A stretch of DNA of 30,190 nucleotides from a virus. The stretch lies in the IMG/VR virus record IMGVR_UViG_3300044302_000658, positions 1 through 30,190 of that record, one strand, 5' to 3'. The notes below the pieces were generated by a model, which saw only the letters and a list, made by a program, of their open reading frames with translations, did not search any database and was not told where the DNA came from. Positions 1 through 30,190 of this stretch are shown here, piece after piece; the stretch's first letter is position 1, and each line of letters opens with the position of its first letter. The translations under genes and the position numbers were made by a program.

Positions 1-126
1 ATGGAGGAGAATCTACAAGCACTCTTTCTTTTTCATCAGGTCCTACTTTAGGAACTAATGAGCAAATGTCTTTAGATGCTGATGGGAACACCAAGCAAGA
101 AGGAAGTGTTGTTATAAAAGAAAAAG
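1..126. repeat. Left copy of the terminal direct repeat
   Basis: Bases 1-126 are identical to 30062-30187. Only the last three bases of the window (30188-30190) differ from the bases after the left copy. The repeat lies inside one coding sequence, and removing one copy joins the two parts in frame. This marks the overlap of a circular assembly or a short terminal redundancy; the sequence alone cannot separate these. Confidence 0.97.
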
Positions 127-668
127 CATCAGCTATTGCAGATACAGATACTTATGGACAGATATGGGTTAAAAATACAAATCCTGAAGAATTATGTTTT
201 ACAGATGGTGGTGGCACAGATATTGTAGGTATAGGCAAATATCATTATGACACCAAAGTAACTAATTTTTATTCAACAGCAACAGCAAATTTCTTGCCTT
301 TATCAGGTGGAGTTATAGAAACTACAAGCACGTTAGGCAAAACTGAAAATGTTTGTATAGTGCCTCCTTTTAATGGAACACTAGAGAGAGCAGTTTTTAG
401 AAGTGAAATAGCTCAAGATGGTGATTTAATATTTGCTATACATGAATCATCAGATGGTACAGAGGCTCCTGCTTTAGGATCAGTAGGCTCAAAAACTACA
501 GCAATAGACATAGCAGATGATACTGCTGTTATAGTTGATTTTGATTCAATGACATCAGGAGTTAATACTATTACCAAAGGTAAAATATATGCAATAAAAT
601 TAACAGCACCATCTGCACCAAATGATACAGTTGTAAGTTTGGTTTTTAAATGGGATATAACATCTTAG
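1..668 (+). CDS. Tail fibre / virion surface protein, C-terminal part (continues from 29653)
   Basis: This is the 3' part of a gene that starts at 29653 and runs through the circular join; the reading frame here begins at base 3. The reconstructed protein is 358 aa. It has a repetitive N-terminal half rich in Asn, Ser, Thr and Gly, a GQIWVKN motif near residue 189 that I associate with marine phage fibre or appendage proteins, and a C-terminal beta-rich domain of about 110 residues that probably folds as a receptor-binding sandwich. An isolated ATG at 66 gives a shorter frame, but the reading frame is open upstream, so I do not take it as the start. The next structural gene follows 8 bases later. 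Fibre function is inferred from composition and context; no catalytic motif is visible. Confidence 0.75.
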   Translation, partial: GGESTSTLSFSSGPTLGTNEQMSLDADGNTKQEGSVVIKEKASAIADTDTYGQIWVKNTNPEELCFTDGGGTDIVGIGKYHYDTKVTNFYSTATANFLPLSGGVIETTSTLGKTENVCIVPPFNGTLERAVFRSEIAQDGDLIFAIHESSDGTEAPALGSVGSKTTAIDIADDTAVIVDFDSMTSGVNTITKGKIYAIKLTAPSAPNDTVVSLVFKWDITS

Positions 669-676
669 GAGAATAA

Positions 677-1456
677 ATGGCTTTAACAAATAAAACAATA
701 GCAAGTACCTATGGAGATATACTGCAAGCAGATAATAGTGGTAGTGGCAGAACTGCTAGTGGTACAAATATTAAAGATGGTTTAGGGCAATCTACTGCTT
801 TGACATTAGGACAAAATAAACTTCATGTAAAGCCTTCTTCAGACCAAACAGATGCTATGATAGTAGAAACATCAGGTGGTACAGATTTATTAAAAGTAGA
901 TACAACCAATAGTGCAGTTAAGTTAGGAACAACTCAAAGCTATGCTAATACACAAATACAAAAATTTATAGCTTTAGACATACAACCTTCAGATGGCACA
1001 CATCATGGAATGTTTATTGATGGAGCAATAAATGCAGCACTTACTCCATTAACATTTGGAACAGGAACAGATCCTGCAACTACATATAGTTTAGGCTCAT
1101 CAGAAGCTAATGCAAATGCTTTAACTATGTCTATTTGGTACATTCCTGTGGCAATAACCATAGATGAGGTTAGAGTTATAGCAGGTGGTGAAGCAGCAGA
1201 TACAGTTAATTTTCATTTATTTTCATATACAATGGCTAGTGGAACAGGAAGTGATGCAGGAGATTTATCTAGTGGCACATTATTAGCACACAATGGAAGC
1301 ACTTTAACAACAGGTGCTGATAGAGTAACAACAACAACATTAACAGTAGATTCTGCAAGTGTAGCAGCAGATAAGGTAGTTATAGCAACTATAGAAAATT
1401 CAGGGGCAACGACAGATCTGACAGCCCAGTTAATCGTAAAATATCATTATCAGTAA
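677..1456 (+). CDS. Virion surface / fibre-like structural protein
   Basis: This 259-aa protein follows the fibre gene by 8 bases, with an AGGAG site before the ATG. The N-terminus (MALTNKTIAST, then a segment on VDNS/VETSGG-like repeats) resembles appendage proteins of uncultured marine phages. The C-terminal 130 residues are Thr, Ala and Gly rich, without Cys, and end in a beta-strand pattern similar to the end of the preceding fibre protein, so the two may share a distal domain fold. No signal peptide or catalytic motif is visible. A role on the virion surface, perhaps receptor binding, is inferred from composition and from its place between the fibre gene and the connector genes. Confidence 0.6.
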   Translation: MALTNKTIASTYGDILQADNSGSGRTASGTNIKDGLGQSTALTLGQNKLHVKPSSDQTDAMIVETSGGTDLLKVDTTNSAVKLGTTQSYANTQIQKFIALDIQPSDGTHHGMFIDGAINAALTPLTFGTGTDPATTYSLGSSEANANALTMSIWYIPVAITIDEVRVIAGGEAADTVNFHLFSYTMASGTGSDAGDLSSGTLLAHNGSTLTTGADRVTTTTLTVDSASVAADKVVIATIENSGATTDLTAQLIVKYHYQ

Positions 1457-1465
1457 GGAGATAAA

Positions 1466-3028
1466 ATGGCTCAATATACAAAAGAGATAAAATTAAGTAC
1501 AGGCAAGGGCTTAGATTATACTAAAACAATAACAGGTAATTATAATGTAGTATTTGATAAAGTTATTAAGGTAGATAATTCTAATGCAGGGATAGATTTA
1601 GTTAATTATGGAACAAGTGTGGCTAATGATACAATGACTGCACCTAAAGCAATACTGGTAGAGAATACTGGTAATGTAGGTTGTGAGCTACTTATATCTA
1701 CAGCAGAATGGACTACAGATGCAGATAACACAGCAGATTCAATGAGTGATGCAACCCATTATTTAGCAATGCTATTACCTGCTGGTGAGTGTGTATATTT
1801 GCCTAATAATAGACTTGTTGGAACATCAGGAGCAGTTGGTGGTGGTATGGGTGTTTTGGTTGATAATGCAGTTCCTGATTCAAATGAATATACTGATAGT
1901 GGTGCAGATGTAGATACTGCTACAGATGGGGCAATAGCTTCAGGAACAACTACTACTACACTTTATTTAGAAGATGGACATAGTAAATTTTTTAAAGCTG
2001 GAGATTTAATAAGGCTAGAAAATGAGATATGTGAAGTAACTGCTGTAGGAACTGGAGCAGATCTAGCTAATAGTACACTTACAATAATTAGAGGATTATA
2101 TGGATCAACTGCAGCAACTCATGCAGATGATGTAGCAGTTAGATTTCCTTTCTTTAATATGCACCATGACTTTGATGATACTTCTTATAATGGTGGTGGT
2201 AATGGTAGTGCTACAGTAGTTAAAACAAATGGTAGTGGATTATTTAGATCAATGAATTTCTTTGGATATGGAAGAACAGCAGATACTGTATGTGATGGAC
2301 TTGTGCCAGCAAGTTGTGCTGTAAAGTTCTATTCACAGGGCTATCAAGAATTTGGATTAGCAGGTATTACTTCTAGCACAAAGACAGGTTTAGCTACCTC
2401 AACAACATATACTTTTGCCCTTACAATATCAGGTGGCTCATCAGATGATGTTGCCTTTACAACTGATTCTAGTGATGTAACTTTTGGAAATGTGATTGGA
2501 AAGATTCAAAGTGCAATTAATGATAAGTTTACAACAGGAACAAACTTAAAGAATAAAAAAGCAACCATAGGTATTGTTAATGGAGATGTAAGAATTACTG
2601 ATAGCTCAAGATTATCTACTGGTGCAATATTAATGGCAGCACCAAGTTCAGGCACTACACCATTTGCAGTGGGAATTATACCTGCTGTTGGTGTTTTAGA
2701 GAAAGCTGTTGCTGCAAGATTACCTGATGATACTGTAAGAGATTCAGTTACTTATGCAGAAATAAAAAATACATCTGCCTTCTTACTTGATGATGGTAAA
2801 GGAAATTTAAGAGGTGCAGGTGGTAGTGGAACTATTAACTATGAAACAGGTGAGATTAATATAAATGCTTATGCAAATGCAGAGTTTGTAGTAAGTGCTA
2901 ATACTAAAGCAGCACACTCAGGTGGTATGGAAGATGCAGCTACTACAATAAATGGTGCAGTTACTTTAGAAGCAAGAAGTTGCAACTCTAAAGCAGATAC
3001 AGAAATAAGAGTTATAAGTTTAGGATAA
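1466..3028 (+). CDS. Large virion structural protein, function unassigned
   Basis: This 520-aa protein follows the previous gene by 9 bases, with an AAGGAGAT site before the ATG. It is rich in Ala, Gly, Ser, Thr and Asp, with many short strand-and-turn segments and several Gly-rich loops (for example GGGNG near residue 243 and GGSGT near 452). This suits an extended beta-rich virion protein such as a fibre, decoration or appendage subunit. I recognise the general type from marine phage structural clusters but cannot name a family. It is the last gene before a 101-bp spacer with an inverted repeat and a promoter-like element, so it probably closes the fibre transcription unit. Confidence 0.55.
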   Translation: MAQYTKEIKLSTGKGLDYTKTITGNYNVVFDKVIKVDNSNAGIDLVNYGTSVANDTMTAPKAILVENTGNVGCELLISTAEWTTDADNTADSMSDATHYLAMLLPAGECVYLPNNRLVGTSGAVGGGMGVLVDNAVPDSNEYTDSGADVDTATDGAIASGTTTTTLYLEDGHSKFFKAGDLIRLENEICEVTAVGTGADLANSTLTIIRGLYGSTAATHADDVAVRFPFFNMHHDFDDTSYNGGGNGSATVVKTNGSGLFRSMNFFGYGRTADTVCDGLVPASCAVKFYSQGYQEFGLAGITSSTKTGLATSTTYTFALTISGGSSDDVAFTTDSSDVTFGNVIGKIQSAINDKFTTGTNLKNKKATIGIVNGDVRITDSSRLSTGAILMAAPSSGTTPFAVGIIPAVGVLEKAVAARLPDDTVRDSVTYAEIKNTSAFLLDDGKGNLRGAGGSGTINYETGEININAYANAEFVVSANTKAAHSGGMEDAATTINGAVTLEARSCNSKADTEIRVISLG

Positions 3029-3030
3029 TA

Positions 3031-3095
3031 GTAGAGTGGAGCAGATTTTTGATATAATAATTGGGGTTGTTGTTCAAGTTTTTGCTCCACCCTAC
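3031..3095 (+). promoter_or_regulatory. Inverted repeat enclosing an extended -10 promoter-like element
   Basis: GTAGAGTGGAGCA (3031-3043) is complementary to TGCTCCACCCTAC (3083-3095) at 12 of 13 positions. The 39-base middle contains TGATATAAT at 3050-3058, a perfect -10 hexamer with the extended TGn element; no good -35 hexamer is seen. No T-run follows the right arm, so it does not look like an intrinsic terminator. It could be an operator pair around a promoter for the connector and tail genes, or an RNA hairpin between two units. Confidence 0.4.
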
Positions 3096-3129
3096 ACTTA
3101 CTATGGAAATTAAATAAAAGAGGTAAATA

Positions 3130-4134
3130 ATGGCAGTTACTAGCTTTAAATATGCAAGTATATCAGATTTAAGTAATTACTTTAGTCAATCAGGAGATTT
3201 TGATAGTAAGGTTCAAATATTTCCAACTTTAACATCAGGCAATCTACATTTGTTTAGAGATTGTGGTTATGTAGATACTCTTTTTATTAATGGGGAAGAA
3301 CAAGCAGCAGCTCAATCAACAAGTGGTGCTGTAGATTCAAATGGTGAATGGTTTTATAATAGTGCAACAAATCAATTAGAATATTACAATAGCAATTACA
3401 CATCTACTACTATAAACAATCAAATATTTGAAGGTGGTAAAGATTTCACAGATTTTTTAAATCAACAATTAGTCAATGCTAGCATGGAATTAAATAACTT
3501 ACTTGATGCTAGATACCCAACACCACTACCTAAAAACACACAAATTTCAGAAAGTGCAGCAAGTGGATTAACAGCAGAATATGATGCTTTAGTTATAAAA
3601 GCTACTTGCTATATATGTGCTAGTAATCTTATTAGAAGTAAAGATCCAATGAGTGAGCAGGCTGATTATTTTTATAATTTAGTAACTAATGCAGAAGGCA
3701 CAGGTATTACAGATAGATTAAACAAAGGTGAGTACAAACTATCATTTGAAGTAGATGATAAAGATTCTCAAGGCTCTATTAGAAAAATTACACAAACAGG
3801 TACTATGCAACTTGTTGAAACTGCAGGTGAATATTATGGTGAGCCTTATGATGTGCTTAGAATTACTTGTACAACATTAGGTGCTTATGGTGTAGCTAAG
3901 TGTAAAGTAGAATATTATGGTAGCGATAAGTTGTTTGGTCAAGAAAGCACAGATAATATAGTAACAGGAAGCCTAGATGGTTGGAGTGGATTGGGTGGAT
4001 TGCAAGTAAGATTTCAAGGTGCAGCTATGGCAGAAAACGACCAATGGGAAATACCTGTAGTATCTGAAACAAGAAAAATATCAAATGCTTCTACAGGAAC
4101 AATAAGTTTAAGTAGAAAAGGAAAAATATTATAG
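3130..4134 (+). CDS. Head-tail connector, Gp36/DUF1320-like N-terminus
   Basis: This is a 334-aa protein starting after an AGAGGT site. Residues about 110-185 show the adaptor pattern of the DUF1320 (Mu Gp36-like) family: a helix with DF...LNQQLVNASMELN, then LLDARYPTPLP, then a helical segment containing CYICASNLIRSKDP. The first 100 residues and the C-terminal 130 residues are beta-rich additions, so the protein is roughly twice the length of a typical Gp36. It should sit between portal and tail as an adaptor ring. The place directly before the tail terminator supports this. The long C-terminal domain is unexplained and could be a fused decoration or tail-attachment module. Confidence 0.6.
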   Translation: MAVTSFKYASISDLSNYFSQSGDFDSKVQIFPTLTSGNLHLFRDCGYVDTLFINGEEQAAAQSTSGAVDSNGEWFYNSATNQLEYYNSNYTSTTINNQIFEGGKDFTDFLNQQLVNASMELNNLLDARYPTPLPKNTQISESAASGLTAEYDALVIKATCYICASNLIRSKDPMSEQADYFYNLVTNAEGTGITDRLNKGEYKLSFEVDDKDSQGSIRKITQTGTMQLVETAGEYYGEPYDVLRITCTTLGAYGVAKCKVEYYGSDKLFGQESTDNIVTGSLDGWSGLGGLQVRFQGAAMAENDQWEIPVVSETRKISNASTGTISLSRKGKIL

Positions 4135-4575
4135 ATGGCAGTTACTTACACAAATAATTTTAATAATATTATGGATAAGCTGATGGAAACTGTAAAGACA
4201 GAAATGCCTATTCCAGTACAAAAAACAACAGAAGCTCAACCATTATTAAAAGCAAATGAATCTATTAGGATAATACCTAATGGATCAAGTTTAGTAGAAT
4301 ATGCTTCACACATGGAGCAAAGAGAATATAGCATAACAATACAATATGTATTTACTGACAGGAGAGAAAATCACAACTTTTTAGATCATGTTATGAATCA
4401 ATGCTCTAGACTAGAAGCACTTATACATGATAATCTAACATTAACACTAGCAGATTCAACTATAGCATTTGATTTAAGAATGAATGATATGGACTTAGAT
4501 GCAGATATTGATGAGGAAGGTTTTTTTGTAGCAGAGTATGATTTTACTTGCCAGCATATTGGTAATCAAGGGTAG
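4135..4575 (+). CDS. Tail terminator / neck protein
   Basis: The ATG follows directly on the stop of the connector gene. The 146-aa protein has an N-terminal helix (NNFNNIMDKLMETV), a central strand pair with RIIPNGSS and EYSITIQYVF, a helix (NFLDHVMNQCSRLEALIHD) and a C-terminal acidic strand region ending in FVAEYDFTCQH. This alpha/beta order and the length fit siphovirus tail terminator or minor tail proteins that cap the tail tube. The context is strong: connector before it and tail tube shortly after. The family is assigned by layout and position rather than by a diagnostic motif. Confidence 0.55.
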   Translation: MAVTYTNNFNNIMDKLMETVKTEMPIPVQKTTEAQPLLKANESIRIIPNGSSLVEYASHMEQREYSITIQYVFTDRRENHNFLDHVMNQCSRLEALIHDNLTLTLADSTIAFDLRMNDMDLDADIDEEGFFVAEYDFTCQHIGNQG

Positions 4576-4584
4576 GGGTATAAA

Positions 4585-4782
4585 ATGAAAATAAAAGCAA
4601 AAATAGAAAAATTTGTAAATTTTAATGCTATGAATGTTCCATGCACAGGCTTAGAATTTAAACAATTAAGAGATGGTAAAACTATTGAAGTTTCTAATGA
4701 AGTAGCTGATAAATTATTAGCTAAAGGAATAGTTGAAAAAGTAAGTAATAAAAAATCTAAAAAAAGTAAGGAGAATAAATAA
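4585..4782 (+). CDS. Small Lys-rich protein of the tail module
   Basis: This is a 65-aa protein with a start after a GGGTAGGGG stretch. Residues 1-50 form a short beta/alpha unit with LRDGKTIEVSNEVADKLLAKGIVEKV, like the small domain proteins often found before tail tube genes, where a loop-strand-helix segment ends with 'LLAKGIV'. The last 15 residues are almost all Lys, Ser, Asn and Glu. The stop overlaps the start of the tail tube gene (TAATG), so the two are translationally coupled. I do not know its function; a small neck or tail-completion role is possible. Confidence 0.6.
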   Translation: MKIKAKIEKFVNFNAMNVPCTGLEFKQLRDGKTIEVSNEVADKLLAKGIVEKVSNKKSKKSKENK

Positions 4783-5873
4783 TGGCAATAGACCAAACAG
4801 TTATTCCTATAAGTAATGTAAAATTAGGTATAAAGCAAGAAACTACCTTTGGAACTTTGCTTGATAGTGATGGCACAAATTCACAAGCATTTAGGCAATT
4901 ACCTATGGTGCAAGTAACAAAACCTACATTTAATATTACTAGGGAATCAAGATTATTATCAGGCAGAGGAACAGTTAAAAATGCTGCTGATACTGTAATA
5001 ACAAATAAAAATGGAACAGTAACTTGTCCATTTGATTTTCTAGCTACACCTGAATTATTGTTAGAACATTTAGCTATGGTAACTAATACTTATGCAGCTC
5101 CAGGATCTAATAAATATGTTGTAGAAATAGATGGAACTAATAATGCTACAAGTATAGGTGGTACAATATCAAGTGGCATTCCACATACAGTAAATCTAGC
5201 TTACTATCCTGCTGCCTCACAAGGCATAACAATTCCAGGATGCACAGTATCTGATTTAACATTAGCATGTGATTATGGTGCAGATGGTGGGAATTTGAGA
5301 ATGAGTGGGAACTACTACTCAGGATTCTCTAATATATTTTCATCTTCAGGAACTGGCTGTTTGTTAGAAGATAATTATGATGGAACATGGGTAGAGCCTG
5401 ATGCAGGTGAATTTTTTAACATAGGGAATCTTGGTGCTAAATCACTTGAAATTGATGGTTCTTCACAAGATATTATATTAAAATCATTTAATTTAAATAT
5501 ATCTAATGGTGTTAATAGAGTTGGTTCTGATTCTAAGGGTGGTGCTGAGGCTTATGCCTTCCCTGAGTATGTAGCTACAGGAAACATTGTAGTTAAGTAT
5601 GATGGAGAAGCAGGATTATCTGCTGGTGAGAATGTTGTTCAATCATTTATAGATGGACAAACTTGCCTCTTAACATTACAGTTTGGAGATGCAACACCAT
5701 CAAGTACAGGTGAAATGATTATTTTAGCAGAAGTTCAATTTACAGGTGATCCTACTCAAGATATTAGTGAGAGTGGTATCTTTTGGAACATTCCTTTTGA
5801 GTGTGTTCAGAATAGTTCTGATGAAGCACTAGAAATATCTTTGTATAGTGATACTGCATTAGGCTCAATGTAA
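4782..5873 (+). CDS. Major tail tube protein
   Basis: This 363-aa protein begins MAIDQTVIPISNVKLGIKQE and continues with ETTFGTL, a start typical of tail tube proteins, where the first strand is followed by 'E.tfGt'. The rest is beta-rich with a central NYYSGF-type segment, and its size suits a tail tube subunit with an added surface domain. It sits between the tail terminator and the tail assembly chaperones, the usual place for the tube gene. It overlaps the upstream stop by TAATG. A shorter palindromic spacer separates it from the chaperone gene. Confidence 0.7.
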   Translation: MAIDQTVIPISNVKLGIKQETTFGTLLDSDGTNSQAFRQLPMVQVTKPTFNITRESRLLSGRGTVKNAADTVITNKNGTVTCPFDFLATPELLLEHLAMVTNTYAAPGSNKYVVEIDGTNNATSIGGTISSGIPHTVNLAYYPAASQGITIPGCTVSDLTLACDYGADGGNLRMSGNYYSGFSNIFSSSGTGCLLEDNYDGTWVEPDAGEFFNIGNLGAKSLEIDGSSQDIILKSFNLNISNGVNRVGSDSKGGAEAYAFPEYVATGNIVVKYDGEAGLSAGENVVQSFIDGQTCLLTLQFGDATPSSTGEMIILAEVQFTGDPTQDISESGIFWNIPFECVQNSSDEALEISLYSDTALGSM

Positions 5874-5888
5874 TATTTTTTAATTTGA

Positions 5889-5915
5889 TTTAGTTTAGTA
5901 TATTACTATTCTAAA
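5889..5915. promoter_or_regulatory. Imperfect palindrome before the tail chaperone gene
   Basis: TTTAGTTTAGTA (5889-5900) and TACTATTCTAAA (5904-5915) are complementary at 10 of 12 positions around a TAT centre. It lies in the 54-bp spacer after the tail tube gene, and the ribosome site of the chaperone gene (TGGAGATTAAA) follows at once. No T-run follows, so it is not a clear terminator. It may be a protein-binding palindrome or an mRNA-stabilising hairpin. Confidence 0.3.
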
Positions 5916-5927
5916 TGGAGATTAAAT

Positions 5928-6197
5928 ATGTCAAAGAATGCTAAAGTAAAAGGTGAGAATGTTAAAGAATTAACATTTGATGTCAAGGATTTAAATCTTG
6001 ATGAGAGAGTTGAATTTAATAACATAGTATCTATAAGAGGTAGTTTAGATAAAATGCTTTTTGGAGATTATGTTAAGATGATAAGAATTGCAACAAACTT
6101 AACAGATGAACAGATTAATGATTTTACTGATGTAGAGATTGGACTTGTAGGTTGGAAATGCTACGAGGTAGTGAATAAAAAAAAATTGAAGAAATAA
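5928..6197 (+). CDS. Tail assembly chaperone, short form (gpG-like)
   Basis: This is an 89-aa protein translated from the first of two overlapping chaperone frames. It begins with a charged segment and the strand KELTFDVKDLNLDERVEFNN, followed by a helical part ending in GWKCYEVVNKKK. The stop lies 10 bases after an A9 run (6177-6185). The gene stands between tail tube and tape measure, exactly where lambda G and its analogues stand, and the next frame continues without a stop in -1 register. The short form is expected to be the abundant chaperone that binds the tape measure protein. The family call rests on position and frameshift structure. Confidence 0.65.
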   Translation: MSKNAKVKGENVKELTFDVKDLNLDERVEFNNIVSIRGSLDKMLFGDYVKMIRIATNLTDEQINDFTDVEIGLVGWKCYEVVNKKKLKK

Positions 6198-6580
6198 CAT
6201 TAAGGCTTAATGTTTGGTTTGCAGTTAAAAAACCATCTTCAACAACACTAAAAGAATTTCCATATACAGCCTTGAATCCTGTTACTCAACAATCAGTAAC
6301 CATAGAGAATAAAGAACAGATATACGAGGTATTAATGCAATGTAATCAGGAAGCAATAGAAAGAGGATTTGATGTAGGAGAAGCACTCTACACTCAATTA
6401 TTCTTCTTTGCAGATCCTTCACATTTGTATGACATTGATGCTCAAAACTTAATTAAAAAGTATATTTTCTGTGATACATTTAACTGCCCACCTTATCCTA
6501 GTTTAGAAGAAACACCTGCTGAATTAGTAGATAATTTTTTATTAATAAAACAAGAAATAGCAAAAGCTAGTAAGGAATAA
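5928..6580 (+). CDS. Tail assembly chaperone, -1 frameshift fusion (gpGT-like)
   Basis: The A9 run at 6177-6185 allows tandem slippage on A AAA AAA (6179-6185) into the -1 frame, which is open from 6185 to the stop ending at 6580. The fusion would be about 217 aa: 86 residues of the short form plus 131 new residues. The downstream frame has no good start of its own; its first possible start is TTG at 6272, while coding-like sequence already begins at 6185 with IEEITLRLNVWF. The added part contains helical segments EQIYEVLMQCNQEAIERGF and ends one base before the tape measure gene. Comparable G/GT frameshifts occur in many siphoviruses. No ATG is seen for a separate gene. Confidence 0.75.
6179..6185 (+). 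promoter_or_regulatory. Slippery site A AAA AAA for programmed -1 frameshifting
   Basis: The heptamer is in the proper register for the X XXY YYZ rule relative to the ATG at 5928, and lies inside a run of nine A. The -1 frame stays open for 131 codons beyond it. I did not find an obvious strong downstream hairpin, so the stimulator, if any, is unknown. Confidence 0.65.
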
Positions 6581-6581
6581 A

Positions 6582-8255
6582 ATGGCTAATACATTTACAG
6601 AAAGAATAAAGCTGATATTAAGTGGTGCAAAGAAAGCCACTAGAGATGCTAAGAAATTTGAAACAGGACTGCAAAAAATACAAAAGGCAGCAGTTATGGC
6701 AGGTGGCTCATTCTTTGCTGCTCAAGGCATCATTCAAGGCTTTAAAAGAAGCATTGAGTTAGCAGGTAAGTTTGATAATGCTGCTTTAGGTTTTTCAAAA
6801 CTTACTAGCACAGTTGGTGGTTCTGCTGTTTCTATTAATAAATTAAGAGATGCAGTTGATGGTACTGTTAATGATATAGACCTAATGACTATGGCAAATA
6901 ATGCTTTAACACTAGGAGTTGCAGATTCTACAGAACAATTAGCTGAGATGTTTGATGGAGCACAAAGGCTAGGTAAGGTATTGGGCCTAGATACTAAAAA
7001 TGCTGTTAACTCACTTGTTACTGGTATGGGTAGGCAATCAAGACTTATGCTTGATAATTTGGGTATAATTGTAGATGCAGAAGTAGCCTATAGAAACTTT
7101 AAAGAAGAAATGGACATAGGAACTGCATCCTTAACTGAACAACAAAAGAAGCTAGCATTTAACAATGAAACAATTAGACAACTTACCAACGCTGTTAAAA
7201 CATTAGGTGAAGAAGAACTAACAATGGCAGAAAAGATAGCACAAGCTAATTCTAGTTGGGATAATTTCTTAACAGATGTAGGAGATGTTTTTAATCCATT
7301 CATTAATATAATTACAGGTGGTGTACAAGGCTTGAAAGATTTTGGATTATTAATGGACGACTTAGCAGATGCAGAAAAATTTGCACCTCTTGCAAGTAAT
7401 TTTCAAGAGGCTAAAACTGCACTAGCAGAGTTTATGCACGTCGCAGCAGACAATCATGATATTTTTGAGGGCATGATTAGTTCAGAAGAATTAGCATCTC
7501 TAACAACAGAGGAATTTACCAACAGAGCTATATTTTTTGGAAAAGAATTAGATAAGCTTGGTTTTTCAGCACTTGATACACAACTTGCATTTGGATTATA
7601 TTTTAAAGCACTTAAAGATAATATAGGCAATCAAGAAAAATCTGGTGAATTAATAGATAATCAGAATGTGCAACTAGAAAAACAAATGAATTTTATGATT
7701 CCTTTTATTGATTTAAATGGACAATTAGGCTCTCAAACTGATGCTCAGATAAAAAGAGAAAATGATTTATATAATATAGAACAAAAAAGACTACAAACAA
7801 GAAAAGACCAAATTGATATGGCAATGGCAATGGGTGCTGCTGAAGAAAATTTAGCTAATGCAGTATCAAAAGCATCTGCAACATATATAGCAGACCACAT
7901 TAGAAAGATTGTAGCTACATATATATTTGAAGCATTTAAAGGGCAGGGATTTTTAGCAGGTTTGGGAGCAGTTGCTACTGGCTCTGCATTTGGTAATCTT
8001 GTAGGTCAAACAATAAATTCAGTTGCAGCAGCAGAAGGATTTGATGGAGTAGTTACAGAGCCTACTTTATTCCTAGCAGGTGAACAGGGTGCAGAATATG
8101 TTGATATTGAGCCTACTACTAATGAAGGTGCAAACAGAGGTGGTTCTACTATTATCTTTCAAGGTAATGTAATGTCACAAGATTTTATTGAAGATGAGGC
8201 TATACCAATGATTAGAGAAGCATTAAGAAAGGGTGGAGATATAGGTATAGGTTAA
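6582..8255 (+). CDS. Tape measure protein
   Basis: This 557-aa protein is largely helical. It opens with a conserved-looking region typical of tape measures (TERIKLILSGAKKATRDAKKFETGL...), then an Ala/Gly-rich hydrophobic segment near residues 35-60. It continues with a region holding ALTLGVADSTEQLAEMFDGAQRLGKVLG, which resembles the amphipathic part of TP901-type tape measures. A second hydrophobic Gly/Ala segment lies near residues 470-500. At roughly 0.15 nm per residue the length predicts a tail of about 80 nm. It follows the frameshifted chaperones by one base, as expected, and overlaps the next tail gene (TAATG). The C-terminus has GAEYVDIEP, seen in many tape measures. Confidence 0.85.
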   Translation: MANTFTERIKLILSGAKKATRDAKKFETGLQKIQKAAVMAGGSFFAAQGIIQGFKRSIELAGKFDNAALGFSKLTSTVGGSAVSINKLRDAVDGTVNDIDLMTMANNALTLGVADSTEQLAEMFDGAQRLGKVLGLDTKNAVNSLVTGMGRQSRLMLDNLGIIVDAEVAYRNFKEEMDIGTASLTEQQKKLAFNNETIRQLTNAVKTLGEEELTMAEKIAQANSSWDNFLTDVGDVFNPFINIITGGVQGLKDFGLLMDDLADAEKFAPLASNFQEAKTALAEFMHVAADNHDIFEGMISSEELASLTTEEFTNRAIFFGKELDKLGFSALDTQLAFGLYFKALKDNIGNQEKSGELIDNQNVQLEKQMNFMIPFIDLNGQLGSQTDAQIKRENDLYNIEQKRLQTRKDQIDMAMAMGAAEENLANAVSKASATYIADHIRKIVATYIFEAFKGQGFLAGLGAVATGSAFGNLVGQTINSVAAAEGFDGVVTEPTLFLAGEQGAEYVDIEPTTNEGANRGGSTIIFQGNVMSQDFIEDEAIPMIREALRKGGDIGIG

Positions 8256-10051
8256 TGTTAGAAATACCACAAAAATTCCAAAATGATATACAGGGCAGAG
8301 ATTATAATCTGACACCACTTATAATTATAGATGATAGAATTTATTTATCTACAATGAAAGTAGAGCTGGAAAACATATATAGTCCTTTAGTTAAAAAGAT
8401 AGGTAGCATTAATCAAAGCATAGATTTAAACAAGAAGAATTTTAAAATATCTAATTTGAATATCAGTTTATATAATGCAGAATATAATGATAATTTACTA
8501 TCAGATCAGTTGTTTAATCCATCTGCTATTAATAAAAAAGTAGAAGTATATCACATGACACAGTCAGCAGAAAGCCTTGATGATTGTTTAAAAGTATATA
8601 CAGGACTATTAAAACAAGTAAAAGAAAAGGCAAATGATGTAAGCATATATCTTGAAGACCAAGCAGAAAAAACCCTGCACAAAAGCCTTCCTATTGAATA
8701 TGTAAGAGATGATGTTGAAGTACCTGATAGGTATAAGAATAAAAGGGTGCCTATGGTATATGGATATGTTGAAAATGCTCCATGTGTTTACCATAATATA
8801 TATCAATCAGCTTTTGAGAATGGAAGCACTAAGTATTCCATAACTCCTGATAGCTTTGCTATAAATTTAATTCAAAATCCTAAAGTATTTGATAATGATA
8901 TATATTTAAACATTAGACCACAATCTGTATTGTTTTCTCAAGAATCAGCAGGCACTTTATATGAATCTACTGAAAAAGACCAATTTTCTATTTTAAGTAA
9001 TATAATATTAGTTGATAAACAATTAAATGTAAACACAGAAGATGTTGGTAATATAAATAGTTATGATGGAACTCCTATGGCTTATAATATGGTAGAAATT
9101 ACACATAAATCCCCTGTTGTTTTTATAGGTGGAACTTATGATTTGCATTATACAGAATCAGGTCAATTAGGACAAAAGAGAAGTGCTAGTGTGCAGATGT
9201 TTCAAGATATTCATGGAAATACTCCATCTACAACAGTTAATGGATCCTATTTTGATGTAAAAGATTTTGGTGAAATTCCAGAAGTTATTGCTAACCCTGA
9301 ATATTGGTTGTTTGGTGGCAATACAGGTATAGATACAGCAAACTATGATAATATATATGGTGAAACCATTATGAATTTTGAAGCCACGCAGTTTGCATCA
9401 GAAAACAAAATAACAAAATCCCTCCCTATAAGTGATGATGAAGAAAAGGAAGTCAAGGGTTGGGTTAGGTTAAGTTTTTCTTTAGAGGCAGAGGTTTTGG
9501 GAATTGTTAATCCAGCCTACTTTTCTGATGAAAGCTATCCTCATTTATTTTTTAGATGGACAGATATAGGTGATCCTATTTGGAATGTTAATAGCAATGA
9601 TGATGATGGTGTAGGAATATTTAGAAAAAGTGGTGCTACAAGCCCTAATTTACAAACATCAGATTTGAGCAATAGAGTTTTCAGTATAACACAAAGAGAT
9701 TTAGATTTTGATTCAGGTGATTGGATTTTAGAGCCACAAAATGATGGATTTAAATACTTAAAGACAACTAGTCTAGAGGTAGAAAGATTTGCTATATTAG
9801 ATGATTTTATAAGTTATGATATTTATGCAGATGTGTATGGTAGAGTTGATAATGTTGATGGAACTTATACTGGAACTCAACAATATACATCAAGTCAGAG
9901 GCAAGATTATTTTGAAGGCAGGGTAGATACAGATATGCAAGTAGGTGCAACTGGCAGATTAATTAAAAGACCTGTTGCAAGGCAAATTGCAAAACCAACT
10001 AAAAGACCTACAACAAGAAAACAAAAAATTAAAACAAGGACTAAATATTAA
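8255..10051 (+). CDS. Distal tail / baseplate protein
   Basis: This 598-aa protein overlaps the tape measure stop. The N-terminal 150 residues contain TPLIIIDDRIYLST, SINQSIDLNKKNFKISNLNI and VYTGLLKQVKEKANDVSIYLED followed by KTLHKSLP. I associate this pattern with phage tail-tip proteins that carry a hub-like domain organising the baseplate. The middle is beta-rich and probably an insertion or carbohydrate-binding module. The last 40 residues are very basic (KRPVARQIAKPTKRPTTRKQK), which is unusual for a tail-tip protein. The position directly after the tape measure supports a distal tail role. The exact family is uncertain. Confidence 0.6.
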   Translation: MLEIPQKFQNDIQGRDYNLTPLIIIDDRIYLSTMKVELENIYSPLVKKIGSINQSIDLNKKNFKISNLNISLYNAEYNDNLLSDQLFNPSAINKKVEVYHMTQSAESLDDCLKVYTGLLKQVKEKANDVSIYLEDQAEKTLHKSLPIEYVRDDVEVPDRYKNKRVPMVYGYVENAPCVYHNIYQSAFENGSTKYSITPDSFAINLIQNPKVFDNDIYLNIRPQSVLFSQESAGTLYESTEKDQFSILSNIILVDKQLNVNTEDVGNINSYDGTPMAYNMVEITHKSPVVFIGGTYDLHYTESGQLGQKRSASVQMFQDIHGNTPSTTVNGSYFDVKDFGEIPEVIANPEYWLFGGNTGIDTANYDNIYGETIMNFEATQFASENKITKSLPISDDEEKEVKGWVRLSFSLEAEVLGIVNPAYFSDESYPHLFFRWTDIGDPIWNVNSNDDDGVGIFRKSGATSPNLQTSDLSNRVFSITQRDLDFDSGDWILEPQNDGFKYLKTTSLEVERFAILDDFISYDIYADVYGRVDNVDGTYTGTQQYTSSQRQDYFEGRVDTDMQVGATGRLIKRPVARQIAKPTKRPTTRKQKIKTRTKY

Positions 10052-12441
10052 TGGCTAGTTTAATTTGGGAAGGTGCAGGTTGGATAACAACAACAGAAAA
10101 CATGAAATTCAGGCTTAAAATGTCTGATGGCACTAATATGATAGATTCTGATGAAGGTGTTGATTTAATTAATATAGTAGAGCAACAAGATTTAAGCAAA
10201 TTGTACATAGGGCAGAATGGAGATTTTAAATATTGGTTAGGGCTAGGCTACCTTGATTATAATTATGATGAGATGTGGACTGCTGCTGAAGCATATTATT
10301 CAACTTTAAATTTTCAACCAAACAGGTTTGCAAGTTTAGGAGGAGGAGCAGGACTAGTTAATGCTTGGGGAATTAACCCTTCAGCAGGTGGCATTCCTTT
10401 TTATGGAGGTTTTTATCCAGCTGTAGATCCTATTGTTGTTGCTGATATATATTGGGAAGTAACCAATTATAGTTGTATTGTAGAATTAGAGGTGCAAGCT
10501 CATACAGACTATTGGGGAGATAATATAGTAGTTTATACACATAGTGGAAGTGATATGTTCCTACAAAACATAGGGTTAAGCATAAATCCTGAAGCACCAT
10601 TTGCTTCCTATGTAAGTCAAGGCACAAATGATACTGTGCCAAAAGAATGGGTAGATAATTATAATATATTAGTGGGCTTTGTGTTGACAATGGAAGGAGA
10701 ATCAACAGGCTCAAAGGATATTTGGGCAGCAGACAGGGCTACTGTAGATAGTGCAATAGCAGATGGCAGAATTGCTTTTGACCAGATGACAATTTCTGTT
10801 GCACCTGTTAGTTTTCAAGCTGATTCTTTGGATTATACTGTAAGCATTTTAAATCTAGGCAGACCTGAATTTGTAAATGAAGCACAGCAAGAGCCATTAG
10901 AATTACAGATAAAATCACAAGATTATAATGGTGAGATAAAAATTTATTTAGTAGATAATGAAAGTATATCAGAAGTCAATGAAGCTATTGGAGATGATTT
11001 AGCTGATTGGTATGGTGAAATAACTGAAGATGTTGTTGCTCAATATGGAACACTAGATTATGATGGACAAAAAATTATAACAGATAGCATAGTTGCAGGT
11101 GAAACCAAAGAATATGAAATAACCTATACAGCAGATAATGTAAATATTGGACAAACAGATAATATGTCTATTTTTATTAAATATAATAATCCTGACTTTA
11201 CAGCTTATGGAATACCTGAATCAGCAGCAGAATATCAATGGGAATTTATACAACCAAGTGGATATTTTACATATACAGATAATATTGAAATAGATATTAT
11301 AGACGTGATGGCAGAACACATTGAAATATATAATCCATCAGACATCTTAATAACACAACCTGCAGATATAATGCACCATATATTTGGTCAAGAACTAGGC
11401 TTTGATAAAAATAATATAGACACAACTTCTAAAACAAAGTCTAGGAGCCAACATTCTAACTTTGAAATGGCTTTTTCAGTTAATGAGAAAATAGATAGTA
11501 AGAAGCTAATACAAGAAATATCTCAATCTTGCAAATCATTGCCTATTTTAGTTAATGATAATTTAAAGTTTATAACTGTAAAAAATACATATACAGGTAC
11601 TGAAAATATATCAACTATAAAAGCAGATGATGTGTTTAATTATTCATTTTCAAGAACTTCAGTAGATGATATAGTTACCAAAGTAGAGGTAAAGTACAAC
11701 AAAGATTATGGGCTAGATACATACTTGGATTCTCATATAGCAGAAGCAAGATTACCATTCTACTATGAAAATGGGGATATACATGACAATAATAGGCAAG
11801 ATAATTACTACAATATAAAAATTAGTCCCATTGATGGTGAGCTAGATCATGTCAATAGCTTTTTAGATTTTGAATCTCCATATATAAGAGATTCATATTC
11901 AGCTAGTGTATTGGGAGATTATCTGTTTTACTGGAATGTCAATCAACACAATATAGTAGATTTAAAATTGCCTTTAAATTATTATGCTTTAGAGGTTGGT
12001 GATTTAATTGAATTTGATAAAATGATGTTAGGCAAAAAAGCCTATGGTGAAAAATATGTATTAGATGATTGGAAAGAAATGCCTGTAAGAGCAGGACAAT
12101 ATATCTTGCCTTTGTTTATGGTTACAGAAACTAAAAAAGGACTAGATTCTATAAAAATTAAAGCTATACAGTTACATCACATGGCTAATGATATGCTAAA
12201 CTATAAAGGAGAAACCTATTATTACATAGATTTGCTAGGAAGAACGCAGCAAAGTTTGCTAGGAAGTGGAGATGTTAATGAAGATGGACTTACTAATGTT
12301 ATGGACGTTGTTGCTATAGTACAGTCAATAATAGGTAATGCAACTCTAACAGATGAGCAATTTGAATTAGCTGATGTTAATTTTGATGGGCAGGTTAATA
12401 TTTTAGATACTATTATTATTGTAAACAGGATAGTAGGCTAA
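10051..12441 (+). CDS. Tail tip / central baseplate protein with C-terminal dockerin-like module
   Basis: This is the largest protein, 796 aa, overlapping the gene before it by TAATG. Residues 1-270 are aromatic-rich and may form a surface domain. Residues about 270-400 are beta-rich, with an Ig-like appearance. Residues about 420-710 look like a tail hub protein (SFSRTSVDDIVTKVEVKYN, LNYYALEVGDLIEFD). Residues 740-796 hold two dockerin-type repeats: DVNEDGLTNVMD (741-752) and DVNFDGQVNILD (775-786), each with D, N, D, N and D at the calcium-loop positions and followed by a hydrophobic helix. The domain order suggests a tail-tip protein that presents a calcium-binding module at its end. The dockerin call is strong from sequence; its role on a phage tail is inference. 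Confidence 0.7.
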   Translation: MASLIWEGAGWITTTENMKFRLKMSDGTNMIDSDEGVDLINIVEQQDLSKLYIGQNGDFKYWLGLGYLDYNYDEMWTAAEAYYSTLNFQPNRFASLGGGAGLVNAWGINPSAGGIPFYGGFYPAVDPIVVADIYWEVTNYSCIVELEVQAHTDYWGDNIVVYTHSGSDMFLQNIGLSINPEAPFASYVSQGTNDTVPKEWVDNYNILVGFVLTMEGESTGSKDIWAADRATVDSAIADGRIAFDQMTISVAPVSFQADSLDYTVSILNLGRPEFVNEAQQEPLELQIKSQDYNGEIKIYLVDNESISEVNEAIGDDLADWYGEITEDVVAQYGTLDYDGQKIITDSIVAGETKEYEITYTADNVNIGQTDNMSIFIKYNNPDFTAYGIPESAAEYQWEFIQPSGYFTYTDNIEIDIIDVMAEHIEIYNPSDILITQPADIMHHIFGQELGFDKNNIDTTSKTKSRSQHSNFEMAFSVNEKIDSKKLIQEISQSCKSLPILVNDNLKFITVKNTYTGTENISTIKADDVFNYSFSRTSVDDIVTKVEVKYNKDYGLDTYLDSHIAEARLPFYYENGDIHDNNRQDNYYNIKISPIDGELDHVNSFLDFESPYIRDSYSASVLGDYLFYWNVNQHNIVDLKLPLNYYALEVGDLIEFDKMMLGKKAYGEKYVLDDWKEMPVRAGQYILPLFMVTETKKGLDSIKIKAIQLHHMANDMLNYKGETYYYIDLLGRTQQSLLGSGDVNEDGLTNVMDVVAIVQSIIGNATLTDEQFELADVNFDGQVNILDTIIIVNRIVG
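12268..12438 (+). other. Dockerin-like double calcium-loop module
   Basis: This codes for residues 740-796 of the baseplate protein. Two copies of the D-x-N-x-D-G-x-x-N-x-x-D loop are each followed by a helix of Val, Ile and Ala residues (VVAIVQSIIG and TIIIVNRIVG). The two repeats are separated by a linker of about 11 residues. This is the arrangement of type I dockerin modules, which bind calcium and usually mediate protein-protein attachment through cohesins. Confidence 0.8.
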
Positions 12442-12872
12442 TGATAGATAAAATCAATACATTAGAAAAGCCTGTAGCATCACAAGGAACAATTAAATAT
12501 GGTGATGGCAATGTGTTTTTTGAAACCAATGGTGAGGTTGCTGCATTTGAAATTGATTATATAGGTGCTATTAAAGGCATTAAAAAGTTGGGAGAAGGTT
12601 GGATTATCAAAATAGGAAAAAGTAAAGCTGTGATATTCAGTATGGCTCAATCAGAGCTATCTGAATTATTATTTACTTATGTAGGTGAACTAGAAATAAC
12701 GAGGTGCAAGTATGTTACTTGGGATTTAAATGCACACCAAGCTAATATTGTTAATGTGTCTAGAGATACTTGGAACTCTAATTATGGTGAATTTCAATCA
12801 GATGCAAGAAAGCCTGAAGAAATAGTATCTAAAACAGTTATAGGAAGAAAAGTTAAAAAATCAAGTATTTAG
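12441..12872 (+). CDS. Tail-module protein, function unknown
   Basis: This 143-aa protein overlaps the baseplate gene by TAATG. It is mostly beta-strand with short turns (TIKYGDGNVFFETNGEVAAFEIDYIGA, then GWIIKIGKSKAVIFSM), then a helix (QSELSELLFTYVGEL) and a basic C-terminus. It has no signal peptide, membrane segment or catalytic motif. Its place between two structural genes of the tail block suggests a virion or assembly role. I do not recognise the family. Confidence 0.65.
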   Translation: MIDKINTLEKPVASQGTIKYGDGNVFFETNGEVAAFEIDYIGAIKGIKKLGEGWIIKIGKSKAVIFSMAQSELSELLFTYVGELEITRCKYVTWDLNAHQANIVNVSRDTWNSNYGEFQSDARKPEEIVSKTVIGRKVKKSSI

Positions 12873-12881
12873 GAGAAAAGA

Positions 12882-14093
12882 ATGGCTAGAAGAACTATAG
12901 GAAAACCAAGATTTTATTGTGATGTATTTAGTTATTTAAAAAGCATAGGTATGTATTATGGAACAAGCTCAAAAGGCTTAATATCTGTAAACAATCAAGA
13001 AAAACCTTATACAATGAATCCTTACCAACCCAATGATTTTGAGTTAGATTCAGGCGACCATAAAGCCTCATTTAGATTTTGGTTAGACCAAGAGCCTTTA
13101 GATGATTCAAACAACATAACATCTATAGACCAAGATGAGCTTGGAAAATTATTAGCATATCACAACCCTGTGGGAACTGAAGGAGAACACCATTCATCAG
13201 GCTGGTATGCAGGTATTCTAGGACATAATTTAGTTAGTTCAGGAGTTGAGGCAGTATTTCAAAGATTCTATGGAATGGGTGAAGATTCAAATGGTGATCC
13301 TGCTTTACAGTTTTCAAATCAAACTCACTTTAGGGAAATTATTAATTTTGAAGCTGCCACATTAATTGAAAGTGCAGGTGAGGCAGGAAAACCAAAATAT
13401 GATGGATTTTCTTTATGGGAAATAACATCTAAAAACTCAGGAAAAAACAGATTTTCAGTAGGAGAGTTTAAATTTGAAAATAATGATGCTACACAATATG
13501 TTAATTGGACTAATGGGGATTCTATTAAGATAGGTGCAGTTACTGCTGGAATATTTTTTGAGCCTGAATATGCTTTTGAACTACAAGCATCTGTGTCTAA
13601 TAATTTTGAAGGGATCAAGACACAAACAACTATAGGTGGGCATAGCATTACTAATATTAATTATTTAGGTGTTCCAAACTGGGGAGATCAACCAGCTTGG
13701 ACATTACAAAAAACAGATGGCAGAGATTACAGGCCTGTTGCCAACAGAGCTAGAAGGCAATGGAATGTTGGTTTAAGTTTTATAGCTGATGATAATATGT
13801 TTGACAAAGCAGGTAATGCTAACAAATTTTATAATGACAGTTTCACAGCTGATACAGAAGATGCTTACTCAGTAAATAATTTTGATACATCACTATCTTC
13901 ATTTTTTAAATTAACACATATGGGCAAATTGCCCTTTATATTCTGTCCTGATTCACAACCATTAGATGATAGTGGCAATATAGATAAAGATAAATTAGAG
14001 TTTGCAATATGTAGGATTACTAACAAACCTTCCTTCAAACAGGTTGCCAATAACCTGTTTTCAACCTCCCTTGTTCTGACAGAAACATGGTAA
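12882..14093 (+). CDS. Virion structural protein, last gene of the tail block
   Basis: This 403-aa protein starts after an AGGAGAAAAG site. It begins MARRTIGKPRFYCDVFSYLK and is aromatic-rich, with repeated Phe, Tyr and Trp positions, and ends in SFKQVANNLFSTSLVLTETW, a C-terminal strand and Trp that suggest a folded virion domain. No enzymatic motif is seen. I recognise the general type from marine siphovirus tail clusters but not its exact role; an upper baseplate or tail decoration role is possible. It closes the long late operon: a strong intrinsic terminator follows 27 bases after the stop. Confidence 0.6.
   Translation: MARRTIGKPRFYCDVFSYLKSIGMYYGTSSKGLISVNNQEKPYTMNPYQPNDFELDSGDHKASFRFWLDQEPLDDSNNITSIDQDELGKLLAYHNPVGTEGEHHSSGWYAGILGHNLVSSGVEAVFQRFYGMGEDSNGDPALQFSNQTHFREIINFEAATLIESAGEAGKPKYDGFSLWEITSKNSGKNRFSVGEFKFENNDATQYVNWTNGDSIKIGAVTAGIFFEPEYAFELQASVSNNFEGIKTQTTIGGHSITNINYLGVPNWGDQPAWTLQKTDGRDYRPVANRARRQWNVGLSFIADDNMFDKAGNANKFYNDSFTADTEDAYSVNNFDTSLSSFFKLTHMGKLPFIFCPDSQPLDDSGNIDKDKLEFAICRITNKPSFKQVANNLFSTSLVLTETW
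14037..14061 (+). terminator. Terminator-like hairpin inside the end of the preceding gene
   Basis: AAACAGGTT (14037-14045) and AACCTGTTT (14052-14060) form a 9-bp perfect stem with a GCCAAT loop, followed by one further T. It lies within the last 20 codons of the gene ending at 14093. The T-run is short, so it may be a weak terminator or a stabilising hairpin that supports the main terminator downstream. Confidence 0.35.
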
Positions 14094-14119
14094 ACTAACA
14101 ATACAAATCGCATACAATC

Positions 14120-14143
14120 AAGGCTCTTTTTAGAGCCTTTTTT
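14120..14143 (+). terminator. Rho-independent terminator of the late operon
   Basis: AAGGCTCT (14120-14127) pairs perfectly with AGAGCCTT (14132-14139) around a TTTT loop, and the right arm runs into a run of six T (14138-14143). It stands 27 bases after the last tail-block gene and separates late genes from the early region. Confidence 0.9.
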
Positions 14144-14209
14144 GTTACTACATATATAATAGTTATAATTATTTCTCCTCTATAAGATAAAAAAAGTATA
14201 AAAAAACTA

Positions 14210-14238
14210 TTGACATTAATTTAGGGATTAGGTAATTT
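14210..14238 (+). promoter_or_regulatory. Candidate early promoter
   Basis: A perfect TTGACA (14210-14215) is followed by a 17-base spacer and TAATTT (14233-14238, a 3-of-6 match to the -10 consensus). It lies between the late terminator and the first early gene, with the start codon (14265) about 20 bases beyond the expected start of transcription. The good -35 and position favour it; the -10 is weak. Confidence 0.45.
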
Positions 14239-14264
14239 AGTCTAGGTTAAAAATGGAGATTAAA

Positions 14265-14453
14265 ATGAAATATAAAAAACTAAATTCAGTAGGCTCAATT
14301 ATAGATACAGAAACAAAAATGGTATATCCACAAAAAATTGATAATACACCTGATTTAAATTTTGGTGTACATCTTGAAGATTGTACTGATGAGTGGTATG
14401 ATTCTTTAGATAATAAAGATGAGAAAGTATTAAGACAAATTGTTCATAGTTAA
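14265..14453 (+). CDS. Small early protein, unknown function
   Basis: The likely start is ATG 14265, because GGAG (14255-14258) lies 6 bases before it. An in-frame ATG at 14253 overlaps that GGAG, so the longer form lacks a site. The protein is 62 aa: MKYKKLNSVGSIIDTET then a segment on YPQK and a C-terminal acidic part with DCTDEWYDSLDNKDEKVLR. No domain is recognised. It is the first gene after the candidate early promoter. The leader AATGGAGATTAAAATG is repeated before the gene at 14573. Confidence 0.6.
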   Translation: MKYKKLNSVGSIIDTETKMVYPQKIDNTPDLNFGVHLEDCTDEWYDSLDNKDEKVLRQIVHS

Positions 14454-14572
14454 TAAAAAATATAAACTTGTTTGGTGCATACAAGGTAGAAGGGCAGCTT
14501 TAGGTGATACCACCCCAATACAAAATGCACCAAGAATTTAGGTTAAGGAATAAAAATAAAATGGAGATTAAA
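14454..14572 (+). other. Early leader with possible pseudoknot or small hairpins
   Basis: In this 119-base gap CTTGT (14467-14471) pairs with ACAAG (14481-14485), leaving the 9-base loop TTGGTGCAT (14472-14480). The exact complement ATGCACCAA stands at 14525-14533, so the loop could pair downstream as a pseudoknot. GGTG and CACC (14503-14506, 14511-14514) make a second small hairpin. The region ends just before the ribosome site of the gene at 14573. A 33-codon frame from TTG 14440 to 14541 also crosses it, but has only a weak start. Confidence 0.35.
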
Positions 14573-14755
14573 ATGAAGAAAGAAAATCAAATAACACTAG
14601 AACAAAGAATAGAAGAATTAAGCAAATGGGATTTAGAGTTAATACTACTAAAACTAATAGAGGTAGATAAACATATTAATGTTGGTAGTAAAACAAGAAG
14701 GGAGATAATCAAGGCACACGATAAAGAGTTTAGTGATGTGTGGGGGGTTAAATAA
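14573..14755 (+). CDS. Small helical early protein, unknown function
   Basis: I choose ATG 14573 because the repeated leader GGAGATTAAA stands directly before it; a longer frame from GTG 14504 lacks a site. The 60-aa protein is strongly helical and charged (QITLEQRIEELSKWDLELIL, then LIEVDKHINVGSKTRREII). This may be a small regulatory or DNA-associated protein, but no family is recognised. Its stop overlaps the next small gene as TAATG. Confidence 0.55.
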   Translation: MKKENQITLEQRIEELSKWDLELILLKLIEVDKHINVGSKTRREIIKAHDKEFSDVWGVK

Positions 14756-14889
14756 TGAGTGAATTAATATTTGACTTGATATATACAATAGATAGCTTTA
14801 TTACTGGAGTTCTTAAGGTGTGTGCTATAATAGTTATATTAAGGATTTTAAAAAATAAGAAAGGAGTAATGAAATGCTTACCAAAATAG
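14755..14889 (+). CDS. Small single-pass membrane protein
   Basis: This 44-aa protein starts at an ATG overlapping the previous stop (TAATG). Residues about 8-32 are hydrophobic (LIYTIDSFITGVLKVCAIIVI), then comes a short basic tail (RILKNKKG). A membrane peptide is suggested by composition. Function unknown. It is the first of two tiny membrane proteins next to each other; the next starts within its last codons in another frame. Confidence 0.5.
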   Translation: MSELIFDLIYTIDSFITGVLKVCAIIVILRILKNKKGVMKCLPK

Positions 14890-14981
14890 AAAAGTATCTT
14901 GAAAAATATGCACCAATTTTTATATCAATTAGTATGTATTATTTAATTATATTATTAGTTTGGGAGATCATAACAAAATGA
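14874..14981 (+). CDS. Small single-pass membrane protein
   Basis: This 35-aa protein starts at ATG 14874 with GGAG (14862-14865) upstream, and overlaps the end of the previous gene. It has an amphipathic start (MLTKIEKYLEKYAP) and a hydrophobic span (IFISISMYYLIILLVW). The stop overlaps the HTH gene start as ATGA. Function unknown. Confidence 0.5.
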   Translation: MLTKIEKYLEKYAPIFISISMYYLIILLVWEIITK

Positions 14982-15229
14982 GTGATTATTACATTAAGAT
15001 AGATGAGCATACTCCATTGCTATTTAAGGCTTTGGTACAATACTCACCCTACAGGCAGAAATACTTTGCAGAGCAGTTAGGCATACAACCTAGCAATTTA
15101 TCTGCATACCTCAATGGAAAAAAGAAGATGTCTAGAGAGCTAGCTGATGCTTTACTAGAACTCTTAGGATTCAATCCACAGAATCCATACATACATATTA
15201 CTAATAAAATTCAAATGATAAATAAATAG
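14978..15229 (+). CDS. Cro/XRE-like helix-turn-helix protein
   Basis: The 83-aa protein contains a helix-turn-helix around residues 25-60 (YFAEQLGIQPSNLSAYLNGK, then SRELADALLELLGF), the pattern of lambda-Cro-like repressors. I choose ATG 14978, which overlaps the upstream stop as ATGA, rather than TTG 14960. It probably binds an operator in the early region and regulates early genes or the switch to late genes. No lysogeny genes accompany it, so a simple transcriptional regulator is more likely than a prophage repressor. Confidence 0.65.
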   Translation: MSDYYIKIDEHTPLLFKALVQYSPYRQKYFAEQLGIQPSNLSAYLNGKKKMSRELADALLELLGFNPQNPYIHITNKIQMINK

Positions 15230-15240
15230 GAGATAGAAAA

Positions 15241-15828
15241 ATGCCAGTAAAAATACATGGGAAGGATTATAAAACAGTAGCAGAAAGAGTTACTGAATTT
15301 CACAAAGACCATAAAGATAATAAATCTATACTAACTGAAATAATACAATTTAAAGATGGTATTGTAGTTGTTAAGGCAGTTGTTAAGATTGGAGAAAGTA
15401 TTTTTTGTGGACATGCTTATGAAGAATTAGGCTCATCACCAATAAATACTACAAGTGCATTAGAGAACTGTGAAACATCTGCAATAGGTAGAGCATTAGC
15501 TAGTGCAGGCTACTTAGGATCTGAATTTGCAAGTGCAGATGAACTAGTTACTGCTTTAAACAAGCAAAATACACCATATAAGGCTAAAAAAGAAGATTTG
15601 AGTGGTGATGGTTGGAGAGATAAACCAATAGGCTTTAAAAGTGGTAAAAATGAAGGTAAGAGTTATAGGGAAGTAGATGATGAAACTCTTACATGGATCA
15701 TTAACGACTGCAAAGTAGAGGCTTGGAAAGAGAAAGCTATTAAAGAAATTAATATCAGGTCTGCTAAAGTTGAAGAAGGCACTAAGCCTACAGTCAGCAA
15801 AGAAGAAGCTGATAGCTTATTTGAATAA
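15241..15828 (+). CDS. Single-strand annealing protein (Erf/Rad52-like)
   Basis: This 195-aa protein starts after an AGGAGAT site. Residues about 30-105 contain a strand, then GHAYEELGSSPINTTSALE and NCETSAIGRALASAGYLGS, the pattern of Rad52/Erf-type single-strand annealing proteins, where a 'SAIGRALA.AG' helix is conserved. Residues 124-168 (GWRDKPIGFKSGKNEGKSY, then DDETLTWIINDCKVEAWK) resemble the small C-terminal domain of exodeoxyribonuclease X-like proteins. It would anneal single strands in phage recombination. It is followed by a nuclease and resolvase in the same block, consistent with a recombination set. Family call from motif memory, moderate confidence. Confidence 0.6.
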   Translation: MPVKIHGKDYKTVAERVTEFHKDHKDNKSILTEIIQFKDGIVVVKAVVKIGESIFCGHAYEELGSSPINTTSALENCETSAIGRALASAGYLGSEFASADELVTALNKQNTPYKAKKEDLSGDGWRDKPIGFKSGKNEGKSYREVDDETLTWIINDCKVEAWKEKAIKEINIRSAKVEEGTKPTVSKEEADSLFE

Positions 15829-15974
15829 TGAGTAAGAAAGAAGAACTACATATCTTGTGGGGATTGGTATCAAGAATTAATAATATGATACATGGGTATA
15901 GACCTAGAGGAAAAGATTATAAACCAAGAAGGAGAAAGAATGGAAATAATAGCAATCATTTCAGTATGTCTTAA
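15828..15974 (+). CDS. Small basic protein, unknown function
   Basis: The 48-aa frame starts in TAATG overlap with the annealing protein gene. It has an N-terminal helix (MSKKEELHILWGLVSRINNM) and a strongly basic middle (YRPRGKDYKPRRRKNGNN). The overlap with the upstream stop supports real translation. The 3' third is shared with a second small gene in another frame (15940). Function unknown. Confidence 0.45.
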   Translation: MSKKEELHILWGLVSRINNMIHGYRPRGKDYKPRRRKNGNNSNHFSMS

Positions 15975-16038
15975 TGTGTTCTTAATAATTAAACTAAAAA
16001 GAACTCTAGATAAGTTAGATAGAGTATTTGGGAGATAA
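15940..16038 (+). CDS. Small single-pass membrane peptide
   Basis: This 32-aa frame starts at ATG 15940, with GGAG (15931-15934) 5 bases upstream. Residues 3-17 are hydrophobic (IIAIISVCLNVFLII) and the rest is basic (KLKRTLDKLDRVFGR). It overlaps the preceding small gene in a different frame and ends just before the nuclease gene. Function unknown; the good ribosome site supports it. Confidence 0.5.
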   Translation: MEIIAIISVCLNVFLIIKLKRTLDKLDRVFGR

Positions 16039-16040
16039 TT

Positions 16041-16532
16041 ATGAATCAAGCACTTGAAAGAAGAAAGGCTTATGGACATTTAGGTGAGATTGAGTTTGAG
16101 AAGTTCTGCAAAAGACATCATATATGGTACAAGCAGTATGGCATATCTAAAGAAGAAGGCTTTGCTATGGGTGATTTGTTTTTTAAGCTGCCTAAGTTAA
16201 TACAGGCATCACCTGATTTTATGATGGTAAATAAGGACTTTCACTTTGTAGAATGTAAAGTAGCTGATAAAGAAACTGGGGATCATGTCAAGATTAAAGA
16301 ATATGATTTAAAATATTATCAACAATATCATAGTTTAGCAGAAAGTAAAGGTGGTAGCTTATTGTTTCACATTCATAGTCCTCAATACAAAGAATCTTAT
16401 TTAGTAGAGATGCACTATATAAGAAACTTATTTGAAAATGGTGATTTAGAAACTGGGCATTATCCTGAAAACCATAAAGAGTTTTATAAAGTACCTATGG
16501 AAGATATAAGAAGGTTTGGTACAAGAGTATGA
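16041..16532 (+). CDS. PD-(D/E)XK family nuclease
   Basis: This 163-aa protein shows PD at residues 58-59 and E-C-K at 71-73 in FHFVECKVADK, an E-x-K on the second strand. This arrangement (PD, a short gap, then ExK) is the core of PD-(D/E)XK endonucleases. An N-terminal helix with Glu (GHLGEIEFEKFC) is also typical. It could be a recombination nuclease or a Holliday-junction-type resolvase; it follows the annealing protein and precedes methyltransferases. The stop overlaps the next start as ATGA. Confidence 0.6.
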   Translation: MNQALERRKAYGHLGEIEFEKFCKRHHIWYKQYGISKEEGFAMGDLFFKLPKLIQASPDFMMVNKDFHFVECKVADKETGDHVKIKEYDLKYYQQYHSLAESKGGSLLFHIHSPQYKESYLVEMHYIRNLFENGDLETGHYPENHKEFYKVPMEDIRRFGTRV

Positions 16533-16985
16533 GTAAAGAGCAATCAAGTTTTTGGAGTGAAGATAAAGCATATAGCTCTAGAACTGAGGAATGGGGAACA
16601 CCACAAGACTTATTTGATAAACTAAATGATGAGTTTGATTTTACACTTGATCCATGTGCTAATGATGAAAATCATAAGTGTGATAAGTATTATACTATAG
16701 AAGATAATGGATTAAAGCAAGATTGGGGGGGGGCAGACAGTTTTTATGAATCCACCTTATGGTAGAGAAATAAAATACTGGGTTAGAAAAGCCTATAAAG
16801 AATCATTAAAAGGTGCTGTTGTGGTTTGCTTGATACCTGCAAGAACTGATACTATTTACTGGCATGATTATATTTTTCCTTATGCTAAAGATATTAGGTT
16901 TTTAAAAGGCAGGTTGAGGTTTGTAAAAGGAAATAAGATTGGTGATGCTGCACCCTTTCCATCAGCAGTTGTAATATTTAAATAA
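16529..16985 (+). CDS. dam: Phage Dam-type N6-adenine methyltransferase, split by a frameshift at G9
   Basis: Two frames, 16529-16765 and 16746-16985, together cover one protein of the phage Dam (PF05869-type) family. The first half has EWGTPQDLFDKLNDEFDFTLD and PCANDENHKCDKYYTIEDNGL, and the second has the catalytic NPPY tetrad and PARTDTIYWHDYIFP, FLKGRLRF and APFPSAVVIF. With nine G (16725-16733) the first frame ends early; with eight G it reads WGGQTVFMNPPYG and gives a 151-aa product. The frame error is +1, so the gene is off in this sequence unless corrected or phase-switched. An internal ATG at 16746 could restart translation just at the NPPY motif, but would lack the N-terminal half. 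Confidence 0.85.
16725..16733 (+). repeat. G9 homopolymer at the methyltransferase frameshift
   Basis: Nine consecutive G in an AT-rich genome, exactly at the break of the Dam-type methyltransferase. Eight or eleven G would restore the frame. Such tracts change length by slippage; this is the candidate switch, or alternatively a sequencing error. Confidence 0.85.
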
Positions 16986-17033
16986 TTATATTAAGTTAGA
17001 AACAAGGTTAAGGACTAAAAAAGGAGATTAAGT

Positions 17034-17840
17034 ATGGCTAAGAGGTTTGTAGATACTTCCCTATGGAAAAGAAAATGGTACAGATGTTTACCACCAAAAA
17101 TGAAATTGTTTTATTTCTACATGATAACTAACTGCGATCATGCAGGAATGTATGATGTGGATCTTGAACTTGCAGAATTTCAGATAGGAATGCCAGTAAA
17201 ACAGAAAGATATTGATGAGCATTTAAAAGAGCATATTAAAGTAATAAAAGATGATAAGTGGTGGGTTAAGGCTTTTCCTGATTTTCAATATGGAGAACTA
17301 AATCCTAATGTGAAAGCACATGCTAGTGTTATCAAAATATTAACAAAATATAACTGTTTAGTAACTGTTCCAAACAGTTTGCATAGAGTACAAGATAAAG
17401 ATAAAGATAAAGATAAAGATAAGGTTAAGGAGAAAGATATGAACCCTGATATATTAAAAGTGAGTGCAGCACATAAGAAAACAATAGGGTATAGAGAGGT
17501 GCAGTTTAAAAATATAGTAAGTGGCTTTGCAGAGCAGTATGATAAAGATACTAGAATAGCTTTTGCAGATTATTGGACAGAATCTAGTGGCAACAAGATG
17601 AGGTTTGAAAAAGAAAAAGTGTTTGATATTGCCAGAAGATTAGCTAGGTGGTCAAAAAATAACTTTAATAAGAAAGAAGAAACCACTAAATTTAAAACTG
17701 ATAGCACTTCTAAATTTTTTATTGCATATTGCAGTAACAAAAAATGTTCAGAGTACAATAAGTCAGATTTTTATGATAAGTTTGAGCTGAAGCAAGACAG
17801 TAGATGTTGTCAATCTAAATTAATGCCTAAGAAACAATGA
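17034..17840 (+). CDS. Replication-initiator-like protein with winged-helix N-terminus and C-terminal zinc motif
   Basis: The 268-aa protein begins MAKRFVDTSLWKRKWYRCLP, followed by PKMKLFYFYMITNCDHAGMYDVDLE, which resembles the N-terminal winged-helix of phage replication and replisome organiser proteins (DnaD/O-like). A linker at about 121-131 is a perfect DK repeat encoded by five tandem GATAAA/G units. The C-terminal part has helices and four Cys (C233, C238, C258, C259) that could bind zinc. The site AAGGAGATTAAG precedes the ATG. It likely starts phage DNA replication and recruits the host helicase, but no helicase of its own is present in the window. Confidence 0.6.
   Translation: MAKRFVDTSLWKRKWYRCLPPKMKLFYFYMITNCDHAGMYDVDLELAEFQIGMPVKQKDIDEHLKEHIKVIKDDKWWVKAFPDFQYGELNPNVKAHASVIKILTKYNCLVTVPNSLHRVQDKDKDKDKDKVKEKDMNPDILKVSAAHKKTIGYREVQFKNIVSGFAEQYDKDTRIAFADYWTESSGNKMRFEKEKVFDIARRLARWSKNNFNKKEETTKFKTDSTSKFFIAYCSNKKCSEYNKSDFYDKFELKQDSRCCQSKLMPKKQ
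17394..17423 (+). repeat. Tandem GATAAA repeat, five units
   Basis: Five six-base units (GATAAA four times, then GATAAG) keep the frame and encode Asp-Lys repeats in the linker of the initiator-like protein. The unit number could vary without breaking the gene. AT-rich direct repeats inside an initiator gene can also serve as an origin, as lambda O does with its iterons, but nothing here proves that. Confidence 0.8.
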
Positions 17841-17992
17841 TTACTAAAGAACTAGGATTTATCTATATAGCTAAAGGCAAAAGGTTTGTAACTAAAAAGG
17901 AAGCAGAAGAATATGCCAAACAAAAAAGCAAAATACAGAAAGCAGGAAAGAAGAAAAAAGAATGCTGCTATAAAAAAATACAAAAGAACTAA
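17837..17992 (+). CDS. Small Lys-rich protein, unknown function
   Basis: The frame starts at an ATG overlapping the initiator stop (ATGA). The 51-aa product has a first part with ELGFIYIAKGKRFVTKKEAEEYA and a Lys-rich C-terminal half with two Cys. Translational coupling supports it. Much of its 3' half is shared with another frame at 17913. No family recognised. Confidence 0.45.
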   Translation: MITKELGFIYIAKGKRFVTKKEAEEYAKQKSKIQKAGKKKKECCYKKIQKN

Positions 17993-18032
17993 AAAGATTA
18001 TTAGGAAAGCTAGGAATAGTATTAAAAAGTGA
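17913..18032 (+). CDS. Small very basic protein, unknown function
   Basis: A 39-aa frame beginning MPNKKAKYRKQERRKKNAA, almost entirely Lys, Arg and Asn, resembles small basic proteins common in marine phages. It overlaps the previous frame in a different register, so at most one may be expressed well. The ribosome site is weak. It may bind nucleic acid. Its end overlaps the left arm of a large hairpin at 18028. Confidence 0.4.
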   Translation: MPNKKAKYRKQERRKKNAAIKKYKRTKKIIRKARNSIKK

Positions 18033-18102
18033 GGGAGGCTACCTTAACCTACTTCAAATCCCTACACACTCAATAGGGTTTGATCTCCATGCCTCCCTTA
18101 CT
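18028..18102 (+). ncRNA. Long structured RNA hairpin around the zinc-ribbon gene start
   Basis: AGTGAGGGAGGC (18028-18039) pairs with GCCTCCCTTACT (18091-18102) over 12 bp with one G-T pair. Within it TCAAATCCCTA (18054-18064) pairs with TAGGGTTTGA (18074-18083) over 10 bp with one bulged T, leaving a 9-base loop. CACACT in that loop (18065-18070) is complementary to AGTGTG at 18114-18119, a possible pseudoknot. The start codon 18089-18091 is at the edge of the outer stem. There is no T-run after it. I interpret it as a cis-acting mRNA element, not a tRNA. Confidence 0.5.
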
Positions 18103-18259
18103 CAAATGCAATAAGTGTGATAAGAAAAAAAAGCCTGAGCAGTTTTATAAAGTGCATACAGGCTATATGATTAAGGTATGTAAAGATTGTTATATAAAAA
18201 TAAGAAAGAAAAGAAATGATGAAATCAAAAAAAGAAAAAAAGCATTTAAGTTATGGTAA
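18089..18259 (+). CDS. Small zinc-ribbon protein
   Basis: The 56-aa protein has two CxxC pairs, C7/C10 and C31/C34 (KCNKCDKKKKPEQF then VCKDCYIKIRKKR), as in treble-clef or zinc-ribbon proteins near HNH enzymes, and a basic tail. The first CxxC requires the start at 18089, which lies in the edge of the outer hairpin stem, so its translation may be controlled by folding. No good ribosome site is seen. Its stop overlaps the methyltransferase start. Nucleic acid binding is likely; exact role unknown. Confidence 0.6.
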   Translation: MPPLLKCNKCDKKKKPEQFYKVHTGYMIKVCKDCYIKIRKKRNDEIKKRKKAFKLW

Positions 18260-19137
18260 TGAATGTATTAAGTCTATTTAATGGAATGTCCACAGGGCAT
18301 ACTGCTCTTGATAATGTAGGAATAAAAGTAGGTAAGTATTATTCCTCTGAAATTAAACCTGCAGCTATAAAACTAACACAACACCACTATCCTGATACAA
18401 TACAAATTGGAGATGTTAATAATTGGAGAGAATGGGATATTGATTGGAAAAGTATAGATATGGTATTAAGTGGTAGTCCTTGTCAAGATTTATCTATTGC
18501 TGGAAAAAGAGAGGGATTAGAAGGAGAGAGGAGTGGTTTATTTTGGGTGTTTGTAGATATATTAAATCACATAAAAGAGTTAAATCCCAATGTATTGTTT
18601 CTACAAGAGAATGTTGGATCTGCTCCAAAGTCAGATGTAGGTATTATGTCAAGAGCATTAGGTGTATATCCTGTTAGAATAAACAGTAAATTAGTAACTG
18701 CTCAATTAAGAGATAGATACTACTGGAGCAACATAAGAACTGCACCTGATGGAATGTTTGGAGATATTATTACTGACATACCTCAACCTAAAGATAGAAA
18801 AATTATATTAAAAGATATATTAACAGAAGGAAATGTTGGTAGAGATAAGCACACTTGCCTGATGGAACATTATCAAAAAGCATTTCATTTTGGAGAAAGA
18901 GATTCTAAAAAATGGCAAGATTATGCTAAAAAAAGAGTGCAAAACACAGGCACAACAACATTAATTGAAAAAAATGGTTTGGTTAGAATAGTTAATAAGG
19001 TAGAGATGTGTAGGCTGCAAGGATTTCCTGATGATTGGTGCGATATATTAACAGATGTTGAGGCAGGTAGTTTATTAGGAGATGGCTGGACTTTACCAAT
19101 AATAGAACATATATTTGGGTACATAAATGAAAAGTGA
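18253..19137 (+). CDS. DNA cytosine-C5 methyltransferase
   Basis: The 294-aa protein has the ordered motifs of C5 methyltransferases: SLFNGMSTG (residues 7-15) for S-adenosylmethionine binding, GSPCQDLS with catalytic Cys at 77, ENV at 119-121, QLRDRYYWSN at 151-160, and the C-terminal LQGFPDDW and LGDGWTLP motifs. The region between about 165 and 255 is short and is the likely target recognition domain. The start could be 18253 or the ATG at 18259 that overlaps the upstream stop (TAATG). No matching restriction endonuclease is present, so it is probably an orphan modification enzyme protecting phage DNA. Confidence 0.92.
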   Translation: MVMNVLSLFNGMSTGHTALDNVGIKVGKYYSSEIKPAAIKLTQHHYPDTIQIGDVNNWREWDIDWKSIDMVLSGSPCQDLSIAGKREGLEGERSGLFWVFVDILNHIKELNPNVLFLQENVGSAPKSDVGIMSRALGVYPVRINSKLVTAQLRDRYYWSNIRTAPDGMFGDIITDIPQPKDRKIILKDILTEGNVGRDKHTCLMEHYQKAFHFGERDSKKWQDYAKKRVQNTGTTTLIEKNGLVRIVNKVEMCRLQGFPDDWCDILTDVEAGSLLGDGWTLPIIEHIFGYINEK

Positions 19138-19477
19138 TACAATAGAGATAGACCATAGAGTATATTCTAGAAACATGATAGATAGATGGCATTGGTCTAA
19201 AAAACATAAATTAAAAAATCAGTATAGAATCTTAGTTAGGAATCAGATGAGGCTACACAATATAGAGCCTACTGAAGAAAAGTGCATACTTAGAATTAAT
19301 TGCCATGTTAAGAGATTAATGGATTATGATAATGTGGTAGGTGGATTAAAACAATTTATAGATGCAATGTGTACTGAAAACTTTATCCATGATGATAGTC
19401 CTAAGTGGTTAGATGTTAGATTTAAACAAATAAAAGCACCTGATTTTAAAATAATTGTGGAAAGAGTGATACTATGA
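19127..19477 (+). CDS. rusA: RusA-like Holliday junction resolvase
   Basis: The 116-aa protein shows the RusA core: VKRLMDYDNVVGGLKQFIDAM (residues 61-81) and DDSPKWLDV (89-97), where the Asp residues and the N-x-x-x-x-x-K pattern fit the family. It has the normal short length of RusA proteins. It overlaps the methyltransferase end and the next start. It would resolve junctions formed in recombination or replication before packaging. The gene symbol is by family resemblance. Confidence 0.75.
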   Translation: MKSDTIEIDHRVYSRNMIDRWHWSKKHKLKNQYRILVRNQMRLHNIEPTEEKCILRINCHVKRLMDYDNVVGGLKQFIDAMCTENFIHDDSPKWLDVRFKQIKAPDFKIIVERVIL

Positions 19478-20100
19478 TAGATTTAATATTAGATGACTGT
19501 ATGAATGTGATGAAGAAGTATGATGATAACCACTTTGATTTGGCTATTATAGACCCACCTTATGGGATAGGAAGGTTTGGTAATAGGGTAGAAGTTTCTA
19601 ATAGGATATGCAAAGAAGCAAAGATAAACAAATGGGATATAAAACCATCTAAAGAATATTTCAATGAGTTGTTCAGGGTTAGTAAGAATCAAATAATATG
19701 GGGAGCTAATAATTTTACACTACCTGAAACAGAGTATTTTATAGTATGGGATAAAATGCAAACAGTAGATAATTTTGCTAGTGCTGAATATGCTTGGACT
19801 AATGTAAAAAAACCTGCTAAAGTTTTTAGGTATTCAATACATCGGGTAATGTCTGATAGAAAAAAAGAAGATGGTAAAATACATCCAACACAAAAACCTG
19901 TTAAGCTATATGAATGGTTGTTGCATAATTATTCAGAAAAAGGGCAAAAGATATTAGATACACACTTAGGCTCAGGCTCAATAGCAATAGCTTGCCATTA
20001 CTTTGGTGTTGATTTAGTTGGTGTAGAAATTGATGAAGAATACTACAATAAGGCTAAAGAAAGAGTTGATTTACTTACTAGACAAGAGGTTTTATTTTAA
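19474..20100 (+). CDS. DNA N4/N6 (amino) methyltransferase, beta class
   Basis: The 208-aa protein has DPPY at residues 27-30, then a variable target region, then HPTQKPVKLYEWLL (137-150) and LDTHLGSGS (161-169), the S-adenosylmethionine-binding motif, followed by GVEIDEEYY. The catalytic motif precedes the cofactor motif, which defines the beta class. It overlaps the RusA gene by four bases. With the two other methyltransferases it makes a set of three in this block. Whether it methylates adenine or cytosine N4 cannot be read from the sequence. Confidence 0.88.
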   Translation: MIDLILDDCMNVMKKYDDNHFDLAIIDPPYGIGRFGNRVEVSNRICKEAKINKWDIKPSKEYFNELFRVSKNQIIWGANNFTLPETEYFIVWDKMQTVDNFASAEYAWTNVKKPAKVFRYSIHRVMSDRKKEDGKIHPTQKPVKLYEWLLHNYSEKGQKILDTHLGSGSIAIACHYFGVDLVGVEIDEEYYNKAKERVDLLTRQEVLF

Positions 20101-20106
20101 ATTTCT

Positions 20107-20135
20107 TTCAAAAATAGTGTGTTGTTGATTATAAT
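20107..20135 (+). promoter_or_regulatory. Candidate late promoter for the terminase genes
   Basis: TATAAT at 20130-20135 with TTCAAA at 20107-20112, a 17-base spacer (4 of 6 -35 matches). The expected transcription start, about 7 bases after the -10, falls on or next to the ATG at 20142, so the message would begin at the start codon. No ribosome binding site is seen between. Confidence 0.5.
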
Positions 20136-20141
20136 ACGACT

Positions 20142-20492
20142 ATGGCAAATGCACAAAATGCACAGAAAACAGACAAAAAGAAAAAAGACTTTATAGAGGC
20201 TTTAAGAAATAATCTAGGGCATATATCCAATGCTTGTGAGGCTGCTAAGATAGGCAGAAGAACATATTATGACTGGATTGATAAAGATAAAGACTTTAAA
20301 GAAGATGTGGATCATGTACAAGATTCATTGCTAGATCTTGCAGAAAGCAAACTACTTGAGAACATAGAGAACAATGAAAATACTGCTATAATCTTTTACT
20401 TAAAAACTAAGGGCAAGAAAAGAGGCTATATAGAGAAACAAGAACTTGAAGTAGTTAAGCCTATTGATGATATAGTGTTTGATGGCATCTAA
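20142..20492 (+). CDS. terS: Terminase small subunit
   Basis: The 116-aa protein has a helix-turn-helix near residues 25-50 (LGHISNACEAAKIGRRTYYDWI) followed by DSLLDLAESKLLENIENNENTAIIFYLKTKGKKRGY, the typical order of phage small terminases. It lies directly before the large subunit. The ATG has no Shine-Dalgarno upstream and sits where the transcription start of the candidate promoter would be, which suggests a leaderless message. Confidence 0.85.
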   Translation: MANAQNAQKTDKKKKDFIEALRNNLGHISNACEAAKIGRRTYYDWIDKDKDFKEDVDHVQDSLLDLAESKLLENIENNENTAIIFYLKTKGKKRGYIEKQELEVVKPIDDIVFDGI

Positions 20493-21753
20493 CTTAACAA
20501 TATACAGAGAAGATTACTTCCCTCACCAATGGGATTTCTTAACAAGTAAAAAGCAAATCAATGCTTATGTAGGAGGCTTTGGGAGTGGAAAGACATTTTC
20601 ATTCCTTCATTGACATAAGACCTTTATAAACCACATAAAGAGAAAAAATAAAGATGGGATTAGCAATGGCTGGATTATCTACCCTACTTACTCATTAGCA
20701 GAAGAAGTATTTATACCACCCTTCCTTGATATACTAAGAGATAAAGGCATTGATTATAATTACAATGTATCTAAACACAAAATCACAACAGCTTATGGAA
20801 ATATTAAGATATTCCAAATGGTTAAGCCTGATAAGATTATTGGTGTATCTCTTTCTTATTGTGGCTTTGATGAGTTTGATATATCCAGTTACAGATACTG
20901 TGAATTAGCATTTAACAAAGCACTTGGTAGAATGAGAGATTGCGAAAACCCTGAAATTTATATCTGCACAACACCTGAAGGAATGAAGTACACTTACACC
21001 TTAATGGTTGAAAAAGCAGATGAGAATAAATTTTTAGTTAGGGGAAAAACAAAAGATAATGTATATTTACCAAAGTCTTATTTAAAACTTTTAGAAGAAA
21101 ACTATGATAAAACTTTACTCAAGGCATACTCACTAGGTGAATTTGTCAATTTACAACAAGGTCAAACATACTATCAGTTCAACAGAGATTCCTGTGTTTC
21201 AGAAGTCAGTTATGATAGATCAAAACCTGTCAGAGTTGGAATTGACTTCAACTGTGAGCCTGAATGTGCAGTTTTATTCCAATTATACGAACAACAACCC
21301 CAAGTAAGAGTGTTTGATTGTATAGCCTTATCACATGGTGGTAGTGGTGATTTACTAACAGAAAGAATGGCTAATACAATTAGGCAGAAATACCCAAATA
21401 GTGAATATGTAGCATATCCTGATGCAACAGGAGTAAAGAGAGGAAGTTCAGCTATGTTTAGTGATATTGATTTACTTATTAAAAGTGGATTTAAGATTAA
21501 AGCATTGAAAACAAATCCTGCTGTAGTTGATAGAGTAAATGCAGTAAACAGAGCATTAGATGGCAACCTGATAATAGATCCAAAGTGTAAAGCACTTATT
21601 GAGGACTTAGAGAAAGTAGTGAATAAACAAGGAACTAGAGAAATAGATAAGAGCAACAAAGATTTAACACACATGAGTGATGCACTAGGATATGCAGTTC
21701 ATTGGGAAAAACCAATCATCAAACAAACATTGGGGAGTATTAATAGACTATGA
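20482..21753 (+). CDS. terL: Terminase large subunit, interrupted by an in-frame TGA
   Basis: The frame from ATG 20482 reads MASNLTIYREDYFPHQWDFL and reaches Walker A, GGFGSGKT (residues 31-38), and then meets TGA at 20611-20613 (codon 44). It is otherwise open to the stop at 21753. Later parts carry Walker B (GFDEFD), TTPEG, and the nuclease motifs GIDFNCEP, YPDATGV and SDALGYAVHW with the Asp residues. The first in-frame ATG after TGA is 20818, which would lack Walker A. The full length would be about 423 codons. It overlaps the small subunit gene. As it stands this essential motor gene cannot be made unless the TGA is an error, is read through, or the genome is defective. Confidence 0.9.
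20611..20613 (+). other. In-frame TGA inside the large terminase
   Basis: The TGA is the 44th codon, six codons after the GSGKT motif, with well-preserved coding on both sides in the same frame. The rest of the genome uses TGG for Trp and TGA as a normal stop, so I do not infer a changed code. Confidence 0.8.
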
Positions 21754-23093
21754 TAAGACCAACTGGAGAACTGCTAGTATTAAATGCTAAGTATGATGCT
21801 AGTCAGAAAAGAAAAAACAAGTGGAAACAAAGCAGATTAGATGCACTAGAATATTACAAGGGCAGGAGTTTGCCTTACACTATGAATTACTTTGATGATA
21901 CCTTGTTTGATAAAGTACCATCTGCTAATGTTAATGTTACTAAAAGAATTATTGATAGGGTTAGCTTAGTGTATATGAAGCCACCTACAAGAATTTACTC
22001 TAAAGAAGATACTCCCTTTTTATTTCACCACAAAGATTTTAAGCTGCAAAGAGCAGAAAGAATGTGCAATTTACTTGATGCTGTTCTAATAAAGCCTTGC
22101 ATGAGATACAATGATAAGAATGAGCAGCACATTGAATATGATATTATCCATGACTATGAGCCTATATTTGGTGATGATCCATTAAAGCCTGAAGCTATTG
22201 TTTATCCTATAGCAAGTAAAGATACTGTGTTTGATGATACTCCTGAACTATGGGTGTACTGGGATAAAGAACATACCTATACATTTGATAACAATGGAAA
22301 GATTTATACAGATGAACTAAACCCTGATATGATTAATCCTTATGGTGTATTGCCATTTGTTGAGTGCTGGAGAGATGGTAAGCCTGAATCAAGTTATTTA
22401 GATACAGATGCTTCTAGTGATTTAATACAAACTAACACACTTATCAATGTAGCAGAAACCAATAAGAATGCTAATATAATGTTCCAATCATTTGGTTATA
22501 TTTATGTAAATGGAAGCATGATAGAGAAAGATGATTTAGATGTAGGTCCTGATAAGATTAGCTTCTTAGGTGCAGATGGTACAATGAATCTAGTAAGTCC
22601 ACCTAACACAGTAGAATCAATAACAAGTGCAGTTACTACTGCTTATAAAATGTTAGCACAGAATTACCACATAGATATTAGCTTTGTTGAAGGTACAACA
22701 GCTCAAAGTGGTGTGGCTATTAAGCTAAGAAACCAAGAGCTAACTGATGAAAGAATCTCTGATGTTATTAAGTGGAGAGAAGTAGAGAAAGAATTATTTG
22801 AACTGGAAAGGCTAATGATAGCTATTGATATGGGCAAAGATGCAGGAGAACTTGAGAAGATAGACTTTGAAGAAAGCATGGAAGTGTTATCTGACCAAGA
22901 GCAAAGAGATAAGTGGGAATGGGAGTTATCTAAAGGCTTGATTGATGAGGCAGATATACTAATGCAGAAAGATCCTGATAGATTTGACACAAGAGAAGTA
23001 GCACAAGAATATTTACAAGAAAGAGGTAAGATAGCAGTAGAAGCAGAAGCACCTGAAGGCTCACTTTTACAAGAATTAATTAAACCTGTGTAG
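21750..23093 (+). CDS. Portal protein
   Basis: This 447-aa protein overlaps the terminase end as ATGA. It has the layout of SPP1-type portals: N-terminal helices with WKQSRLDALEYYKGR, a region PSANVNVTKRIIDRVSLVYM (wing start), a middle with GVLPFVECW, a helical segment LIQTNTLINVAETNKNANIMFQ, and SVEGTT-like residues (SFVEGTTAQSGVAIKLR) in the stem, then a long charged helix near 340-420. It forms the dodecameric ring for DNA passage at the capsid vertex. Position between terminase and MuF protein agrees. Confidence 0.85.
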   Translation: MIRPTGELLVLNAKYDASQKRKNKWKQSRLDALEYYKGRSLPYTMNYFDDTLFDKVPSANVNVTKRIIDRVSLVYMKPPTRIYSKEDTPFLFHHKDFKLQRAERMCNLLDAVLIKPCMRYNDKNEQHIEYDIIHDYEPIFGDDPLKPEAIVYPIASKDTVFDDTPELWVYWDKEHTYTFDNNGKIYTDELNPDMINPYGVLPFVECWRDGKPESSYLDTDASSDLIQTNTLINVAETNKNANIMFQSFGYIYVNGSMIEKDDLDVGPDKISFLGADGTMNLVSPPNTVESITSAVTTAYKMLAQNYHIDISFVEGTTAQSGVAIKLRNQELTDERISDVIKWREVEKELFELERLMIAIDMGKDAGELEKIDFEESMEVLSDQEQRDKWEWELSKGLIDEADILMQKDPDRFDTREVAQEYLQERGKIAVEAEAPEGSLLQELIKPV

Positions 23094-23846
23094 ATGGGAG
23101 TAGATGGCTTAATGTCAGATCAACTATTTATAGAACAAAATTCAGAGCTTGTTACAGATATACTACTACAAGTACAAGAAGAAACCATTGAACAATTATA
23201 CAAACTGCAAGGGCAAAGAAAAGCTGAACAGTTTGCTATATTCCTACAAGATTTAGATGTTAAAGAAATAATAAGAGCAAAGGCAGCTAATGCTATTAAT
23301 ATTTATGATGCTTCTCATGGTGTTATGCTACAAACAATTCAAGGCTTTGCAGCAATATCAGAAGAAACTCTAGTAGCCTTAAAAAACTATAGCACAGGCT
23401 CTTTACTCAACCAATTAGATAACATGGCTCAGATTATTAAGAAAGAAGTGGTCAATGGTATTATAGCAGGAACTCCCACACAAACAGTATTAGAAGCAGT
23501 TAGAGGTCAAGGAGCATTGAGTAGAAGGCAACTACAAACATTAATAGATACATCTATGAATGAGTATAGCAGGAGTGTTACTAAGGTTATGATAGATTCT
23601 ATGCCTAAAGAAACTAAATATGTGTACATAGGTGCATTAGATGGCAAGACTAGACCTGAGTGCTTAGAGATGATGTCAGCAGGAGAACAAACTAAAGCAG
23701 AAATAGAATCAACATTTGGTAGTGATGTTTTTATAAATGGTGGTGGTTATAATTGCAGACATAAGTGGGAAATTTCAGTACAAGATAAGTTTGGGCATGA
23801 CCAAAAAGGTGCTAAAAAGTTATTAGATGAGAAGGATTTAAACTAA
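23094..23846 (+). CDS. MuF-like minor head / head morphogenesis protein
   Basis: The 250-aa protein has a long helical N-terminal part and a C-terminal region with KYVYIGALDGKTRPECLEMM, then FINGGGYNCRHKWE, the conserved pattern of SPP1 gp7 / Mu F head morphogenesis proteins. It follows the portal gene with the ATG placed directly after its stop. An alternative start at 23112 (MSDQLF) has a GGGAG at 23096-23100 and may be the real one. It is probably injected or held inside the head with the portal. Confidence 0.78.
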   Translation: MGVDGLMSDQLFIEQNSELVTDILLQVQEETIEQLYKLQGQRKAEQFAIFLQDLDVKEIIRAKAANAINIYDASHGVMLQTIQGFAAISEETLVALKNYSTGSLLNQLDNMAQIIKKEVVNGIIAGTPTQTVLEAVRGQGALSRRQLQTLIDTSMNEYSRSVTKVMIDSMPKETKYVYIGALDGKTRPECLEMMSAGEQTKAEIESTFGSDVFINGGGYNCRHKWEISVQDKFGHDQKGAKKLLDEKDLN

Positions 23847-24139
23847 TGAATATAAATAAAAGATTTATAAAAATATATCTTGGAGCAGCTATCTTTGTTT
23901 CTATAATAATTATTATTGTGTTTTACTCAGTAGATTTTGAAGCAATAGTTGATAAAGCTGAAGAAGAAGTTAAGGAAAAGGTGGAAGAAGTTAAGCAGGA
24001 AGTTCAGGAAAAGATTGATGTTAAGAAAGAAAAGATAGAACAGAAGATAGACAAAGCTGAGAAAGAAGTTAAAGAAAAAATAAAAGAAGTAGAGGACAGA
24101 ATTAAAAATAAACTAAAGAAGATTAAGATTAATGGCTAA
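23846..24139 (+). CDS. Membrane-anchored coiled-coil protein
   Basis: This 97-aa protein has a short basic N-terminus, a strong hydrophobic span at residues 10-28 (YLGAAIFVSIIIIIVFYSV), and then a long charged coiled coil made of repeated KEKVEEV and KIEQKID segments to near the end. This is the topology of inner-membrane spanins such as lambda Rz, but it stands in the head block rather than beside the lysozyme, and no lipoprotein partner is visible. It overlaps its neighbours on both sides. Function is unknown; spanin-like is a possibility. Confidence 0.6.
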   Translation: MNINKRFIKIYLGAAIFVSIIIIIVFYSVDFEAIVDKAEEEVKEKVEEVKQEVQEKIDVKKEKIEQKIDKAEKEVKEKIKEVEDRIKNKLKKIKING

Positions 24140-24614
24140 GGGTAAACAATTTAAAATACCTGCAACACTATTCAATAAAACATTTTGGAATCACTTTGGA
24201 TCAGTAGCAGTCAATGCATATAGACATTATATATTTGATAAGACTAATCCAAGAATGTCTAATGATAGACCTTTTCCAGTATATTCTGACAAATATAAAA
24301 AAAAGACAGGTAAACTTAAAAGACAAGATACAAGTTTTGCAAATTCTAAAGCACCATTGCTAACAGGTGATTTAATGAGAAATACAAACCATTCTACAGA
24401 TGCTAAAAATAATGCTATCTATATTGGGTGGAATGCAGAGGCTAATAAAGTAAAGTGGCTAAGAGATATGCAGCCTGAAAGGGTATTAACTAGCAAGGCA
24501 CACCCATTCCCTAAAAAGATTACTGGGCAAAAATTAATGAAGCTATTTAACCAGCATTTAAAGAAGGTTATGCCTAAAGGAACAAGAACAACTACCATAG
24601 GCAAAAAGAAATAA
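24132..24614 (+). CDS. Neck / tail-completion protein
   Basis: The 160-aa protein is basic and contains SKAPLLTGDLMRNTNHST, resembling the 'TG.Lr.S' motif of phage virion morphogenesis or HK97 gp10-like tail-completion proteins, with helices on both sides and a Lys-rich end (PKGTRTTTIGKKK). It follows the minor head gene and precedes the scaffold, which would be unusual for a neck gene but does occur in related phages. The family is a moderate guess. Confidence 0.5.
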   Translation: MAKGKQFKIPATLFNKTFWNHFGSVAVNAYRHYIFDKTNPRMSNDRPFPVYSDKYKKKTGKLKRQDTSFANSKAPLLTGDLMRNTNHSTDAKNNAIYIGWNAEANKVKWLRDMQPERVLTSKAHPFPKKITGQKLMKLFNQHLKKVMPKGTRTTTIGKKK

Positions 24615-24689
24615 ATGTTTTTTATTAAGTATTTTTAATTATATTATAGCGAAGTTTTATAAACTAATTACTCACAAAAGAGGTCTAAA

Positions 24690-25274
24690 ATGTCAGAAGA
24701 AAACACAACTCAAACTCAAGAAACTGAGGTAAATCAACCTAGCACAGAAGCTAGTCAAAACAATGTTCAAGATGGAATGATTCCTAGAAGCAGATTAAAT
24801 GAAGTTAATAATAAATACAAAGATTCATTAACTCAGAATCAAGACCTTCAGGCTCAATTAGATAAAGTAAAAGCAGACCAAGAAACAGCAAGAATAGGTG
24901 AACTGGAAAAGCAGGGTGAATATAAAAAGCTGTTAGAAGAAGCTAATGCTAAACTTAAAGAATCCTCAGTTGTTGTAAAGGAATATGAGGAATATAAAAC
25001 AAATAAGAGAAATACTCTTATGGAGCAACTAACTGAAGATAATGATAAATCTATTGCTGAGAGCCTTCCACTTGATAAGCTAGAGTTGTATGTAGGTAAG
25101 GTAACTAATACAGCTAACCCTTTGCCAACTAATACAAGTAGAGCAACTAGCCAACAACCTCAAGGTGACTTTGGTGGTTATGAATCTTATGAAGAATGGG
25201 CAAGTAAAGATCCCAAAGGATATAAAGAAGCTAACCAAACAAATTCAACTAAAGGCATAGTTATTGGCTATTAA
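24690..25274 (+). CDS. Capsid scaffolding protein
   Basis: This 194-aa protein is Gln, Glu and Lys rich. It starts with a disordered acidic segment, then GMIPRSRLNEVNNKYKDSL, a coiled coil around residues 40-110 (DLQAQLDKVKADQE...), and ends with a short unstructured part with ESYEEWASKDPKGYKEAN. This profile and its place directly before the capsid gene are typical for scaffolds, which form the core of the procapsid and are lost on maturation. Its C-terminus overlaps the next small frame. Confidence 0.8.
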   Translation: MSEENTTQTQETEVNQPSTEASQNNVQDGMIPRSRLNEVNNKYKDSLTQNQDLQAQLDKVKADQETARIGELEKQGEYKKLLEEANAKLKESSVVVKEYEEYKTNKRNTLMEQLTEDNDKSIAESLPLDKLELYVGKVTNTANPLPTNTSRATSQQPQGDFGGYESYEEWASKDPKGYKEANQTNSTKGIVIGY

Positions 25275-25518
25275 AAAAGACCATTCTAAAATCTTAGGAG
25301 TTGATTATGATCCAAATCAGGACATGAAGGTTGATGTAAAGCCTGATGGTGATTGTGATGTAAAGTACAAAGGTCAAAAGATGGATTATATGACTTATGT
25401 AGATGAGATTGAAGAAAGGGCTGACAGGAATAGTAGAGGAAAATCTATTACTTCTAAATCTATTGGTACATTTGGAGGCTGGGGAGAAGGAAAGCTGAAG
25501 AAACCTTACAAAAGTTAA
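25264..25518 (+). CDS. Small head-block protein, unknown function
   Basis: The 84-aa frame overlaps the scaffold end and its likely start is TTG 25264 (no ATG upstream); an internal ATG at 25324 would give a short form. It contains ILGVDYDPNQDMKVDVKPDG and RADRNSRGKSITSKSIGTFGGWGEGK. It stands between scaffold and major capsid, so a capsid-related role is possible. No family is recognised and the start is uncertain. Confidence 0.5.
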   Translation: MAIKKDHSKILGVDYDPNQDMKVDVKPDGDCDVKYKGQKMDYMTYVDEIEERADRNSRGKSITSKSIGTFGGWGEGKLKKPYKS

Positions 25519-25551
25519 TTTTATTTAATTTAATAGTAAGGAGATGAAGCT

Positions 25552-26433
25552 ATGGCTTTAACAAACACAAGTACTGCTGCTGGTGGTCTAGGAAGAACCA
25601 TTGGAGATGCAGTTATCGCATTTAATCATGTTAATGTGATGTTCCCTTTAGTAACTGTTCAACAGGCTGCTCAAGGCTCAAATCATGTTAATTTCTCAGA
25701 TTGGACTAAACTGACATCAAGTAATGTTACAGAAGCTACTCAAGCAACTACAACTACAGCAGTTGCAATAACAACAGCAGCTAGAACTGCAACTATTTCA
25801 GAACATGTTATTGCTTCTACAGTAAGTGATTTAGTGCTTATGGGATCAGGTGATGATATTAGAGGTCAAGCAGGAACTGCTTTAGGTAATGCAGTAGCTG
25901 CTAAACTTGATGATGACTTAGTTGAACTAGGTAAAACATTTTCACAAACAGAATGTGGTGCAGGAACTGAACTTGCATTGTCACATATATTTGGTTCAAT
26001 GAGGCAGTTAAAAGCTGCATCTGCTCCAATGCCTTATAATTTAGTTCTTTCACCTAAACAGGTGTGGGGTGCTAAAGGATTAATTTCATTGTTGCATGAT
26101 GATGCTGTTACAGGCTCAAATGCTAAACCAATGTCTTTAATGGGATCTAAAGGTGATGAAGCATTCCAAGTTGGATTTGTTGGCTCTATTGCAGGATTCA
26201 ATGTATATTGGTCTGACCAAATAGATGAAAATGTATCTTCAGGTGGAGATGCAGCAGGTTTTGCTTTTTCTTCAGGAGCAATAGGCTTAGGTGTTGGTGC
26301 TGAAGGCTTATTTAGAGTTAGAGAAGAAAGAGATGAAATGCTAAGAGCAGTGAACTATGTATGTACTGGCTTTTGGGGTGAAGTTGAGATTAAAGATGCT
26401 TATGGTGTCTATGTCTTATCTGATGTTTCATAA
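25552..26433 (+). CDS. Major capsid protein
   Basis: This 293-aa protein follows the scaffold and has a good AAGGAG site. It has an HK97-fold look: a helix-strand start, an Ala/Thr-rich E-loop region (residues 55-85), an LGNAVAAKLDDDLVELGKT spine helix near 115, YNLVLSPKQVWG, and a C-terminal P-domain pattern FGVGSEG-like (GLGVGAEGLFRVREERDEM) with the closing strand VYVLSD. The size fits a small T=7-like or lower capsid protein. Position after scaffold and terminator just behind it strongly support it. Confidence 0.9.
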   Translation: MALTNTSTAAGGLGRTIGDAVIAFNHVNVMFPLVTVQQAAQGSNHVNFSDWTKLTSSNVTEATQATTTTAVAITTAARTATISEHVIASTVSDLVLMGSGDDIRGQAGTALGNAVAAKLDDDLVELGKTFSQTECGAGTELALSHIFGSMRQLKAASAPMPYNLVLSPKQVWGAKGLISLLHDDAVTGSNAKPMSLMGSKGDEAFQVGFVGSIAGFNVYWSDQIDENVSSGGDAAGFAFSSGAIGLGVGAEGLFRVREERDEMLRAVNYVCTGFWGEVEIKDAYGVYVLSDVS

Positions 26434-26443
26434 ATCATAATAT

Positions 26444-26471
26444 AAAAGGGAGTGGGCAACTGCTCCCTTTT
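26444..26471 (+). terminator. Intrinsic terminator behind the major capsid gene
   Basis: AAAAGGGAG (26444-26452) pairs exactly with CTCCCTTTT (26463-26471) around a 10-base loop. The T-run is contained in the stem end. It would lower transcription of downstream genes relative to the capsid gene and could also work on the other strand. Confidence 0.8.
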
Positions 26472-26491
26472 ACTTACAGGAGAAAAATTTT

Positions 26492-26662
26492 ATGTCAAGA
26501 TATTTTAAAAAACCAAATGGTGTTATTATAGAAGCAGCACCTAACCATGATATTAATTCACTAGAATCTAGGTTTGTTGAAGTAGATGCTAGTGGTAATG
26601 AGATTAAAAAAGAAGCACCAAAACCAAAAAAGAAATCCTCAAAGAAGAAAGGAGATAAATAA
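26492..26662 (+). CDS. Small Lys-rich protein behind the capsid gene
   Basis: This 56-aa protein starts at ATG 26492 after AGGAG. It begins MSRYFKKPNGVIIEAAPNHD, followed by ESRFVEVDASGNEIKKEAP and a Lys/Pro/Ser tail with KPKKKSSKKKGDK. It overlaps the next gene as TAATG. Similar small proteins often sit behind marine phage capsid genes; they may act as head completion or decoration proteins, but this is not established here. Confidence 0.65.
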   Translation: MSRYFKKPNGVIIEAAPNHDINSLESRFVEVDASGNEIKKEAPKPKKKSSKKKGDK

Positions 26663-26868
26663 TGGCTATAGTTGCTAAAACTTTTTTACATAATGATGAC
26701 AAGATTGTAGGTGCATCAGGAGATGCTGATGGTATCTTGCCTGAAGATGTGCAGGATTGGATTACTGCTAATGGTGGAACTGTAGATGGTACATCAAATC
26801 TAAATGTTACTTGTTGTCCTTATGGTAAAAAAATATTTACTTTGATTGTTATAGACAATAATGCTTAA
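26662..26868 (+). CDS. Small protein behind the capsid gene, unknown function
   Basis: The 68-aa protein overlaps its neighbours on both sides (TAATG twice). It contains a segment HNDDKIVGASGDADGILPED and a beta-rich end with two adjacent Cys (VTCCPYGKKIFTLIVIDNNA). No signal or membrane segment. Function unknown; it sits between head genes and the lysozyme. Confidence 0.65.
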   Translation: MAIVAKTFLHNDDKIVGASGDADGILPEDVQDWITANGGTVDGTSNLNVTCCPYGKKIFTLIVIDNNA

Positions 26869-27272
26869 TGTCACTAATAGATAACATTAAAAAATCAGAA
26901 GGTTTTAGGTCTAAGGTTTATAAGTGTACTGAAGGTTATGACACTATAGGCTATGGCTTTGCTATTAAGGATTTGCATCTAGATGAAGATATTTGTAATA
27001 TGATACTAGAAAGAAAACTAGCAGAACTTAAAATAAGAGTTGTTAGGCAATTTCCTTTTTTTGATGACTGTCCTGAAGAAGTGCAAGATGTTCTCATGGA
27101 GATGTGTTTTCAAATTGGTGTAAAAGGTGTATCTAAATTTTCCAAAACTATAGACCATATTATGAGGAAGGACTATAGATCTGCAAGTTCAGAAATGTTG
27201 CTATCAAAATGGGCTACACAAACACCAAATAGAGCAAAGAAACTATCAGACCAAATGAAATATGCAAGATAG
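26868..27272 (+). CDS. T4-type lysozyme (glycoside hydrolase family 24) with Cys at the Asp20 position
   Basis: This 134-aa protein aligns to phage T4 lysozyme without a gap at the active site: catalytic Glu at residue 11 (SEGFRSKVYK), then Cys at 20 where T4 has Asp, and Thr at 26 (TEGYDTIGYG). The remainder is helical with QIGVKGVSKFSKT and WATQTPNRAKKL, which match the C-terminal lobe. It would cut the glycan strands of the cell wall. It has no signal peptide, so it needs a holin to reach the periplasm. It overlaps the genes on both sides. Confidence 0.88.
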   Translation: MSLIDNIKKSEGFRSKVYKCTEGYDTIGYGFAIKDLHLDEDICNMILERKLAELKIRVVRQFPFFDDCPEEVQDVLMEMCFQIGVKGVSKFSKTIDHIMRKDYRSASSEMLLSKWATQTPNRAKKLSDQMKYAR

Positions 27273-28458
27273 GCTTGGTTGCCCTAATTGTTATAGCATT
27301 CAGTTAATAAAGAGTGGTTGGGATTATGGGAAACAAAGATACCAATGCAAAAGATGTAAACATAGGTCTTCATATCCAGTAACAGATGTAGAACTACTCA
27401 GAGAAAATGTAAGATATAGAAAAGAAAAACAGAAAGCCCAAGATGTTACAAGAATAGAAAGAAAGGGCTTTAGAGAACATGCAAGAATTGAAAATGCTGT
27501 AGAAGAATACAGCAGAGAATTAAAACAGCTTTTTGAAAATTATAAACTACACAAGGCAACAAGGAAACATAAAAGTAGTAGTAAGGCAGTAGGAGTTATT
27601 CAATTTAGTGATGTCCATTTTAATGAACTGGTGGATCTTAGCAATAACAGGTATGATTTTAAAGTTGCAGCACAAAGATGTCAATATTTTGTAGAAAGGG
27701 CTAAACAATACTTCAAGAATGCTAATATAAGCAACGTAGTAGTGGCTTTAACAGGAGATTTACTAAATTCTGATAGAAGGTTAGATGAACTGCTAAACCA
27801 AGCTACAAACAGGGCTAAAGCTACCTTTTTATCAGTTGATATTATGCAGCAAGTAATATTAGACATAAACAAACAGTTCAATGTTTCTGTTGCAAGTGTA
27901 GTTGGGAATGAAGGTAGAGCCAACAAAGAACTAGGTTGGAGTAATGTAGTAGCTACTGATAATTATGATTACACTATTTATAATTGCCTTAGATACCTAT
28001 TTAAAGATTCTAAAGTACATTTTATAGATGGTGATCCTAGTGAGATAGTAGTAAATGTAGCAGGGCAAAACTTACTAATGCTACATGGACATGGTGGATT
28101 GAGAGGTGGAATAGAAAAAGCAATCAATCAAATTATGGGCAGGTACTCAGCTAAAGGCATAGATGTTGATTATGTAATCTTTGGGCATGTTCATTCTGCA
28201 AGAGTAGGAGATAATTATTCAAGAAGCTCCAGTATGGTAGGTGCAAATGATTACTCTGAAAAGGCTTTAAATTTAACAGGTAGGGCATCTCAGAATTGCT
28301 ATATCTTTTACAACAATGGCAATAGAGATGGAATTAAAATTGATTTACAAAATGTAAGTAATAAAGGATATGAAATTGATAAAAGTTTGGAAGCATATAA
28401 TGCAAAATCAGCTAAAAAAACGAATAAGCAAGAAACAATCTTCAAGGTTGTTGTTTAA
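27262..28458 (+). CDS. Zinc-ribbon and metallophosphoesterase protein
   Basis: The 398-aa protein begins with a zinc ribbon (C7, C10, C29, C32; CPNC then CKRC), followed by a helical charged linker (residues 45-105), and then a calcineurin-like phosphoesterase: DVH at 117-119, GD at 165-166, GNEG at 215-218, HGH at 275-277, and GHVH at 308-311. The usual GNH[D/E] has Glu instead of His at residue 217. The zinc ribbon suggests binding of DNA or a zinc-dependent partner, and the enzyme domain a phosphodiesterase or phosphatase on nucleic acid. It overlaps the lysozyme gene. Its role is unknown. Confidence 0.8.
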   Translation: MQDRLGCPNCYSIQLIKSGWDYGKQRYQCKRCKHRSSYPVTDVELLRENVRYRKEKQKAQDVTRIERKGFREHARIENAVEEYSRELKQLFENYKLHKATRKHKSSSKAVGVIQFSDVHFNELVDLSNNRYDFKVAAQRCQYFVERAKQYFKNANISNVVVALTGDLLNSDRRLDELLNQATNRAKATFLSVDIMQQVILDINKQFNVSVASVVGNEGRANKELGWSNVVATDNYDYTIYNCLRYLFKDSKVHFIDGDPSEIVVNVAGQNLLMLHGHGGLRGGIEKAINQIMGRYSAKGIDVDYVIFGHVHSARVGDNYSRSSSMVGANDYSEKALNLTGRASQNCYIFYNNGNRDGIKIDLQNVSNKGYEIDKSLEAYNAKSAKKTNKQETIFKVVV

Positions 28459-28521
28459 TTCTTTCATGAATACCTCCTCCTATTTAGTGTGTTGTGTGCT
28501 TCCTTTTATTACAGGAGAATT

Positions 28522-28662
28522 ATGTCAAAAACATTAATGGCAGGATTAAGTGGTATAACAGTTACATGGATAGAATGGTTGCCAGTAGCTGTAAGAGTTT
28601 TGGTGGGGTTAGCAACCTTTGCCTATGTATGTTTAAAAATTTATAAGCTATACAATAAATGA
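28522..28662 (+). CDS. Small membrane protein, candidate holin
   Basis: This 46-aa protein starts at ATG 28522 after AGGAG. It has one hydrophobic span at about residues 20-40 (LPVAVRVLVGLATFAYVCLKI) with a short basic end (YKLYNK). It stands two genes behind the lysozyme and directly before an MscS-like membrane gene, overlapping it as ATGA. A holin or pinholin is a reasonable guess from size and place, but it is not proven. Confidence 0.5.
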   Translation: MSKTLMAGLSGITVTWIEWLPVAVRVLVGLATFAYVCLKIYKLYNK

Positions 28663-29027
28663 ATGAAGAAGAATTACAAAAACAAGCAGAGGGTTTTCTA
28701 GGTAATTGGTTATGGTTATTTATTTCAGGTATAGCATTCCTTCTTTTCAAATCAACAATAGAAAGTGTTGTAGAAGGGATAAAAGTATTTTTAGGGAAGG
28801 ACATTAATACAGATGATGTGGTTATTTTAGATGATAGACCTGCAAGAGTTATTAGAGTTGGATTATGGAAAACAACCTTTTTTGCCTATGATATTGGTAC
28901 AGCCAATGGCAAACCTTTTGTCAAAGGTGGCACAAAGATTCAGATCCAAAATGATAAGCTCAAAGACCACATTATAGAAAGACCATTGCAGATGTTAGAT
29001 TTAAGCAAATGGGAAGAAAAGCAATGA
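28659..29027 (+). CDS. MscS-like small membrane protein
   Basis: This 122-aa protein has one hydrophobic helix at about residues 14-30 and then a stretch that follows MscS from its third transmembrane helix into the beta domain: IESVVEGIKVFLGKDINTDDV, VILDDRPARVIRVGLWKTTF, and GTKIQIQNDKLKDHIIERP, matching the MscS order of 'AAGV...F...GE.V', 'G.V..V...T' and 'IPN..I....I'. It lacks the first two membrane helices and the cytoplasmic cage of full MscS. It may assemble into a pore or join host channels, possibly in lysis. It overlaps the genes on both sides. Confidence 0.6.
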   Translation: MNEEELQKQAEGFLGNWLWLFISGIAFLLFKSTIESVVEGIKVFLGKDINTDDVVILDDRPARVIRVGLWKTTFFAYDIGTANGKPFVKGGTKIQIQNDKLKDHIIERPLQMLDLSKWEEKQ

Positions 29028-29185
29028 TAAGAAGCAGGCTACAAGAAAAGAAAGCATTAGCCATAGTTAAAGGTGAACTTGATGTAAGGTTAAATAGCTT
29101 TGGTTTAAAGATAAGAAAACTAGAAACTGAGGTAAGAAACCTCAGATGTAAACTTAAAAGATTAGAAAATAAAGGAGAAGAATGA
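29024..29185 (+). CDS. Small coiled-coil protein
   Basis: The 53-aa frame starts at an ATG overlapping the MscS-like gene (ATGA). It is a single basic helix with a heptad-like pattern (LNSFGLKIRKLETEVRNLRC, then KLKRLENKGEE). No membrane segment is seen. It belongs to the lysis-region run of small genes; function unknown. A 7-bp hairpin (29127-29145, CTGAGGT with ACCTCAG) lies within it. Confidence 0.55.
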   Translation: MIRSRLQEKKALAIVKGELDVRLNSFGLKIRKLETEVRNLRCKLKRLENKGEE

Positions 29186-29186
29186 T

Positions 29187-29456
29187 ATGGACTTTTTAGG
29201 ATTAGGATTAGGATTAGGTGGTGGTGGAATAGCATTATTTATATTAAAGAAAATACCAAATGACAAGATATGTGCTTTTGTTGAAGGATCATTTGAAAAG
29301 CTAGGAGTATTATTAACAGCAGGATTAAGCAAGTGGGTTTGGACTAAAAACTTGTGGAACAAAACAATAGAGCCTTATTTTATAGACCTTATTGATAATG
29401 TGATAGGTGGTGCATTAAGAGGCTTTGTTAAAGGACTAAGGTCAGATAACAAGTAA
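29187..29456 (+). CDS. Small Gly/Leu-rich membrane-active protein
   Basis: This 89-aa protein begins MDFLGLGLGLGGGGIALFIL, a glycine-alternating hydrophobic segment, then KKIPNDKICAFVEGSFEKLG and helical parts with LWNKTIEPYFIDLIDNVIGG. It resembles small membrane proteins found near lysis genes of marine phages. The DNA behind the Gly-Leu run is a TTAGGA repeat (29206-29220). It overlaps the next gene as TAATG. Function unknown. Confidence 0.55.
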   Translation: MDFLGLGLGLGGGGIALFILKKIPNDKICAFVEGSFEKLGVLLTAGLSKWVWTKNLWNKTIEPYFIDLIDNVIGGALRGFVKGLRSDNK

Positions 29457-29656
29457 TGTTACAGAAGCTCGTTATAAATAAGATTATTAATTTATTAGCT
29501 AAGAACTTTAAGCTATTTAAGTTAATGGAATATGTTGAAAAGCCTAATGAGCTAGACCACAAAGTAGTAGAACTAGAGAATAAGATATTAAAGCTAGAGA
29601 AGCTACAAGGCAAGATAAAGAAGATAGAGAAAAGGTTAGAATTGTTTAGAAAATGA
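29456..29656 (+). CDS. Small coiled-coil protein before the fibre gene
   Basis: The 66-aa protein is a long charged helix (KLVINKIINLLAKNFKLFKL, then LDHKVVELENKILKLEKLQG and KIKKIEKRLEL). It overlaps the fibre gene start as ATGA and the previous gene as TAATG. It may be a fibre assembly or lysis-region helper; nothing diagnostic is seen. Confidence 0.55.
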   Translation: MLQKLVINKIINLLAKNFKLFKLMEYVEKPNELDHKVVELENKILKLEKLQGKIKKIEKRLELFRK

Positions 29657-30190
29657 AATCAATAGAAATACAAAATCTAGACCAGCATTTAAAACCACTT
29701 CAAGTTGATGGTGTATCTACTGGTCTAGAATTATCTACTGAAGGATTCAGAGTATCATCAGGTCAACTTGAGATTAAAAATCTAACATCTGAAACAGCTA
29801 AAGTTAATGGTGATATAACTGTTGATGGCAATATTGAGATGACAGGCTCAAGTGGAACAAAAATTAATATGTATAATGATGTATATTTAGAAGCTACTTC
29901 TAATAATGATTATTTAAACATTAGTGCTAAAAACATACTGCTTGATGCTTCAAGTAATTATGTTAATTCAGATGCAGGTATTTTTATTACAGCAGATAGT
30001 GGATATGATACAAAAATAGTTTTTATGGAAGGAGCAAGTACAAATTGGTCTATAGGCAATGATGGAGGAGAATCTACAAGCACTCTTTCTTTTTCATCAG
30101 GTCCTACTTTAGGAACTAATGAGCAAATGTCTTTAGATGCTGATGGGAACACCAAGCAAGAAGGAAGTGTTGTTATAAAAGAAAAAGTCC
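29653..30190 (+). CDS. Tail fibre / virion surface protein, N-terminal part (continues at 1)
   Basis: The start at ATG 29653 overlaps the preceding stop (ATGA). It begins MKSIEIQNLDQHLKPLQVDG and continues with repeated polar beta segments on INMYNDVYLEA, NISAKNILLDAS and SDAGIFITADSG, a layered structure typical of fibre shafts. The frame is open to the end of the window and continues at base 3 through the circular join, giving 358 aa in all. The last three bases of the window differ from the left copy of the repeat and do not alter this. Confidence 0.78.
   Translation, partial: MKSIEIQNLDQHLKPLQVDGVSTGLELSTEGFRVSSGQLEIKNLTSETAKVNGDITVDGNIEMTGSSGTKINMYNDVYLEATSNNDYLNISAKNILLDASSNYVNSDAGIFITADSGYDTKIVFMEGASTNWSIGNDGGESTSTLSFSSGPTLGTNEQMSLDADGNTKQEGSVVIKEKV
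30062..30187. repeat. Right copy of the terminal direct repeat
   Basis: This is identical to 1-126. The unit length from copy to copy is 30,061 bp. The trailing tcc differs from the cat at 127-129 of the left copy and may be an end-of-assembly error. Confidence 0.97.

Follow-up and report, generated by a model that had tools for sequence, protein, structure and literature searches.

The window, the whole 30,190-base virus record analysed here, carries the same 126 bases at positions 1-126 and 30062-30187, which suggests a probably complete genome of ~30.06 kb, circular or circularly permuted, despite its classification as linear. Its tail genes, all on the plus strand, encode a tail tube protein (4782-5873; Pfam Phage_tube_2, E 2e-9), a tape measure protein (6582-8255; phrog_3779, E 2e-9), a 598-residue tail-tip protein in a gpL-like position (8255-10051), a 796-residue tail-tip hub protein with a C-terminal dockerin (10051-12441), a 143-residue protein (12441-12872) and a 403-residue conserved tail protein (12882-14093). 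The order tape measure, gene 8255 and hub is shared by the relatives. The record also contains a terminase gene. The large terminase ORF at 20818-21753 matches only positions 357-595 of the 807 in phrog_2, that is, the C-terminal part, and the ATPase half may lie upstream in another frame or be missing. At 16529-16985, two short overlapping ORFs resemble pieces of one DNA methyltransferase; a single 221-residue ORF occupies the corresponding place in the relative L007 (16549-17214), and the copy in the window may be broken.

The hub ORF terminates in ...GSGDVNEDGLTNVMDVVAIVQSIIGNATLTDEQFELADVNFDGQVNILDTIIIVNRIVG. This end holds two calcium loops, each with the complete ligand pattern D, N, D, N, D, as the initial annotation of this DNA had described, and lies within the ORF limits that it had given. 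Loop 1 covers residues 741-752 (12271-12306, DVNEDGLTNVMD) with the ligands D741, N743, D745, N749 and D752; loop 2 covers residues 775-786 (12373-12408, DVNFDGQVNILD) with D775, N777, D779, N783 and D786, the same ligand pattern recurring across relatives. A profile search and a structure prediction, both suggested in that annotation, agree with its assignment. The Pfam model Dockerin_1 (PF00404) matches residues 740-794 (12268-12432) over model positions 2-56 of 57 with 36.6 bits (E 5e-9), the gathering cut-off being 22.9 bits, and this hub C-end is its only match in the window genome. By sequence, the nearest solved chains are the clostridial dockerins 1ohz and 2ccl.

The hub protein was modelled with AlphaFold2 from an alignment of 50 sequences (mean pLDDT 88, pTM 0.47), which was used instead of an earlier model from 16 sequences that was poor in the hub (pLDDT 65.6). 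The best PDB fold matches of the 796-residue protein are the tail-tip hubs of T1, lambda, Sf11, Chi, JBD30, T5 and GTA. In the predicted model, residues 424-714 (11320-12192) align with tail-tip hubs at Z scores of 11-17 (VIA-align), including 17.0 for Chi (8vjh_A), 16.8 for JBD30 (8rk3_b), 16.8 for lambda (8xcg_F) and 15.2 for T1 (9l9p_S). Its predicted fold makes this protein a tail-tip hub of the lambda gpJ type; the location at the tail tip in the initial annotation is retained, and its term 'baseplate protein' becomes more exact. The hub domains are followed by a linker (residues 717-737, 12199-12261) that varies in length between relatives and has a pLDDT below 50 at residues 733-735, and beyond it the dockerin is predicted as a separate domain. 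Residues 736-796 of the model superpose on the Clostridium thermocellum dockerin 2ccl_B with an rmsd of 1.0 Å over 60 residues (Z 12.1, VIA-align) and on the double-dockerin 8x39_A with an rmsd of 0.8 Å. Taken together, the profile match and the predicted structure identify a type I dockerin fold, flexibly linked to the C-end of a gpJ-type hub. The dockerin is probably exposed, since it forms a separate domain, its linker is flexible and it occupies the C-terminus, from which lambda gpJ extends further in the distal direction.

Beyond its hub domains, lambda gpJ continues with FNIII domains, then a helical shaft and a straight fibre, and finishes in a receptor-binding end (PMC11101478). Because residues 424-714 correspond to the gpJ-type hub and the dockerin comes next, the model puts the dockerin in the post-hub place where lambda has its central fibre and receptor-binding end; unlike lambda gpJ, the chain ends in the dockerin and in none of those parts. 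The hub gp25 of the Alishewanella phage LSH1 is similar in layout, as it is a short siphophage hub whose same exit runs straight into a C-terminal module, an antireceptor domain (PMC13243795); that module, however, resembles the S16 long-fibre antireceptor, whereas that of the window is a dockerin.

The dockerin is a constant feature of the relatives of this hub. It is kept in all close relatives (59-100% identity), and a full-length profile search returned 47 loci in which all 41 hubs with a complete C-end carry it, at most five residues from the stop. A second search used a profile of the hub core without any dockerin, chosen to avoid bias, and found the module in 71 of 71 complete hubs. It is in frame in 70 of these and downstream of a frameshift in one (L159); in most, no more than 10 residues separate the end of the module from the C-terminus. 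The 71 include about 42 non-redundant hubs and, sharing ancestry, do not count as independent events. The hub cores of the carriers diverge to ~28% identity, and replacement of the dockerin by another module was seen in none of the 71. The hub of L026 (5668-8274) has its dockerin within an N-terminal insertion, at residues 111-177, and none at the C-end. The view that chance is an unlikely source of the loops is borne out by the PF00404 score and by the fact that all complete relatives conserve the module; a chance match, a frameshift artefact and contamination were ruled out, the module being in frame in independent contigs with a conserved tail gene order. Every complete relative found keeps the dockerin, so that this tail type probably has it as a regular docking component and not by accident. 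No relatives of the hub were found among the cultured phages of the collection, where the only matches, in unannotated faecal scaffolds, were at the level of the dockerin.

Other parts of the chain are more variable. The linker measures 18-32 residues in the group of the window and 141-177 residues, plus an extra domain, in distant relatives. That this extra domain is a copy of the N-terminal domain of the window hub was considered and is not supported. In these distant relatives, phmmer also revealed a single fused protein made of the N-terminal ~180-220 residues of gene 8255, the hub core and the dockerin, indicating that the window phage has a split version. A hub mosaic was seen between L006 (5223-7625) and L008 (8202-10562), whose identity is 56% over the N-terminal 399 residues but rises to 93% in the core, with 92% in the dockerin; on the alignment, this step is read as a recombination boundary.

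We then compared 60 distinct dockerins at the ligand positions 1, 3, 5, 9 and 12 of each ~22-residue calcium-loop/helix repeat. In loop 1, these are D in 60, N in 51 or T in 9, D in 59, N/D in 59 and D in 60; in loop 2, D in 60, N in 54, D in 59, N/D in 60 and D in 60. Given such invariant ligands, two calcium ions most likely stabilise the two loop-helix units. In clostridial dockerins, a Ser-Thr pair at positions 10 and 11 contacts the cohesin. The window has Val-Met and Ile-Leu there, not Ser-Thr, when aligned to 1ohz and 2ccl. Across the 60 dockerins, position 10 is Ile/Val in 58 for both repeats, position 11 is Leu in 50 and 44, respectively, and Val is dominant at position 14. Between close relatives, omega is mostly 0.3-1.0 in the dockerin versus 0.07-0.39 in the hub core (NG86, rough values from short stretches), and the dockerin value is below 1 in nearly all comparisons. 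The pattern describes a module that retains its fold and one face while other surface positions drift.

The two genes downstream of the hub behave differently. Synteny marks the 143-residue protein (12441-12872) as an obligate neighbour and a candidate dockerin partner: of 81 relatives, 80 have its gene directly after the hub (spacing -44 to +18 nt), with the frameshifted L159 as the exception, and when it was searched alone, all 61 copies lay directly downstream of a dockerin hub. Its sequence pattern is reminiscent of a cohesin, yet this assignment was rejected, as the protein gave no match in Pfam or the PDB and hhalign probabilities of only 0.1-0.2 against six type I cohesins. A cohesin-like consensus retrieved no relatives, and a clostridial cohesin used as a query against plasmids found none. 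In L092 (6341-6886) and other distant relatives, the post-hub protein has a Ser/Gly-rich tail ending in Gly-Gly-Tyr that is absent from the group of the window. The 403-residue protein (12882-14093), a candidate fibre or host-range protein present in 74 loci, has two conserved ends and a swapped middle in alignments. Between the window and L002 it is 52% identical where the hub is 89% identical, and between the window and L018 the values are 63% and 36%. It is likely a host-range protein by its alignment, and this swapping makes it a better candidate for host specificity than the dockerin.

We tentatively favour, at a little under an even chance, a reading in which the dockerin serves as a docking joint within the tail tip and is stabilised by calcium. 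The module would act as a protein-docking plug on a flexible linker at the hub C-end, and should the hub be trimeric, like that of lambda, it would carry three plugs beneath it. The likeliest partner would be another tail-tip part, with protein 12441 as the lead candidate, which could bridge the hub and the tail-tip protein or fibre that comes next (12882-14093). Several results suggest a constant partner: the presence of the dockerin throughout the complete relatives without replacement, the conservation of positions 10-11 and 14 across hubs that differ so widely, the attachment of gene 12441 to dockerin hubs in both searches, and host-range swapping in the neighbour 12882 instead of the dockerin. 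Dockerin distances corrected for the hub core, a weak signal, track gene 12441 slightly more (0.23) than other tail genes (0.11 and 0.15). That L026 keeps the dockerin even though it has moved within the chain is expected of a binding module. The initial annotation had offered binding to another fibre as one role; the complete retention and the position of 12441 favour this in modified form, with a partner inside the virion.

Other results count against a virion partner. No relationship of protein 12441 to cellulosomal cohesins, to any Pfam family or to a solved structure could be detected, and the faster evolution of the dockerin than of the hub core also fits a host-facing module. Core tail genes in general are expected to show obligate synteny, so that of 12441 does not in itself show binding. 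A more specific version, in which 12441 would be a strongly diverged cohesin-like beta-sandwich and would form with the hub dockerin the two halves of a calcium-dependent lock, seems unlikely to us; if true, it would mean that a cohesin-dockerin-type joint is employed in building a virus tail tip.

A somewhat less probable but serious possibility is that the dockerin is the receptor-binding end of the tail and docks, with the help of calcium, into a host surface protein of the cohesin type or with another beta-sandwich fold. At its place in the chain, lambda gpJ passes into the central fibre and the domain that binds the receptor (PMC11101478), and the LSH1 hub has its antireceptor domain (PMC13243795); the dockerin is exposed beyond a flexible linker in the predicted model, and it evolves faster than the hub core. 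Dockerins on a protease and on endolysins of other phage-like contigs from the same collection also hint that such modules are useful in these hosts. Receptor-binding ends, however, are usually swapped between relatives, and none of the 71 dockerins is. The positions equivalent to cohesin contacts are conserved, not diversified, and hydrophobic residues replace the cellulosomal Ser-Thr recognition pair. No relative of the hub was found in 84,980 prokaryotic genomes with two different alignments. The cohesin search envisaged in the initial annotation was run on the phage side, where none (PF00963) scored above the cut-off in 33 phage records. The dockerin is never exchanged for another module, and the face that probably makes the contacts is retained; on these grounds we give a modest preference to a partner in the virion over a receptor on the host.

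The dockerins of a hub trimer might instead pack on one another or on the hub as a calcium-stabilised cap that stiffens or closes the tip without a separate partner. The nearly invariant calcium ligands and the universal presence of the module, like that of a structural part, would agree with this, but linkers ranging from 18 to ~177 residues, the relocation of the module within the chain in L026 and a model without confident packing (low linker pLDDT and pTM) make it improbable; closure of the tip by calcium, another suggestion of the initial annotation, became less likely once a dockerin was found in an N-terminal hub insertion and not at the C-end. Neutral or decorative acquisition from a host, with no role in the particle, is very hard to credit: many secreted proteins of prokaryotes carry dockerins, yet this one is kept in every complete relative, with ligands invariant over deep divergence and omega below 1 almost throughout.

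The module resembles the clostridial type I dockerins (PF00404; for example C. thermocellum xylanase Y, PDB 1ohz and 2ccl) in its two D-x-N-x-D...N..D loops, its three-helix fold and its C-terminal position after a linker. It differs from them in that its carrier is a phage tail hub and not an enzyme, in the substitution of Val-Met and Ile-Leu for Ser-Thr, and in having no known cohesin partner. The hub itself shares its domains at residues 424-714 and its gene order after the tape measure with lambda gpJ, T1, Chi, JBD30 and T5 pb3; in comparison with lambda-type hubs, the window encodes the gpL-like part in a gene of its own, and distant relatives have it fused. The modules in which tail-tip hubs end are of many kinds. 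The literature searched, which did not include subscription papers or preprints, yielded no dockerin in that place. Dockerins and such hubs are known separately; their combination at a siphophage tail tip, fixed across an uncultured group, is apparently unreported, which is not proof of novelty. If a widespread group of uncultured siphophages relies on such a joint, this would represent a new mode of tail-tip assembly or of attachment to the host surface. Should the attachment reading be true, the dockerin could reveal host surface chemistry, and both readings allow a simple calcium-dependent binding test.

Dockerins were also seen in other proteins of phage-like contigs. In L024 (106-1272), L047 (5074-6411) and L052 (5122-6426), a secreted, lipoprotein-like serine protease of the trypsin type carries a dockerin near its C-end and adjoins clamp-loader-like genes; a dockerin-bearing secreted enzyme is unusual in a virus. 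In the endolysins of L027 (5323-6351, phrog_291) and L041 (2182-3219), the dockerin lies between the catalytic part and a LysM-like end.
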